Positions 1 to 64,000 of a stretch of 64,000 nt of DNA are shown here, piece after piece. The DNA is from Pseudomonadota bacterium. Lineage in GTDB: Bacteria; Pseudomonadota; Gammaproteobacteria; Nitrosococcales; Methylophagaceae. The stretch's first letter is position 1, and every line of letters starts with the position of its first letter. A program made the translations under genes and the position numbers. The stretch covers positions 1 through 64,000 of the forward strand of contig JALIBN010000004.1 in assembly GCA_030576275.1 (NCBI GenBank), written 5' to 3'. A model generated the notes under the pieces. The model did no database searches, was not told where the DNA came from, and saw only the letters and a program-made list of their open reading frames with translations.

Positions 1-658
1 GGCCTGAACGACAAGTGGGGTAAAGCGCGATCCCGCATATGCCGCTGTTCGGCCAGTGGCACTGCCGGAACACCCAAAAACTGATGGTGCAATTTTTGAT
101 GTTGGCACTAACGTTTCCTATTATGAAGATTATCGTGCTCGTCGGGTTGGCGATATTTTGACGGTTAGACTGGAAGAAAAAACAACAGCCGAAAAAACAT
201 CAGCTACAACCGTCAGCAAATCAAATAGTAACAGTGTTACCACCCCCACGATTCTGGGCTCAGGCGTCCAATTTAATGCACCAGGAATATTACCTTTAGC
301 GAGTAATCAAAATAATGATCTATCGTTTAGCTTGGAATCAAATCATGAGTTTGATGGCGCAGGTGATAGCGATTTAACCAATAAGTTGAGCGGTGATATT
401 AGCGTGTCAGTGGTTGAGGTTTTACCGAATGGCAATATGGTTATTCGTGGAGAGAAAGTAATGACTATTAACCAAGGTAATGAGTACTTGCGGATTGCAG
501 GGATGATTAGTCCACGTGATATTGATGCTAATAATTCGATTTCATCGAAACGAATAGCAGATGTCCAAATGTCTTATGTCGGTGATGGTCCTACCAATGA
601 TGCCAATGTTATGGGCTGGTTGGGTCGGTTTTTCATCAGTGCACTGATGCCGTTTTAA
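1..658 (+). CDS. flgH: Flagellar L-ring protein FlgH, 5' end missing and frame broken at the window edge
   Basis: FlgH is the outer-membrane lipoprotein that forms the L ring around the flagellar rod. The open frame from base 8 to 658 carries the family's features: the GAIFD stretch, RRVGDILTV, the [12 protein letters not shown] strand and the C-terminal MGWLGRFF motif. The first in-frame start codon is a GTG at 56, but FlgH-like sequence ([13 protein letters not shown]) continues upstream of it to base 20. A TGA lies in that frame at 5-7. Reading frame 1 from base 1 gives GLNDKW, which would join to VKRDPAYA if one G of the GGGG run at 17-20 were absent. So the lipoprotein signal probably lies outside the window, and a single-base indel is suspected at the G run. 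It is followed 10 bases later by flgI, whose Shine-Dalgarno overlaps the flgH stop. Identity is secure; the N-terminus is not. Confidence 0.88.
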
Positions 659-668
659 GGAGGATAAA

Positions 669-1763
669 ATGAATATTAGAACAGTATTAATAACACTGAC
701 CTTGTTGACCGTTTCTCAATTAGCTTCAGCAGAACGGATTAAAGATCTTGCTTCAATTGCTGGCGTGCGTTCTAACCAATTGGTGGGTTATGGTTTGGTT
801 GTGGGCTTAGATGGTACCGGTGATAAAACTAAGTTTACCGGCCAAAGTTTACGAAGCATGTTACGCGAGATGGGAGTGACTTTACCGCCTGGCACCGATC
901 CAAAGAGTAAAAATGTTGCTGCAGTAACGGTTCACACTGATTTAGCTGCTTTTGTTAAACCAGGTCAAACGATAGATGTCACCGTATCATCTTTGGGTGA
1001 TGCCAAAAGTCTGCGTGGTGGTAGCTTGATTATGACCCCGCTAAAAGGGGCCGATGGTCAGATTTATGCGGTGGCGCAAGGTAATCTAGTGGTGGGTGGC
1101 TTTGGTGCTGAAGCCGGTGACGGCTCACGAATAACGGTTAATATTCCGAGTGTCGGCCGTATACCTAATGGCGCAACGGTCGAACGTACCGTAGGCAATT
1201 CATTTAATGTCGGCGACCATATTATTTTGAATTTACACCAGCCGGACTTTACGACTGCAAGTCGATTGACTGATTCAATTAATCACACTTTAGGCAAGGG
1301 GACTGCTAGCTCAATGGATGCCTCTTCTATTAATGTCAATGCGCCCCGCGACCCTGCTCAACGTGTGCCCTTTTTATCATTGATTGAAAATCTTGAACTT
1401 AATCCCGGTGAAGCTGCTGCAAGAATTGTGGTTAATTCACGTACGGGTACGATTGTGATTGGACAACATGTTCGTGTGAGCCCTGCGGCAGTGACGCATG
1501 GTAATTTGTCAGTCACTATTTCATCTAATCCAGAAGTAAGTCAGCCCAATGCTTTCTCGAATGGCGAAACAGTGATCACGCCTAATTTCGATATATCTAT
1601 AACAGCTGAAGACAGCCGAATGTTTCTTTTTGATTCAGGCGTTTCGCTGGAAGATATCGTCAAGGCGGTCAATCAAGTGGGTGCTGCTCCTGGTGATTTA
1701 GTGGCTATTTTAGAGGCATTAAAGCAAGCAGGCGCATTACGTGCTGAGTTGGTTATTATCTAA
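669..1763 (+). CDS. flgI: Flagellar P-ring protein FlgI
   Basis: FlgI assembles in the periplasm into the P ring, the bushing of the rod in the peptidoglycan layer. The 364-residue product has a Sec signal peptide (residues 1-21, cleavage after QLASA) followed by [13 protein letters not shown] and the very conserved [17 protein letters not shown] region near residue 33. The C-terminus ([19 protein letters not shown], ending in an [13 protein letters not shown] stretch) is also canonical. Length is normal for the family. The ATG at 669 has a perfect AAGGAGG at 657-663, which overlaps the end of flgH, so the two genes are translated from one message. No oddity seen. Confidence 0.97.
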
Positions 1764-1846
1764 TGGTTATTTGCTATTGCCTTTATCTAATTTCTCTAGC
1801 TCCTTTGGATAATTCTGGTCCAAAGGTAAGTGGGGGAAGATAAGTC

Positions 1847-2824
1847 ATGGCACTCAATACGCACATCACACAGACAGCGGTTGATTTTAGTGGCTTAAAT
1901 GAACTACGACGTTCTGCAACCGTTGATCAAAAAGATCAAGAAACCTTAAAGCAAGTTGCGGGTCAGTTTGAATCCTTATTTGTCGGCATGATGTTAAAAG
2001 GCATGCGACAAGCTAGCCTTGGCGAAGGCATTTTTGATTCATCACAAAGCGATATGTATCGTGATATGTCTGATCAACAATTGGCGATGGATCTCTCTGC
2101 CAAAGGTGGTCTAGGCTTGAAAGAGGTCATTGTCCGTCAATTAGGTGGTCAACTGGAGTCTAAAATAAACGGCAATGGTAAAATTCAAGCTTATGGTATC
2201 AATACTGTACCCGTTCGACCTGCCTTGCAGTCTATTGATAATCCGGCTTTGTTCCAACAAATAATGCAGGCAAAACCGACTGATGAAAGTCACGCAACTG
2301 AAATCACAACGTCGGCAATGCAGAGAAACTTTACGTTTGATTCGCCAGAAAGTTTTGTACAGCAATTATTACCAATGGCAAAACAAGCCGCCGAAAGAAT
2401 TGGCGTTACGCCTGAAGTTATATTATCGCAAGCAGCATTAGAAACTGGCTGGGGTCAACACATTATTGATAAAGCAAATGGCACATCAAGCCATAACTTA
2501 TTTAATATCAAAGCCGATAGTCGCTGGCAAGGTGAGCATGCAACAACTGGAACGGTCGAATATCGTGATGGTGTGGCTGTCAAAGAACAGGCGCAGTTTA
2601 GATCATATGACAATTATCAAGACAGTTTTAACGATTATGTCGATTTCTTACAAACGCAGCCACGCTATCAAAATGCATTAAAACAAACACATGATCCTGA
2701 ACAATTTATTGAGGGCTTGCATAAAGCTGGCTATGCAACCGATCCTGATTATGCCGATAAAATTAAGCAAATTATGAACAGTTCGACATTGGCACAAATC
2801 TCGCAACAGCAAGAGCATTCATGA
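1847..2824 (+). CDS. flgJ: Flagellar rod assembly protein / muramidase FlgJ
   Basis: This is a two-domain FlgJ of 325 residues. The N-terminal rod-capping domain (about 30-100) contains QFESLFVGMMLKGMRQA and the LGLKE end. The C-terminal glucosaminidase domain (about 165-315) contains SQAALETGWG, in which E199 is the expected catalytic acid, then HNLFNIKADSRW and a YDNYQDSFNDYVDFL segment. The protein caps the growing rod in the periplasm and cuts peptidoglycan to let it through. The ATG at 1847 is preceded by a purine-rich GGGGGAAG. It lies 83 bases after flgI and 36 before flgK, so it probably belongs to the same transcript. Confidence 0.96.
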   Translation: MALNTHITQTAVDFSGLNELRRSATVDQKDQETLKQVAGQFESLFVGMMLKGMRQASLGEGIFDSSQSDMYRDMSDQQLAMDLSAKGGLGLKEVIVRQLGGQLESKINGNGKIQAYGINTVPVRPALQSIDNPALFQQIMQAKPTDESHATEITTSAMQRNFTFDSPESFVQQLLPMAKQAAERIGVTPEVILSQAALETGWGQHIIDKANGTSSHNLFNIKADSRWQGEHATTGTVEYRDGVAVKEQAQFRSYDNYQDSFNDYVDFLQTQPRYQNALKQTHDPEQFIEGLHKAGYATDPDYADKIKQIMNSSTLAQISQQQEHS

Positions 2825-2860
2825 TTTTCGTCGATAAATTGACGGATAGAGGGCTTTAAA

Positions 2861-4570
2861 ATGAGCATGTTAAATATTGGTACATCGGCGCTTCTGACGA
2901 CTCAAGCCTCGTTATCAACCACAAGTCATAATATTAGTAACGTAAATACCGATGGTTATAATCGCCAGCGTGTAACTCAAGGCACCCAAACGCCTAATTT
3001 TGAGGGTGGTTACTATATTGGCTCTGGCGTTACCGTAAACAGTGTAGAGCGGATATTTGACTCATTTTTATCCGATCAAGTACGCATATTTACCTCTCAA
3101 GAAAAGTCTTTTGATACCTTTTCCACATTTGCTCGCCAAGTTGATGATTTGCTAGGTGCCCCAGAACTCTCATTAAGTTCTGGTTTACAGGGCTTTTTTG
3201 ATGCCGTACAAGACGTAGCTAATGATCCGACTTCTATTCCTGCTCGCCAAGTTATGCTTACAGAAGCTGATACCTTAGCTAAGCGGTTTAATACCCTTGA
3301 TACCCAACTCAACGCATTTAACGAACAAGTGAATCTTGGTCTTGATAATGCCGTAAAAGATGTCAATATCATTTCCCAAGGCATTGCGGATCTTAATCAA
3401 GCGATTACTGAAGCATCTGGCGGTGGTGGTATAGCGCCTAATGATTTACTGGATCAACGAGATCAACTCATCAATCAATTATCAGGCTATATTTCTGTTT
3501 CTACCAATGTGCAGAGCAATGGTGCGGTAAATGTATTTATCGGTAATGGCCAAGCCTTAGTAGTAGGGCAATCGGCAATAGCATTAAAAATCATCACTAA
3601 TCCCCTAGACAGCACGCGTAGTGAAGTAGGATATGGCCCTAGTAATATTAATGTGTCAGCACAATTAACCGGTGGTTCCATAGGTGGATTACTCAATGTT
3701 CGCCAAGAAGTTATTGATCCTGCGCGTTCTGAAATTGATGCTCTAGCAGCCGGCATGATAGATACGATTAATGCTCAGCATACCGTTGGCTTAACGCTCG
3801 ATGGTAATACCGGCGGCAACTTTTTTGAGCCTACCGATGCCTCAATACAAGATGCAGGTAGCATTCGCATAGCAATAACTAATCCGCGTGATATTGCCAT
3901 AGCATTTCCTGTTTCAACTACGACCAACATAAATAATTCTGGTACGGCGCAACTTAATGTTACTAAAGTAAGTTCACTGATTGATCCTGCTAATGCACAA
4001 GCCTTGGCGAGTGATGTTCAATTCAGCTTTGCTAGTGATCAATATACCATTACCTATCAGGGTGAAACAGCGATCATACCGTTTACGTCTGGCGTTGATA
4101 GTGGTAAATCATATGATTTGTCTTTGCTTAGCTTTACCGGCGGGATAACAGCACCAGATTTAAAAATCACCTTATCGGGTGTCCCCGCTAATGACGATAG
4201 CTTTACGATTAGTAATAGTAATAATGGTGGCTTTACCGCCGTAGGTGATAACAGAAATGCTCTGGCATTAGGTGAGTTACAAATTACAAAAACACTCAAT
4301 CAAGTGAACGGTGTTGCGACACGTTCTTTTGGTGATGCATATGGCATTTTAGTAGCCAATGTTGCCACCAGAACGCACCAAGCCGAGGTAGGTCAGCAAA
4401 CGCAAAAAGGTTTACTCGACCAGACTAACTTACGTTATGAATCAGTTTCAGGCGTAAACTTGGACGAAGAAGCTGCAAATTTGATTAAATTTCAACAAGC
4501 TTATCAAGCTGCATCACAGATTATTACCGTATCCAATACCGTATTTAATTCATTGATGAGTGCGATGTAA
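2861..4570 (+). CDS. flgK: Flagellar hook-associated protein 1 FlgK
   Basis: FlgK (HAP1) forms the first ring of the hook-filament junction outside the cell. The 569-residue protein starts with the axial-family motif (LNIGTSALLTTQASLSTTSHN, then ISNVNTDGYNRQR) and ends with the D0 helix typical of FlgK (EEAANLIKFQQAYQAASQII, then VFNSLMSAM). The middle is a variable surface domain rich in Ser, Thr and Asn. An ATG two codons downstream (2867) could also serve. flgL follows 15 bases later, so flgKL are an obvious pair exported late through the flagellar type III system. Confidence 0.96.
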   Translation: MSMLNIGTSALLTTQASLSTTSHNISNVNTDGYNRQRVTQGTQTPNFEGGYYIGSGVTVNSVERIFDSFLSDQVRIFTSQEKSFDTFSTFARQVDDLLGAPELSLSSGLQGFFDAVQDVANDPTSIPARQVMLTEADTLAKRFNTLDTQLNAFNEQVNLGLDNAVKDVNIISQGIADLNQAITEASGGGGIAPNDLLDQRDQLINQLSGYISVSTNVQSNGAVNVFIGNGQALVVGQSAIALKIITNPLDSTRSEVGYGPSNINVSAQLTGGSIGGLLNVRQEVIDPARSEIDALAAGMIDTINAQHTVGLTLDGNTGGNFFEPTDASIQDAGSIRIAITNPRDIAIAFPVSTTTNINNSGTAQLNVTKVSSLIDPANAQALASDVQFSFASDQYTITYQGETAIIPFTSGVDSGKSYDLSLLSFTGGITAPDLKITLSGVPANDDSFTISNSNNGGFTAVGDNRNALALGELQITKTLNQVNGVATRSFGDAYGILVANVATRTHQAEVGQQTQKGLLDQTNLRYESVSGVNLDEEAANLIKFQQAYQAASQIITVSNTVFNSLMSAM

Positions 4571-4585
4571 AGCGAGGTAATTATT

Positions 4586-6064
4586 ATGCGTGTCTCCACA
4601 GCTTATATTTTTGATCAAAACCTTTCAGCTATGCTTAATAAGCAGGCAGAACTGGGCAAAACGCAGCTACAAGTGTCAACGGGCAATAGAATATTAAACC
4701 CGTCAGATGATCCTGCTGGTTCAGTACAGATTTTAAATTTACAGCGAGAAGTCAGCTTGTCAGAGCAATACTTGAGCAATGCGACCAAGGCTGAAAATAA
4801 ACAATCACGCGAAGAAGGTGTATTAGATAGTGCAACCAGCATGTTGCAACGGATCCGAGAACTCGCAGTTCAAGGTTTAAATGCCACCAATACACAAGCG
4901 GATAGACAGGCAATAGCGATAGAAGTTAAACAGCTCAATGAGCAACTTTTGGCGCTAGCGAACACCCGTGATTCAAGTGGCGATTACCTGTTTTCAGGAT
5001 TTAAATCTAATACCCAGCCTTATGGAAGCATTAATGGGGATTACCAAGGTGATGAAGGTCAGCGCAATATAAAAGTAGGCGAAGGTGTATTGATTGAAAC
5101 CAATGACCCAGGCAATAGAGTGTTTGAAGCGCCGTTGATTTCGACAACAACTACAACAACGTTAACCCCTATTGTAACGGCTAATGTTGCGAATACTGGA
5201 GATAGCTCAGTTGCTGTAAGTAATTACACTGGTGGCACAGCCGTTTTCTCAGAAACATTTACCTTTGATGGTACTAATTACGTTGATGGGGCCGGAGCGC
5301 TTTATCCTTATACGGCACCCGGACCAGCAAGTTTTAATTTAACAACGCCACCGATGACCGTTACATTCAGTGATACGCCCGCGATTGGTGATGAATTGAC
5401 CGTGACTAATGGAACTGGTAACGGCCAAGCAACAATTACAGTTGATTCAGGTGTTGCTGAAACATTCTCGCCCATTAGTTTTACCTATCAGGCAGAAATA
5501 ATCGCAGAGCCACTTGCCTTACCGACGCCAATTGTAGGCGTACCTGCTCGATACCAAATAACCGATGGCACCAATACTGAAACGGTGAATTATGTTGAAG
5601 GCATGAGTGTTGAGTTGGGCAAACTTAATCCTAATTTTACATCGCTGACAGTTAAGTTAACTGGCGCACCTGCTGACGGTGATGTCATGGTGATTGAGAG
5701 AGCTGAAACGCAACTAAGTCAATCTATGTTCAAAACGATTGAAAACTTTGCCAATGCCTTGATTGCCAATGATGTTGGCCCGAATAGCTCCCCCAATAAT
5801 GGCGATTTTCTGACTAATATGAGTGCCTCATTAGCCGTTGTAATTGATACTCGCGCCAAAGTTGGCTCACGTCTTAATTCTATTGATCAACAAAATCAGA
5901 TTAACGAAGGCATATCAGTTGTCATGCAAAAAGCGCTGTCAGAAATTAAAGATTTGGATTATGCCGAAGCGATTTCACGGTTAAGTTTACAAATGACAGG
6001 GCTACAAGCAGCCCAACAATCGTTTGCCAAAGTGCAAGGCTTGTCATTGTTTAACTACCTGTAG
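4586..6064 (+). CDS. flgL: Flagellar hook-associated protein 3 FlgL
   Basis: FlgL (HAP3) links FlgK to the flagellin filament. The 492-residue protein begins MRVSTAYIFDQNLSAM, has the flagellin-like D1 signature (GNRILNPSDDPAGSVQILNL, then a [14 protein letters not shown] stretch) and ends with LSRLSLQMTGLQAAQQSFAKV followed by LSLFNYL, the usual FlgL C-terminus. It is longer than the enterobacterial protein because of a Thr/Val-rich middle (about 190-370), which is probably surface-exposed. A RBS-like GAGG lies just before the ATG at 4586. It is the last gene before a 406-base REP-rich gap, so it likely ends the flgH-L transcript. Confidence 0.95.
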   Translation: MRVSTAYIFDQNLSAMLNKQAELGKTQLQVSTGNRILNPSDDPAGSVQILNLQREVSLSEQYLSNATKAENKQSREEGVLDSATSMLQRIRELAVQGLNATNTQADRQAIAIEVKQLNEQLLALANTRDSSGDYLFSGFKSNTQPYGSINGDYQGDEGQRNIKVGEGVLIETNDPGNRVFEAPLISTTTTTTLTPIVTANVANTGDSSVAVSNYTGGTAVFSETFTFDGTNYVDGAGALYPYTAPGPASFNLTTPPMTVTFSDTPAIGDELTVTNGTGNGQATITVDSGVAETFSPISFTYQAEIIAEPLALPTPIVGVPARYQITDGTNTETVNYVEGMSVELGKLNPNFTSLTVKLTGAPADGDVMVIERAETQLSQSMFKTIENFANALIANDVGPNSSPNNGDFLTNMSASLAVVIDTRAKVGSRLNSIDQQNQINEGISVVMQKALSEIKDLDYAEAISRLSLQMTGLQAAQQSFAKVQGLSLFNYL

Positions 6065-6087
6065 ATTAGGTTTCAATTTAACGAGCC

Positions 6088-6251
6088 GTAGGTCGGGTTT
6101 CAACCCGACGGTTATTCGTCGTTCATGTTGGGTTAAAACCCAACCCACAACATTCTCCGTAGGTCGGTTTTCAATCCGATGTTTATTCGTCATTCATGTT
6201 GGGTTAAAACCCAACCCACAAAATGCCTCGTAGGTCGGGTTTCAACCCGAC
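6088..6251. repeat. REP/BIME palindrome cluster between flgL and fliC1
   Basis: Five short palindromes lie in a row. Type A is GTCGGGTTTCAACCCGAC preceded by GTAG (6088-6109, a degenerate copy at 6159-6180, and 6230-6251). Type B is GTTGGGTTAAAACCCAAC followed by CCAC (around 6125-6149 and 6197-6220). A and B alternate with spacers of about 15-20 bases, the layout of bacterial interspersed mosaic elements. Each can fold into a short hairpin. They match the palindromes that flank the RAYT genes at 8579 and 11494, which probably mobilised them. Confidence 0.85.
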
Positions 6252-6368
6252 GAATCCAAGCCTTGTAATCAAGAGCCACAAAACAAAATAACCACACACC
6301 ATAATGCCGATCATTTCATGTCCCTAGAAAATCAATTCAACCTATTGAAATTTATGGATATTAAAACA

Positions 6369-6384
6369 TGGCATAGCCATTGCT
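6369..6384 (+). promoter_or_regulatory. Candidate sigma-54 promoter of fliC1
   Basis: TGGCATAGCCATTGCT has the invariant GG (6370-6371) and GC (6382-6383) exactly 10 bases apart and a TTGCT -12 box. Transcription would start near 6395, leaving a leader of about 75 bases. No TAAAG-type sigma-28 site was seen in front of this flagellin, unlike fliC2 and fliC3. Confidence 0.72.
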
Positions 6385-6470
6385 AAACAACTGTCACACG
6401 ATGGTTGTCTGTCAAAAAAACAACGCAGCTACTATTGAGTTTATTTTTATATAGATAAAGGAAACTAACA

Positions 6471-8330
6471 ATGGCTTCAGTAATCAATACCAATGTTGCA
6501 TCTTTAAATGCACAGCGGAACCTTACAAGCTCGCAATCAGACCTTGCTACTTCACTTCAGCGTTTATCATCTGGCTTACGCATCAACAGTGCCAAAGATG
6601 ATGCGGCAGGTCTTGCGATTTCAGATCGTTTCACCACGCAAATTCGTGGTTTAAATCAAGCGTCACGTAATGCTAATGATGCGATCTCACTATCGCAAAC
6701 TGCTGAAGGTGCGCTGGGTGAAGTAACCAGTAACTTACAACGGATTCGTGAATTGGCCGTGCAATCTGCCAATGCGACCAACTCATCTTCTGATCGTGCA
6801 GCATTGGATTTAGAAGTACAGCAACGCTTATCTGAAATTGATCGAATTTCAAGTCAAACTTCATTTAATGGTCAAAAAATTCTCGATGGTACATTTGGTC
6901 AGGCGGCCTTCCAAGTGGGTGCTAATGTCGGTGAAACAATTACTTTAGATTTAAGTACCAGTATGCGGCCTAATACAATAGGTCGATTGGCAGAAGTGAC
7001 GTCTGGATTTAACTTGAATTCACTCGCAAGTGACGAGCCTACTCCAGCGGTATACAATTCAGCGCCTATTACACCTTTTGATTTCAGTACTGTTCCTGCA
7101 GAACTAGGCACATCAACTGTTGCAGTAACTACAGCCGCTGTAGCAGGTGATAGCATTGATATTAATGGTGTTACATTTACTTTCGCTCAGGGGGCTGCAA
7201 ATATATCGGTTACTAGTGCAACCAGCGTAACTATCACTGGTGATATTTCTACTACCCCATTAACCCCAACTACGACAGCATCTCAGTTAGATGCAGCCAT
7301 TGATGCATACATAGCTGATGTTGGGAGTGCTGATGCAAGATTAGATGACATCACACCAAGCAATGGCACAGGTACGCTCACACTGACATATGCAACGGCG
7401 GGCTTACCGAGTGATAACAATACTATTACTGTTGGCGCTGGTAGCACATTAGCTGCGACTATTGCTGTAGACGCAACAGGTTCCAACGTAGGTGAAGATA
7501 TTGTCGTGGGAACCACAACAGTCAATCTTTCAACAAGTATTACATCTGCAGATGACTTAGTAAGTGTTATTAACGCAGCATTGGTCGCAGCAGGTGATAC
7601 CAGTGTCATTGCTAGTGCAGGACCCGATGACTCGCTAATTTTAACAACGAGCGATACAGGAACAACTATCGCAATACCAACGCCGGTCCCCACGGCTGGT
7701 GACACAAATGCTGTTGCCTTAATTGGTGCTACAAATGCGACTTCATCCCATGCTGGGTTGGCAGCTGCAACACTAAATATTGCAGTAGGTGATTTTAGTA
7801 TTCAATTAGGTGACTCAACTGCAGTGACGGTCTCAGGTGAGTTTACGACTGCACAATCTATTGTTGATGCTGTTAATGGCGCATTAGCAGGTAATGCAAC
7901 TGCACAGTTAAATGATGACGGCACCATGAGTATATTTTCTGCCCAAGATGTGACCATCACTGGCACGGATGGTTTAACAACGCTAGGCTTGGCGGCATCA
8001 ACACTGGCTGATGGAAGTCTGATTGGTAGCAACATCTTAGATGTTAACTCTTCAAATGAGATTATCCGTCGCCTTGATTCAGCGCTAACATCAATAAGCG
8101 ATTTGCGCAGTACCTTTGGTGCGATTCAAAACCGTTTTGAATCAACGATTAGTAACCTGGGCACTGCGGTTGAGAATTTAAGTGCGGCACGTAGTCGAAT
8201 TCTGGATGCTGACTTTGCAGCAGAAACAGCGGCACTAACGCGTGCTCAAATATTGCAACAAGCAGGTACCGCGATGTTATCGCAAGCGAATGCGATACCT
8301 CAGAATGTATTGAGTTTGTTACAAGGTTAA
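6471..8330 (+). CDS. fliC: Flagellin FliC1 (619 aa, large central domain)
   Basis: This is the filament subunit exported by the flagellar type III system. The N-terminal D0/D1 part ([18 protein letters not shown], then [20 protein letters not shown] and a [19 protein letters not shown] stretch) and the C-terminal D1/D0 part ([33 protein letters not shown], end LSLLQG) are fully canonical. The roughly 350-residue centre is Thr/Ala/Val/Asp-rich and contains repeated strand-like stretches of the kind seen in flagellin hook-IN motifs. The ATG has AAGGA about 10 bases upstream. From base 6576 onward the gene is identical to fliC2. It appears to be driven by sigma-54 (site at 6369). Confidence 0.96.
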
Positions 8331-8363
8331 ACTCGTAGATCGGTTTTTTGTTTATTACACTGC

Positions 8364-8546
8364 GTAGGTCGGGTTTCAACCCGACGGATAGTAGCGAACT
8401 CATGTTGGGTTAAAACCCAACCCATGGCTGAATAATTAGAACCCAACCTAATATTATGTAGGTTGGGTTCTAATTATTCCACTGCGTAGTTCGGGTTTCA
8501 ACCCGACGAATAGTAGCAAATCATGTTGGGTTAAAACCCAACCCAC
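8364..8546. repeat. REP palindrome cluster downstream of fliC1 (RAYT-proximal side)
   Basis: Alternating type A (8364-8385, variant at 8485-8507) and type B (8402-8423, 8522-8546) palindromes surround a longer perfect inverted repeat at 8431-8478. The cluster sits between the fliC1 stop and the RAYT stop, so both converging genes end in hairpin-rich RNA that could stabilise or terminate transcripts. Confidence 0.85.
8431..8478. repeat. Perfect 20-bp inverted repeat with 8-base loop
   Basis: The left arm (8431-8450, beginning AATAATTAGAACCC) and the right arm (8459-8478) are exact reverse complements around the loop ATATTATG. It is longer than the neighbouring REPs and shares only the ACCCAACCTA core with them. 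No run of T follows, so it is not a standard intrinsic terminator. A second copy is at 11346-11393. Confidence 0.9.
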
Positions 8547-8578
8547 GAACTTGAAAATACTTTAACCCGACGATAAAT

Positions 8579-9034
8579 TTACAACCAAACACTATCCCAA
8601 TGCGGCCAATTGGCTAGTTTTTTAACCAAACCCGCTCTTAATGGGTTGGCAACAATATAGCGAGCAATTGCTAGCCGATCTTCCTCTTTTCTTAGGGCGT
8701 GGTCATGAAAGCCCGCTTGCCAGATTGAACCTGTGCGATTTAACTGCTGATTAATCCCTTTGGCACTATGACCTTTAACTAATTTCATAATCTGAGCTAA
8801 ATCATGCTCATCAGCATTTTGCAAGTGCAATAAGCCATGAAAATGATCGGGCATAATCACCCAGCACATCCATTGGCATTGATGGTGCTGTTCGCTTTCA
8901 CGTAAGGTATTGATAAGCATACGAGCACAGCTAAAGTCATTAAATAGGGCTGTGCGGTGGTGGGTCACCGAGGTGATAAGATATTCACGGCCAGTTTCAG
9001 AAAATCGTCCTTTGCGGAGATCGTTACAGCTCAT
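8579..9034 (-). CDS. REP-associated tyrosine transposase (RAYT), copy 1
   Basis: The 151-residue protein belongs to the Y1/HUH transposase family (IS200/IS605-like, Transposase_17). The HUH motif lies in MPDHFHGLLHL (about residues 62-72), and the catalytic Tyr is expected in the ARYIVANPLRAGLV stretch near residue 127. RAYTs cut and join single-stranded REP hairpins and are domesticated, usually single-copy elements. REP palindromes flank this gene on both sides (8364-8546 and 9101-9234), forming a typical REP-RAYT unit. It is transcribed against the flagellin genes. The duplicate at 11494 is identical. Confidence 0.9.
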   Translation of the reverse strand: MSCNDLRKGRFSETGREYLITSVTHHRTALFNDFSCARMLINTLRESEQHHQCQWMCWVIMPDHFHGLLHLQNADEHDLAQIMKLVKGHSAKGINQQLNRTGSIWQAGFHDHALRKEEDRLAIARYIVANPLRAGLVKKLANWPHWDSVWL

Positions 9035-9100
9035 TGATTACATCCTTGTAGTAATGATGAGTTGATTTTATGTTGATGGGGATTAGATTACCATCTATAT

Positions 9101-9234
9101 GTAGGTCGGGTTTCAACCCGCTGGTTGGTAGCGAATAATGTTGGTCTGAAGTCCAACCTACAATGAATAGCCGTAGGTCGGGTTTCAACCCGACAGGTAG
9201 TGGCAAATCATGTTGGGTTAAAACCCAACCCACG
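9101..9234. repeat. REP palindrome cluster upstream of RAYT copy 1
   Basis: Two A/B pairs are present: A at 9101-9120 (imperfect right arm), a B variant at about 9138-9161 (GTTGG-GTCTGAAGT-CCAAC type), A at 9173-9194 and B at 9210-9234. They lie between the RAYT start codon and the fliC2 promoter. Confidence 0.82.
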
Positions 9235-9269
9235 ATATTCAACTCCACAAATTAAAATTGAAAAAAGGC

Positions 9270-9296
9270 TAAAGTTATTCCACCCATAGTCGTTAA
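9270..9296 (+). promoter_or_regulatory. Candidate sigma-28 (FliA) promoter of fliC2
   Basis: TAAAGTTA (9270-9277), an 11-base spacer, then GTCGTTAA (9289-9296) fits the FliA consensus TAAAGTTT-N11-GCCGATAA with three mismatches in 16. It lies about 90 bases before the ATG and has an exact copy before fliC3. Confidence 0.75.
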
Positions 9297-9385
9297 CGTA
9301 TCCGGAAGCAGTGAATACAACACATTAAGATGTATATCTGCTATTTACGAAAGGGTTGACACCCACTCACTATGGAGAAAATGTC

Positions 9386-11245
9386 ATGGCTTCAGTAATC
9401 AATACCAACGTTGCATCTTTGAATGCACAAAAAAATCTAACGCAATCACAAAATGCGCTTGCAACTTCTTTGCAACGGTTATCATCTGGTTTACGCATCA
9501 ACAGTGCCAAAGATGATGCGGCAGGTCTTGCGATTTCAGATCGTTTCACCACGCAAATTCGTGGTTTAAATCAAGCGTCACGTAATGCTAATGATGCGAT
9601 CTCACTATCGCAAACTGCTGAAGGTGCGCTGGGTGAAGTAACCAGTAACTTACAACGGATTCGTGAATTGGCCGTGCAATCTGCCAATGCGACCAACTCA
9701 TCTTCTGATCGTGCAGCATTGGATTTAGAAGTACAGCAACGCTTATCTGAAATTGATCGAATTTCAAGTCAAACTTCATTTAATGGTCAAAAAATTCTCG
9801 ATGGTACATTTGGTCAGGCGGCCTTCCAAGTGGGTGCTAATGTCGGTGAAACAATTACTTTAGATTTAAGTACCAGTATGCGGCCTAATACAATAGGTCG
9901 ATTGGCAGAAGTGACGTCTGGATTTAACTTGAATTCACTCGCAAGTGACGAGCCTACTCCAGCGGTATACAATTCAGCGCCTATTACACCTTTTGATTTC
10001 AGTACTGTTCCTGCAGAACTAGGCACATCAACTGTTGCAGTAACTACAGCCGCTGTAGCAGGTGATAGCATTGATATTAATGGTGTTACATTTACTTTCG
10101 CTCAGGGGGCTGCAAATATATCGGTTACTAGTGCAACCAGCGTAACTATCACTGGTGATATTTCTACTACCCCATTAACCCCAACTACGACAGCATCTCA
10201 GTTAGATGCAGCCATTGATGCATACATAGCTGATGTTGGGAGTGCTGATGCAAGATTAGATGACATCACACCAAGCAATGGCACAGGTACGCTCACACTG
10301 ACATATGCAACGGCGGGCTTACCGAGTGATAACAATACTATTACTGTTGGCGCTGGTAGCACATTAGCTGCGACTATTGCTGTAGACGCAACAGGTTCCA
10401 ACGTAGGTGAAGATATTGTCGTGGGAACCACAACAGTCAATCTTTCAACAAGTATTACATCTGCAGATGACTTAGTAAGTGTTATTAACGCAGCATTGGT
10501 CGCAGCAGGTGATACCAGTGTCATTGCTAGTGCAGGACCCGATGACTCGCTAATTTTAACAACGAGCGATACAGGAACAACTATCGCAATACCAACGCCG
10601 GTCCCCACGGCTGGTGACACAAATGCTGTTGCCTTAATTGGTGCTACAAATGCGACTTCATCCCATGCTGGGTTGGCAGCTGCAACACTAAATATTGCAG
10701 TAGGTGATTTTAGTATTCAATTAGGTGACTCAACTGCAGTGACGGTCTCAGGTGAGTTTACGACTGCACAATCTATTGTTGATGCTGTTAATGGCGCATT
10801 AGCAGGTAATGCAACTGCACAGTTAAATGATGACGGCACCATGAGTATATTTTCTGCCCAAGATGTGACCATCACTGGCACGGATGGTTTAACAACGCTA
10901 GGCTTGGCGGCATCAACACTGGCTGATGGAAGTCTGATTGGTAGCAACATCTTAGATGTTAACTCTTCAAATGAGATTATCCGTCGCCTTGATTCAGCGC
11001 TAACATCAATAAGCGATTTGCGCAGTACCTTTGGTGCGATTCAAAACCGTTTTGAATCAACGATTAGTAACCTGGGCACTGCGGTTGAGAATTTAAGTGC
11101 GGCACGTAGTCGAATTCTGGATGCTGACTTTGCAGCAGAAACAGCGGCACTAACGCGTGCTCAAATATTGCAACAAGCAGGTACCGCGATGTTATCGCAA
11201 GCGAATGCGATACCTCAGAATGTATTGAGTTTGTTACAAGGTTAA
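9386..11245 (+). CDS. fliC: Flagellin FliC2, a chimera of fliC3 5' end and fliC1 body
   Basis: This 619-residue flagellin has the same domain layout as FliC1 and differs from it at four residues only, all in the first 24 (R16K, S20Q, S23N, D24A). The upstream region and first 66 coding bases are identical to fliC3. From 9491 on, the gene is identical to fliC1. The 39 bases between (9452-9490) match neither. I chose the ATG at 9386, which has GGAG 11 bases upstream and gives the conserved MASVINTN start; an in-frame TTG at 9356 is not needed. The sigma-28 site at 9270 should drive it. Confidence 0.95.
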
Positions 11246-11278
11246 ACTCGTAGATCGGTTTTTTGTTTATTACACTGC

Positions 11279-11461
11279 GTAGGTCGGGTTTCAACCCGAC
11301 GGATAGTAGCGAACTCATGTTGGGTTAAAACCCAACCCATGGCTGAATAATTAGAACCCAACCTAATATTATGTAGGTTGGGTTCTAATTATTCCACTGC
11401 GTAGTTCGGGTTTCAACCCGACGAATAGTAGCAAATCATGTTGGGTTAAAACCCAACCCAC
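11279..11461. repeat. REP palindrome cluster downstream of fliC2
   Basis: Exact copy of the cluster at 8364-8546, including the 20-bp perfect inverted repeat (here 11346-11393). Confidence 0.85.
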
Positions 11462-11493
11462 GAACTTGAAAATACTTTAACCCGACGATAAAT

Positions 11494-11949
11494 TTACAAC
11501 CAAACACTATCCCAATGCGGCCAATTGGCTAGTTTTTTAACCAAACCCGCTCTTAATGGGTTGGCAACAATATAGCGAGCAATTGCTAGCCGATCTTCCT
11601 CTTTTCTTAGGGCGTGGTCATGAAAGCCCGCTTGCCAGATTGAACCTGTGCGATTTAACTGCTGATTAATCCCTTTGGCACTATGACCTTTAACTAATTT
11701 CATAATCTGAGCTAAATCATGCTCATCAGCATTTTGCAAGTGCAATAAGCCATGAAAATGATCGGGCATAATCACCCAGCACATCCATTGGCATTGATGG
11801 TGCTGTTCGCTTTCACGTAAGGTATTGATAAGCATACGAGCACAGCTAAAGTCATTAAATAGGGCTGTGCGGTGGTGGGTCACCGAGGTGATAAGATATT
11901 CACGGCCAGTTTCAGAAAATCGTCCTTTGCGGAGATCGTTACAGCTCAT
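11494..11949 (-). CDS. REP-associated tyrosine transposase (RAYT), copy 2
   Basis: The 151-residue product is identical to that of the gene at 8579, with the same HUH motif (DHFHG) and the ARYIVANPLRAGLV segment. It was copied as a passenger of the flagellin duplication, not by its own transposition: the duplicated block begins and ends inside flagellin genes, not at REP sequences. Two identical adjacent RAYTs are unusual, because these genes are normally single-copy. Confidence 0.9.
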   Translation of the reverse strand: MSCNDLRKGRFSETGREYLITSVTHHRTALFNDFSCARMLINTLRESEQHHQCQWMCWVIMPDHFHGLLHLQNADEHDLAQIMKLVKGHSAKGINQQLNRTGSIWQAGFHDHALRKEEDRLAIARYIVANPLRAGLVKKLANWPHWDSVWL

Positions 11950-12015
11950 TGATTACATCCTTGTAGTAATGATGAGTTGATTTTATGTTGATGGGGATTA
12001 GATTACCATCTATAT

Positions 12016-12149
12016 GTAGGTCGGGTTTCAACCCGCTGGTTGGTAGCGAATAATGTTGGTCTGAAGTCCAACCTACAATGAATAGCCGTAGGTCGGGTTT
12101 CAACCCGACAGGTAGTGGCAAATCATGTTGGGTTAAAACCCAACCCACG
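12016..12149. repeat. REP palindrome cluster upstream of RAYT copy 2
   Basis: Exact copy of the cluster at 9101-9234, between RAYT copy 2 and the fliC3 promoter. Confidence 0.82.
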
Positions 12150-12184
12150 ATATTCAACTCCACAAATTAAAATTGAAAAAAGGC

Positions 12185-12211
12185 TAAAGTTATTCCACCC
12201 ATAGTCGTTAA
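12185..12211 (+). promoter_or_regulatory. Candidate sigma-28 (FliA) promoter of fliC3
   Basis: Same TAAAGTTA-N11-GTCGTTAA as before fliC2. It is probably the ancestral promoter from which the fliC2 copy derives. Confidence 0.75.
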
Positions 12212-12300
12212 CGTATCCGGAAGCAGTGAATACAACACATTAAGATGTATATCTGCTATTTACGAAAGGGTTGACACCCACTCACTATGGAGAAAATGTC

Positions 12301-13779
12301 ATGGCTTCAGTAATCAATACCAACGTTGCATCTTTGAATGCACAAAAAAATCTAACGCAATCACAATCTTCACTTGCTACATCTTTGCAACGTTTATCAT
12401 CAGGCCTACGTATCAATAGTGCTAAAGATGATGCGGCAGGTCTTGCGATTTCAGATCGTTTTACCACACAAATTCGTGGTTTAAACCAAGCGGGCCGTAA
12501 TGCTAATGATGCGATTTCACTTTCTCAAACCGCTGAAGGCGCGTTGAGCGAAGTAACAAGCAACTTACAACGTATTCGTGAATTAGCAGTGCAATCTGCC
12601 AATGCGACTAACTCGTCATCTGATAGAGCAGCGCTTGATTTAGAAGTACAACAACGTTTAGCTGAAATTGACCGTATTTCAAGCTCAACCTCATTTAATG
12701 GCCAAAAAATCCTTGATGGCACCTTTGGTAATGCGGCCTTCCAAGTAGGCGCTAATGTCGGTGAAACCATTTCATTGGATTTGACAACTAGTATGCGTCA
12801 GGCATCTATTGGTGACATCGCTAGTACCACTTCAACGGGTGCTGCGGCTGATTTCACTGCTGTTGCCGCCACGACAGGAGCGCTAGGGACTTTTACCGCT
12901 ACTTCTGGTGCATCTGTAATTGGTCAAAACTTCACGTTAGCTGTTGACGGCGTTGATATTGTTAACTTTACAGCAACTGGCACTAGTGATGTTGTTGATG
13001 CTGCTTTCATAGATGGTGCGAGTGGGCTTGGTAATGCAACTGTGCAAGCCAATTTAGCAGCCGCTGGCATTACGGTTTCAGGTACAGCAAGTCTTAATAC
13101 TTTGGCATTCTCAAGAGCAGACGGCGTTAACTTTGATACCACATTAGTGAGTGACTTGGGTGCAACAACTCAGGGTGCTTTTACCAATCTCGCTGAAGGT
13201 GCGACTTTAACTACAACTGACGGTGATCCTGCCGGCATTACATTGGCTTCTGGTGACTTGAGTATTGCAGTTGGTACTGGAGCAGCAGTTGAAATTACAG
13301 GCACATTTGCCAATGCTGATGAGTTAATTGCTGCAATTAATAATGTTGATGGTGCGGTTGCCTCTTTAAGTGGTTCAGAAGTTAAAATTATTGCATCGGC
13401 TGATTTGACGATTTCGGGTAATAACACTCTTGGACTGGCAACGGCAACAGTAGCGGCAGATACTACTGGTTTAAGTGCAACTACCGTTGATAGTGTTGAT
13501 AGCGCCAATGAAACAATTTTACGAATTGATGCCGCCTTAGGTGCCGTGAGTGACTTACGTAGCACCTTTGGTGCGATTCAAAACCGTTTTGAATCAACCA
13601 TTAGTAACTTAAGTACAGCGGTTGAGAACTTAAGTGCTGCACGTAGTCGTATTCTTGACGCGGATTTCGCGGCAGAAACAGCAAACTTAACACGTGCTCA
13701 AATATTGCAACAAGCGGGTACTGCCATGTTGGCACAAGCGAACTCTTTACCACAAAACGTATTGAGTTTATTGGGCTAA
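12301..13779 (+). CDS. fliC: Flagellin FliC3 (492 aa)
   Basis: FliC3 has conserved D0/D1 ends ([36 protein letters not shown]; end LSLLG) and a central domain unrelated in sequence to that of FliC1/2 and about 125 residues shorter (about 175-400). Filaments made of these genes could therefore present at least two different surfaces. The ATG at 12301 has GGAG 11 bases upstream. Sigma-28 control is likely (12185). A strong hairpin follows the stop codon, then flaG. Confidence 0.96.
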   Translation: MASVINTNVASLNAQKNLTQSQSSLATSLQRLSSGLRINSAKDDAAGLAISDRFTTQIRGLNQAGRNANDAISLSQTAEGALSEVTSNLQRIRELAVQSANATNSSSDRAALDLEVQQRLAEIDRISSSTSFNGQKILDGTFGNAAFQVGANVGETISLDLTTSMRQASIGDIASTTSTGAAADFTAVAATTGALGTFTATSGASVIGQNFTLAVDGVDIVNFTATGTSDVVDAAFIDGASGLGNATVQANLAAAGITVSGTASLNTLAFSRADGVNFDTTLVSDLGATTQGAFTNLAEGATLTTTDGDPAGITLASGDLSIAVGTGAAVEITGTFANADELIAAINNVDGAVASLSGSEVKIIASADLTISGNNTLGLATATVAADTTGLSATTVDSVDSANETILRIDAALGAVSDLRSTFGAIQNRFESTISNLSTAVENLSAARSRILDADFAAETANLTRAQILQQAGTAMLAQANSLPQNVLSLLG

Positions 13780-13792
13780 ACTATAAAGGGAA

Positions 13793-13818
13793 GGTGAGTC
13801 TAAGGCATTAGACTCACC
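13793..13818 (+). terminator. 11-bp hairpin after fliC3
   Basis: GGTGAGTCTAA (13793-13803), loop GGCA, then TTAGACTCACC (13808-13818). It is followed by ATTTCTCTTT, a weak T tract, so it is either a leaky terminator or a 3' stabilising structure that lets some transcription reach flaG. Confidence 0.6.
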
Positions 13819-13838
13819 ATTTCTCTTTAAGAATAATA

Positions 13839-13846
13839 GGGGGGGG
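13839..13846 (+). repeat. G8 homopolymer at the flaG ribosome-binding region
   Basis: Eight consecutive G residues end 8 bases before the flaG ATG and take the place of a normal Shine-Dalgarno. Runs of this length are slippage-prone; a change in length would alter the ribosome site or its spacing but not the reading frame. Confidence 0.7.
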
Positions 13847-13854
13847 ATGTTGTG

Positions 13855-14205
13855 ATGGAAATTACCAATAATCAAATTAACCCAGTTGCTTTGGAAGGCC
13901 GTGCGCCGACCAAGGCTTCTTCCGTTGTACCAGCAGAAACCGCATTAACGGTTAAGCCTGATGAAGTGAATTTTCGTGAGTCTTTGCAAGCTGCAGTAGC
14001 ACAATTAAATGACTATATGCAGAATGTGGAACGAAGCTTGCAGTTCACTATCGATGAAGAGAGCGGTAAAGACGTGGTCACGGTATTGGACAAAAAAACT
14101 GAGGAAATCATTCGTCAGTTCCCATCAGAAGAAGTGCTGGTTATTGCAAGACAGATAGCAGAACAAAGAGATAGCGTAGTGAGTTTATTTAGTTCACAAG
14201 TTTAA
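13855..14205 (+). CDS. flaG: FlaG family protein
   Basis: This is a 116-residue FlaG-type protein. The conserved C-terminal half (about 48-116) contains QLNDYMQNVERSLQFTID, then TVLDKKTEEIIRQFPSEEVL and a helix ending in SLFSSQV. The N-terminal 45 residues are low-complexity. FlaG proteins are encoded between flagellin and fliD in polar-flagellum loci and affect filament length, by a mechanism not settled. I took the ATG at 13855; a GTG one codon earlier is possible. The G8 tract just upstream is noted separately. Confidence 0.9.
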   Translation: MEITNNQINPVALEGRAPTKASSVVPAETALTVKPDEVNFRESLQAAVAQLNDYMQNVERSLQFTIDEESGKDVVTVLDKKTEEIIRQFPSEEVLVIARQIAEQRDSVVSLFSSQV

Positions 14206-14241
14206 GTTGGAATTTATTCCAACATTGGCAGGTAGCTGATT

Positions 14242-14296
14242 GTCGGGTTGAAACCCGACCTACGGTGGGCGAATGTAGGTTGGTGTTAATCCAACA
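14242..14296. repeat. REP pair between flaG and fliD
   Basis: An inverted type A copy (GTCGGGTTGAAACCCGAC, 14242-14259, followed by CTAC) is followed by a degenerate type B (about 14274-14296). They match the RAYT-linked palindromes. Confidence 0.75.
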
Positions 14297-14316
14297 TTTA
14301 GGAAGAGGTATAGAAA

Positions 14317-15699
14317 ATGGCTATTACGACAAGTGGTGTTGGTTCAGGCATAGATATTGAAAGCCTAGTCACCAAGTTAATAGCGGCAGAAGGTCAGCCA
14401 GCAACTAACCGTTTAAATAAAAAAGAAGCTACGTGGCAAGCAGATTTATCCGCCTATGGTAGCTTGAAAAGTGCGTTAAGTAGCTTTCAATCAGCGGTTA
14501 AGGCTCTGAATGATCCAGCTGATTTTTTAGGTCGAACATCTACATCTAGCAACACAGAAGTATTTTCTGCCACGGCGGATCAAACCGCCGTGCCAGGAAA
14601 ATACGATATTGAAGTGATTCAATTGGCTGAATCGGCCAAATCACGTTCAGGTAATTTTACGTCAGCAGATGAAGTGGTGGGCGCGGGGTCCTTAGCCATT
14701 AGCTTAGGTGCTGATACGTTTAATATTACTGTTGATAGTGAAAATAATACCTTGGCGGGTTTGCGTGACGCCATTAATGCGGCAAGTGATAATCCGGGTA
14801 TTACAGCATCAATCATTAATGTTGATGGTGGTTCACGATTAGTCCTTACCTCTGACAAATTAGGCTCTGCAAATACTATTGGTATTGTAGCTAGCGATGA
14901 TGATGGTATGCCGGAAGATACGGCTGGCTTATCACGTTTAGCAACGATCAATTTAACTACAGTTCAAGCGGCACAAGATGCCATTATCAATGTTGATAGT
15001 CAAGCGGTTACGAGAGATAGCAATACGTTTTCTGATGTGATTTCTGGGGTTAAATTTACCTTGGATTCTGCGTCGCCTGGCACGGTGGAATCATTGTCAA
15101 TAGGCTTGGATAAAGGCGCATTGATTAAAAATGTGAATAGCTTTGTCAAAGCCTATAATTCATTAGCCGATACGATGGCTAACTTATCTTCTTTTAATGC
15201 TGATACTGGTGCGGCTGGTACCTTGTTAGGTGACTCGGCATTACGTAGTGTGCAAAGTAAAATCAGTGAAACATTGAGCAGTTCTATATCGGGATTGGGT
15301 TTTGGTTCTTTAGTATCAATTGGTATAACTACCAATGATGAAGGCAATTTAGAAGTTGATTCAGCAAAATTAGATAGCGTAATGACCGCCGATTATACGG
15401 CTGTCTCACAGTTATTTTCATCTGAAAATGGTTTGGCAAAATCATTGGATAGCCTGTTAGAACGCTATATTTCATCTGATGGTATTTTGACAGCACGACA
15501 AGACGGATTGCAAACAAACATTGATGCTCTCGATGGCGACCGTGAGCAATTAAATCGTCGACTAGCGAGCTTAGATGAGCGATATCGTGCACAATTTACT
15601 GCGATGGATATATTGGTCGCTCAGCTGACATCATTGGGTGATTATTTGTCACAGCAGTTGGCGAGCTTGCCTGAACCTAATTCGATTCGTCGTCGATAA
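14317..15699 (+). CDS. fliD: Flagellar filament cap protein FliD
   Basis: FliD (HAP2) caps the growing filament and helps flagellin fold into place. The 460-residue protein has the N-terminal motif GVGSGIDIESLVTKLIAAEG (residues 7-26), a hook-IN-like segment (NTLAGLRDAINAASDNPGI, about 145-163) and the C-terminal coiled-coil end with DREQLNRRLASLDERYRAQF. Length is normal. The ATG at 14317 has GGAAGAGG about 10 bases upstream. It lies between two REP clusters; fliS follows under its own promoter. Confidence 0.96.
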   Translation: MAITTSGVGSGIDIESLVTKLIAAEGQPATNRLNKKEATWQADLSAYGSLKSALSSFQSAVKALNDPADFLGRTSTSSNTEVFSATADQTAVPGKYDIEVIQLAESAKSRSGNFTSADEVVGAGSLAISLGADTFNITVDSENNTLAGLRDAINAASDNPGITASIINVDGGSRLVLTSDKLGSANTIGIVASDDDGMPEDTAGLSRLATINLTTVQAAQDAIINVDSQAVTRDSNTFSDVISGVKFTLDSASPGTVESLSIGLDKGALIKNVNSFVKAYNSLADTMANLSSFNADTGAAGTLLGDSALRSVQSKISETLSSSISGLGFGSLVSIGITTNDEGNLEVDSAKLDSVMTADYTAVSQLFSSENGLAKSLDSLLERYISSDGILTARQDGLQTNIDALDGDREQLNRRLASLDERYRAQFTAMDILVAQLTSLGDYLSQQLASLPEPNSIRRR

Positions 15700-15719
15700 G
15701 GTTTAAATAAAGCACCGAT

Positions 15720-15783
15720 GTAGGTCAGGTTTCAACCCGACGGCTAGAGCCACATATCATGTTGAAAAGAATTGTAGCCTACA
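15720..15783. repeat. Degenerate REP pair after fliD
   Basis: The type A copy at 15720-15741 has one changed base in its left arm (GTCAGGTTTCAACCCGAC). The type B partner (about 15758-15783) keeps only its outer arms (ATGTTG and GTAGCCTAC). This is the last REP in the locus. Confidence 0.6.
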
Positions 15784-15810
15784 AATCATGACTATTTTTG
15801 ACCATTCAGC

Positions 15811-15837
15811 TAAAGTTATGTCTTATTTTGACGATAT
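15811..15837 (+). promoter_or_regulatory. Candidate sigma-28 (FliA) promoter of fliS
   Basis: TAAAGTTA (15811-15818), an 11-base spacer, then GACGATAT (15830-15837) differs from the FliA consensus at three of 16 positions. It probably drives fliS, fliT and the flagellinolysin gene. Confidence 0.78.
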
Positions 15838-15896
15838 AGAATTTGAGGGCAATATCATCACGATATTGTAAACAAGATATGGAAAAGGATAAAAAC

Positions 15897-16301
15897 ATGA
15901 ATGCCAGCGCTGCAATGAAACAATATCAACATAACTATATTCAAGGTGGCGCTGAGACGGCTTCACCTCATCGATTGGTTCAAATGTTGATGGAAGGCGC
16001 ATTAGATAAGTTGCTGGCTGCTAGACGTTTTATGATTGCAAAAGATATCGCTAAAAAAGGCGAAAATATTAGTTGGACCATTTCCATTATCGACAGTTTA
16101 CGTTCATGCTTGAATGTGGAAGTTGGTGGTGAGTTTGCTCAGAATTTGTATGCTTTGTATGACTATATGGAACAGAAGTTGTTAGAAGCAAATATTAAAA
16201 ACGATACCAAACTGATTGATGAAGTGGCCAAGTTGATGATTCAAGTTAAATCTGGTTGGGATGCCATTCCTCAAGAACATCACAATACAACGTCAAAATA
16301 A
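15897..16301 (+). CDS. fliS: Flagellin export chaperone FliS
   Basis: FliS binds the C-terminus of newly made flagellin in the cytoplasm and keeps it from polymerising before export. The 134-residue product starts MNASAAMKQYQHNYI and has the family's ASPHRLVQMLMEGALDKL helix and the later LNVEVGGEFAQNLYALYDYM segment. I chose the ATG at 15897 because it has AAGGAT upstream and gives the conserved start; an in-frame start at 15843 would lie only a few bases after the -10 box of the sigma-28 promoter and is unlikely. fliT follows after 10 bases. Confidence 0.94.
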   Translation: MNASAAMKQYQHNYIQGGAETASPHRLVQMLMEGALDKLLAARRFMIAKDIAKKGENISWTISIIDSLRSCLNVEVGGEFAQNLYALYDYMEQKLLEANIKNDTKLIDEVAKLMIQVKSGWDAIPQEHHNTTSK

Positions 16302-16311
16302 CCAACGCAGT

Positions 16312-16620
16312 ATGAATACCATATTTGATTTAGCCACTGATATTATTGTTATCAGTCGGCAGTTAATTTTACATGCTGAAATGTCAGAGTGGGATGAGTT
16401 TACTGAATTAGATGCGAAACGCCAGTATCTAGTACGATCAATGAATCTTGAAAAAATTGATTTATCTGATGAAGATAACGTGACCTTTCGTGGCTTGATG
16501 AATGAGATGATAGAACTCAATGAACAGTTAGGGAAAATTTGTACAGAACAGCGATCTGAACTGGCAAAAAAATTAAAGGAGATACGTCTTGGTGCAAAGG
16601 CTAAAAACGCTTATTCGTAA
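16312..16620 (+). CDS. fliT: FliT-like flagellar chaperone
   Basis: This 102-residue helical protein sits directly after fliS, where FliT (chaperone of the cap protein FliD and sometimes a regulator) is normally found. It starts MNTIFDLATDIIVISRQL and has a charged middle (EWDEFTELDAKRQYLV) that resembles the FliT helix with the conserved W-x-x-x-x-x-L/R pattern. FliT sequences are poorly conserved, so the call relies on size, helix content and position. The ATG at 16312 was chosen over an upstream in-frame ATG at 16261 that lies inside fliS. Confidence 0.7.
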   Translation: MNTIFDLATDIIVISRQLILHAEMSEWDEFTELDAKRQYLVRSMNLEKIDLSDEDNVTFRGLMNEMIELNEQLGKICTEQRSELAKKLKEIRLGAKAKNAYS

Positions 16621-16648
16621 ATGCTTAGCTTGCTTTTGAGAAAATATC

Positions 16649-18407
16649 ATGAGTGTAATCAATACTAATATTTCATCTTTAAACGCTATGCGCCAGCTTA
16701 ATAGCAATAGCAATGTGATGACACAAACTCTACAGCGTTTATCTTCTGGCTTACGTATTAATAGTGCCAAAGATGATGCCGCTGGTTTGGCGATTAGTGA
16801 ACGATTTACGACTCAAATACGTGGCCTTCAACAGGTCGGACGTAATACCAATGATGCAGTTTCTCTGGCTCAAACGGCTGAAGGTGCCTTGGCTAGCTTA
16901 TCTGAATTAATGCAACGTGGACGAGAGCTTGCCGTGCAGGCCGTTAATGCGACAAATTCAACCTCAGATCGTCAAGCTCTGCAAAAAGAAATCTCCCAGA
17001 TCCAATCAGAAATAGGTCGGGTAACCCGCGATACCTCATTTAACTCAATCAGCCTATTCCAGCCTCTCGGAGCAACCGGTGGATCGTCATCATTTTCTGA
17101 TACTGAAAATAGAATACTGACTGATTCACAGAGTACTTGGTTACAACAAAGTGAAAAAATAATTAAAGATTATTATGGGTTGCAAGCCACTAAATTCTGA
17201 GTTGAAAATTATTTTTGATGATGGAACCGTCGTTAGCGGTGCTGATGCCTATGTAATTAGTAATTCACCTTATCCTGACACCACGCTTGAACTACATTTT
17301 AATGTTGCCACTATTAAATCTGCCTATGATGCTGGCGGTGAAGAAGCAGTTGGTAATTTAGTTGCTCATGAAATGACACATGCCGTCATGGGGGCAACGA
17401 CCAATTTAGGCTCATTTTCAAGATGGTTTATAGAAGGTTCCGCTCAGTTTATTGAAGGTGGCGATCCTAATTTAGCTAATGCTTATGCGAATAATGGCAA
17501 TAACGTAACTGCATCAGATGCTATTGCTAATAATATTGATAACGCAGGCGTTATACCAGGATCTTGGCCTGTTACAGAGTTAAACTATGGAACGGCCTAT
17601 GCAGCAACACGCTATCTTGATTATCTAACAACAAATGAATATACAACATCTGATGGTATAAAAAGTGTTATGAATTATCTAAGTTCTGATGGTGGCACGC
17701 ATACTTTAGATCAATACTTTGCTCAAGCTGGTCTGAAAAATGAGAGCGGTGGAGACATTACTAGCGAAGCTGATTTTGTAGCAGCATTCAAGGCTGATGG
17801 TGATGAGTTCATTGATACTGTTTTACAGCCCACATTTTCTAATGGTGCTGCTGATATTGGTGGTGTCGGTGGCTCTGATGCTGTCGGCGACCCAACAGGC
17901 GCAAGTGGAATACGTGATACCTCGTATGCGGGTGCAGTGCCGAATATTACGAATTTAACGGACAATCCACTGCTTGGGTTTTTAGAAATATATCCTACTG
18001 ATAATAAGATATTAGCTTCTTCAACGATGACATTTCAAGTTGGTAGTAATGTCGGTGAAACGATTGACGTTAGCCTTACTAGTTTGAGTTTGGAAGATTT
18101 AAATTTAGATGCCTTAGATGTAGTGAGTCTTGGCAATACTGCGATCACGGCATTTGATAGTGCATTAAATAATGTAAGTACTATACGTGCCCAGTGGGGT
18201 GCGGTTCAAAATAGACTTGAATCTGTATTGGCTGTAACAGCAACGGGTATTGAAAACTTATCAGCAAGTCGTTCAAGAATTATGGACGCAGACTTTGCAA
18301 TTGAAACGGCCAATTTAACCCGGGCTCAGATTATGCAACAAGCAGGTTCGGCCATGTTGGCGCAGGCTAATTCATTACCCCAACAGGTATTAAGCTTATT
18401 AGGATAG
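16649..18407 (+). pseudogene. Flagellinolysin: flagellin with inserted zinc peptidase, split by a frameshift
   Basis: Frame 16649-17200 encodes a flagellin N-terminus ([40 protein letters not shown]) and the linker to the peptidase domain, then stops after [10 protein letters not shown]. The frame from 17163 to 18407 continues with the peptidase domain and an intact flagellin C-terminus (QWGAVQNRLESVL, IMDADFAIETANLTRAQI, LSLLG). The peptidase has the gluzincin motif HEMTH at 17367-17381 and the downstream WFIEGSAQFIEGGD that supplies the third zinc ligand Glu. This is the architecture of proteolytic flagellins (flagellinolysins). The two frames are both open only in 17163-17197, so one extra base there (or loss of two) explains the break; dropping one A gives [15 protein letters not shown]. 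It may be a real inactivation, a sequencing error, or a +1 frameshift site. It follows fliST and probably shares their sigma-28 transcript. Confidence 0.9.
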
Positions 18408-18563
18408 TCATTAAAAAGCATTATTTTTAGCCCATTTATTTATAGCTAAAATGAAGTGTGTCATTTTTTTGACAATCAATAAAAAAGGTGGTTAACTCTT
18501 GGCTTGCGAATTACTTATGTCGTGCTATTCGATGTAATATTAACTTCAATGGCTGGAGCGAAA

Positions 18564-20033
18564 ATGAGTTCAAACAATGTACTGCTGGTGGATGTTGATC
18601 CAGTCCGACGTGAGTTGTTATCAACATTGGTCGAGTTTATAAATTGCCAAGCGGTTATTGTTAAAAATATTGATTTGTGGTTTGAAGATGCCGGTGAGTT
18701 ATCGAATATTGCAATGGCAATTGTAGGTGACTGTGGTGATAAACATCAAACCAAGCAGTTGTTACGTGAATTAGTTAATCATGAAACACGGGTTCCGGTT
18801 TTTCAATTAGATCTAGCGGATGCTGAAGTGATTGATTTCCCTGGCACATTAGGTACCTTATCCCTTCCTGTTAAATATCCTCAATTAAGTAATGCTTTAC
18901 AACAAGCTATTATTTATCGTGGGCAACATGAAGGTACAGGCGACAATCAAGCTTATGATTATCGGCGTTTAGTTGGAAATAGCCGTGCAATGAAAGCGGT
19001 ACAGCGGATGATCGACCAAGTGTCTGAATCTGATGCAAATGTATTGATTTTAGGCGAATCAGGTACCGGTAAAGAAGTGGTGGCACGAAACCTTCACCAC
19101 TTGTCTTCACGTAAACAAAAACCTTTTGTACCGGTCAACTGTGGTGCTATTCCTGCTGAACTTTTAGAAAGTGAATTATTTGGCCATGAGAAAGGGTCGT
19201 TCACCGGTGCCATAACGGCGCGTAAAGGTCGTTTTGAAATGGCAGAAGGCGGAACACTCTTTCTTGATGAAATTGGTGATATGCCATTACCTATGCAGGT
19301 AAAATTATTACGAGTGTTGCAAGAACGTACCTATGAGCGTGTCGGTAGTAACAAAACCATAGTGGCCAATGTTCGAGTCATTGCTGCGACACATCGAAAC
19401 TTAGAAGATCATATAATAGATGGGCGCTTTCGTGAAGATTTGTTTTATCGCTTGAATGTGTTTCCGATAGAAATGCCTGCACTACGTGAACGTCCAGAAG
19501 ATATCCCGTTATTGATTAATGAATTAATTACCCGAGTCGAACATGAAAATCGTGGCACGGTCCGCTTAACCTCGGCCGCTATTGCATCTTTGTATCGTTA
19601 TCAGTGGCCAGGCAATGTCCGTGAGTTAGCCAATATTGTTGAGCGTTTGGTGATTCTTTTTCCCTACGGCACGGTAGATTACGATGATTTGCCTGGGAAG
19701 TTTCAGGTTGATGGTGATGACTTGCCAGCAGCGGTTGTCACAATAATTGATGAAACGCCACTATCAAAGGTAATGAAACTGGTGGAAGCTAGGCCTCTAG
19801 TCATTCTTACTGAAAGAGCTTCAGATGACATGATATTAGCAGAAATCGATAGCTTGCCAGAAGATGGCTTAGACTTAAAAGAACATCTTGCAAACCTTGA
19901 ATATTTATTGATTAAACAAGCTTTAGATGAAGCGACGGGTGTCGTAGCACACGCAGCAAACAGATTAAAAATGCGCCGTACAACATTGGTGGAAAAAATG
20001 CGTAAATACGGTATTCAGCGAGATATTGACTAG
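18564..20033 (+). CDS. fleQ: Sigma-54-dependent flagellar master regulator FleQ/FlrA
   Basis: The 489-residue activator has an N-terminal FleQ-type receiver-like domain (about 1-120), an AAA+ sigma-54-interaction domain with GESGTGKE (164-171), GSFTGA loop (211-216, the GAFTGA motif with Ser) and FLDEIGD Walker B (233-239), and a C-terminal Fis-type helix-turn-helix (about 450-485, [20 protein letters not shown]). Length equals that of Pseudomonas FleQ. It should open the sigma-54 promoters found before fliC1, fliE, parA and fliK. The ATG at 18564 with GGAG at 18555-18558 was chosen over an in-frame TTG at 18504. Confidence 0.93.
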
Positions 20034-20530
20034 CGTTTACACCTCGTTTTATAAAGCCAGTCAGTGCTTTGAGTCCTAGCTAATAGATTGGTATAAATCA
20101 TCGCTTTTAGATGGCGATGTATTGTAGACATGTTTGTTGCCCATATTAACGAAGAGACATTAGTTGTTATGGGGGAGGAAGTATCAACGAAACATGAGTA
20201 GGCGGGGAGTAATGCCTAGCGTTTAGTTCACCCCCCGTGCGTGTCCCTGCCGCTTTGAATAATAATTCGAGTGAACATCATTGATATGTCTTTAGATGTA
20301 TTAGCCTGTGGCGTAATTGTAGTGAATCTTGATGCCGATCCTTGAACGTCAAAATGCTGTCAGTGAGCATGACGTTGATCATAGTTTAAATGATGATATA
20401 CGTAGCCATGATCAACGCCATATTATTGAATCATCAGAAAACAATAATGGTGCTAGACACCCTACGGCTAACGACTTAGATATAAGATTATGCGATTTAG
20501 AGAGCAATGTGTTGAGATTCCAGAGAAGGT
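20034..20530 (+). other. 497-base gap between fleQ and the fliE promoter; no secure gene
   Basis: In Pseudomonas-type loci fleS and fleR occupy this place. Here no long frame exists. A 19-codon frame at 20286-20345 (MSLDVLACGVIVVNLDADP) resembles the start of the PAS segment of FleS-type sensor kinases, and may be a remnant. A frame at 20329-20553 (74 codons, hydrophilic, no known motif) runs through the sigma-54 promoter of fliE, so I do not call it. FleQ or other enhancer sites may lie here but I cannot identify them. Confidence 0.45.
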
Positions 20531-20546
20531 TGGCAAGAAGTCTGCA
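20531..20546 (+). promoter_or_regulatory. Candidate sigma-54 promoter of fliEFGHIJ
   Basis: TGGCAAGAAGTCTGCA has GG (20532-20533) and GC (20544-20545) 10 bases apart and differs from the consensus TGGCACG-N4-TTGCA at few positions. The start site would be near 20557, 27 bases before the fliE ATG. Confidence 0.75.
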
Positions 20547-20583
20547 TAAGTAAGGTTAACCAAAGAATTACTGGAGAACCATA

Positions 20584-20925
20584 ATGATGATTAATGCAAT
20601 TGACCCTAACCAATTATTAATGCAAATGCGTGCTGCACAAGCAGAAGCATCTCAACAAACCGCTCAAATTACGGCACCTAATCAAAGCGAAGGTGGTGAT
20701 TCGGTTAGTTTTTCAAGCTTAATGAAATCTGCGGTTGATCAGGTTAACGAAACGCAAAAAGCATCTGGCACGCTCAAAACAGCCTTTGAAATGGGTGATC
20801 CTAGTGTCAGTCTAGCTGATGCGATGATTGCATCACAAAAAGCAAGTGTGGCCTTTCAAGCTACATTGCAAGTTCGAAATAAGTTAGTATCGGCATATGA
20901 AGAAGTAATGAGAATGAGCGTTTAG
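20584..20925 (+). CDS. fliE: Flagellar hook-basal body complex protein FliE
   Basis: FliE joins the MS ring to the proximal rod. The 113-residue protein has the family's conserved C-terminal half: VSFSSLMKSAVDQVNETQK (about 40-58), FEMGDPSVSLADAMIASQKA (about 68-87) and the end VRNKLVSAYEEVMRMSV. The ATG at 20584 has GGAG about 8 bases upstream. It is the first gene of the fliEFGHIJ run and begins just after a sigma-54 promoter. Confidence 0.96.
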   Translation: MMINAIDPNQLLMQMRAAQAEASQQTAQITAPNQSEGGDSVSFSSLMKSAVDQVNETQKASGTLKTAFEMGDPSVSLADAMIASQKASVAFQATLQVRNKLVSAYEEVMRMSV

Positions 20926-20965
20926 ATTTCCTAAACCCCATAATTGATACTTAAAGAGAAAAATA

Positions 20966-22648
20966 ATGGAAAACGTCCCAGCCACTACTAATTCCCCAGG
21001 AATGATGCCTTTGCCCACGACACCACTTGGTGCAATGCAAGCTAACGTATCGCGCCAACCTATTATGAAACAAGTCATGTTTTTAGTCGCTATTGCTGCC
21101 AGTATTGCAATTGGTGGTTATGTGTTGATGTGGTCACAAACACCAAATTATCAGGTGTTGTTTTCAGGTATGCAGCCGAAAGAATCTTCAGAGGTTGTCG
21201 CTATTTTGCAGCAATCTAATATTGACTATAAATTAGATCCTACTACGGGGGCTTTATTGGTACCCGCTTCTGAAGTGCAAGCATTGCGTATGAAGCTAGC
21301 CGCAGAAGGCCTACCACGTAGTTCAATGCAAGGTATGGAAATGTTGGATGGTGATCAAGGCTTTGGTACCAGCCAATTTGTAGAGCGCGCCCGTTATCAA
21401 CGCGCTATGGAAGAAGAACTTTCACGTTCAATCTCACAATTAAATAATGTTCAAAGTGCTCGCGTACATTTAGCGACACCAAAACAGTCGGTTTTTGTCC
21501 GTGATCGCAAAGAGCCAACGGCATCGGTTATCTTAAATTTATATGCAGGAAGAAATATAGAGCCGGGTCAGGTGACTGCCATTACGCATATGGTCGCATC
21601 AAGTGTACCTAATATGTCTAATACTGACGTGACTGTAGTCGATCAACGAGGACGGCTACTCAGCAAAAATGATCGTGATGCTAATGTGGCATTAAGTGAT
21701 ACTCAGTTGGAATACACTCAAAAATTAGAAAAAGGCTATATTCGCCGTATTGAAGATATATTGTCTCCGATTGTGGGTATGGACGGTGTTCGAGCACAAG
21801 TTGTAGCTGAAGTTGATTTCACAGTAACTGAGCAAACTCAGGAAAGTTATAACCCTGATCTTGCTGCAGTGCGTAGCGAACAAATTCAAGAAGAAAAACG
21901 CGTAGGTGCTGGTGGCGCATCTGGTGTGCCTGGAGCACTAACCAATCAACCCCCTGGTGGAGGTGTAGCTCCTGAAACGGCAGCTAATCTTGATGGACAA
22001 GCTACTTCAACTGTGCCCGGTAGTAGTAGCAAAAACAGTACGACGAATTATGAATTGGACCGCACGATAAGCCATACCCGTGTCGCTCCGGGAGCTGTTA
22101 GGAAATTAAGTGTTGCAGTATTAATCGATGAGCGTCATAGTCTTGATACTGAAGGTAATGTGATTACTACGGCACTTACAGAACCGGAAATGACTCGAAT
22201 CAATGCTTTGGTAATGGATGCGATTGGTTTTAATCAAGCCCGAGGTGATAGTTTAAATGTGGTTAATGCACCGTTTATCGTACCTGCTATCGTTGCGGCT
22301 TTGCCTGACCTACCGATTTGGGAACAAACATGGGTGTGGGATATTGCTAAACAAGTATTGGGTGGGTTATTGGTGTTATTTTTAATATTCGGAGTGATTC
22401 GCCCCGCTTTTAAAGACCTCAATAAGATCCCTGTCGCAGATAATAAGCAAGGTCCTGATGTTAACTCACAAGGTACGCCATCCACGCAACAACGAGCAGC
22501 TTCGGGTTCTACTGGAGATGATATAGCAAAGATCACCACGGGTTCCGCCGATATGGAAGAACAACTGAGTAATGTACGTAGCTTAGTGCAGCAAGATCCT
22601 GCATTAGTAGCACAAGTGGTTAAAAATTGGTCGGCGAGTGATGCATAA
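20966..22648 (+). CDS. fliF: Flagellar MS-ring protein FliF
   Basis: FliF forms the inner-membrane ring on which the motor switch and export gate assemble. The 560-residue protein has two membrane segments (about 36-55 and 452-475), the ring-building domains between them (MWSQTPNYQVLFSGM; RARYQRAMEEELSRSISQL; ARVHLATPKQSVFVRD) and a cytoplasmic C-terminal tail for FliG binding. AAAGAGAAA precedes the ATG. Its stop TAA overlaps the fliG ATG by one base, so translation of the two partners is coupled. Confidence 0.97.
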   Translation: MENVPATTNSPGMMPLPTTPLGAMQANVSRQPIMKQVMFLVAIAASIAIGGYVLMWSQTPNYQVLFSGMQPKESSEVVAILQQSNIDYKLDPTTGALLVPASEVQALRMKLAAEGLPRSSMQGMEMLDGDQGFGTSQFVERARYQRAMEEELSRSISQLNNVQSARVHLATPKQSVFVRDRKEPTASVILNLYAGRNIEPGQVTAITHMVASSVPNMSNTDVTVVDQRGRLLSKNDRDANVALSDTQLEYTQKLEKGYIRRIEDILSPIVGMDGVRAQVVAEVDFTVTEQTQESYNPDLAAVRSEQIQEEKRVGAGGASGVPGALTNQPPGGGVAPETAANLDGQATSTVPGSSSKNSTTNYELDRTISHTRVAPGAVRKLSVAVLIDERHSLDTEGNVITTALTEPEMTRINALVMDAIGFNQARGDSLNVVNAPFIVPAIVAALPDLPIWEQTWVWDIAKQVLGGLLVLFLIFGVIRPAFKDLNKIPVADNKQGPDVNSQGTPSTQQRAASGSTGDDIAKITTGSADMEEQLSNVRSLVQQDPALVAQVVKNWSASDA

Positions 22649-23658
22649 TGGCTGAAGAAGCGCGAAAATTAACAGGTACAGAGAAAGCCGCAGTATTTTT
22701 GCGGTCATTAGGTGAAACTGATGCGGCGGAAGTATTGAAGCACATGACGCCGAAAGAAGTCCAAAAGATTGGCCAGGCCATGGCGAGACTAAATAATGTG
22801 AATCGGCTTGAAGTAAAAAGTGTATTGGATGACTTTGTTTCTACCGTGGAACAAGAAACGGGCTTAGGTATCGGTTCTCATGATTATGTCCGTAAAATGT
22901 TGGTTGGCGCATTAGGTGTGGATAAGGCCGGTAGTTTGCTAGACAAAATCTTGTCAGGTGGTAATACTAATGGCCTAGAACAACTTAAGTGGATGGATGC
23001 ACGTGCCATTTATGAAGTTATTCGATTAGAACATCCACAAATTATTGCGATTGTCTGTTCCTTTTTAGAATCCGATCAGGCCGCCTCGGTCCTTGCCCAG
23101 TTTCCTGAACGCGATCAAGCGAATATACTACTGCGTGTCGCAACATTAGACGGTATTCAACCGTCAGCATTGACTGAATTGAATGATATTTTAGAAAAAC
23201 AATTCAGTGGTAGTTCGGGCGGTCAAAAAACGACAGTTGGTGGACTGAAAACAGCGGCTGATATACTCAACTTTGTTGAAGGTAGTGTTGAAGCGGCCAT
23301 CATGGAGAAGATAAAAGAATCTGAACCTGATTTGGGCCAAGGTATCGAAGATCTTATGTTTGTCTTTGATAATCTTATTGACGTTGATGATCGTGGCATT
23401 CAGACTTTGATGCGTGAAATCCAAACCGATCAGTTACAGCTTGCCTTGAAAGGTGCTGATGAAAGTCTGCGAGAAAAATTCCTTAAAAATATGTCACAAC
23501 GGGCAGCAGAAATGTTACGCGATGACTTAGAAGCAATGCCTCCGGTGCGAGTGAGTGATGTCGAAGCGGCTCAAAAAGCAATACTTACCGTAGCGCGTAC
23601 TTTGTCTGATAAAGGTGAGATTATGTTAGGTGGCAGTGGTGGCGATGACTTCCTCTGA
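22648..23658 (+). CDS. fliG: Flagellar motor switch protein FliG
   Basis: FliG is the rotor protein that contacts the MotA stator and transmits torque. The 336-residue product shows all three parts: N-terminal FliF-binding domain (LTGTEKAAVFLRSLGETDA), middle domain with the EHPQIIAIVCSFLESDQA armadillo motif (about 131-148), and the C-terminal torque domain (LMFVFDNLIDVDDRGIQTLM, about 240-260, with the charged helix). Length is normal. It overlaps fliF by one base and fliH by 14 bases. Confidence 0.97.
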   Translation: MAEEARKLTGTEKAAVFLRSLGETDAAEVLKHMTPKEVQKIGQAMARLNNVNRLEVKSVLDDFVSTVEQETGLGIGSHDYVRKMLVGALGVDKAGSLLDKILSGGNTNGLEQLKWMDARAIYEVIRLEHPQIIAIVCSFLESDQAASVLAQFPERDQANILLRVATLDGIQPSALTELNDILEKQFSGSSGGQKTTVGGLKTAADILNFVEGSVEAAIMEKIKESEPDLGQGIEDLMFVFDNLIDVDDRGIQTLMREIQTDQLQLALKGADESLREKFLKNMSQRAAEMLRDDLEAMPPVRVSDVEAAQKAILTVARTLSDKGEIMLGGSGGDDFL

Positions 23659-24334
23659 TAATGAAGTGATTACTGCACAGTCTGACATTGTGTCATCAGA
23701 AGAACTCAATGCGGCTTATGAACGTTGGCAGGCACCAAAAATGGTGTCCGTTAATGACGTTGAAGATGATTCTCATAAATTATTTACTGTAGAAGACATA
23801 GAAGCGTTACAAAAAGATGCGGAAGAGGAAGGCTATAAAGCCGGATTTGAGTTGGGACGGGAAGCTGGTAACAACGCTGGCTTAACGGCGGGACAACAAC
23901 AAATAAATCAGCAAGTGAACTATTTGAAACAGATCATGACCACTTTAAATACGCCGTTATTAGAGTTGGATCAGCAAATTGAAACGGATTTAATCGCCTT
24001 AGTAACAACTATGACGCGGCAATTAGTGCGTCGAGAATTAAAAACACAACCCGAACAAGTGATTGGTGCCGTACGCGCCGCGATGGCCGTGTTACCAATT
24101 AATGACCGAAAATTAAAGATATTTTTGCACCCCCAAGATGTGGAATTGGTCAAAAAAGGCTTATCACTTGAAGATGATGGCGGCTGGCATTGGATAGCAG
24201 ATCCTTTATTAACGCGAGGTGGTGTTCGACTTGAAACTGTCAATACGACGGTTGATGCCACTGTGGAAGCGCGTCTGAATAGTGTCATTAATAAATTATT
24301 GGGTGAGGAACGAAGTAGTGACCACGCCGAGTAA
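23645..24334 (+). CDS. fliH: Flagellar assembly protein FliH
   Basis: FliH is the cytoplasmic regulator and stator of the export ATPase FliI. The 229-residue protein has an acidic N-terminus, the glycine-containing helix with repeated AxxxG-like spacing ([19 protein letters not shown], about 65-83), a long helix, and a C-terminal domain similar to the V-type ATPase E subunit ([30 protein letters not shown]). I took the ATG at 23645, inside the last codons of fliG. It overlaps fliI by 17 bases. Confidence 0.92.
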
Positions 24335-25751
24335 TGCGTTATCCCCGCAAGCTAACCGCACTGAAAATTGGCGGTCACGATTAAAAGAACACCAACAAAG
24401 ACTAGATAATGACCCGGTAGAAGTACTGCCAGTAAAGGGGCGTTTAACACGAATGGTAGGTTTAACCCTAGAAGCCGTTGGTTTTCAAGCCGCAATAGGA
24501 AGCCGTTGCGAAATAGAATGTGTTGCAGGCCGTACAGTAGAAGCTGAGGTTGTAGGCTTTTCAGGCGAAATCCTTTATTTGATGCCAACGGGAGATATGC
24601 GTGGTCTAGTACCCAATGCTCGGGTTAGGCCGCTTGCCAGTGATTCTCAAGTGCCAGTAGGTGATGGTTTGTTAGGTCGCGTGGTGGATGGTGCTTGCAA
24701 ACCTTTAGATGGCAAAGGCCCATTAAAAGTAAATGATCGCGTACCTTTACATGGCCAGCCAATTAACCCGCTAGCGCGATCACCAGTACGCCAACATCTT
24801 GATGTTGGCGTTGAAGCGATTAATGCCTTACTAAGTGTTGGACGTGGGCAAAGGATGGGATTATTTGCCGGTAGTGGTGTTGGTAAAAGTGTACTGCTAG
24901 GCATGATGACTAAGTTTACTGAAGCCGATGTGATAGTCGTAGGTTTGATCGGTGAGCGTGGTCGAGAAGTCAAAGAATTCATTGAAGATATTTTGGGTGA
25001 AGAAGGCCTGAAACGGGCGGTAGTGGTGGCATCTCCTGCCGATCATTCGCCTTTAATGCGTTTGCATGGTGCGATGTTGGCGACCAGTATTGCCGAATAT
25101 TTTCGTGATCAAGGTAAGCAGGTTTTATTGTTAATGGATTCTCTTACTCGCTTTGCCCAAGCACAGCGTGAAATTGCCTTGGCGATAGGTGAACCACCGG
25201 CAACTAAAGGTTATCCGCCTTCTGTATTTGCATTATTACCGCAATTAGTTGAACGTGCCGGTACCGGCGCCCAGGGTAAAGGTGCTATTACCGCAATTTA
25301 TACCGTTTTAACCGAGGGTGATGATCAACAAGATCCTGTAGCGGATTCAGCAAGGGCCATTTTAGATGGTCACATCGTATTATCTCGTCGCCTAGCAGAG
25401 GCAGGTCAATACCCTGCGATTGATGTTGAAGCATCGATCAGTCGAGTAATGCCCCAAATTGTCTCCAAAGACCATATTGGTTTGGCGCAATTGTTCAAAC
25501 GGATATTTTCAACCTATCGACAAAATCAAGACCTAATCAATATTGGTGCCTATGCGATGGGTACTGATCCAGCGATTGATGAAGCGATAGCATTGTATCC
25601 ACGACTACAAATGCTGATTAAGCAAGATATGGAGCAAGCGGTAAATTGGCAACAAAGCTTGGCGAATTTGAAGCAAGTAATGCAAGAGCCTACCCCTAAT
25701 AAGAGAGCGACATCACAGATGACGAACAATCAAAATACAAAACGTTTTTAA
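24318..25751 (+). CDS. fliI: Flagellum-specific export ATPase FliI
   Basis: FliI is the F1-like ATPase of the flagellar type III export apparatus. With the GTG at 24318 as start (GAGG about 8 bases upstream) it has 477 residues. Walker A is AGSGVGKS (about 184-191), followed by [14 protein letters not shown], the [17 protein letters not shown] Walker B region and the [18 protein letters not shown] stretch. Other in-frame GTGs at 24282 and 24303 are possible starts. The C-terminal 20 residues are Asn/Thr-rich and probably disordered. It overlaps fliH and lies 38 bases before fliJ. Confidence 0.96.
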
Positions 25752-25789
25752 TCTTAATCTTCAATGTTAAATCCTGATACATTAGAAAT

Positions 25790-26233
25790 ATGAAACGATC
25801 AAAGCGATTATCTCCCGTTATTGTTATAGCGGCTAAAGACACTGAAGCAGCCCTTGTTAAAGTTGGTACTGCTAATGCTGCTTGGTTAGCCGATAAGGAA
25901 CAATTGGATGATCTACATCGCTACAGGGCAGAATACCTCGATAGATTTCGCCGTGGTGATACTCTGGTAATGTCAGCCCAAAAAGTATTAGAGTTACGGA
26001 GCTTTCTGGTTCACCTAGATCAAGCCATTGAAGCTCAAACCCAACAAGTTCAAGCGCGTTATGCGGCTTTGGCCCGTCATCGCGTATTGTGGCAAAAATT
26101 CAGTAGTAAAGAACAAGCTATGCAGTCACTAGTGGGTCGTTATCAGGATGAAGAATTAAAACAAGAATCGCGGCAAGAGCAACTCGATAATGATGAACGA
26201 AATACGATTCAATGGGTGCGACGCTCACGCTGA
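25790..26233 (+). CDS. fliJ: Flagellar export protein FliJ
   Basis: FliJ is a small coiled-coil protein that sits in the FliI ring like the gamma subunit of F1. The 147-residue product is highly charged and helical throughout, with the RYRAEYLDRFRRG segment (about 45-57) that matches the conserved FliJ core and a long second helix. The call rests on this and on its position right after fliI. No good Shine-Dalgarno precedes the ATG. It ends the fliE-J run; a 455-base gap follows. Confidence 0.88.
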   Translation: MKRSKRLSPVIVIAAKDTEAALVKVGTANAAWLADKEQLDDLHRYRAEYLDRFRRGDTLVMSAQKVLELRSFLVHLDQAIEAQTQQVQARYAALARHRVLWQKFSSKEQAMQSLVGRYQDEELKQESRQEQLDNDERNTIQWVRRSR

Positions 26234-26688
26234 GGTTGGCGCTATAACTTTTAGCTCCCAAATCTTTGGTCTATGCGTAAAGTAAAGCTTATTAAATTAT
26301 CTGGCACGGTCTATGCGTTGTAGTTACAGCATAGTGTGAAAAGTATGACTCGGAAAGAGCTATAGATCATAAAAATAATTGCGTGGCAGGAGACTGGCAA
26401 AAATAACCGATTTATGTTTGCTGAAAAGTCGCTCAGTCACCAAGGATGTTGGAGCGAAATACACGCACAGATTGTGGTTATCTTAAATGTGATTGAGAAA
26501 AAGGGAATAAGTAATGTCTGACAAAAAAATAAAGGCAATAGACGGTGGTGAGCCATTAGAAATCAGCAATATGGGTAAGTTATTGATTGCCGATAATCAT
26601 AGCGGGAATAGTGTTATTGAGTTTTACATCTATAGTGTATTAATTATCGAGGCGCGGGGTTAAGCCCTAGTAGTTAGAAGTTATAACA
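26234..26688 (+). other. 455-base gap between fliJ and the ParA gene
   Basis: It holds a sigma-54 promoter (26302-26316) and a 49-codon frame at 26514-26663 (MSDKKIKAIDGGEPLEISNM at its start) that I cannot identify and that has only a weak purine-rich stretch (AAAGGGAATAA) in front. If expressed, the small peptide would be made from the same transcript as the ParA gene. Nothing else was recognised. Confidence 0.45.
26302..26316 (+). promoter_or_regulatory. Candidate sigma-54 promoter upstream of the ParA gene
   Basis: TGGCACGGTCTATGC carries the full TGGCACG -24 element with GG (26303-26304) and GC (26315-26316) 10 bases apart. The start site would be near 26328, about 360 bases before the ParA ATG, with the small frame at 26514 in between. 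Confidence 0.65.
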
Positions 26689-27447
26689 ATGTGTCGAGTT
26701 ATTGTCATCATGAATCAAAAATGTGGTGTGGGGAAAACCACAACTGCAGTTAATTTGGGTCATGCTTTGGCTTTGTTGGGTAAAAAAGTCACTTTATTAG
26801 ATATGGACCCTCAAGGTCACATAGCAATTAGTCTTGGCTTAAAAAATGATCAAGGCGGTTTAGATCGGGTTTTGTTAAAAGGCGAAAGTTTTGATGATTA
26901 TCTGATGCCTGCTCGCGACAATCTAGATGTGGTCTGTGCTGGAAATAATTTGACTGATTTTGAACGCCTCGCATTGGGTGGTTCATCTAGGGGTTATAGA
27001 TTACGAAGGGCGATAGAAGCATCAACATTGATGGCATGTGATTTTGTGCTGATAGATTGTCCCGCATCATCGGGTTTATTGGGCATTAACGCTATCTTTG
27101 CCGCAGATGAATTATTGATACCTGTATCAGATGATTATCTCTCGTTACAGGGATTGTCTCGGATAATGCAGATACTAAAGCGTTCAGAATCAGTCTTAGG
27201 ACATAGCATTCGTTTATGGATCGTTTCAACACGAATGCAATTAAGACGAAGACTTACAGCAGAAGTAAGGCTGAAAATATTAAAATATTTTCCAGGCCGC
27301 GTGTTGAAGACAGTAATTAAAGAAAACGCAGTTTTAGCCGCATGTCCGAGTTTGGGTAAATCGGTATTTGAGTATGAAGAAATGGTGACATGTGCTGAAG
27401 ATTATCAGTCACTTGCACAAGATTTATTAGATGGACGAACCGGCTGA
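26689..27447 (+). CDS. ParA/Soj-like positioning ATPase in the flagellar locus
   Basis: This 252-residue protein has the deviant Walker A KCGVGKTT (residues 11-18), with the signature Lys kept but Cys in place of the first Gly, then LLDMDPQGH (about 38-46) and FVLIDCPASSG (switch II, about 118-128). These define the ParA/MinD family, closer to Soj/ParA than to FlhG because the DMDPQG form is used. Such ATPases place plasmids, chemoreceptor arrays or flagella. Its position between fliJ and fliK and a sigma-54 site upstream suggest a flagellar or chemotaxis role, but this is inference. The start is the ATG at 26689, with no strong RBS. A decayed frame lies downstream. Confidence 0.88.
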   Translation: MCRVIVIMNQKCGVGKTTTAVNLGHALALLGKKVTLLDMDPQGHIAISLGLKNDQGGLDRVLLKGESFDDYLMPARDNLDVVCAGNNLTDFERLALGGSSRGYRLRRAIEASTLMACDFVLIDCPASSGLLGINAIFAADELLIPVSDDYLSLQGLSRIMQILKRSESVLGHSIRLWIVSTRMQLRRRLTAEVRLKILKYFPGRVLKTVIKENAVLAACPSLGKSVFEYEEMVTCAEDYQSLAQDLLDGRTG

Positions 27448-27868
27448 TGGAAGAAAATAACACCCCTAGGATACAAGGCCTTAGCGGAGTTAACGTAAGG
27501 AGAAGAGCTTCAGTATCAGTTTAAGCAAGTAGTCGCTCAGAAATCTTCAGAAAGAAGATGCCATTGATTCCGTCGAAAAGTTCAAAAAGACAAAATAGAT
27601 GTGGCGTTACTAGATGAGATTTTTACCACAAGTGTTCACTAACGCTTTTGTATGATTAGGTTGTCTATTGATAATTTAAATAACTTCATTGCGAGCGGAT
27701 ATGCCTAGGAATGCTTTAGCGCATGGGCCAAATGGTATGGGAACAAGTATAAAGGGCTTTGCCGAAGATTATGACTTGGGAGGTCAGCGCTTAAGGGAAT
27801 GGAAAGAAGCTCATATTAATATTGTGCTACACCATCTCTCTACGTTGTCTACAGTTAAAATTCATGGT
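27447..27868 (+). other. Gap between the ParA gene and fliK with degenerate coding traces
   Basis: An ATG at 27447 overlaps the ParA stop (TGATG) and opens a 25-codon frame. In another frame, 27470-27643 reads as protein-like text interrupted by stops (YKALAELT, GEELQYQFKQVVAQKSSE, DKIDVALLDEIFTTSVH), which looks like a decayed gene. A 72-codon frame at 27689-27907 has no recognisable motif and runs through the fliK promoter, so I do not call it. Confidence 0.4.
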
Positions 27869-27884
27869 TGGCATATTGATTGCT
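27869..27884 (+). promoter_or_regulatory. Candidate sigma-54 promoter of fliK
   Basis: TGGCATATTGATTGCT has GG (27870-27871) and GC (27882-27883) 10 bases apart and a perfect TTGCT -12 box, the same form as the fliC1 site. The start site would be near 27895, 45 bases before the fliK ATG. Confidence 0.75.
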
Positions 27885-27939
27885 TACTGAGTTGTATAAG
27901 TAAGTGAAACGGCATCAAAATGACGCTACAGGAGACCGT

Positions 27940-29328
27940 ATGGCACAGGCATTTTTATTAAAAACAGACGTGGCAATGATCAGCAGTAATGCAAGTCAAA
28001 ACCATACCAAAAATCAGGCTAGAGACTTTGATGAAATAAGGATGGAGTCCTTTTCATCTGCTTTGGACAGGCAAGTAGACAAGCATGATATACAGCAACA
28101 TAAGAAGCCTAATAAGGCTGATGATACCGGTGATACCTTAGTCACGTCTGATAATAATGTGGATTCGAAAGAGGTCGTTTCTGGTGAAAAAAAAGGCCAA
28201 GCGTTACCGGTAGAGTTAGAAGTGATTGCTGAGAATCAATTTGATATTGATGAGAATCAGCTTGCCGTTACTGAAAAAGTATCGTTTAGCATTCCTGAGG
28301 TAGATGATAAATCTGAAATAGAGGTTGAACCTGAATTAGTCATTAATGATTTTTTAAACGTTGCTCTAAATATTGGGGCAAAATCAGACGATGCGATTGC
28401 TGTTGGACATCATACCGCTTTGACATTAGTTGGGGAGGCGGGGGCCATCAAAAAGAATGTGCTAGAGACGAATAAAGTTCAAACGGTAGAAAATGCTAAA
28501 CTTGCTCATGATATTGTATTAGCTAACAAAGTCGATACTGCCCCGACCAAACAGCAAAATGAACATCCGGAACAAAAACAGCAAGCTCAGAGTTTAAGAT
28601 CGGATATATTAAATGCCTTACTCAAAAAACCCAATGCAGAAGGTGACAAGTTAGCTGCTGCGGTAGAACAAAAAATAGTGACCAATTCACCGCTGATACC
28701 TATTAATAAAGAAGGGCTAAGTGAAGAGCAAAAAATAATCGCACTAGCTACTAATTTGAAATTAAAAGGGTCAACATTAAAGAGTAGTGTATTGGAACGT
28801 AGCGCTACTGTTCCATCGGTACTATTGACACCAGCAGTTCTAGGCAGTAACGCTGTGAGTTCTAATGCTGTGTTAGCCCAACCTATTTTAAATTTACAAC
28901 CTGCGCTTCAATCAGAAGCCTGGAGCCGCGTGTTAAGTAGTCGTGTGATTTGGATGGCGCGTGAAGGTGTGCAACAAGCATCTTTAAAATTGAATCCTGC
29001 TAATATGGGCTCCGTTGAAGTTAAGTTACACATACATAACGACCAAGCGAATATTAGCTTTATAGTTCAGCATGCGTCAACACGTGACGCCTTGGAGCAA
29101 GCATTGCCAAGATTACGTGACAGTTTTCAAGAAAGTGGGCTGGAATTAGCCCATGCTGATGTGTCGCAGGAAAATTTCTCTGAGACTGATGAGCAAGATA
29201 ATAATAAAACAACGAATAATGGTTCGAAATCAGAAAGTGACAATGTCGATACTGAGACCGGTCCTACTACCCATGATGTTAATCTAGTAGAACAAGATAT
29301 TGCATTGGGTTTAAATGTGTTCGCATAG
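27940..29328 (+). CDS. fliK: Flagellar hook-length control protein FliK
   Basis: FliK measures hook length and switches the export gate from hook to filament proteins. The 462-residue protein has a long, low-complexity, charged N-terminal ruler part (Gln, Asp, Lys-rich, about 1-320) and the conserved C-terminal Flg_hook domain (about 330-420) with QASLKLNPANMGSVEVKLHI and a region ending RLRDSFQESGLELAHADV. The ATG at 27940 has GGAG at 27931-27934; an in-frame upstream start at 27904 was rejected. It has its own sigma-54 promoter and a chemoreceptor gene follows. Confidence 0.93.
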   Translation: MAQAFLLKTDVAMISSNASQNHTKNQARDFDEIRMESFSSALDRQVDKHDIQQHKKPNKADDTGDTLVTSDNNVDSKEVVSGEKKGQALPVELEVIAENQFDIDENQLAVTEKVSFSIPEVDDKSEIEVEPELVINDFLNVALNIGAKSDDAIAVGHHTALTLVGEAGAIKKNVLETNKVQTVENAKLAHDIVLANKVDTAPTKQQNEHPEQKQQAQSLRSDILNALLKKPNAEGDKLAAAVEQKIVTNSPLIPINKEGLSEEQKIIALATNLKLKGSTLKSSVLERSATVPSVLLTPAVLGSNAVSSNAVLAQPILNLQPALQSEAWSRVLSSRVIWMAREGVQQASLKLNPANMGSVEVKLHIHNDQANISFIVQHASTRDALEQALPRLRDSFQESGLELAHADVSQENFSETDEQDNNKTTNNGSKSESDNVDTETGPTTHDVNLVEQDIALGLNVFA

Positions 29329-29360
29329 AGAAAGAATAATAATTATAAGTGGAGCTGGTA

Positions 29361-30554
29361 ATGTTTAAATTAGAGAATTATTCCTTGAAAAGAAGAATGC
29401 AAATTGTCGCTGGGTTGGGCATTGTATTTTTGATGTTGGTATTAGGAGTGTTTTGGTATCTGGAGACTTCTGGTGCCCAACCTAATAATCAGATAACGAT
29501 TTTGACAATATTCACTGCTATCGTGGGTGCTTTATTGTACTTAATTGCCACCTATATCGGCAATGTAGGTATGGCCCGGGCAAATATGCTGGTTGCTGGT
29601 ATTCAAAATATTAAAAAAGGTGATCTGACGCAAAAAATCAGCATTTCTGGTAAAAGTGATTTTAGTTGGATGGCCTTTGAGTTAGATAACGCTCGGAAAA
29701 ATGTGGCTGATTTAGTTCATACTTTGGTCGGAGGCATTACTCAGCTAGAAAGCGCGACTCAAAATATGTCAGCCATCAGTAAGCAAACGGCCGATGATGT
29801 AATCTCCCAGCAGTCTGAAACAGGTCAAGTTGCTACAGCCATGAATGAAATGGCTGCATCGGTCCAAGAAGTGGCTAGAACGGCAAAAAGTGCAGCAGAT
29901 GCTGCACGTCATGCTGATAATGAAGCTAAAGCTGGTAAGCAAGTCGTCCTTGAAACAATGAGTGCGATAGATTCATTAGCTAATGAAGTCGAAAAAGCGG
30001 CAGAAACACTTAACAATCTCGAAGCTGATATCGGTAATATCGGTGCAATTGTTGATGTTATTAGAGGGATTACGGAACAAACAAATCTACTGGCATTAAA
30101 TGCCGCAATTGAAGCTGCACGCGCAGGTGAACATGGTCGTGGTTTTGCTGTGGTAGCTGATGAAGTGCGTACTTTAGCTTCAAGAACCCAATCTTCAACT
30201 TATGAAATTGAAAAGATGGTCGGTCGCTTACAACAAGGTGCGAAAGCTGCCGTCAAGGTCATGAGTGATGGTCGTCAAAGCGCCAAAATGAGTGTCGAAA
30301 AAGCGGCCAGTGCTGGCATAGCCTTAGATACGATAACGGCTATGATTACCACTATGGATGAAATGAGTGCTTCGATTTCAAGTGCTGCTAATGAACAATC
30401 ATCAGTTGCAGAAGATATTAATCGCGGTATTGTTAATATAAGTCAAGTTGCCGAGCATACAGCCGATGGCGCAAGAGACACCTTGTCTGCGGTAGCCACT
30501 ATGTCGGCGTTATCAGCCCAATTACAAGAAGCTGCGAGCAAATTTAAAGTTTAA
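29361..30554 (+). CDS. Methyl-accepting chemotaxis protein without a periplasmic sensor domain
   Basis: This 397-residue protein has two closely spaced membrane segments (about 13-33 and 46-66), with only about a dozen residues between them, then a HAMP-like linker and the cytoplasmic signalling helix bundle. The hairpin tip carries the conserved [20 protein letters not shown] and [14 protein letters not shown] motifs that bind CheA and CheW. With no periplasmic ligand domain, it may sense membrane state or internal cues. The ATG at 29361 has GGAG at 29351-29354. It occupies the place where fliL-fliM usually follow fliK and is 32 bases from fliK, so probably cotranscribed. A terminator follows. 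Confidence 0.93.
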
Positions 30555-30576
30555 ACAACAAAAAAACCAACTAATA

Positions 30577-30613
30577 AAAAAGCCTGAGAATAGAGTATTC
30601 TCGGGCTTTTTTA
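30577..30613. terminator. Bidirectional terminator between the chemoreceptor gene and pyrF
   Basis: AGCCTGAGAATA (30581-30592), loop GAG, TATTCTCGGGCT (30596-30607), flanked by an A run on the left and a T run on the right, so it can work for both converging genes. Confidence 0.88.
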
Positions 30614-30631
30614 TTTCAAATGAGCTCGTAG

Positions 30632-31324
30632 CTAGTTTAGGCTGAGTTCGATTGCTGCCAGTGCCGCCATTGGATTTTCTACAGCAGTGATAGGTCGACC
30701 AATAACTAGGTAGCTACTACCTGCCGCGATTGCTTTTGTGGGAGTCATTGTACGATGTTGATCACCTTGCTCACTATTTTCAGGACGAATTCCAGGCGTG
30801 ACCAGCTGAAAATTCTCGTTATAGTGCGCGCGTAAAATAGTCGCTTCTTGTGCTGAACATACCACACCATCTAAGCCGCTTTTATTAGCAAGGGCCGCTA
30901 AGCGTAAAACGGTGTCGCTAATTGACCCTTGTAAACCTATTTCATCAAATGTAGTTTGATCCATGCTGGTTAACAATGTGACGCCAATTAGCAAAGGGCG
31001 ATCGCCATTATTGCCAATAGCTTGGCGGGCAGCGGTCATCATCGCACTGCCACCCAGTGTGTGAACATTCATCATCCATACTCCCAGGTCTGCTGCCGCA
31101 GAACAGGCCTTGGCGACGGTATTAGGTATGTCGTGATATTTTAAATCCAAGAAAATATCAAAGCCTTGTTTGACTAGTTTTTCTACAGTGGTAGGACCTG
31201 AACGAGTGAAAAGCTCTTTGCCAATTTTAAGTTTACAGCGTGCGGGATCAAGTTGTTTCGCTAAGGCTAATGCGGCATCTGCAGAGGGATAGTCTAAGGC
31301 GACAATGATTTTAGAATCAGACAT
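30632..31324 (-). CDS. pyrF: Orotidine 5'-phosphate decarboxylase
   Basis: PyrF converts OMP to UMP, the last step of de novo pyrimidine synthesis. The 230-residue protein starts MSDSKIIVALDYPSADAALA and has the catalytic signature FLDLKYHDIPNTVAKA (Lys and Asp pairs) and the C-terminal phosphate-binding GSSYLVIGRPIT loop. I chose the ATG at 31324 because it gives the family's usual start; in-frame ATGs at 31336 and 31348 would add up to 8 residues. It is divergent from tgt, with about 125 bases between the two starts. Confidence 0.96.
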   Translation of the reverse strand: MSDSKIIVALDYPSADAALALAKQLDPARCKLKIGKELFTRSGPTTVEKLVKQGFDIFLDLKYHDIPNTVAKACSAAADLGVWMMNVHTLGGSAMMTAARQAIGNNGDRPLLIGVTLLTSMDQTTFDEIGLQGSISDTVLRLAALANKSGLDGVVCSAQEATILRAHYNENFQLVTPGIRPENSEQGDQHRTMTPTKAIAAGSSYLVIGRPITAVENPMAALAAIELSLN

Positions 31325-31409
31325 AAAGATAGCTTCCATTAAAAACAATAAAGCGATCCTACATTATGTGTCGTGTTTTTGCTCTCTGATCTCTGTTTCT
31401 AACCGATGA

Positions 31410-32552
<1,143 letters not shown>

Positions 32553-32617
32553 GTAGCTATCAAGGTAGGCCGTGCCTGTGGCATAATCGGTTTCTTTTTT
32601 ATTGTTGAGTACACACT

Positions 32618-32944
32618 ATGTTGGATTTTTTGATTTCCCCAGCACATGCTGCGGGTGAAGCTGCTACACCGGGTATTATGGATTTTGCATTCCCGATTGT
32701 TTTATTAGTTTTGTTCTATTTCATGTTAATTCGCCCTAATCAAAAGCGCGCAAAAGCTCACCGCAACATGCAGACTAGCTTAACGAAAGGCGATGAAGTT
32801 GTTACTGATGGCGGTTTGATGGGCAAGATCACTGATATTGGTGATAATGCGATCAGTGTGCAATTAGCCGAAAATCTTGAAGTGAAAGTTCGTCGCGAAT
32901 CAATCAATTCAGTGTTACCAAAAGGTACATTGAAGAAGTTATAA
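32618..32944 (+). CDS. yajC: Preprotein translocase accessory subunit YajC
   Basis: YajC is a small inner-membrane partner of SecDF. The 108-residue protein has one N-terminal membrane segment (about 20-42, FAFPIVLLVLFYFMLIRP), the family's RPNQKRAKAHRNM sequence and the soluble KGDEVVTDGGLMGKI domain. It lies 65 bases after tgt and 43 before secD. Confidence 0.97.
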   Translation: MLDFLISPAHAAGEAATPGIMDFAFPIVLLVLFYFMLIRPNQKRAKAHRNMQTSLTKGDEVVTDGGLMGKITDIGDNAISVQLAENLEVKVRRESINSVLPKGTLKKL

Positions 32945-32987
32945 CAATACTCGTGAAGCTGTAAAGTTCGCGTTTAGGATATCCAAC

Positions 32988-34841
32988 ATGAATCATTATC
33001 CCCTGTGGAAAAATTTATTGATTGTCGCTGTGATTTTGTTTGGCGTTTTATTTGCCGTTCCTAATCTATTTGGTGATGATCCGGCAGTTCAGGTCTCAGC
33101 CGGAAGAAATGGCAAGGTCGATCTAGCGCTAATGAGCCAAGTAGAAACGGCATTACAAGCACAATCGATTTCTTATAAGCGTGTCGAGATGGAAGATGGC
33201 CGCTTATTAGTAAGACTTGCTGATGCAGATGTGCAATTAAAAGCAAAAGATGTGCTTAGTAATTCGATTACTGGTGATTATACGGTTGCGCTTAATCTTG
33301 CCCCTACGACACCAAGCTGGCTAGCGGCGATAGGTGCTGAACCAATGAACCTCGGTTTAGATCTACGTGGTGGTGTTCACTTCTTGATGGAAGTGGATAT
33401 GAATGCTGCCGTAAAACAAGCTTTGGATAGCTATGCCAGTGAATTTCGAACTTTACTGCGTGATGATAAAATTCGTTACCAAAAGATTCAAGTAAATAAA
33501 GATAATGTCATCATTACTTTTCGTACAGTTGAACATAGGGATCTGGCTGATGCTAAATTAGGTAGTGAATATTCTCAGCTTAAAGTTGCGGTCATAGAAG
33601 ATAGTGCCACAGCTTCTTTAGAAATGAATTTGACTGAAGTCGCCTTACGTGAAATTAAATCACTCGCTTTACAGCAAAACATTATTACATTACGTAATCG
33701 GATCAACGAATTGGGCGTTGCAGAGCCAACGGTTCAGCAACAGGGTGATAGCCGTATTGTTGTGCAACTACCTGGCGTGCAAGATACCGCACAAGCTAAG
33801 AAAATATTAGGCGCGACTGCAACTTTAGAATTTCGTTTAGTTGATAATGACCATGATGTACAAGATGCGATAAATGGTCGTGTTCCAGCGGGTTCTAAAT
33901 TGTTTTACCATCGTGATGGCAGGCCTTATCTATTAGATAACCGTGTAATGTTGACTGGCGAACATATTATCAATGCCGCATCAACAATTGATTCTCAATC
34001 TGGAACACCGGCGGTATCAATAACCTTAGATGGCAAAGGTGCTCGAGCATTTAGTAATGTCACACGGGACAACATTGGTAACCCAATGGCCGTGGTTTTT
34101 ATTGAATCCAAGACCGAGGTTCGAGAAATCAATGGTGAGAAGGTTAAAGTTCGTCGTCTGGTTCCTGAAGTGATTAATGTTGCGACTATTCGTGACCAAT
34201 TAAGTAAGAAGTTCCAGATTTCGGGACTTGATTCTACTTCAGAGGCTTATGATTTGGCGCTATTGTTACGTGCAGGTGCACTTGCCGCGCCAATAGAGAT
34301 TGTTGAAGAAAGAACCGTGGGGCCAAGTTTAGGTCAAGACAACATTGATCAAGGTTTTGCTTCAGTTATCATTGGTTTTGTGTTCGTTTTAGTCTTTATG
34401 GCCATTTGGTATCGCGTATTTGGCCTTGTTGCCAATTTGGCATTGGCAGCTAACCTGATTTTGATTATTGCATTATTATCAATGCTACAAGCGACTTTAA
34501 CCATGCCTGGTATCGCAGGTATTGTATTAACCGTTGGTATGGCGGTGGATGCAAATGTGTTGATCTTTGAGCGCATACGAGAAGAGCTACGCATCGGTAA
34601 CAGTCCTCAAGCCAGTATTAATGCCGGTTATGCTAAAGCATTCTCAACGATTGCCGATGCCAATATCACCACATTAATTGCTGCAGTTGTACTATTTGGT
34701 TTCGGTACCGGCTCTATTAAAGGCTTCGCGGTGACCTTATCACTGGGGATTCTAACGTCAATGTTTACCGCGATTATGGGAACTCGGGCTGTGATCAATT
34801 TTATCTACGGTCATAAGCAACGCCCAACGTTATCCATATAA
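32988..34841 (+). CDS. secD: Protein translocase subunit SecD
   Basis: SecD, with SecF, uses the proton gradient to pull proteins through SecYEG on the periplasmic side. The 617-residue product has an N-terminal membrane segment, LGLDLRGGVHFLMEVDM (about 122-138), the large periplasmic domain and the C-terminal five-helix bundle (VGMAVDANVLIFERIREEL; GTGSIKGFAVTLSLGI). Length is that of gammaproteobacterial SecD. secF follows 10 bases later. Confidence 0.97.
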   Translation: MNHYPLWKNLLIVAVILFGVLFAVPNLFGDDPAVQVSAGRNGKVDLALMSQVETALQAQSISYKRVEMEDGRLLVRLADADVQLKAKDVLSNSITGDYTVALNLAPTTPSWLAAIGAEPMNLGLDLRGGVHFLMEVDMNAAVKQALDSYASEFRTLLRDDKIRYQKIQVNKDNVIITFRTVEHRDLADAKLGSEYSQLKVAVIEDSATASLEMNLTEVALREIKSLALQQNIITLRNRINELGVAEPTVQQQGDSRIVVQLPGVQDTAQAKKILGATATLEFRLVDNDHDVQDAINGRVPAGSKLFYHRDGRPYLLDNRVMLTGEHIINAASTIDSQSGTPAVSITLDGKGARAFSNVTRDNIGNPMAVVFIESKTEVREINGEKVKVRRLVPEVINVATIRDQLSKKFQISGLDSTSEAYDLALLLRAGALAAPIEIVEERTVGPSLGQDNIDQGFASVIIGFVFVLVFMAIWYRVFGLVANLALAANLILIIALLSMLQATLTMPGIAGIVLTVGMAVDANVLIFERIREELRIGNSPQASINAGYAKAFSTIADANITTLIAAVVLFGFGTGSIKGFAVTLSLGILTSMFTAIMGTRAVINFIYGHKQRPTLSI

Positions 34842-34851
34842 GGTACAAATT

Positions 34852-35802
34852 ATGCAAATTATGAAAGAAACAACGCACTTTAACTTTATGGGCAAACGCA
34901 AGATAGCAGCGGTTTTTTCTGTCTTATTGGTTTTAGCTTCACTTGCATCATTATTTAAGCAAGGCCTTAATTTAGGTATCGATTTTACCGGTGGCACCAT
35001 CATCGAGTTGGCTTATCAAGATGAAGCCAAACTTGATAATATTCGAACTACATTGAAAGAAGGTGGCTTTACTGATGCGGCGGTGCAGAATTTTGGTTCT
35101 ATACGCGATATATTGATTTACATGCCTGTTATAGCGACTAAAAATATGGCTGATCTGAGTAATGAAGTTCTCGCCGTTTTACAAAAGGACAGCGCAGAGC
35201 CCATTGATGTTAGGCGGGTAGAATTTGTTGGACCACAAGTCGGAGAAGAGCTTACTGAAGATGGAGGTTTGGCAATGTTATACGCGTTGATCGGTATCTT
35301 AATTTATGTCTCATTCCGTTTTGAATACAGGTTTGCGATTGGATCAGTCGTTGCTTTGATACATGACGTGATAATTACATTAGGTCTTTTCTCTCTATTT
35401 CGCTTGGAGTTTGATTTAACCGTGCTAGCTGCAATATTGGCTGTTATTGGTTATTCACTCAACGATACAATCGTGGTTTTTGACCGTATCCGAGAAACTT
35501 TTTTACGTAAGCGCAAAGGGGATTCGATAGACATTGTAAATAGCGCCTTGAATGACACGCTAAGCAGAACATTGATGACTTCTGGTACGACGTTATTGGT
35601 TGTTTTTTCTCTTTACTGGTTTGGTGGTAATGTCATCCATGATTTTGCTATCGCTTTATTGGTGGGTATTGTAGTTGGTACTTATTCTTCAATTTATATT
35701 GCGAGCACTGTCGTTTTAGCAATGGGTGTCAGCAAAGCGGATCTAATGCCGCCAGAAAAACCAGAAGGCGAAGATGCTAACGAAGATGGTAGCCAAGTTT
35801 AG
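34852..35802 (+). CDS. secF: Protein translocase subunit SecF
   Basis: SecF is the partner of SecD. The 316-residue protein has six membrane segments, the GLNLGIDFTGGTIIEL motif (about 43-58), the VEFVGPQVGEEL segment and the helix with SLNDTIVVFDRIRET. The ATG at 34852 has AAGGT seven bases upstream; a second in-frame ATG at 34861 is possible. The tail after residue 295 is acidic. A strong terminator follows. Confidence 0.97.
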   Translation: MQIMKETTHFNFMGKRKIAAVFSVLLVLASLASLFKQGLNLGIDFTGGTIIELAYQDEAKLDNIRTTLKEGGFTDAAVQNFGSIRDILIYMPVIATKNMADLSNEVLAVLQKDSAEPIDVRRVEFVGPQVGEELTEDGGLAMLYALIGILIYVSFRFEYRFAIGSVVALIHDVIITLGLFSLFRLEFDLTVLAAILAVIGYSLNDTIVVFDRIRETFLRKRKGDSIDIVNSALNDTLSRTLMTSGTTLLVVFSLYWFGGNVIHDFAIALLVGIVVGTYSSIYIASTVVLAMGVSKADLMPPEKPEGEDANEDGSQV

Positions 35803-35825
35803 CTTGACTACTCATACTAGTTATA

Positions 35826-35856
35826 CAAAAAAGCCCGATTGATTCGGGCTTTTTTG
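35826..35856. terminator. Bidirectional terminator after secF
   Basis: AAGCCCGA and TCGGGCTT form the stem around a short loop, with A6 on the left and T6 on the right. It can end both secF and the small minus-strand gene that stops at 35860. Confidence 0.9.
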
Positions 35857-35859
35857 TAG

Positions 35860-36129
35860 CTAATGATATTCTCTATCTTGAAATGAGAGCGATTTGTTGA
35901 ATGATTTTTTTAGATGCAGATTTTTTTGTTGTGTTGGTTCAGATATCTTAATAATCTGGGCTGTCCGATTGTTTGGCCTATCATCTGCAGGCTGAGTAAC
36001 ACTTTCTACACTAAGTATACGCAAGCCAGCACCATTACCTTTGAAACTCATAAAAGTAGCAAATTCTTCTAGCCCTTCCATTATGTTTCTTAGTTCAAGT
36101 TCTTGTGCTTTATTATTCATAAATTCCAT
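35860..36129 (-). CDS. Small protein of unknown function
   Basis: A frame of 89 codons (86 if the second ATG at 36120 is used) lies between two plus-strand operons and ends right at a bidirectional terminator. The product is soluble: a helical acidic N-terminus (NNKAQELELRNIMEGLEEF), a short GNGAGLRILSVESV segment and a basic C-terminus. I recognise no family. AGG or GGA precedes either ATG. The shared terminator and the lack of any overlapping gene support it modestly. Confidence 0.45.
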   Translation of the reverse strand: MEFMNNKAQELELRNIMEGLEEFATFMSFKGNGAGLRILSVESVTQPADDRPNNRTAQIIKISEPTQQKNLHLKKSFNKSLSFQDREYH

Positions 36130-36468
36130 ATACCTATTTAGTCCTACTTTATATCGGTAATGAAATGATTTTCTTGAGTAAAAATGTTTAGGTATTTAGA
36201 TTTTGTCAGCATTGGTCTAATGAAAAACAATTCTCACGTTAAGACCTTTTACATAAGAAGATAGTACATGCCGGCAAGAGATTGGGATTGATTTCGAGCT
36301 AATTAAAAACTGTCAGCTTAGCTTAAGCTTATATTGCTATGGTTGTTCATAAATTAGTCTGAACTTTGTGATGAATGAGTCCTCTAATCTTTATCATCAA
36401 GGAATTTCCTCATTTTTTAATTAGGAGAAACATTGTATGGTTTAAGACCCAACTAAACGGAGAACATA
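36130..36468. other. 339-base gap upstream of the PQQ-associated pair
   Basis: No long frame on either strand. Just before the next gene there is a three-codon mini frame ATG-GTT-TAA (36437-36445) with AGGAG at 36423-36427, a possible leader peptide. The region should hold the promoters of the divergent genes on each side, but I cannot pick convincing -35/-10 boxes. Confidence 0.5.
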
Positions 36469-37263
36469 ATGCGTGTAATTAAAAAATGGCTATTTGTCTT
36501 ACTCATAGGCTTGAGTCAATCGTTGATGGCCCAGGTGCAAGATGTTTCATTACATTATGTCGGCCCTACAAAAGGTAGTGTATGGCAGGGCTTACAACAA
36601 GGGCTCGATGAAGCCAACATTCAAGGTGAATTTTTGGGTCAAAAATATACTTTGCACGTCGTTAGCATGGAAGAGTTAATGGCTTTGGATGATGCTACTG
36701 CTATTCTACTCGCTACAGATGAACAGCAAGTTTTAGCTATTGCCCAATCTGAAAAGTTTGCCAATGTTGCAGTATTTAATTTGATCTCAGATTCAGATGC
36801 TTTACGTTCAGCGTGTTTAACTAATTTATTGAGTATCACAGCAAGTAAAAAAATGAAACAAGATGCCTTGGCACAATGGTTAGCAAAAAATTCTGAATCA
36901 AAAGCCCATGTGCAAGGTTGGCATGAAGACTTTGTGAAGTTCGCAGCGAGCCAGTTGAATAGCCGTTTTAAGAAGGCACATGGTGTGGCCATGGATAATG
37001 ATGCTTGGTCAGGATGGGCGGCGGTCAAATTACTCTCAGATACTGTTGCTAGAACACAAAGTACTGACGCGGCTGTCACGTTGAATTATCTGAAAAATAA
37101 AATCGCCTTTGATGGTCAAAAAGGTGCGGGAGCAACTTTTCGCGACACAGGGCAATTACGGCAGTTAGTATTACTGGTAGAAGGCAATAAAATTGTTGCT
37201 GAAGCGCCATTGCGAGGCGTGAAAGGTGGATTAGATAGTTTAGGCTTAAAAAGCTGTAAATAA
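36469..37263 (+). CDS. Periplasmic substrate-binding-like protein of the PQQ-associated ABC family
   Basis: The 264-residue protein has a signal peptide (1-21, cleavage after SLMA) and a compact periplasmic binding-protein fold. The end region (NDAWSGWAAVKLLSDTVART; AFDGQKGAGATFRDTGQLRQ; LVEGNKIVAEAP) resembles branched-chain-amino-acid-type binding proteins and in particular the family linked to PQQ-dependent alcohol catabolism in methylotrophs. It is shorter than ordinary ABC binding proteins of that type, missing part of the middle. No permease or ATPase gene is nearby. The ATG at 36469 has GGAGA upstream. The family call is from memory of the motif pattern, so moderate. Confidence 0.65.
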   Translation: MRVIKKWLFVLLIGLSQSLMAQVQDVSLHYVGPTKGSVWQGLQQGLDEANIQGEFLGQKYTLHVVSMEELMALDDATAILLATDEQQVLAIAQSEKFANVAVFNLISDSDALRSACLTNLLSITASKKMKQDALAQWLAKNSESKAHVQGWHEDFVKFAASQLNSRFKKAHGVAMDNDAWSGWAAVKLLSDTVARTQSTDAAVTLNYLKNKIAFDGQKGAGATFRDTGQLRQLVLLVEGNKIVAEAPLRGVKGGLDSLGLKSCK

Positions 37264-37286
37264 TAATGAATGTTAAGGAAATAATA

Positions 37287-38240
37287 ATGAAATTAAAACA
37301 ACTTATACTTTCGACATTGGTTCTTGTCAGCGCTAGCGCTTGGGCAGATCCAACATATCGTTTATTTGTTACTAATGAGAAAGATAACTCGGTGAGTGTG
37401 ATTGATTCACGTACTGGTACTTTGGAGACGACACTGAAACTTGGTGAGCGTCCTCGTGGCATTGGTTTATCACCCGATCATAAAACACTTTATGTCGCTC
37501 TGAGTGGTGATCATGCTATTGGCATGGTTAATGTCGCGACCTTAGAACTTTTAGGCAATTTAAAGGCAGGTCAAGATCCAGAAACGTTTGCTGTACATCC
37601 CAATGGTAATTTGTATTTATCTAATGAAGATGATGCAAAAGCAAGCGTACTTAATCCTGCCACAAACGAGATTATAGAAGAAATTCGTGTCGGTCTAGAG
37701 CCAGAAGGTGTCGCGGTCTCACCAGATGGTAGCATCGTATTAGTGACCAGTGAGTCTACTAATATGGTGCATGTTATAGATACTGCCGCTCATAAAGTTG
37801 TAGCCAATATTTTAGTGGCAGCACGACCACGTGGTCTAGCTTTTAGTCATGATGGTTCACGCGCTTACGTAAGCAGTGAAATCGGTAATGAGGTAGCGAT
37901 CATTGACACCAAAACTTATGCTATTACTAAAACAGCAACTGTCGATGTGCCACGATCTAAGCCGATGGCAATTAAAATCAGCCCTGATGACAAAACTCTA
38001 TATTTAACAACGGGTCGAGCAGCTAAAGTGGTCATTATGGATGCAACAACATTGGAGATAAAATCAACGGCTGATGTTGGAAATCGTGTGTGGGGTGCGG
38101 CATTAAGTCGTGATGGTTCAACTCTTTATACTGCAAATGGTGTGAGTAATACTGTTTCTGTTGTAGATACCGCTACTAGCAAATCTGTGATGGAAATTAA
38201 AGTTGGTGATAGTCCTTGGGGACTCGTACTAGATGATTAA
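37287..38240 (+). CDS. Secreted YVTN-type beta-propeller protein (PQQ-catabolism-associated type)
   Basis: The 317-residue protein has a signal peptide (about 1-20, SASAWA) and seven similar blades with the pattern N-x-V-S-V-I-D and G-x-x-P-x-G-x-x-x-S-P-D (for example NSVSVIDSRTGTLE; GERPRGIGLSPDHKTLYVAL; ARPRGLAFSHDGSRAYV). Such propellers accompany the binding protein above in methylotrophs. Their role in PQQ-dependent oxidation is not established. The start is the ATG at 37287 with AAGGAA upstream; an in-frame ATG at 37266 has no RBS. It lies 23 bases after the binding protein and ends in a strong terminator. Confidence 0.82.
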   Translation: MKLKQLILSTLVLVSASAWADPTYRLFVTNEKDNSVSVIDSRTGTLETTLKLGERPRGIGLSPDHKTLYVALSGDHAIGMVNVATLELLGNLKAGQDPETFAVHPNGNLYLSNEDDAKASVLNPATNEIIEEIRVGLEPEGVAVSPDGSIVLVTSESTNMVHVIDTAAHKVVANILVAARPRGLAFSHDGSRAYVSSEIGNEVAIIDTKTYAITKTATVDVPRSKPMAIKISPDDKTLYLTTGRAAKVVIMDATTLEIKSTADVGNRVWGAALSRDGSTLYTANGVSNTVSVVDTATSKSVMEIKVGDSPWGLVLDD

Positions 38241-38265
38241 CATCTAGCTTACTCGCTAAACAGCT

Positions 38266-38304
38266 AAAACCCGATAATGATTCCGTCATTATCGGGTTTT
38301 TTAT
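38266..38304 (+). terminator. Intrinsic terminator after the beta-propeller gene
   Basis: A 15-bp perfect stem (38266-38280 with 38286-38300), loop TTCCG, and a T-rich 3' side. Confidence 0.93.
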
Positions 38305-38349
38305 TGTTTGCTACTTTGTTGTTAGTGATTGGCACGGTATGATGCATCC

Positions 38350-38862
38350 ATGAATATTATTTTACGTTATATTGATTTGTGTCGGCTTAAAGCTGGGCCT
38401 GCAGATATGCCAGCTTCAAGTATGCTGCTTAAATCAACACTGTTAGCTTATTTCTTACTTGGTATTATTATTAGCCGTATCGATAGTGCTTGGGATGTCA
38501 GTATTATAAGCAGTTTAGCTGATACCTTATTTATGATCGCGGCTATTGGAATCATGCTCCATTTGAAAGGTTTAGATGCACGTTACCGGCAAACTTTAAT
38601 GGCCTTAGCGGGTGCCGGTATAATTCTAGATTTAATTGGTCTGCCACTGATGATCTGGCTTAATCAGATCGATAAGTTGGAACAGGGGACCAGTGTTGCT
38701 CTGTTATTAATGATTGCCTTAATGTTTTGGAGCTTAATGATCATCGCTCATATATTTCGACAAGCTTTAGATATCAAGGCTGGTAGTGCCGCTATGATAA
38801 CCATTATTTACACTGCGATGTCCTTAGTTGTACTCGGACTCACCCTTTCAGGAGTTGCCTAA
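38350..38862 (+). CDS. Integral membrane protein of unknown function
   Basis: The 170-residue protein has four or five hydrophobic segments (about 26-41, 46-68, 78-98, 107-125, 143-166), a pattern like the YIP1 or small permease groups, but I recognise no family. It directly precedes mpl, whose GTG start follows its stop codon without any gap, so the two are translationally coupled. The ATG at 38350 was chosen; an in-frame start at 38329 lies close to the terminator of the previous gene. Function cannot be deduced. Confidence 0.72.
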   Translation: MNIILRYIDLCRLKAGPADMPASSMLLKSTLLAYFLLGIIISRIDSAWDVSIISSLADTLFMIAAIGIMLHLKGLDARYRQTLMALAGAGIILDLIGLPLMIWLNQIDKLEQGTSVALLLMIALMFWSLMIIAHIFRQALDIKAGSAAMITIIYTAMSLVVLGLTLSGVA

Positions 38863-40221
38863 GTGCATATTCATATATTAGGTATTTGTGGCACTTTCAT
38901 GGGGGGCGTAGCGCTATTAGCGCGTGAGTTGGGCATGACAGTTTCAGGCTCTGATGCCAATGTTTACCCGCCAATGAGTGAGCAGCTTGCCGCTGCAGGT
39001 ATCGATTTACAACAAGGATACTTAGCGGAGCATTTAGATCCCGCACCTGATTTAGTGGTGTTGGGCAATGCACTGTCTCGTGGTAACCCCGCAGTGGAAT
39101 ATGTGCTTAACAAAGGGTTGCCTTATATTTCTGGGCCGCAATGGTTAGCGGAATATGTTTTAAAAGATAAATGGGTGCTCGCTGTTTCAGGTACACATGG
39201 CAAAACCACAACGAGTAGTTTATTAGCTTGGATTTTGGAAGATGCGGGTATGTCGCCTGGATTTTTAATCGGTGGTGTACCGGATAATTTCGGTGAAACG
39301 GCTCGATTGGGAAAAACACCTTTTTTTGTGATTGAAGCCGATGAATATGACACCGCATTTTTTGATAAGCGGTCTAAGTTTGTCCATTATCATCCACGCA
39401 CTTTAGTAGTCAATAATCTTGAGTTTGATCATGCCGACATATTTGAAGACTTAGCGGCCATTCAAAAGCAATTTCATCACCTAATTCGTACCGTACCTTC
39501 CGAAGGATTAGTGATCAGCCCTAATAATGTACCCGCTATTGAACAGGTATTTGACATGGGCTGTTGGACACCACGTCAAACAGTCGATTTAAATATGGGT
39601 GATGTGCAGGCACAGAATATTGCTGACGATGGTGGTCAGTTTGATGTGATTCACCATGATGAAAAAGTGGGCACAGTGAATTGGCCAATGTTAGGCCAGC
39701 ATAATGTAAGTAATGCATTGGCTGCTCTAGCGGCGGCCCATCATGTTGGTGTGAAATTTGATCATGGCTGTGAAGCCTTGGGTCGGTTTTCAGGAATAAA
39801 ACGTCGCATGGAGTTATGTGGTGAAGTGCAGGGCGTGCGAGTGTATGATGATTTTGCTCATCACCCGACAGCAATTGCTACCACCATCGGTGGTTTACGT
39901 GCCAATATCGGCAATCGTAAATTGATTGCGGTTTTAGAACCTCGATCTAATACGATGAAAATGGGCATACACCAACATACTTTAGCCAATTCACTGATGG
40001 CCGCTGATCGGGTGATTTTGCTTGAAGATCAGGGGTTGAAATTATCATTAGCGGAAATTCAACAACAACTGGGTGATATGTCGACCATTAAGCAAAATAT
40101 TGATCAAATTATTGAGCTTGTTTGCCAAGAAGCAACCTCTGGTGATGAAGTTTTAATCATGAGTAATGGCGGATTTGGTGGTATACATCAACGTTTGTTA
40201 ACAGCATTGGCGGCAAGATGA
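38863..40221 (+). CDS. mpl: UDP-N-acetylmuramate:L-alanyl-gamma-D-glutamyl-meso-diaminopimelate ligase
   Basis: Mpl reattaches recycled murein tripeptide to UDP-MurNAc in the cytoplasm. The 452-residue Mur-ligase-family protein has MHIHILGICGTFMGGVALLA at the start (typical of Mpl, not MurC), the ATP loop GTHGKTTT (110-117), a VIEADEYDTAFFDKRSKF segment and the C-terminal DDFAHHPTAI motif. The start codon is GTG with GGAG 8 bases upstream. It overlaps ubiX by four bases (ATGA). Confidence 0.96.
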   Translation: MHIHILGICGTFMGGVALLARELGMTVSGSDANVYPPMSEQLAAAGIDLQQGYLAEHLDPAPDLVVLGNALSRGNPAVEYVLNKGLPYISGPQWLAEYVLKDKWVLAVSGTHGKTTTSSLLAWILEDAGMSPGFLIGGVPDNFGETARLGKTPFFVIEADEYDTAFFDKRSKFVHYHPRTLVVNNLEFDHADIFEDLAAIQKQFHHLIRTVPSEGLVISPNNVPAIEQVFDMGCWTPRQTVDLNMGDVQAQNIADDGGQFDVIHHDEKVGTVNWPMLGQHNVSNALAALAAAHHVGVKFDHGCEALGRFSGIKRRMELCGEVQGVRVYDDFAHHPTAIATTIGGLRANIGNRKLIAVLEPRSNTMKMGIHQHTLANSLMAADRVILLEDQGLKLSLAEIQQQLGDMSTIKQNIDQIIELVCQEATSGDEVLIMSNGGFGGIHQRLLTALAAR

Positions 40222-40826
40222 TTGATCCTAGACAGATAGCTTTAGCTATTACAGGTGCCTCAGGAGCCCCTTACAGTAAACGTTTGCTTGAAGTATTGTT
40301 GGCACAAGGAATAACGGTTCACCTGATGGTGTCAGCTGCTGGTCGAATTGTGCTTGCTGACGAATTAGATTGGAAATTACCTGCTAGAGCCAGCGATATT
40401 CATAAAATGCTTATTGCCGAATTTGCTTGTGCACCAGAATTATTAAAAGTTTACGGTGAGCAACAATGGAGTTCACCATTAGCCAGTGGTTCGCACAAGG
40501 TAGCTACCATGGTCGTTTGCCCCTGTACCATGGGCACTTTGTCATCAATTGCCGTTGGTAGCAGTGATAATCTAATCAATCGCGCCGCCGATGTGATGAT
40601 AAAAGAAAATCGTAAATTAATATTAGTACCTCGCGAAGCACCATTTTCGACAATACACTTGGAAAATATGCTAAAACTAGCCCGAATAGGTGTATGTATC
40701 TTACCGCCAAGTCCTGGCTTTTATTTCAAGCCAACCCAGTTATCCGATATCGTTGATTTTGTGGTGGCGAGAATATTAGACCAAGCTACGATCGAACATA
40801 CACTTCAACCTCGTTGGGGTGAATAA
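40218..40826 (+). CDS. ubiX: Flavin prenyltransferase UbiX
   Basis: UbiX makes the prenylated FMN cofactor of the decarboxylase UbiD in ubiquinone synthesis. The 202-residue protein has the N-terminal TGASGAPYSKRLLEVL flavin site, the VCPCTMGTLSSIAVGSSDNL segment and the KLILVPREAPFSTIHLENM motif near residue 140. It is translationally coupled to mpl by the ATGA overlap. Confidence 0.96.
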   Translation: MIDPRQIALAITGASGAPYSKRLLEVLLAQGITVHLMVSAAGRIVLADELDWKLPARASDIHKMLIAEFACAPELLKVYGEQQWSSPLASGSHKVATMVVCPCTMGTLSSIAVGSSDNLINRAADVMIKENRKLILVPREAPFSTIHLENMLKLARIGVCILPPSPGFYFKPTQLSDIVDFVVARILDQATIEHTLQPRWGE

Positions 40827-40878
40827 TTTCATCATAGTCACGTATAATTACTCGATAATTGTCCGGATGGAATAACTC

Positions 40879-42549
40879 ATGTCAGATATCGAAATTGCAC
40901 AACAAGCCAAGATGGAACAAATTCTAGCCCTTGCTGAGCAGCGCTTAGGTTTAGACCCTCTTAAACTTGACCCCTATGGTCGATACAAAGCTAAAGTTTC
41001 GCTAGATGTTATGGATGATTTGGCGGATAAACCTAGCGGAAAACTTATCCTCGTTACCGCTGTAAGTCCTACTCCAGCAGGCGAAGGCAAAACCACTACT
41101 ACGATCGGCTTAAGCGATGCATTAAATCGCATAGGCAAAAAATCTATGGTCTGTGTCCGCGAACCGTCAATGGGGCCATGTTTTGGAATGAAAGGCGGCG
41201 CAGCGGGTGGTGGTTATGCGCAAGTAGTGCCTATGGAAGATATCAATCTACACTTCACTGGCGACTTACATGCAATTGCGTCAGCACATAATCTACTCGC
41301 GGCGATGATAGATAATCATATTCATCACGGTAATGTTCTGGATCTGGACGTGCGAAAGATCACTTGGCGACGAGTGATGGATATGAACGACCGGGCTCTT
41401 CGTCAGATAAATGTTGCCTTAGGTGGCACAGCGAATGGTTTTCCTCGTGAAGATGGCTTTGATATTGTTGTTGCCTCAGAAGTGATGGCTATCTTTTGTT
41501 TATCCAATTCACTGAAAGAACTTAAACAACGTCTAAGCAATATCCTAATTGGTTATTCACGTGATGGCACTGCTCGTTTTGCACATGATTTAAAAGCCCA
41601 TGGTGCAATGGCGGCCTTATTAAAAGAAGCATTGAAACCAAACCTAGTTCAAACATTAGAAAATAATCCTGCCTTTGTACATGGCGGCCCTTTTGCCAAT
41701 ATTGCTCACGGCTGTAATTCTATTATCGCGACCAAGATGGCATTGAAGTTAAGTGATTATGTCGTCACTGAAGCCGGTTTCGGTGCCGATTTGGGCGCAG
41801 AGAAGTTTATAGATATTAAATGTCGTAAAGCAGGCATTAAACCAGATATGGCGGTGATTGTAGCAACTGTGAAAGCTTTAAAATATCATGGTGGCGTAGA
41901 GGTTAAAGATTTAGCGAATGAAGATTTATCTGCCTTAGAACAAGGAATGGAGAATCTAAAACGTCACCTGACTAATATTCAACAACACTTTGGCTTGTCA
42001 TGTGTTGTTGCAATCAATCACTTTGTACAAGATACCGACGCCGAAATTGATTTAATCAAAAAAACGGTAGAATCTTATGGTACAAAAGCTATTGTGGCAA
42101 CGCATTGGGCCCATGGTGGTGCAGGCGCAGAAGAATTGGCACAAGCAGTAGTGGCGACATTGAATGAAACCAATAATGAATGTAAGTTTTTATATGCTGA
42201 TGATGAACCCTTGTGGGACAAAATAACTGCAGTAGCGACGAAAACCTATGGTGCTAGTGAAGTGGTTGCTGATAAAAAGGTTTTAGCTAAACTGGAGTTG
42301 TTTAGCAAAACACATCAACATGTGCCGGTCTGTATAGCAAAAACACCATATTCTTTCAGTAGCGATCCAACATTACGTGGCGCAGCTACAGGGCACACTC
42401 TGACAATTAGAGATGTCCGATTGTCGAGTGGTGCCGAGTTTGTTGTGGTTCTCTGTGGCGATATTATGACTATGCCTGGCTTGCCAAAACAGCCCGCTAG
42501 TGAACGTATTGATATTAGTGATGACGGCGCAATAAGCGGTTTATTTTAG
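40879..42549 (+). CDS. fhs: Formate-tetrahydrofolate ligase
   Basis: This enzyme forms 10-formyl-tetrahydrofolate from formate, tetrahydrofolate and ATP. The 556-residue protein has the P-loop TPAGEGKTT (65-73), [20 protein letters not shown] (about 95-114), [18 protein letters not shown] and the C-terminal [16 protein letters not shown]. In methylotrophs it feeds formate carbon into the serine cycle or folate pool; in other bacteria it supports purine synthesis. It lies 52 bases after ubiX, with a GGATGGA stretch before the ATG, and ends tail to tail with djlA. Confidence 0.97.
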
Positions 42550-42557
42550 ATAATAAA

Positions 42558-43334
42558 TTATTGCTGAGCACGGTGTTTTTTAATTAAATCATAAGCCACC
42601 TGAATGTCTTTAGCTTGCTCAGTGGCAACGGCTATCATATCTTCAGGCAAGCCTTGGCCAGTTAGTTTATCAGGATGATATTGGCTCATTAATTTTCGAT
42701 ATGCCCGCTTAATTTCTTGATCGGTACTGCTTTTATTAACGCCTAAGGCCTTGTATGCATCTTCCAAAGCTGAAGGTGAACTCGTGTTACCCTGCGAGAA
42801 GTGGGATTGATTGAGTAACATGTCGAGCATTTGTTTAAATTCAGCGGCGCTGTAACCTAAGCGTAATGCTATTTTTTCAAGTAAGGTATGTTCAGCAGGA
42901 TCGAGTTTACCGTCAGCTAATGCCATAACGGTTAGATACATCAGTAATACTTGTTTTAAGTTTGATGTATTTCCACAAGTAGCCATAAACTCGTTTAAAG
43001 TCGCGTCAATATCAAAATTTGCTACTGAGCCACGTTTAAATTGAGCTATTGCTTGTTCTCGATGTTCCGTCGACATACCCATTTTTTGAATAAATTGCTC
43101 GACATGTGCAATTTCATCTTTAGAAATATGACCGTCTACTTTAGCAAGCTTGCCCATTAATACAAACGCTGTTTCTAAGAAGACTGCTTTACGGTGATCA
43201 TTGCCTAGCGGGTTTATTCCGCCCAGACCATATTGTCTACCACGATCGATACTGCTGCCGATTAAATAGCCTAGAAAGGCGCCAAATAAGCCCAATAAAT
43301 AATAACCAGCAACGATAAAAATGATTTTAAACAT
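42558..43334 (-). CDS. djlA: Co-chaperone DjlA
   Basis: The 258-residue membrane-anchored J protein has one N-terminal membrane helix with glycine-rich face (about 5-27), a TerB-like domain with metal-binding acidic pairs (about 50-165, including GKLAKVDGHISKDEI), a linker and a C-terminal J domain (about 190-258) with QYHPDK carrying the HPD motif that stimulates DnaK. This is the usual DjlA layout. It is the last gene of the minus-strand block and converges on fhs with only eight bases between stops. Confidence 0.94.
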   Translation of the reverse strand: MFKIIFIVAGYYLLGLFGAFLGYLIGSSIDRGRQYGLGGINPLGNDHRKAVFLETAFVLMGKLAKVDGHISKDEIAHVEQFIQKMGMSTEHREQAIAQFKRGSVANFDIDATLNEFMATCGNTSNLKQVLLMYLTVMALADGKLDPAEHTLLEKIALRLGYSAAEFKQMLDMLLNQSHFSQGNTSSPSALEDAYKALGVNKSSTDQEIKRAYRKLMSQYHPDKLTGQGLPEDMIAVATEQAKDIQVAYDLIKKHRAQQ

Positions 43335-43433
43335 AGGTAAGATCTTTTATTATATTTTATGAGAGATTGTTCAGAGAGTTACCGCCTACGATACAGTAGA
43401 TCGTAATAATCTCATTATAGAAAAAAAAGAGGT

Positions 43434-44267
43434 CTAATCTAAGACACCTTCTAGTCCAGTATTTAGTGCGAGTAGAGTGGCAATTTTCTCTGAGATATCT
43501 TCTTCTTGTAAGCCCAGTTGCTGCCATTCTTTATGAGGAAACTCCGCCAATATAGTCTGCTGATTTTTATCGCTATAGCTAGATTCACTAATATATCGAG
43601 CAATATACACGGCGCAAGCAGCAGAAGAAATGTTGTCATAGCATAGAGGATTGCCTGCCTTGGTAACAGTATCAATTAATTCGCCAGGAAATTGCCAGAT
43701 TCGACACAATTCACCACAGACTTCTTGATGAGTAAACCCTAGGTGCTGACGTTCGGAATCCGCTCGATTTATGCCGGCTCTGACATCAGAATTTATTTTT
43801 CTTGCGGTAGTCGCATCATCTAAGTGAATGAGCACTTTCCCTAAACTGCTGAGGAGACCTGCAGTGAAAATCATTTCACTATCATTAAGTTTAGTATCAT
43901 CAGCTAACCATTTTGCATAAGTCGCGGTACGAAAATTATCAATCCAGAAGTCATCTAAATTGATGCCAGGAATATCATTAATTGAACTGACAAGGCCTGA
44001 GACCACAATTAGTTTTTTTAACTCATTCACGCCGAGAAATACTAGGGCTTGTTGAATGGAGCCAATTTTGCTGGAAAGACCATAATGAGCTGAATTAACT
44101 AAACGTAAAACCTTAACTGAAATGACCTGCTCTTTTTCAACGTTTATAGCGATAGACTTGAAGTCAATATTAGGATCATTAGCTTGAGTGAGCAGGATCC
44201 TTACAATTTCTGGAATTTGAGGAATATTATCAATTTGGTTAAATAAAGGCTGCATTTCTAGCTTCAT
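43434..44267 (-). CDS. HDOD domain protein
   Basis: The 277-residue protein is an HDOD domain (a degenerate HD hydrolase fold used in signalling) over most of its length. Visible features are LFNQIDNIPQIPEIVRILL, VLRLVNSAHYGLSSKIGSI and LSSLGKVLIH. Such proteins regulate motility, DNA repair or stress genes, with partners that differ from case to case; no output domain is present here. It lies between ubiB and djlA with gaps of 67 and 99 bases and may be transcribed on its own. Confidence 0.88.
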   Translation of the reverse strand: MKLEMQPLFNQIDNIPQIPEIVRILLTQANDPNIDFKSIAINVEKEQVISVKVLRLVNSAHYGLSSKIGSIQQALVFLGVNELKKLIVVSGLVSSINDIPGINLDDFWIDNFRTATYAKWLADDTKLNDSEMIFTAGLLSSLGKVLIHLDDATTARKINSDVRAGINRADSERQHLGFTHQEVCGELCRIWQFPGELIDTVTKAGNPLCYDNISSAACAVYIARYISESSYSDKNQQTILAEFPHKEWQQLGLQEEDISEKIATLLALNTGLEGVLD

Positions 44268-44334
44268 AGTAGGACGTTTCCTCAGTTAACTAATATGGAC
44301 ATGATGCTGCTATTGTTGTTAAGGCTTTAATATA

Positions 44335-46008
44335 TCAGTGGTCAGAATTTTTTGTTAGGCTAAAATAAAGTAAAATTCCGCCCCAAAGACCGAATACCCA
44401 ACTTAACATAGGTATGCCTGCAATCATAGACGGAGCATAGCCATCCAGCCCTTTAATCACCGCTGCGCCAATAACAAAGGCCGCGCCACTGATAGCCGCG
44501 GCACTACGATAGCTTGCATTACGAACTTCCTGCTGTAGTTGTTTGAGATCATGGGATGATAATTGCATTTTCAATTTACCATCTTGAGCCTGCTGGACTA
44601 GTGAATGCATCATGCTCGGTAGCTTTGGTAAAGTTTGTGCCCAGTTTGGAATTTCCTGCTTGATATTAGCAAATGCTGCTTGCCAGCCCATTTTTTCTTG
44701 CATCCATTGCTCAAGTATAGGTTTTGCTGTTTTCCACAAATCTAGTTCGGGATATAGTTGCCGACCCAATCCTTCGATATTGAGCAATGTTTTTTGCAAT
44801 AAGACCAGTTGTGGTTGTACTTCCATGTTAAAGCGGCGGGCAGTTTGAAATAAACGTAGCAAAACTTGCCCAAATGATATCTGATTGAGTGGCTTAGCAA
44901 ATATAGGTTCGCAGACACTGCGGATAGCAGCTTCGAATTCATCGATACGTGTATCAGCAGGCACCCAACCCGATTGAATATGTAATTCTGCTACGCGCCG
45001 ATAATCACTATTGAAAAAAGCGAGGAAGTTGTCGGCTAAGTAATTTTGATCATCGGGTGACAAGGTGCCCATAATGCCAAAATCAATGGCAATATATCGA
45101 GGATTTTCAGGATCTGAAACATCGACCATGATATTGCCAGGATGCATATCGGCATGGAAAAAGCCGTGCTTGAAAGCTTGAGTGAAAAATATCTCTACAC
45201 CCGTTTCCGCTAACCTCTCCATATTAACGTTCTTAGCGTGTAATTGGGCAATGTCGCCGATAGGAATACCGTAAATACGCTCTTGAACCAGTAAGTTACT
45301 TTTAGTTAACTGCCAATTTATTTCAGGTACATACAGTAAGCTGGAGTTTGCAAAGTTACGGCGTAGTTGTGAGGCTGATGATGCTTCTCGCATCATATCT
45401 AATTCATCAAATAGATTTTTTTCTATTTCAGCAACCACATCCATAGGACGAAGTCGTCTACCATCTACCCAGAAACGTTCAGCTAAGCCAGCTAAGGTAC
45501 GTAATAGGTCAATATCACGACGAATGCGTTGTTTTATATTGGGCCGAACAATTTTGATAACGACATCACTGCCATCAATCAGGGTGGCTGCATGAACTTG
45601 AGCAATGGAAGCAGAGGCGAGTGGTGCTTCATCAATATGTGAAAATAAGGTATCAAGGTCTTGTTCGCCGTAAGCTTGCTGGATTAAACTTCGTGCCTGT
45701 TCATTGGGAAAAGGAAGCACTTGGTCTTGTAGTTTAGCTAAAGAATTAGCGATATCATCAGGTAACAAATCTCGTCGGGTTGATAATATTTGGCCGATTT
45801 TGACAAAAATGGGACCGAGATCTTCTAATGCTAAACGTAATCGTTCACCACGAGGAGCTTCATTGCTATGCGTCCAACGATACGGTGATAAGTAGCTTAA
45901 AAAACGTAGGGGACGCAGTAAATGGGTGTTTTGAATGAATTCATCCAAGCGATGTTTTGATAACACATGATTGATTTGAATTAGACGATAGAGATGCTGT
46001 AGTTTCAT
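44335..46008 (-). CDS. ubiB: Ubiquinone biosynthesis regulatory kinase-like protein UbiB
   Basis: UbiB is the atypical kinase/ATPase needed for ubiquinone synthesis at the inner membrane. The 557-residue protein has the KxGQ motif in [18 protein letters not shown] (about 68-85), the alanine-rich loop [11 protein letters not shown], the [11 protein letters not shown] catalytic loop, DFGIMG, and two hydrophobic segments at the C-terminus (about 500-550). Length matches the family. It starts three bases after ubiJ ends. Confidence 0.97.
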
Positions 46009-46011
46009 TAT

Positions 46012-46590
46012 TTATAATCTGTTGATACGTGCTTCGAGGCGGTCAAAATCGGCACGCAAAGTGTCAATATCATGCATATAGGTTTTGATTTGAGATTTGT
46101 CCGGTAATAGCCGACTTTCTTCACGCAGATATTCAGCTATATTTTGTTGCATCGAAATTTGTGTGCTTTTTGCCCATGAAGCGACTTGTCTTATACCATG
46201 AGCAATAGGGTAAGCTAAGGTATCGCCAGTAATCCGAGCGAGTTGTGCTTCCCAATCAAAATCGAAACCTTCAAGTAGATCACGTAATTGTTTAGCAAAT
46301 TGCACATCGCCGTTTATATCAATGTCAGCAGAGAATAAACTTTCTGGATCTTTGCCCAGTTTAGCTAAGGTTAACGCATTGCCAGTGATAGTCAAATCAA
46401 TGGCATGTTGGGGTGTTGTTGATAGATGTAACTGTCGTTGCTTAACTGTCATCGCAATCGTTTGATTAAAGTCTCTGATCTTGATGGTGATGCAACGTGA
46501 TTCAAATTGATCTAGCTTGGCTTTAGTTTCAGGATCTTGAGCTAGTGCAGCATTTAAGGCTAATTCTATAGGTTTAAGTACTGAGCTCAA
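46012..46590 (-). CDS. ubiJ: Ubiquinone biosynthesis accessory factor UbiJ
   Basis: UbiJ carries hydrophobic intermediates of aerobic ubiquinone synthesis in its SCP2-type lipid pocket. The 192-residue protein has the SCP2 fold in its first half (about 15-120, with [15 protein letters not shown] and the [18 protein letters not shown] helix) and a C-terminal coiled coil ([16 protein letters not shown]). The start codon is TTG at 46590, overlapping the ubiE stop as TTGA, so it is translated by coupling. It lies between ubiE and ubiB, the standard order. Confidence 0.93.
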
Positions 46591-47333
46591 AATTTATAAC
46601 CACTATGTAAGGCCACAATTCCGGCACTCATATTATGATAGTCACAACGTTCAAAACCAGCATCAACCATCATCTGTTTCATGGTTTCTTGATCGGGATG
46701 CATTCGAATTGATTCAGCTAAATAACGGTAGCTATCTTCATCATTCGAAAAAATCTTGCCAATTTTTGGTAATAGTTTGAAGGAATAGGTATCGTAAATG
46801 GGCGCTAGCCATTCTGCAGGTTTAGAAAACTCTAATACTAATAATCGACCTCCTGGTTTTAGGATGCGAAACATGGAGCGTAGCGCGGCATCTTTATCAG
46901 TAACATTTCGCAGTCCAAAGGCAATAGTGATAACATCAAAAGTATTATCTGGAAAGGGTAGGCATTCGGCATTGGCTTGAACGTAGTTAATGTTACCAAT
47001 GACGCCTTCATCAGTGAGGCGATCGCGACCGACATTAAGCATGCTGGCGTTGATGTCAGCTAAGATGACTTGGCCTGTACTACCGACTAGCTTAGAAAAC
47101 TTTAATGCGAGATCGCCAGTACCACCGGCAATATCTAATACTTTTGCACCTCGTCTGACACCGCTGGTATGGATAGTAAATTTTTTCCACAAGCGATGAA
47201 TACCCATCGACATTAAGTCATTCATTAAGTCATATTTACCAGCAACAGAATGAAATACACCTGCAACATGTTTGACTTTATCTTTGGTCGGGACTTCTTT
47301 ATAACCAAAGTGAGTGGTTTTTTTTTCTTCCAC
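46587..47333 (-). CDS. ubiE: Ubiquinone/menaquinone C-methyltransferase UbiE
   Basis: UbiE methylates the quinone ring with S-adenosylmethionine. The 248-residue protein starts with [20 protein letters not shown] and has the SAM-binding [15 protein letters not shown] (about 64-78), [15 protein letters not shown] and [17 protein letters not shown], all diagnostic. It is translationally coupled to ubiJ and sits six bases after the DUF971 gene. Confidence 0.97.
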
Positions 47334-47339
47334 GATCTT

Positions 47340-47699
47340 TTAACCTTGTCGTTGATAACCTGCTTTTTCAAGCCTATTTAGGTAGTCTTGCCAGTGAATA
47401 TCTTGATGTGTTGCAAGATCATACAAATAATCCCACGTAAATAAACCACTGTCATGACCATCATCAAAATAAATTTTAAGTGCATAGTTGCCTGTAGGTT
47501 CAATTTGATTAATGCCTACTTGTTCTTTATTTGTTTGTAATACTTCTTGGCCTGCGCCATGACCTCGTACTTCAGCGGAAGGAGAATAAACACGTAAATA
47601 CTCCGCTGATAAGTTGTAGCTAACTTCGCCATAGGTTAGCTCGAGCATTTTCGATTTTTTGTGTAAGGTGATGCCCGTTGGGAAATTAGTGTTCGCCAT
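47340..47699 (-). CDS. DUF971 / gamma-butyrobetaine hydroxylase-like N-terminal domain protein
   Basis: This 119-residue protein is a stand-alone DUF971 domain. The LTYGEVSYNLSAEYLRVYSP segment, the GINQIEPTGNYALKIYFDDG stretch and the HDSGLFTWDYLYDLA motif are typical. Genes of this family commonly sit between hslU and ubiE in gammaproteobacteria. Their role is unproven; a link to iron or iron-sulfur handling has been suggested for related domains. It is spaced eight bases from hslU and six from ubiE. Confidence 0.93.
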   Translation of the reverse strand: MANTNFPTGITLHKKSKMLELTYGEVSYNLSAEYLRVYSPSAEVRGHGAGQEVLQTNKEQVGINQIEPTGNYALKIYFDDGHDSGLFTWDYLYDLATHQDIHWQDYLNRLEKAGYQRQG

Positions 47700-47707
47700 G
47701 ATATTCC

Positions 47708-49027
47708 TTATAGAATGTAACGAGATAAATCTTCGTTTTGTACAAGTGCAGATAACTGACTATTTACATAGTCTGCATCGATGGTTGCTCGAATTTTTAC
47801 ATCGCCACCGGTTTTATATGAGAGTTCTTCTAACAATTTTTCCAGCACAGTATGCAGGCGTCGTGCGCCGATATTTTCTGTTTGCTCATTAACTTGCCAT
47901 GCTAATTCAGCAATACGTTGCAAGCCTTCTGTGGTGAAGTCTATATGAGTACCTTCGGTAGCAAGCAGCGCTGTGTATTGCTCAGTGAGTGAGGCGTTTG
48001 GTTCGGTCAATATGCGGACAAATTCATCTGCGCCCAGAGCTTGTAGCTCGACGCGGATAGGTAATCGCCCTTGTAGTTCAGGAATTAAGTCTGAAGGTTT
48101 ACTTAGATGAAAGGCGCCCGAAGCAATAAAGAGAATGTGATCAGTTTTAATGATGCCGTATTTAGTTGTGACCGAACTACCTTCAACGAGTGGCAATAAA
48201 TCGCGCTGTACGCCAGCACGAGATACATCAGCACCACTAGAGCCTTCACTACGATTTGTAATTTTATCGATTTCATCTAGAAACACAATGCCATCTTGCT
48301 CCACAGACTCAATAACTTTACTTCTTAGGTCATCTTCATTAATAAGTTTATAAGCTTCTTCTTCAACTAGTAACTTCATCGCTTTAGCAACGGTCAGCTT
48401 GCGGGATGTTTTATTCGAAGTGGACATGTTTTTGAACATATCTTGAAGTTGATTTGTCATTTCTTCCATACCGGGGGGTGACATGATTTCAATGCCAACC
48501 TTGGACGAATCGAGTTCTAATTCAATTTCTCGATCGTCCAATTGACCCTCGCGCAACATTTTACGAAAGCGTTGGCGAGTAGATGAATCATCTTCGGTAT
48601 GTTGGTCGCGGGCAGGCCGAAGTAATGCATCTAAGATGCGTTCTTCAGCGGCATCATCAGCGCGTAATTTAACGCCTTCACTAGCCTGTTCACGGAGATT
48701 TTTCATTGCGATTTCTGCAAGATCACGAATGATTGATTCAACATCACGACCAACATAACCAACTTCTGTGAATTTGGTGGCTTCGACTTTTATAAACGGT
48801 GCTTTGACTAAGGCTGCTAAGCGACGGGCAATTTCAGTTTTTCCTACGCCAGTAGGGCCAATCATCAGGATGTTTTTTGGGGAAATTTCATGCTGAAGCT
48901 CGGTACTAAGTTGTTTGCGACGCCAGCGATTACGTAAAGCAATAGCAACGGCTCTTTTAGCCGCTTGTTGACCGATAATATGTTTATCTAGCTCAATAAC
49001 GATTTGTTGAGGTGTGAGTGCTTGCAT
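47708..49027 (-). CDS. hslU: ATP-dependent protease ATPase subunit HslU
   Basis: HslU is the AAA+ unfoldase that feeds proteins to HslV. The 439-residue protein has the N-terminal [17 protein letters not shown], Walker [16 protein letters not shown] (about 57-71), the [14 protein letters not shown] pore segment, the Walker [11 protein letters not shown] and a C-terminal tail ending LSRYIL that docks into HslV. It is eight bases downstream of hslV. Confidence 0.98.
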
Positions 49028-49035
49028 AATAATTT

Positions 49036-49581
49036 CTATGACCCGCTTTCTAAAGTTTCTATAGTAAGGTTATGGTTGGTATAGATGCAAATGTCAGCGG
49101 CAATGTGCAAGCCTTTTTCAACGATATCTCTTGCACTTAAATCCGTGTTTTCCATTAGCGCTGTTGCGGCTGATTGAGCATATGGTCCACCTGAACCGAT
49201 TGCCATTAACCCGTGTTCAGGTTCGATAACATCTCCGTTGCCAGAAATTATTAGGGATGTGTGTGCATCAGCAACAGCAAGCAATGCTTCTAGGCGACGC
49301 ATAATGCGGTCAGTACGCCAATCTTTAGCTAATTCTAATGCGCTACGAGTCAAATTACCCTGATGTTTTTCTAGCTTAGCTTCAAAGCGTTCAAACAATG
49401 TGAAGGCATCAGCCGTGCCCCCAGCAAATCCAGCGATGACTTTGTCATTGTATAATCGTCTGACCTTACGTGCATTACCCTTCATAACAGTATTGCCGAG
49501 GCTTACTTGTCCGTCACCGCCGATAACGACTTGGCCATTACGACGATAAGAAAGGATGGTAGTACCGCGGTACTGTTCCAT
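49036..49581 (-). CDS. hslV: ATP-dependent protease peptidase subunit HslV
   Basis: HslV is the threonine peptidase of the HslUV proteasome-like complex. The 181-residue protein has a six-residue leader MEQYRG before the catalytic [10 protein letters not shown], so it needs processing to expose Thr7; this form is common in some proteobacteria. Other conserved parts are [20 protein letters not shown] and [22 protein letters not shown] precedes the ATG. A promoter candidate lies about 45-70 bases upstream. It heads the minus-strand operon. Confidence 0.97.
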
Positions 49582-49621
49582 AGTGAACTCCTAAAACACA
49601 GAAATATTAAGCGCAGATAGT

Positions 49622-49651
49622 ATACTATGTGTTGTTTTTACGCACAGTCAA
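49622..49651 (-). promoter_or_regulatory. Candidate promoter of hslVU
   Basis: On the minus strand TTGACT (49651-49646) is followed after 18 bases by TAGTAT (49627-49622), with an overlapping TATACT three bases on. Either housekeeping or heat-shock sigma could use it; I cannot tell. Confidence 0.4.
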
Positions 49652-49716
49652 TATCTTTTAAGTCGCCGTGAGAAAAGGACTGATTAGCCATTGTAAGTAA
49701 TAAATGAACATAATAG

Positions 49717-49745
49717 TTGACATGTGTAGCACTTTTACGCAAAAT
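49717..49745 (+). promoter_or_regulatory. Sigma-70 promoter of the tRNA-tuf operon
   Basis: Perfect -35 TTGACA (49717-49722), a 17-base spacer and -10 CAAAAT (49740-49745), then a G+C-rich stretch (GCCG) as in stringently controlled stable-RNA promoters. tRNA-Tyr begins 14 bases after the -10 box. Confidence 0.75.
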
Positions 49746-49758
49746 GCCGTTCTTTCGT

Positions 49759-49843
49759 GGAGGGGTTCCCGAGCGGCCAAAGGGATCAGACTGTAAATCT
49801 GACGGCTCAGCCTTCGGAGGTTCGAATCCTCCTCCCTCCACCA
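49759..49843 (+). tRNA. tRNA-Tyr (anticodon GTA)
   Basis: A class II tRNA with long variable arm: acceptor GGAGGGG pairs with TCCCTCC, anticodon GTA at 49793-49795, T arm GGAGG-TTCGAAT-CCTCC, and encoded CCA. First of three tRNAs before tuf, the same order as in E. coli (tyrU glyT thrT tufB). Confidence 0.97.
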
Positions 49844-49871
49844 AGTTATATGTAGTAGTTAGAGTTAATGT

Positions 49872-49945
49872 GCGGGTGTAGTTCAATGGTAGAACTCCAG
49901 CCTTCCAAGCTGATCACGTGGGTTCGATTCCCATCACCCGCTCCA
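49872..49945 (+). tRNA. tRNA-Gly (anticodon TCC)
   Basis: Acceptor GCGGGTG pairs with CACCCGC, anticodon TCC at 49904-49906, T loop TTCGATT, encoded CCA. It corresponds in place to E. coli glyT. Confidence 0.97.
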
Positions 49946-49961
49946 TTGTTTGGATCAAAAG

Positions 49962-50037
49962 GCCCGCATAGCTCAGTCGGTAGAGCGCATCCATGGTAAG
50001 GATGAGGTCATCAGTTCGATTCTGATTGTGGGCTCCA
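49962..50037 (+). tRNA. tRNA-Thr (anticodon GGT)
   Basis: Acceptor GCCCGCA pairs with TGTGGGC (one A-T/G-T end), anticodon GGT at 49995-49997, T loop TTCGATT, encoded CCA. It corresponds in place to E. coli thrT, 84 bases before the tuf start codon. Confidence 0.97.
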
Positions 50038-50121
50038 AAAGTTTTTTATTTGATTAGACAGGGATTTCCGTGTCTTTTTTGTTTTTGTTATAGCTAGATA
50101 ATATTGACGGGGAGACTGGTC

Positions 50122-51312
50122 ATGTCTAAAGAAAAATTTGTAAGATCGAAACCACACGTAAACGTGGGCACAATTGGTCACGTTGATCATGGTAAAACTA
50201 CGTTAACTGCAGCGATTACGAAAGTAATGGCCGAAGCCCAAGGTGGTGTAGCTAAATCTTTTGCTGATATCGATAATGCGCCAGAAGAAAGAGAGCGCGG
50301 TATTACGATCTCTACATCACATGTAGAATACGAAACAGCTAACCGTCACTATGCACACGTTGATTGTCCAGGCCATGCCGATTATGTGAAAAACATGATT
50401 ACCGGTGCGGCGCAAATGGATGGCGCTATCTTAGTTGTTAACGCAGCTGACGGCCCTATGCCACAAACACGTGAACACATCTTGTTGTCACGCCAAGTAG
50501 GCGTACCATACATCATCGTGTACATGAATAAAGCTGACATGGTAGATGACGAAGAATTAATCGAACTTGTAGAAATGGAAGTTCGTGAGTTGTTAGACAA
50601 ATACGATTTCCCTGGTGATGATACGCCAATCATCGTTGGTTCAGCATTGAAAGCATTGGAAGGCGACACTAGTGAAATCGGTGTGCCATCAATCATGCGT
50701 TTAGGCGAAGCAATGGATACATACTTCCCTGAGCCAGTACGTGCGGTTGACGGTAAGTTCTTGATGCCGATTGAAGACGTATTCTCTATCTCAGGTCGTG
50801 GAACAGTAGTAACTGGTCGTATCGAACGTGGTATTGTTAAAGTAGGTGAAGAGCTTGAAATCGTTGGTATCAAAGATACTGCGAAAACAACCTGCACCGG
50901 CGTAGAAATGTTTCGTAAACTACTTGACCAAGGTCAAGCTGGTGATAACGTAGGTGTGTTACTACGTGGTACGAAACGTGAAGATGTTGACCGTGGTCAA
51001 GTATTGGCTCACCCAAATAGCATCAAGCCACACACAAAATTTGAAGCAGAAGTCTACATCTTGTCAAAAGATGAAGGTGGCCGTCATACACCATTCTTTA
51101 ATGGTTACCGTCCACAATTCTATTTCCGTACAACAGACGTAACAGGCGCATGTGAATTACCGGAAGGTATTGAAATGGTTATGCCTGGCGATAACGTTAA
51201 AATGGACGTGACCCTCATCAATCCTATCGCGATGGAAGATGGTTTACGTTTTGCTATTCGTGAAGGCGGCCGCACTGTTGGTGCTGGCGTCGTTAGTAAG
51301 ATCACTGAATAG
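50122..51312 (+). CDS. tuf: Elongation factor Tu
   Basis: EF-Tu brings aminoacyl-tRNA to the ribosome. The 396-residue protein has the P-loop GHVDHGKT (19-26), RGITIS switch I region, [12 protein letters not shown] (switch II), NKAD and the SAL motif of the G domain, then the two beta-barrel domains. The ATG at 50122 has GGGGAG 8 bases upstream; an in-frame start at 50104 was rejected. A second tuf after fusA is usual in this group but would lie beyond the window. Confidence 0.99.
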
Positions 51313-51329
51313 TTTTAAGAGGTGCTTTG

Positions 51330-51354
51330 GTTGAGGATTTTTGGAGTCCTCAAC
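51330..51354 (+). other. Hairpin between tuf and tRNA-Trp
   Basis: GTTGAGGA (51330-51337) and TCCTCAAC (51347-51354) form an 8-bp stem with a 9-base loop and no T tract. It may be a processing site that frees tRNA-Trp from the tuf message, or a weak attenuator. Confidence 0.5.
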
Positions 51355-51373
51355 TATTCTGAGAGCATATGTT

Positions 51374-51449
51374 AGGCCAGTAGCTCAATTGGCAGAGCGA
51401 CGGTCTCCAAAACCGTAGGTTGGGGGTTCGATTCCCTCCTGGCCTGCCA
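51374..51449 (+). tRNA. tRNA-Trp (anticodon CCA)
   Basis: Acceptor AGGCCAG pairs with CTGGCCT, anticodon CCA at 51407-51409, T loop TTCGATT, encoded terminal CCA. Its place between tuf and secE is standard in gammaproteobacteria. Confidence 0.97.
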
Positions 51450-51495
51450 TTTTGTTTTCTTCAAGATACAAGATTTATAAAGATAACGAGTTGGA

Positions 51496-51834
51496 ATGGC
51501 AGATAATATCAAATTAATAATCGCAGTCGTCTTAATGGCCTCGGCGATTACTTTGTTTTACACTTATGCAGAGTATTCAACCTTACTCAGGGTGCTTGGC
51601 TTGCTAGTTGCGGCCGGGCTTTCTTTGTTTGTTGCTTCTCAATCTGTAATTGGTGGAACAGCGCTGAGTTACGTGAAAAACACTCAGGTCGAAGTGCGAA
51701 AAGTGGTTTGGCCTACTCGCCAAGAAACTATGCAGACAACATTATTAGTTATGCTAATGGTGTTTGTTGCTGCCTTACTACTGTGGGCAGTTGATTCGGC
51801 ATTAGGCTGGGCGGTTCGCGCTCTAACACTATAA
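51496..51834 (+). CDS. secE: Protein translocase subunit SecE
   Basis: SecE is the clamp of the SecYEG channel. The 112-residue protein has three membrane segments (about 5-25, 33-52, 85-107) like the E. coli form, and the conserved amphipathic stretch [19 protein letters not shown] (about 60-78). nusG follows after 14 bases, the usual pair. Confidence 0.97.
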
Positions 51835-51848
51835 TTAAAGGTTTGAGT

Positions 51849-52382
51849 ATGAGTAAACACTGGTATGTAATTCAAGCTTTTTCTAATTTCGAAGGGCAAG
51901 TTAAACGTTCATTAGAAGAACGAATCGAACGTTTCGGCCTACAAGAAAAGTTTGGTGAAATCTTAGTGCCAACTGAAGAAGTTGTTGAAATGCGTGAAGG
52001 TCAACAACGCAAAAGTGAACGCAAGTTCTTCCCCGGTTATGTTTTAGTCAACATGGAAATGGATGATGAAACATGGCATGTAGTAAATGATATACCACGT
52101 GTCCTTCGATTTATCGGTGGCTCTGGCGATCGTCCTGCACCTATAACCGAGGCTGAAGCAAATCAAATTTTACAACGCGTACAAGATGGTGTTGAGAGCC
52201 CAAGACCAAAAGTTATGTTTGAACCAGGTGAAGTGGTTCGCATTACCGATGGTCCATTTAATGACTTTACGGGTGTGGTTGAAGAAGTTAACTACGAAAA
52301 GAGTAAAATGCGAGTTGAAGTAATTATCTTTGGTCGTTCTACTCCTGTAGAACTTGAGTTTAGCCAAGTCGCAAAAGCGTAA
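51849..52382 (+). CDS. nusG: Transcription termination/antitermination protein NusG
   Basis: NusG binds RNA polymerase and links it to Rho or the ribosome. The 177-residue protein has the NGN domain ([35 protein letters not shown]) and the C-terminal KOW domain ([20 protein letters not shown]). The ATG at 51849 has AAAGG upstream; an in-frame TTG at 51843 is less likely. Confidence 0.98.
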
Positions 52383-52456
52383 TAATTTTATCCGGCTTTA
52401 AGCTGGTTTGTTGTCGGGGAGCCGAAAGGCGTTTGAACCCATTTAGGAGTTAAATC

Positions 52457-52891
52457 ATGGCTAAGAAGATCCAAGCCTATATCAAGTTGCAAGTTGCAGC
52501 TGGTAAGGCAAATCCAAGTCCTCCCGTTGGTCCTGCATTAGGTCAACATGGTGTAAATATCATGGAGTTTTGTAAAGCATTTAATGCTAAGACACAAAAC
52601 CTTGAAGAAGGCTTGCCTACACCAGTAGTGATCACTGTTTATAGTGATAAAAGCTTTACTTTCATTACTAAAACACCGCCTGCTTCAGTTTTGCTTAAAA
52701 AAATACTTGGTTTAACAAGTGGCAGTGCACGTCCTAACACAGATAAGATTGGTACGGTTACTCGTGCTCAATTAGAAGAAATCGCAACTACAAAAATGCC
52801 TGACCTCACTGCTTCAGATATGGATGCAGCTGTCAGAACAATCGCAGGTACAGCGCGTAGTATGGGTTTGAACACAGAAGGCGTTGAATAA
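52457..52891 (+). CDS. rplK: 50S ribosomal protein L11
   Basis: L11 forms the GTPase-associated centre with 23S rRNA. The 144-residue protein has the usual [20 protein letters not shown] start, [19 protein letters not shown] and a C-terminal RNA-binding domain ending in the ARSMGL region. AGGAG precedes the ATG. It overlaps rplA by one base (TAATG). Confidence 0.98.
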
Positions 52892-53583
52892 TGGCTGCTA
52901 TCGGTAAAAGAAGTCGTGCGATTCGCGCGAAATTGGAAGTAGGGAAACTTTATCAAATTGATGAAGCGCTTACATTTATTAAAGATAATGCTTCTGCAAA
53001 ATTTGTTGAATCAGTAGACGTTGCGATCAACTTGGGTGTAGATCCACGTAAATCAGATCAAGTAGTCCGTAGTTCTACAGTATTGCCAAATGGTACAGGT
53101 AAAACTGTACGTGTTGCAGTATTTGCACAAGGTGCAAACGCTGAAGCTGCCAAAGCTGCTGGTGCAGATATCGTTGGTTTTGAAGACCTTGCTGAATCAA
53201 TCAAAGCCGGTAATATGGATTTTGATGTTGTTATCGCAAGTCCAGATGCAATGCGTATCGTAGGTACACTGGGACAAGTGTTAGGCCCACGCGGTTTAAT
53301 GCCTAACCCTAAAGTTGGTACTGTTACACCTAACGTTGCCGAAGCGGTTACTAATGCTAAGTCTGGCCAAGTTCGTTATCGTACTGATAAGGCTGGTATC
53401 ATCCATAGCCCAATCGGCAATGCCGGCTTTGAGATCGATGCATTACGTCAAAATCTTGTTGCATTAATTGATGACTTGAACAAATTAAAACCAAGTTCTG
53501 CAAAAGGTATTTACATTAAACGTGTCACCGTCTCAAGTACTATGGGTGCAGGCGTCACAGTTGATAAATCTTTCTTAGCTTAA
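52891..53583 (+). CDS. rplA: 50S ribosomal protein L1
   Basis: L1 builds the mobile stalk at the ribosomal E site and in many bacteria represses its own operon by binding the rplK leader. The 230-residue protein has the conserved [39 protein letters not shown] and [12 protein letters not shown] segments. Length is normal. It is followed by the 205-base L10 leader. Confidence 0.98.
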
Positions 53584-53619
53584 TTGATTTGAAAGAATTG
53601 GACCGCCCAGTTGTTCTGG

Positions 53620-53770
53620 GTCGTCTAAGACCGTAGGTATGAAAGTTTAATTAATCTTAATTGATTAGCCTACGCAGACGGGTTCAGCTGCAGAATTTTA
53701 GCGTTGAATACCGTAAGGTGGAAGAGGAAACTCTTCTTTGTAAGCAACAACACACTACATTTATGTGGTG
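53620..53770 (+). promoter_or_regulatory. L10 ribosomal protein leader
   Basis: The 205 bases between rplA and rplJ hold the conserved leader: AAGACCGTAGG (about 53627) pairs with GCCTACGCAGAC (about 53669), enclosing a variable hairpin, followed by the GGGTTCAGCTGC and later unpaired segments. In other bacteria L10-(L7/L12) complex binds here and represses rplJL translation. Confidence 0.78.
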
Positions 53771-53788
53771 AACCTAAGGAGGTTTTAG

Positions 53789-54316
53789 GTGGCTTTAAAT
53801 CTTGAAGGTAAAAAGGCCGTCGTTGCTGAGGTCGCTGAAGTAGCATCCGTTGCATATTCTGCTGTTGCAGCTGAATATCATGGATTGACTGTTTCACAAA
53901 TGACTGAGCTACGTGTAGCTGCACGCAATGAGAATGTTTATTTGCGTGTTATCAGAAACACATTAGCTCGTCGTGCTGTAGAAGGAACAGATTTCGCTTG
54001 CATGCAAGATGGAATGACTGGACCTTTAGTATTTGGTTTTTCAACTGAAGACCCAGGTTCTGTAGCACGTGTCATGAGTGGCTTTGCAAAAGATAACAAA
54101 CAATTCGAAATCAAAATGGTTTCTCTAGGTGGCAAGCTTTTACCTGCTACTGATATTGAAAAACTAGCGAAAATGCCTACTAAGGATCAAGCAATTAGCA
54201 TCCTTATGGGTACAATGAAAGCACCGATTGAGAAATTTGTTCGTACTTTGCAAGCACCGACTAGCAAGATGGTTCGTACGTTCGCGGCTGTTCGCGATGC
54301 TAAAGAAGCAGCTTAA
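53789..54316 (+). CDS. rplJ: 50S ribosomal protein L10
   Basis: L10 anchors the L7/L12 dimers to the ribosome. The 175-residue protein starts with GTG at 53789, six bases after a perfect AAGGAGG (53776-53782), giving MALNLEGKKAVVAEVAEVA. Other conserved parts are ADYHG-like AEYHGLTVSQMTELR, RNTLARRAVEGT and the C-terminal helix for L7/L12. Translation is likely controlled by the leader upstream. Confidence 0.97.
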   Translation: MALNLEGKKAVVAEVAEVASVAYSAVAAEYHGLTVSQMTELRVAARNENVYLRVIRNTLARRAVEGTDFACMQDGMTGPLVFGFSTEDPGSVARVMSGFAKDNKQFEIKMVSLGGKLLPATDIEKLAKMPTKDQAISILMGTMKAPIEKFVRTLQAPTSKMVRTFAAVRDAKEAA

Positions 54317-54378
54317 TCCACAATTGGGACTAAGTTGTAGTATTTATTAATTCTGTAAGTTTGAAATAGGAAAATAAC

Positions 54379-54750
54379 ATGGCTGTATCTAAAGACGATA
54401 TCTTGGAAGCAATTTCCAACATGACTGTTGTTGAAGTCGTAGACTTGATCGAAGCAATGGAAGAAAAATTTGGCGTTACTGCAGCAGCTCCAGTTGCTGC
54501 AGCCGCTGCAGCAGGTCCTGCTGCAGCCGCTGAAGAACAAACTGAATTTGACGTTGTAATGTCAAGCTTCGGCGATAACAAAGTATCTGTTATCAAAGTA
54601 GTTCGTGGTATTACAGGTCTTGGTTTGAAAGAAGCTAAAGACATGGTTGAAGGCGTGCCTGCAACTATTAAAGAAGGTGCTACAAAAGCAGAAGCTGAAG
54701 ATGTTCTTAAACAACTTACTGAAGCTGGTGCAACTGCTGAAATTAAATAA
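54379..54750 (+). CDS. rplL: 50S ribosomal protein L7/L12
   Basis: The stalk protein of 123 residues has the N-terminal dimer domain ([20 protein letters not shown]), an Ala-rich hinge (about 35-52) and the factor-binding C-terminal domain ([20 protein letters not shown]). Two hairpins follow it before rpoB, which lower rpoBC expression relative to the ribosomal genes. Confidence 0.98.
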
Positions 54751-54761
54751 GCAGTACTCTC

Positions 54762-54786
54762 ATCGTGATGACCTAGTCATCACGAT
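54762..54786 (+). other. Perfect 11-bp hairpin after rplL
   Basis: ATCGTGATGAC (54762-54772), loop CTA, GTCATCACGAT (54776-54786), no T tract. Its position is that of the RNase III processing site between rplL and rpoB in E. coli; a similar role is an inference. Confidence 0.6.
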
Positions 54787-54795
54787 ATAGGAAAT

Positions 54796-54825
54796 GGCTG
54801 ATGGTGATAAACCATCGGCCTTTTT
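54796..54825 (+). terminator. rplL-rpoB attenuator
   Basis: GGCTGATGG (54796-54804) pairs with CCATCGGCC (54812-54820) and is followed by T5. Partial termination here is expected, because rpoB has no obvious promoter of its own. Confidence 0.8.
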
Positions 54826-54928
54826 CTGTTGCTGGTCAGCCAACTTTGCTCTGACTATTAAATACTATATTGCAATTCCTAGCTTGCACATTATATGTGT
54901 GATCAGGATGTTCTTCGAGGTGTAATAC

Positions 54929-57900
54929 ATGGCTTATACGTTTACCGAGAAAAAACGGATTCGTAAAGATTTTGGCAAGCGTCCAAGTGTCTTGAATGTT
55001 CCTAATCTACTTGCTACTCAAGTCGATTCATATCAGGATTTCTTACAGCACAGTGTTGCTGTTGACGATCGAATCAGCAAAGGCTTGCATGCTGCTTTTG
55101 GTTCTGTACTACCGATTAAAAGTCATACTGGTAAGGCAGAATTACAGTATGTGAGCTATCGTTTAGGTACGCCATCATTTGACGTTAAGGAATGTCAATT
55201 ACGTGGCGTTACTTATGCTGCACCTCTTAGAGTTAAAATGCGTCTTGTCATCTATGATAAAGACGCGCCTGCAAAATCTAAAATCGTAAAAGATATTAAA
55301 GAGCAGGAAGTTTATATGGGAGAAATCCCACTGATGACTGAGAAAGGTAACTTTGTTATCAACGGTACTGAACGTGTTATCGTTTCTCAATTACACCGAT
55401 CTCCTGGTGTGTTTTTTGACAGTGATAAAGGTAAATCACATTCGTCAGGTAAAATTTTATTTAACGCTCGTGTTATTCCATATCGTGGTTCATGGTTAGA
55501 TTTTGAATTTGACCCTAAAGATGCGGTATTTGTGCGGATTGATAGACGTCGGAAATTGCCGGCTACTATTTTATTGCGTGCACTTGAATATACTAGCGAA
55601 GAAATTTTAGAAATATTCTTTGATCGCGATACTTTCACGAAAAAAGATGACGATTTTGAATTAGCTTTAGTACCACAACGTCTACGCGGTCAAATCATGC
55701 CGTTTGAGATTAAGGCTGATAATGGTGATGTATTGGTTGAAGCTGATCATCAAGTAACCGGTCGACATATCCGTCAAATGGAAAAGTCTGGCATGAGCAC
55801 ATTGACAGTGCCAGCTTCATACCTAATCGGTAAAGTAATTGCTAAGGATATGATTGATACTGATACGGGTGAGCTCATCATTTCTGCAAATGATGAAATC
55901 ACTGAAGAAGTATTAGAAACAATCAATCGTTTTGATATAACAACGATTGAAACTATTTATTCAAACGATCTAGATCATGGCCCTTATATTTCTGACACTT
56001 TACGTTTAGATGAAACTAAAACACCATTAGAAGCTAAAGTCGAAATATATCGCATGATGCGACCTGGCGAGCCACCTACTGAAGATTCAGCGAATAACTT
56101 ATTTACAAATTTGTTCTTTGCTAACGAACGTTATGATCTTTCTGCTGTAGGCCGGATGAAATTTAACCGACGTCTCGGTCGTGAAGAGGCTGGCGGCGAA
56201 GGTATTATTTCTAAACAAGACATCGTTGATGTTATGTTAGAACTTATCTCCATTCGTAATGGTGATGGTATCGTCGATGATATCGATCACTTAGGTAACC
56301 GACGCGTACGTAGTGTTGGCGAAATGGCTGAAAATCAATTCCGAGTTGGTCTAGTTCGTGTTGAACGCGCAGTCCGTGAGCGTTTAAGTATTGCTGAATC
56401 TGAAGGCCTTATGCCTCAGCAACTAATCAATGCTAAGCCTGTTGCTGCCGCTATCAAAGAATTCTTTGGTTCAAGTCAATTATCTCAATTTATGGATCAA
56501 AATAATCCATTATCTGAAGTAACGCATAAACGTCGTATCTCTGCTTTAGGTCCAGGCGGTCTAACACGTGAACGCGCAGGCTTTGAAGTACGTGACGTAC
56601 ATCCAACTCATTATGGTCGTGTTTGTCCTATCGAAACACCTGAGGGTCCAAACATCGGTTTGATCAACTCGTTGGCTATTTATGCACGTACCAATGAATA
56701 TGGCTTTATTGAAACACCTTACCGAAAAGTAATCGATGGTAAGGCAACCAAAGAAATCACTTATCTATCAGCGATTGATGAAGGTGAATTCAGAATTGCT
56801 CAGGCAACTATTAACTTAGATAGTGATGATAAAATTCTAGATAACATGGTGCCATGCCGTCATAAAAATGAATTCTCGTTAATGCCATCAGAACTAGTGC
56901 AGTACATGGACGTGTCACCACGCCAAGTCGTTTCTGTCGGTGCTTCATTGATTCCTTTCTTGGAACATGATGATGCTAACCGTGCCTTGATGGGCGCGAA
57001 CATGCAACGTCAAGCCGTCCCTACATTACGTGCTGAAAAGCCTATCGTCGGTACCGGTATGGAACGAGTTGTTGCTATCGACTCTGGCGTCATGGTCACC
57101 GCTAACCGAGGTGGTATTGTCGATTCAGTAGATGCAAGCCGTATCGTAATTCGTGTTCATGATGATGAAGCTGCTGATGCTGCGTCAGGTGTAGATATCT
57201 ATAACTTGATCAAATATGCACGTTCTAATCAAAGTACATGTATTAATCAACGTCCATTAGTTAAACCTGGTGATGTACTTGCTAAAGGTGATGTTATTGC
57301 TGATGGTCCATCAACAGATAAAGGTGAACTTGCTTTAGGCCAGAATATCCTTATCGCATTTATGCCTTGGAATGGTTATAACTATGAAGATTCGATCTTA
57401 GTATCTGAGCGGGTTGTGAAAGAAGATCGCTTCACAACTATTCATATACAAGAATTGAATTGTTTGGCTCGTGATACTAAATTAGGTACAGAGGAAATCA
57501 CTAGTGATATTCCTAACGTTAGCGAAGGCGCATTATCAAAACTTGATGAGTCTGGAATCGTTTATGTTGGTGCTGAAGTTAAACCTGGTGATATTTTATG
57601 TGGGAAAGTAACGCCTAAAGGTGAATCACAATTAACACCTGAAGAAAAACTACTCCGAGCTATATTTGGTGAAAAAGCAGCGGATGTTAAAGATTCTTCG
57701 TTGCGTGTGCCATCAAGTACTTACGGTACAGTTATTGATGTACAGGTGTTTACACGTGATGGTGTTGATAAAGATGAGCGTGCTTTAGCGATTGAAAAAG
57801 CTGAATTAGATAAAGTACGTGCTGATCTTAAAGACAAACACCGTATTATCGTAGATGACTTATTTTCACGTTTAGAAAAATCATTAACCGGTAAAGTGGC

Positions 57901-59005
57901 TGAAAACTCTCCAGCACAACCAGCAAATACTAAACTTACTAAGGCTTACCTAAGTAAGTTAGAGCATGCAAAATGGTTTGATATGCGTATGGAATCTGAT
58001 GAGCTAAATGCTCTATTAGAGCAAGCTTCAATTCAGATTAAACAATATCGTGTAGATATGGATGAAGCGTTTGAAATCAAAAAGAATAAAGTGATTTCAG
58101 GTCATGACTTAGCGCCAGGCGTACAGCGCATGGTCAAAGTGTTCTTGGCTGTTAAACGCCGCATTCAGCCTGGTGATAAAATGGCTGGTCGTCACGGTAA
58201 CAAAGGTGTTATTTCAAATATCGTCCCCGTGGAAGATATGCCATACACAGCTGATGGTCGTCCTGTTGATATCGTGTTGAACCCATTGGGCGTTCCATCG
58301 CGGATGAATATTGGACAGGTTCTTGAGATTCATTTGGGTTGGGCTGCTAAGGGCTTAGGCTTTAAAATCGCCGACATGCTTGATGAGCAACGTGACATCG
58401 CTGATATCCGTGAGTTCTTAGGTAAGATTTATAACACTAGTGGAAAGACAGAAGATCTAGACTCTTTCACTGATGATGAAATTATCGAGTTAGCGACTAA
58501 CTTACGTGATGGTGTGCCGATGGCAACACCAGTATTTGATGGTGCAGATGAGCCTGAAATTAAAGATATGCTTGAGTTGGCTGGATTACCACGTAGTGGT
58601 CAGACAACTTTGATTGATGGTCGTACTGGCGAAGAGTTTGATCGCAAAGTTACAGTTGGTTATATGCATATGTTGAAATTGAACCATTTGGTTGATGATA
58701 AAATGCATGCTCGTTCAACTGGACCGTATAGCTTAGTTACACAACAACCGTTGGGTGGTAAAGCACAATTCGGTGGCCAGCGTTTCGGTGAAATGGAAGT
58801 TTGGGCGCTACAGGCTTACGGTGCTGCTTATACATTACAAGAAATGTTGACAGTTAAATCAGATGACGTTGCTGGTCGTACTAAGATCTACAAAAACATT
58901 GTTGATGGTGATTATCGAATGGAAGCAGGTATGCCAGAATCGTTCAGAGTATTAACTCATGAGATTCGTTCTCTTGGTATTGATATTGATTTAGTGAATG
59001 ACTAA
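54929..59005 (+). CDS. rpoB: RNA polymerase beta subunit
   Basis: The 1,358-residue beta subunit is complete. The rifampicin region reads [20 protein letters not shown] with wild-type residues at the common resistance sites, followed by [12 protein letters not shown] and the [20 protein letters not shown] stretch. The C-terminal [19 protein letters not shown] is canonical. GAGGTG precedes the ATG. rpoC follows 67 bases later. Confidence 0.99.
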
Positions 59006-59072
59006 ACATAAACACCAAGCGTAGAACTGATAATCCATCTATACGCCGTTATACGGCAGCGGAGAAAGAAAC

Positions 59073-62000
59073 ATGAAAGACTTACTTAATCTGTTAAAGC
59101 AACAGACAGTAACAGAAGACTTCGATGCGATTCGCATCGGACTGGCTTCGCCAAAAATGGTGCGGTCATGGTCATTTGGTGAAGTAAAAAAACCAGAAAC
59201 AATTAATTACCGTACTTTCAAACCAGAACGAGAAGGCTTGTTCTGCTGTAAAATCTTTGGCCCTGTTAAAGATTACGAATGTTTATGTGGTAAATATAAA
59301 CGTCTTAAACATCGCGGTGTAATCTGTGAAAAATGTGGCGTTGAAGTTACAGTAGCTAAAGTTCGTCGTGAACGTATGGGTCATATTGAACTTGCGAGCC
59401 CTGTTGCTCACATCTGGTTCTTAAAATCATTACCATCACGTATTTCGTCGTTTTTAGATATGACATTACGTGATATCGAACGCGTACTGTATTTTGAAGC
59501 CTTTATCGTCGTTGATCCAGGTATGACACCTTTGGAAAAAGGTCAATTACTGTCAGATGAAATGTATCTTCAAGCAATCGAAGAGTACGGCGATGAGTTT
59601 GATGCTCGCATGGGTGCAGAAGCTGTACAAGAACTATTGCGTAGCATTAATTTAGCGAAAGAAATTGAAGTTATTCGTGAAGATATCGAAGCGACAAATT
59701 CTGAAACTAAAATTAAAAAATTAACGAAACGTCTGAAGTTAATGGAAGCATTCCAAGATTCTGGTAACAAACCAGAATGGATGGTAATGGAAGTATTGCC
59801 AATTCTGCCTCCTGATTTGCGTCCATTAGTGCCGCTTGATGGTGGTCGTTTTGCAACATCTGATTTGAATGACTTGTACCGTCGAGTTATCAACCGTAAC
59901 AATCGTTTGAAACGTTTGTTGGATTTGAATGCACCTGACATTATCGTACGTAATGAAAAACGTATGTTGCAAGAATCAGTCGATGCCTTATTAGATAACG
60001 GTCGCCGTGGTCGTGCTATTACTGGCACCAACCGTATGCCACTTAAATCATTGGCTGACATGATCAAAGGTAAGCAAGGTCGTTTCCGTCAAAATCTATT
60101 AGGTAAACGTGTTGATTATTCTGGTCGTTCAGTAATCGTAGTTGGTCCATACTTAAAATTACATCAGTGTGGTCTTCCTAAGAAAATGGCTTTAGAGTTA
60201 TTCAAACCATTTATCTACGGCAGATTAGAACGTGCCGGTTTAGCGACAACAATTAAAGCCGCTAAAAAAATGGTTGAACGTGAAGGAACGGAAGTTTGGG
60301 ACATCTTAGAAGATGTTATCCGCGAACATCCAATCATGTTGAACCGTGCACCAACATTGCATCGTCTTGGTATCCAAGCATTTGAACCACTACTAATTGA
60401 AGGTAAAGCCATCCAGCTTCATCCTTTAGTTTGTGGTGCATTCAACGCCGATTTCGATGGCGATCAAATGGCTGTACACGTACCTTTGTCATTAGAAGCG
60501 CAGTTAGAAGCACGCTCATTGATGATGGCGACAAACAATATCTTATCGCCAGCTAATGGTGAGCCAGTAATCATTCCATCACAAGACGTGGTCTTGGGTC
60601 TGTATTACATGACTCGTGAATTAGTAAATGCAAAAGGTGAAGGTAGTAAGTTTGCTGATATCGCTGAGCTGAAACGAGCACATGGTAATAATACGGTTTC
60701 TATTCATTCTAAAATCACAGTACGTTTAGATGAAACAGATGTAACTTTGCCTGAAGCTGAACAAACTCGTCGTATTCGTGTTGAGACAACAGTTGGTCGT
60801 GCTATTTTATTTAGTATCGTTCCAAAAGGTCTACCGTTCTCAATCGTTGATCGATCAATGACTAAAAAAGCAATCGGCGATTTAATCAATATTTGTTACC
60901 GTCGTCTTGGCTTGAAAGATACCGTTATATTTGCTGATCACCTTATGTATATGGGTTTCACACAAGCAACTAAATCAGGTGCATCTGTTGGTGTTGATGA
61001 CATGGTTATTCCAGCGTCTAAAGCAGCAATATTGGCTAAAGCAGAAGCTGAAGTTGAAGAAATTGCAATGCAATATGCTTCTGGTCTTGTGACCGATGGT
61101 GAACGTTATAACAAAATCATCGATATCTGGTCACGCACCAATGACCAAGTTGCTAAATCTATGATGGATGGCCTTGGTCATGACACCGTTATTGATGCCG
61201 ATGGTAATGAAGTAAAACAACAATCTATGAACTCTATCTACATGATGGCTGATTCTGGAGCGCGTGGTTCTGCTGCCCAGATTCGTCAATTAGCGGGTAT
61301 GCGTGGTTTGATGGCTAAACCGGATGGTTCAATCATCGAAACACCGATTACCGCCAACTTCCGTGAAGGTTTGGACGTTTTACAGTACTTTATTTCTACA
61401 CATGGTGCTCGTAAAGGTTTGGCTGATACGGCGTTGAAAACTGCGAACTCAGGTTATTTGACTCGCCGTTTAGTTGACGTTGCACAAGACTTAGTTGTTG
61501 TTGAGGAAGATTGTGGTACCGAAAAAGGTATCAATATGATTCCTATCATCGAAGGTGGTGATGTTGTAGAGCCATTAGGTGAACGTGTACTTGGTCGTGT
61601 AATCGCTCAAGATGTCATGGACTCAACAAATACAAGAGTCATTATCCCAGCTGGTGTAATGATGGATGAAGATTCTGTCATTCAATTAGAAGTTGAAGGT
61701 ATTGACGAAGTGCTTGTTCGTTCTGCAATAACGTGTGAATCTCGTTATGGTGTTTGTGCTTCATGTTACGGTCGCGATTTAGGTCGTGGTCATATGATTA
61801 ACGTTGGTGAAGCTGTTGGTGTTATCGCTGCACAATCAATCGGTGAGCCAGGTACACAGTTAACAATGCGTACCTTCCATATCGGTGGTGCGGCATCAAG
61901 AACGGCTGCAGATAATTCAGTTGCCTTGAAATTTAAAGGTAAAATTCGCTTCCACAATATTAAATCTGTTCAACATGCTAATGGTAAGTTTATTGCTGTT

Positions 62001-63269
62001 TCTCGTTCAGGTGAATTACATCTGATTGATGAAAATGGTCGTGAGCGTGAACGTTATAAAATTCCATATGGTGCTGAAATTACTGTTGCTGATAATGAAG
62101 CAGTAGAAGCAGGACAAGTAATCGCAACATGGGATCCGCATACCCATCCAGTTGTAACTGAAGCACTAGGTGTAGTTCAACTGAAAGATCTAGTTGAAGG
62201 TATCACTGTTGATAAACACGTCGATGAAGTGACGGGTCTTACTAGTTTGATCGTTCGTGAACCCAAACAACGTGCAACATCAGCGAAAGATATGCGACCA
62301 ATGGTTAAATTGATCGATTCTGATGGCAATGATTTATTGCTTGTTGGTACGGATATTCCTGCACAGTACTTCTTGCCAGGTGGTGCTATCGTAACGGTAA
62401 CGGACGATGCAGTGGTCGGTATTGGTGATGTATTAGCACGTATCCCACAAGAAAGTAGTAAAACACGTGATATCACGGGTGGTCTACCTCGTGTGGCAGA
62501 TTTATTTGAAGCGCGTAAGCCAAAAGATCCAGCATTGATGGCTGAAATCTCAGGTACGATAAGCTTCGGTAAAGAAACGAAAGGTAAGCAACGTTTAATC
62601 ATCACACCGCTTGAAGGTGAGCAACATGAAGAGCTTATTCCTAAGTGGCGTCATGTATCAGTATTCGAAGGTGAAAGCATTGCCAAAGGTGAATTACTGG
62701 TAGATGGACCTGAAGATCCACATGACATCTTACGTTTGAAAGGTGTGTTGGCATTAGCAAACTATATGTCTAGCGAAGTGCAAGAAGTATATCGCTTACA
62801 AGGTGTAAAAATAAACGATAAGCATATTGAAGTTATCGTTCGTCAGATGTTACGTAAAATTGAAATTGATTCAGTCGGTGATGCTAAGTTGCTGAAAGGC
62901 GAGCAGATTGAACATGATCGTTTACTTGATATGAATGATATCGTGCGTGCTGAAGGCAAGCTAGAAGCAACGTACATTCCAATGTTACTTGGTATTACTA
63001 AAGCATCATTGGCAACAGAGTCGTTTATCTCTGCTGCATCGTTCCAAGAAACAACTCGTGTATTGACTGATGCCGCTGTTACGGGCAAGAGAGACGTACT
63101 TCGTGGACTTAAAGAAAATGTAATTGTAGGACGATTAATTCCTGCAGGGACAGGTCTTGCGTACCATAAAGAACGCTATCGCAAGCGTCACCTAAATGAT
63201 CCTGTCGCAGTTACGCCTAAAGCGGTTGTGGTTGAAGAAGTGAAAGATTTGTCAGAAGATATTTCCTAA
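59073..63269 (+). CDS. rpoC: RNA polymerase beta' subunit
   Basis: The 1,398-residue beta' subunit is complete. It has the N-terminal zinc site ([20 protein letters not shown]), the active-site [16 protein letters not shown] with the three Mg-binding Asp, the second zinc site ([16 protein letters not shown]) and the C-terminal trigger-loop and jaw regions. GGAG precedes the ATG. It ends the rpl-rpo run before the str genes. Confidence 0.99.
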
Positions 63270-63278
63270 AAAGATATC

Positions 63279-63308
63279 TTGACTAGGGGGTTGATTCAGT
63301 AGTAAAAT
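63279..63308 (+). promoter_or_regulatory. Candidate sigma-70 promoter of rpsL-rpsG
   Basis: TTGACT (63279-63284), an 18-base spacer and TAAAAT (63303-63308), just downstream of the rpoC stop. A hairpin (63321-63346) lies in its leader. Confidence 0.62.
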
Positions 63309-63320
63309 CCCTCTTCTTTG

Positions 63321-63350
63321 TCAGGCACCCATCTTTGGTTGCCTGATTTT
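63321..63350 (+). terminator. Hairpin with T tract in the rpoC-rpsL gap
   Basis: TCAGGCA (63321-63327) pairs with TGCCTGA (63340-63346), followed by TTTT. It could terminate rpoC transcripts or act as an attenuator in the rpsL leader. Confidence 0.6.
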
Positions 63351-63417
63351 ATCTGGTTAACGGTGTTGCTGAATGTCACTGTCTACCATTGTTGAATATA
63401 TGTAGGACTGTAATTTA

Positions 63418-63792
63418 ATGGCAACAATTAATCAGTTGGTTCGTAAACCGAGATTGAAGCAAAAGAAAAAGAACAATGTACCTGCTTTGCAGGCTTGTCC
63501 GCAACGTCGTGGCGTGTGTACTCGTGTGTATACAACAACACCTAAAAAGCCTAACTCGGCTATGCGTAAGGTTGCACGTGTTCGTTTAACGAATGGCTTT
63601 GAAGTAACATCGTATATCGGTGGTGAAGGTCACAACTTACAAGAGCATTCGGTCGTATTGATTCGTGGCGGTCGTGTTAAAGATTTACCTGGTGTTCGTT
63701 ACCATACTATCCGTGGTGCTTTAGATACATCAGGTGTAGTTAAGCGTCGCCAAGGCCGTTCTAAATACGGTGCGAAACGTCCGAAAGGTTAA
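63418..63792 (+). CDS. rpsL: 30S ribosomal protein S12
   Basis: S12 lies at the decoding centre. The 124-residue protein has [20 protein letters not shown] with the wild-type Lys pair near 42-43, and [14 protein letters not shown] with Lys88; both sites are the forms found in streptomycin-sensitive strains. AGGACTG lies upstream of the ATG. rpsG follows after 48 bases. Confidence 0.98.
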
Positions 63793-63840
63793 TAGTTACT
63801 TTATCAAGTGACTAGCATAATAAAAAATTAGGAAAGACAA

Positions 63841-64000
63841 ATGCCAAGAAGAAGGGTTGTTGCCAAGCGTGAAGTATTGCCAGATCCAAAGCATTCAAAT
63901 ATTGGGTTGGCCAAGTTCATTAATGTCATAATGAAAGATGGTAAAAAATCAGTCGCTGAAAAAATTACATACGGCGCACTTGATTCAGTATCTGAAAACA
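63841..64000 (+). CDS. rpsG: 30S ribosomal protein S7, 3' end outside the window
   Basis: The first 53 codons are present: [20 protein letters not shown], then the [18 protein letters not shown] stretch, typical of the S7 N-terminus, which binds the head of 16S rRNA. AGGAAAG precedes the ATG at 63841. The gene runs off the end of the window. Confidence 0.97.

Follow-up and report, generated by a model that had tools for sequence, protein, structure and literature searches.

The REP-associated tyrosine transposases (RAYTs) are described as vertically inherited, single-copy genes (PMC8049555), and the term REPtron, adopted here, is used in PMC6006769. The majority of REP families are spread throughout the genome (PMC3733652), and the literature treats local REPtrons as exceptions (PMC2817692, PMC8266576). 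In the portions of these papers drawn on here, REPs accumulated near the RAYT are reported from three marine gammaproteobacteria and from Thauera, and preferential REP formation near the RAYT after its transfer is proposed (PMC2817692, Nunvar 2010); the same accumulation in Marinomonas is taken as a mark of recent arrival in a paper that regards the mechanism of REP dissemination as still to be elucidated (PMC8266576, Corneloup 2021). Both the REPtron as a kind and the accumulation of REPs close to a RAYT are therefore already published, as these excerpts make clear. A REPtron in a flagellin locus, or local clustering followed through several species, was not found in the literature surveyed, which consisted mostly of titles and the first lines of abstracts and is weak evidence of absence.

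The locus described here lies in a stretch of 64,000 nucleotides (the window) and is laid out in Table 1. By its sequence, the minus-strand gene downstream of the first flagellin gene is a REP-associated tyrosine transposase, a domesticated transposase, located between flagellin genes. The NCBIfam model NF047646 (REP_Tyr_transpos) scores 154.5 bits against a cut-off of 80, placing the protein in the REP-associated class, and the IS200 model reaches 28.4 bits, below its own cut-off of 55. Pfam Y1_Tnp gives 42 bits, and the closest solved structure is 4er8, TnpA_REP (E 7.6e-9). The HUH residues (H64, H66), Tyr126, W105/Q106/R115, and N130 are invariant among six RAYTs and align with TnpA_REP in 4er8. 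Within that set of sequences and that alignment, the catalytic HUH and Tyr and the guide-binding residues are thus all retained; the roles assigned to them are those given in the part of PMC6006769 consulted. The gene also has inverted palindromes tagged GT(A/G)G on both flanks. A single RAYT per genome for its REP type is typical of the class, though not defining, and is what the three relatives G001, G027, and G021 possess (one RAYT each); the window departs from it, carrying two identical copies by way of a tandem duplication.

The alternation of two palindromes on each flank of the RAYT, reported in a first-pass annotation of the window, is borne out by REP mapping: REP A (GTAGGTCGGGTTTCAACCCGAC) alternates with an inverted REP B (GTGGGTTGGGTTTTAACCCAAC). 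Searches were carried out with the degenerate pattern GTRGGTYRGGTTNNAACCYRAC at 0 or up to 2 mismatches. At up to 2 mismatches the window contains 20 REPs, all between 6088 and 15741, and the rest of the 64 kb is free of them, in agreement with the same annotation. The further copies it placed at 6088-6251, 14242-14296, and 15720-15783 are present (14242-14263 exactly, 15720-15741 with one mismatch), but its list omits the identical REP-RAYT-REP unit at 11279-12148. It also confined the copies to spacers between flagellar genes. Within the window this holds, yet more distant spacers of the flagellar stretch (18408-18503, 20034-20583, 26234-26688, and 27448-27903) are free of REPs (0/4). When spacers of at least 60 bp between ORFs of at least 90 aa are compared, a REP is found in seven of eight at 5-16.5 kb and in none of 20 elsewhere in the window (Fisher P 6.8e-6), two of the seven being duplicates.

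Table 1. Features of the RAYT and flagellin locus, in positions of the window
Feature	Coordinates	Strand	Remarks
REP group, flgL-fliC1 spacer	6088..6251		A+ 6088, B- 6127, B- 6198, A+ 6230, degenerate A between; fold of 6084-6152 z -2.8
Flagellin gene 1	6471..8330	+	619 aa
Tandem duplication unit 1	6576..9451	+	flagellin 1 body, REP-RAYT-REP, flagellin leader
Two REP pairs, 3' side of RAYT copy 1	8364..8546		A+ 8364, B- 8404, A+ 8486, B- 8525; DNA fold z -2.9, -2.6
RAYT gene copy 1	8579..9034	-	151 aa; NCBIfam NF047646, Pfam Y1_Tnp, structure 4er8 match
REPs, 5' side of RAYT copy 1	9101..9233		A+ 9101 (2 mismatches), A+ 9173, B- 9212; DNA fold z -3.9
Flagellin gene 2	9386..11245	+	hybrid: first 66 bp as gene 3, 39 bp own, body as gene 1
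Tandem duplication unit 2	9491..12366	+	exact match to unit 1
REPs, 3' side of RAYT copy 2	11279..11461		duplicate
RAYT gene copy 2	11494..11949	-	100% identity to copy 1 over 151 aa; within exact tandem duplication
REPs, 5' side of RAYT copy 2	12016..12148		duplicate
Flagellin gene 3	12301..13779	+	492 aa
REP and partner, flaG-fliD spacer	14242..14302	-	14242-14263 exact; same place in G001; DNA fold z -3.2
REP and degenerate partner, fliD-fliS spacer	15720..15783	+	15720-15741 one mismatch to A; five A-type copies there in G001

Five REP stretches give DNA fold z values of -2.6 to -3.9, one of them, the second pair within 8364-8546, folding as one long stem rather than as two hairpins. The search pattern does not constrain hairpin pair 7-20; of 119 copies (those in stretches retrieved from six genomes), 115 have C-G or T-A there, where 66.5 would be expected with independent arms. 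Such covariation suggests that the hairpins are kept up. The elements therefore have the hallmarks of REP/BIME/REPIN sequences, being extragenic tagged palindromes with hairpin upkeep and inverted pairs; the genome-wide dispersal that is typical of these families, though not defining, is replaced here by a largely local distribution.

The source genome (G000, 2.37 Mb in 34 contigs) contains 21 REPs that fit the pattern without mismatch: 14 at 6088-15741 on contig C4, five on C16, and one each on C22 and C23. Allowing up to 2 mismatches raises the count to 31, of which the window accounts for 20. At most 4 kb separates 14 of the 21 zero-mismatch REPs from a RAYT copy; counted as sites without the duplicate, the figure is five of eight. 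Among 57 genomes of the family that were searched, a RAYT of at least 74% identity occurs in the window genome and in three others, G001 (92%), G027 (79%), and G021 (74%). REP copies within 11 kb of the RAYT number 14/21 in G000, 17/22 in G001, 15/24 in G027, and 19/40 in G021. Counted as sites, with the window duplicate removed, the figures are 5/8, 5/8, 7/14, and 7/20 in the same order (binomial P 4.2e-9 to 2.7e-11), for a radius picked after the data had been viewed and with the relatives' genome sizes rounded. If REPs within 600 bp of the RAYT are left out, excluding both RAYT copies of the window, 3/6, 3/6, 5/12, and 5/18 sites remain close, with P of 2.4e-5, 1.6e-5, 6.6e-8, and 5.5e-7. 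Radii of 1, 6, and 25 kb yield P values of at most 2.0e-4 in all four RAYT-bearing species. The four are kin and several of their REP-bearing spacers are common by descent, so that the clusterings are not independent tests. Outlying sites exist in all four genomes, and beyond 11 kb they make up 13/20 in G021 and 7/14 in G027. An even spread over the genome, which the first-pass annotation had set beforehand against its own idea of local spread from the RAYT unit, is rejected by the counts in G000 and the three relatives. Of that idea the local accumulation stands in all four genomes; the outward movement of copies from the RAYT is something that we infer.

Contig C22 of the source genome (L062) also encodes a second RAYT-like protein at 2017-2433, with 28% identity and 77.6 bits to NF047646 (cut-off 80), and a REP pair adjoins this gene at 2758-2803. 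A link between the REPs and this second RAYT type is unsupported: G003, G006, G011, G013, G020, and G025 carry RAYT-like genes (27-32% identity) and have zero REPs by the 0-mismatch pattern.

Three of the closest relatives have the RAYT beside flagellin genes, so that the check on relatives suggested in the first-pass annotation came out in its favor. It is situated between two flagellin genes in G001 and G027, and in G021 its neighbors are a flagellin and, on the opposite side, a porin-like gene; it was not found in G004 and G026 of the same clade. G021 is informative on what the REPs follow. Its flgH-flgL-fliC block is on a contig other than that of the main flagellar cluster (L161, contig C11, 6339-14562) and has a single REP, and the genes now adjoining the RAYT (by eye DhaL-like, MazF/PemK-like, and a porin) have REPs beside them. 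In G004, a REP lies close to this MazF-like gene, and the contig concerned yielded no RAYT. Because the farther flagellar spacers of the window are REP-free and the non-flagellar RAYT neighbors of G021 have REPs (a single case), the sequence comparison favors nearness to the RAYT over flagellar function as the predictor of REPs. No REP is present at the ends of the displaced G021 block at up to 4 mismatches, and its relocation by REP-to-REP rearrangement is rejected on that ground.

A match to FliD was found in 18 genomes, and 12 flagellar regions were mapped (G006, G014, G015, G019, G020, and G024 were left out). Eight examined relatives share the flagellar cluster but have no RAYT within it, and in all eight the cluster contains no REP at up to 2 mismatches. 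Across the genus, REPs without mismatch occur in eight of 29 genomes: G021 (40), G004 (25), G027 (24), G001 (22), G000 (21), G026 (9), G008 (1), and G028 (1). A midpoint-rooted tree built on seven flagellar proteins of 14 genomes groups the six REP-rich ones as a clade (support 79), the position of G026 resting on a single protein and that of G004 on five. All four genomes with this RAYT fall in that clade. G004 and G026 have no RAYT of this type that we could find, yet they contain 25 and 9 pattern REPs on 15 and 6 contigs, of which 8/25 and 3/9 are by flagellar genes. The flagellar contig of G004 breaks off inside a flagellin at one end and within REPs at the opposite end, and an assembly gap may hide the RAYT there.

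Other RAYTs behave differently. G017 and G008 encode RAYTs of 48-50% identity with their own palindrome type beside them and no flagellin within the 3.4-kb loci around the gene. Their palindrome is dispersed, with 1/9 and 1/11 sites within 11 kb of the RAYT (P 0.08 and 0.12), counted at up to 2 mismatches vs none for the four species; at 1 kb these genomes, too, have a REP at their RAYT (P 0.009 and 0.014). Outside the family, a related pattern has 77 matches scattered across many contigs in the L064 genome (60% RAYT relative), and in the L065 genome (55%) seven of eight such matches are on one contig, by coordinates the RAYT contig; both counts allow up to 1 mismatch and both genomes are fragmented. 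Since different RAYTs have either dispersed or local REPs, locality is a feature of certain RAYTs only.

We consider that the locus is probably a REPtron (a RAYT that is chromosomal and vertically inherited, together with the cognate REPs), in which the RAYT makes cognate REPs nearby and the flagellar genes are affected by its position. By analogy with its relatives, for which this activity is known, the RAYT would cut single-stranded REP hairpins tagged GTAG or GTGG and rejoin them, and this cutting and rejoining would seed and renew REP pairs. New or renewed pairs would mostly end near the RAYT, so that out to about 11 kb many longer spacers contain REPs, and later change would consist mostly of gain and loss of tandem REP units in spacers that already bear them. 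The copies would then be the work of the RAYT itself, with distance limiting its reach. The RAYT would have come to lie among flagellin genes in the ancestor of the clade, and the REPs would not be flagellar elements as such. Counting against this reading are the outlying sites in all four genomes, the pattern REPs of G004 and G026, and the REP pair beside the second RAYT-like gene.

Three other explanations overlap in part, so that the likelihoods we attach to them are not meant to sum to one. The REPs may be under selection, their hairpins behind flagellar stop codons tuning mRNA ends or supercoiling in strongly expressed genes, with the RAYT nearby by chance. None of the window REPs is inside an ORF of at least 90 aa and several begin soon past a stop codon; several spacers retain REPs across species, and the hairpin arms covary, all of which speak for such selection. 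Against it, the eight related clusters lack these REPs, and four of their spacers (from three genomes) are without a perfect 7-bp hairpin. The REP-free distant spacers of the window's flagellar region count against it as well, as do the REPs by non-flagellar RAYT neighbors in G021, where the displaced flgH-fliC block has only one. We regard this explanation as unlikely.

Comparison of the sister species G000 and G001 bears on how the arrays change. Their common spacers carry REPs, and the arrays differ in length. The fliD-fliS spacer has one A-type copy in G000 vs five in G001, the cysS-folD spacer seven units vs two (one of the two interrupted), and the nusB-thiL spacer two vs five, degenerate units included; flaG-fliD is the same in both. 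The non-flagellar names cysS, folD, nusB, and thiL are presumptive. Behind a cysS-like gene, at L061 3318-3798, seven REP units of about 77 bp stand in tandem. The aligned differences between the sisters are mostly gains and losses of tandem units, and the candidates examined for a clean pair of empty and filled sites (flgI-flgJ and a spacer on G001 contig C56) did not provide one. The flgI-flgJ spacer has a REP in G001 and, with 2 mismatches, in G027 and none in the window genome, which looks like decay or loss in the window given its presence in the other two. The REP-bearing spacer on C56, the one candidate insertion, shows an ambiguous indel rather than a clean empty site.

The locus also bears a duplication made by recombination, which the first-pass annotation overlooked: 2876 bp are repeated exactly at an offset of 2915 (Table 1). 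The junction is inside flagellin coding sequence, at codons 23-35, and not in a REP. The 39 bp at 9452-9490 match neither neighbor exactly and are by eye closer to the gene-3 type of G001, and this private stretch makes a simple assembly error less likely. In G001 the RAYT is single and the tandem duplication absent. The hybrid second flagellin fits the outcome of unequal crossing-over between flagellin coding sequences, as far as its composition tells, and the REPs are passengers of the duplication. REP-mediated duplication of the flagellin genes is rejected, as the junction is in flagellin coding sequence and the 39 bp match neither neighbor. The earlier proposal that REPs promote rearrangement of flagellin genes accordingly found no support, the single visible duplication breaking in flagellin coding sequence.

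Tandem-unit changes and a recombination-made duplication are what might be expected if ordinary recombination, slippage, or gene conversion had multiplied the REPs locally and the RAYT were no longer active. The RAYT nevertheless remains under strong purifying selection with its catalytic residues retained, and the six REP-rich genomes are one clade that includes all four RAYT-bearing genomes; both observations speak against an inactive RAYT, and we give this explanation little credence. Between the window RAYT and that of G001, dS is 0.40, close to the values of five neighboring genes (0.35-0.40); it rises to 1.6 for G027 and 1.95 for G021, which approaches saturation, and over the four species it ranges from 0.4 to 2.5 with one pair saturated. 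Five of the six RAYT pairs give a dN/dS of 0.07-0.09 (the sixth is not computable), with slightly lower values of 0.01-0.08 for the neighbors. On these substitution rates, the RAYT has long been kept under selection. That it was acquired lately and its REPs have lacked time to spread, as the consulted parts of Nunvar 2010 and Corneloup 2021 interpret local accumulation, is very improbable here, since a RAYT beside flagellins in four species (dS 0.4 to 2.5, dN/dS <0.1) and a REP-rich clade with support 79 oppose it, and persistence across species with near-saturated synonymous divergence makes recent arrival alone insufficient.

The REPtron reading can be carried a step further, with a good deal more doubt. 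Locality might be a lasting property of this RAYT rather than a stage after arrival, the enzyme having renewed REPs mainly on DNA close to its own gene, for example in cis, since the ancestor of the clade. If true, lasting cis-like locality would mean a permanently repeat-marked flagellin neighborhood.

Several features of the surrounding flagellar region were recorded along the way. The gene names from flgH to flrA are presumptive, based on our own reading of the translations. Beyond flrA, FliE, F, G, H, J, and K were checked with Pfam, as were the ends of a fourth flagellin; for FliI the Pfam models found there are ATP synthase and T3SS ATPase. The fourth flagellin (16649-18407) occupies two overlapping frames, 16649-17200 and 17175-18407, for which Pfam yields only Flagellin_N and Flagellin_C. 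The split may be a frameshift, a sequencing error, or a real break. By eye, the second frame contains an HEMTH motif, of the type seen in flagellins with a peptidase domain. Between flrA and fliE (20034-20583), flrB and most of flrC are missing, with flrC-like remnants at 20386-20546 only. Both genes are present at that place in G001 (66% and 77% identity to the G027 versions). A loss of this flagellar two-component pair from the window genome is possible.

In kind, then, the locus is an ordinary REPtron, and what is unusual is how local it is and how long it has lasted. With the REPtrons of E. coli, Pseudomonas, and Stenotrophomonas, as presented in the published excerpts, it shares the HUH and Tyr motif, GT(A/G)G-tagged palindromes, and inverted pairs. 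Their REPs are genome-wide, each type in Stenotrophomonas having 37 to 427 perfect copies (PMC2817692), whereas 21 to 40 pattern copies are found here, about half or more of them near the RAYT. The RAYT of a Thiotrichaceae MAG (CACVAY010000004, L065, 55% identity), from a fragmented genome, has the A palindrome in common. The closest likeness is to the local REPtrons (Nunvar 2010; Ma and Mb of Marinomonas MWYL1, Corneloup 2021), in which, according to the same partial sources, REPs likewise flank the RAYT and are concentrated nearby. Those extend over up to two hundred kb and are read as recent arrivals, compared with about 11 kb here, and unlike them the local state is traced through four species beside flagellins, along with relatives that have no RAYT. 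This puts in doubt whether local clustering should be taken to indicate recent arrival. Whether RAYTs act in cis can be asked in this tractable setting, where the REPs are few and local and can be compared between sister species that carry them, relatives that lack them, and relatives with a dispersed type.
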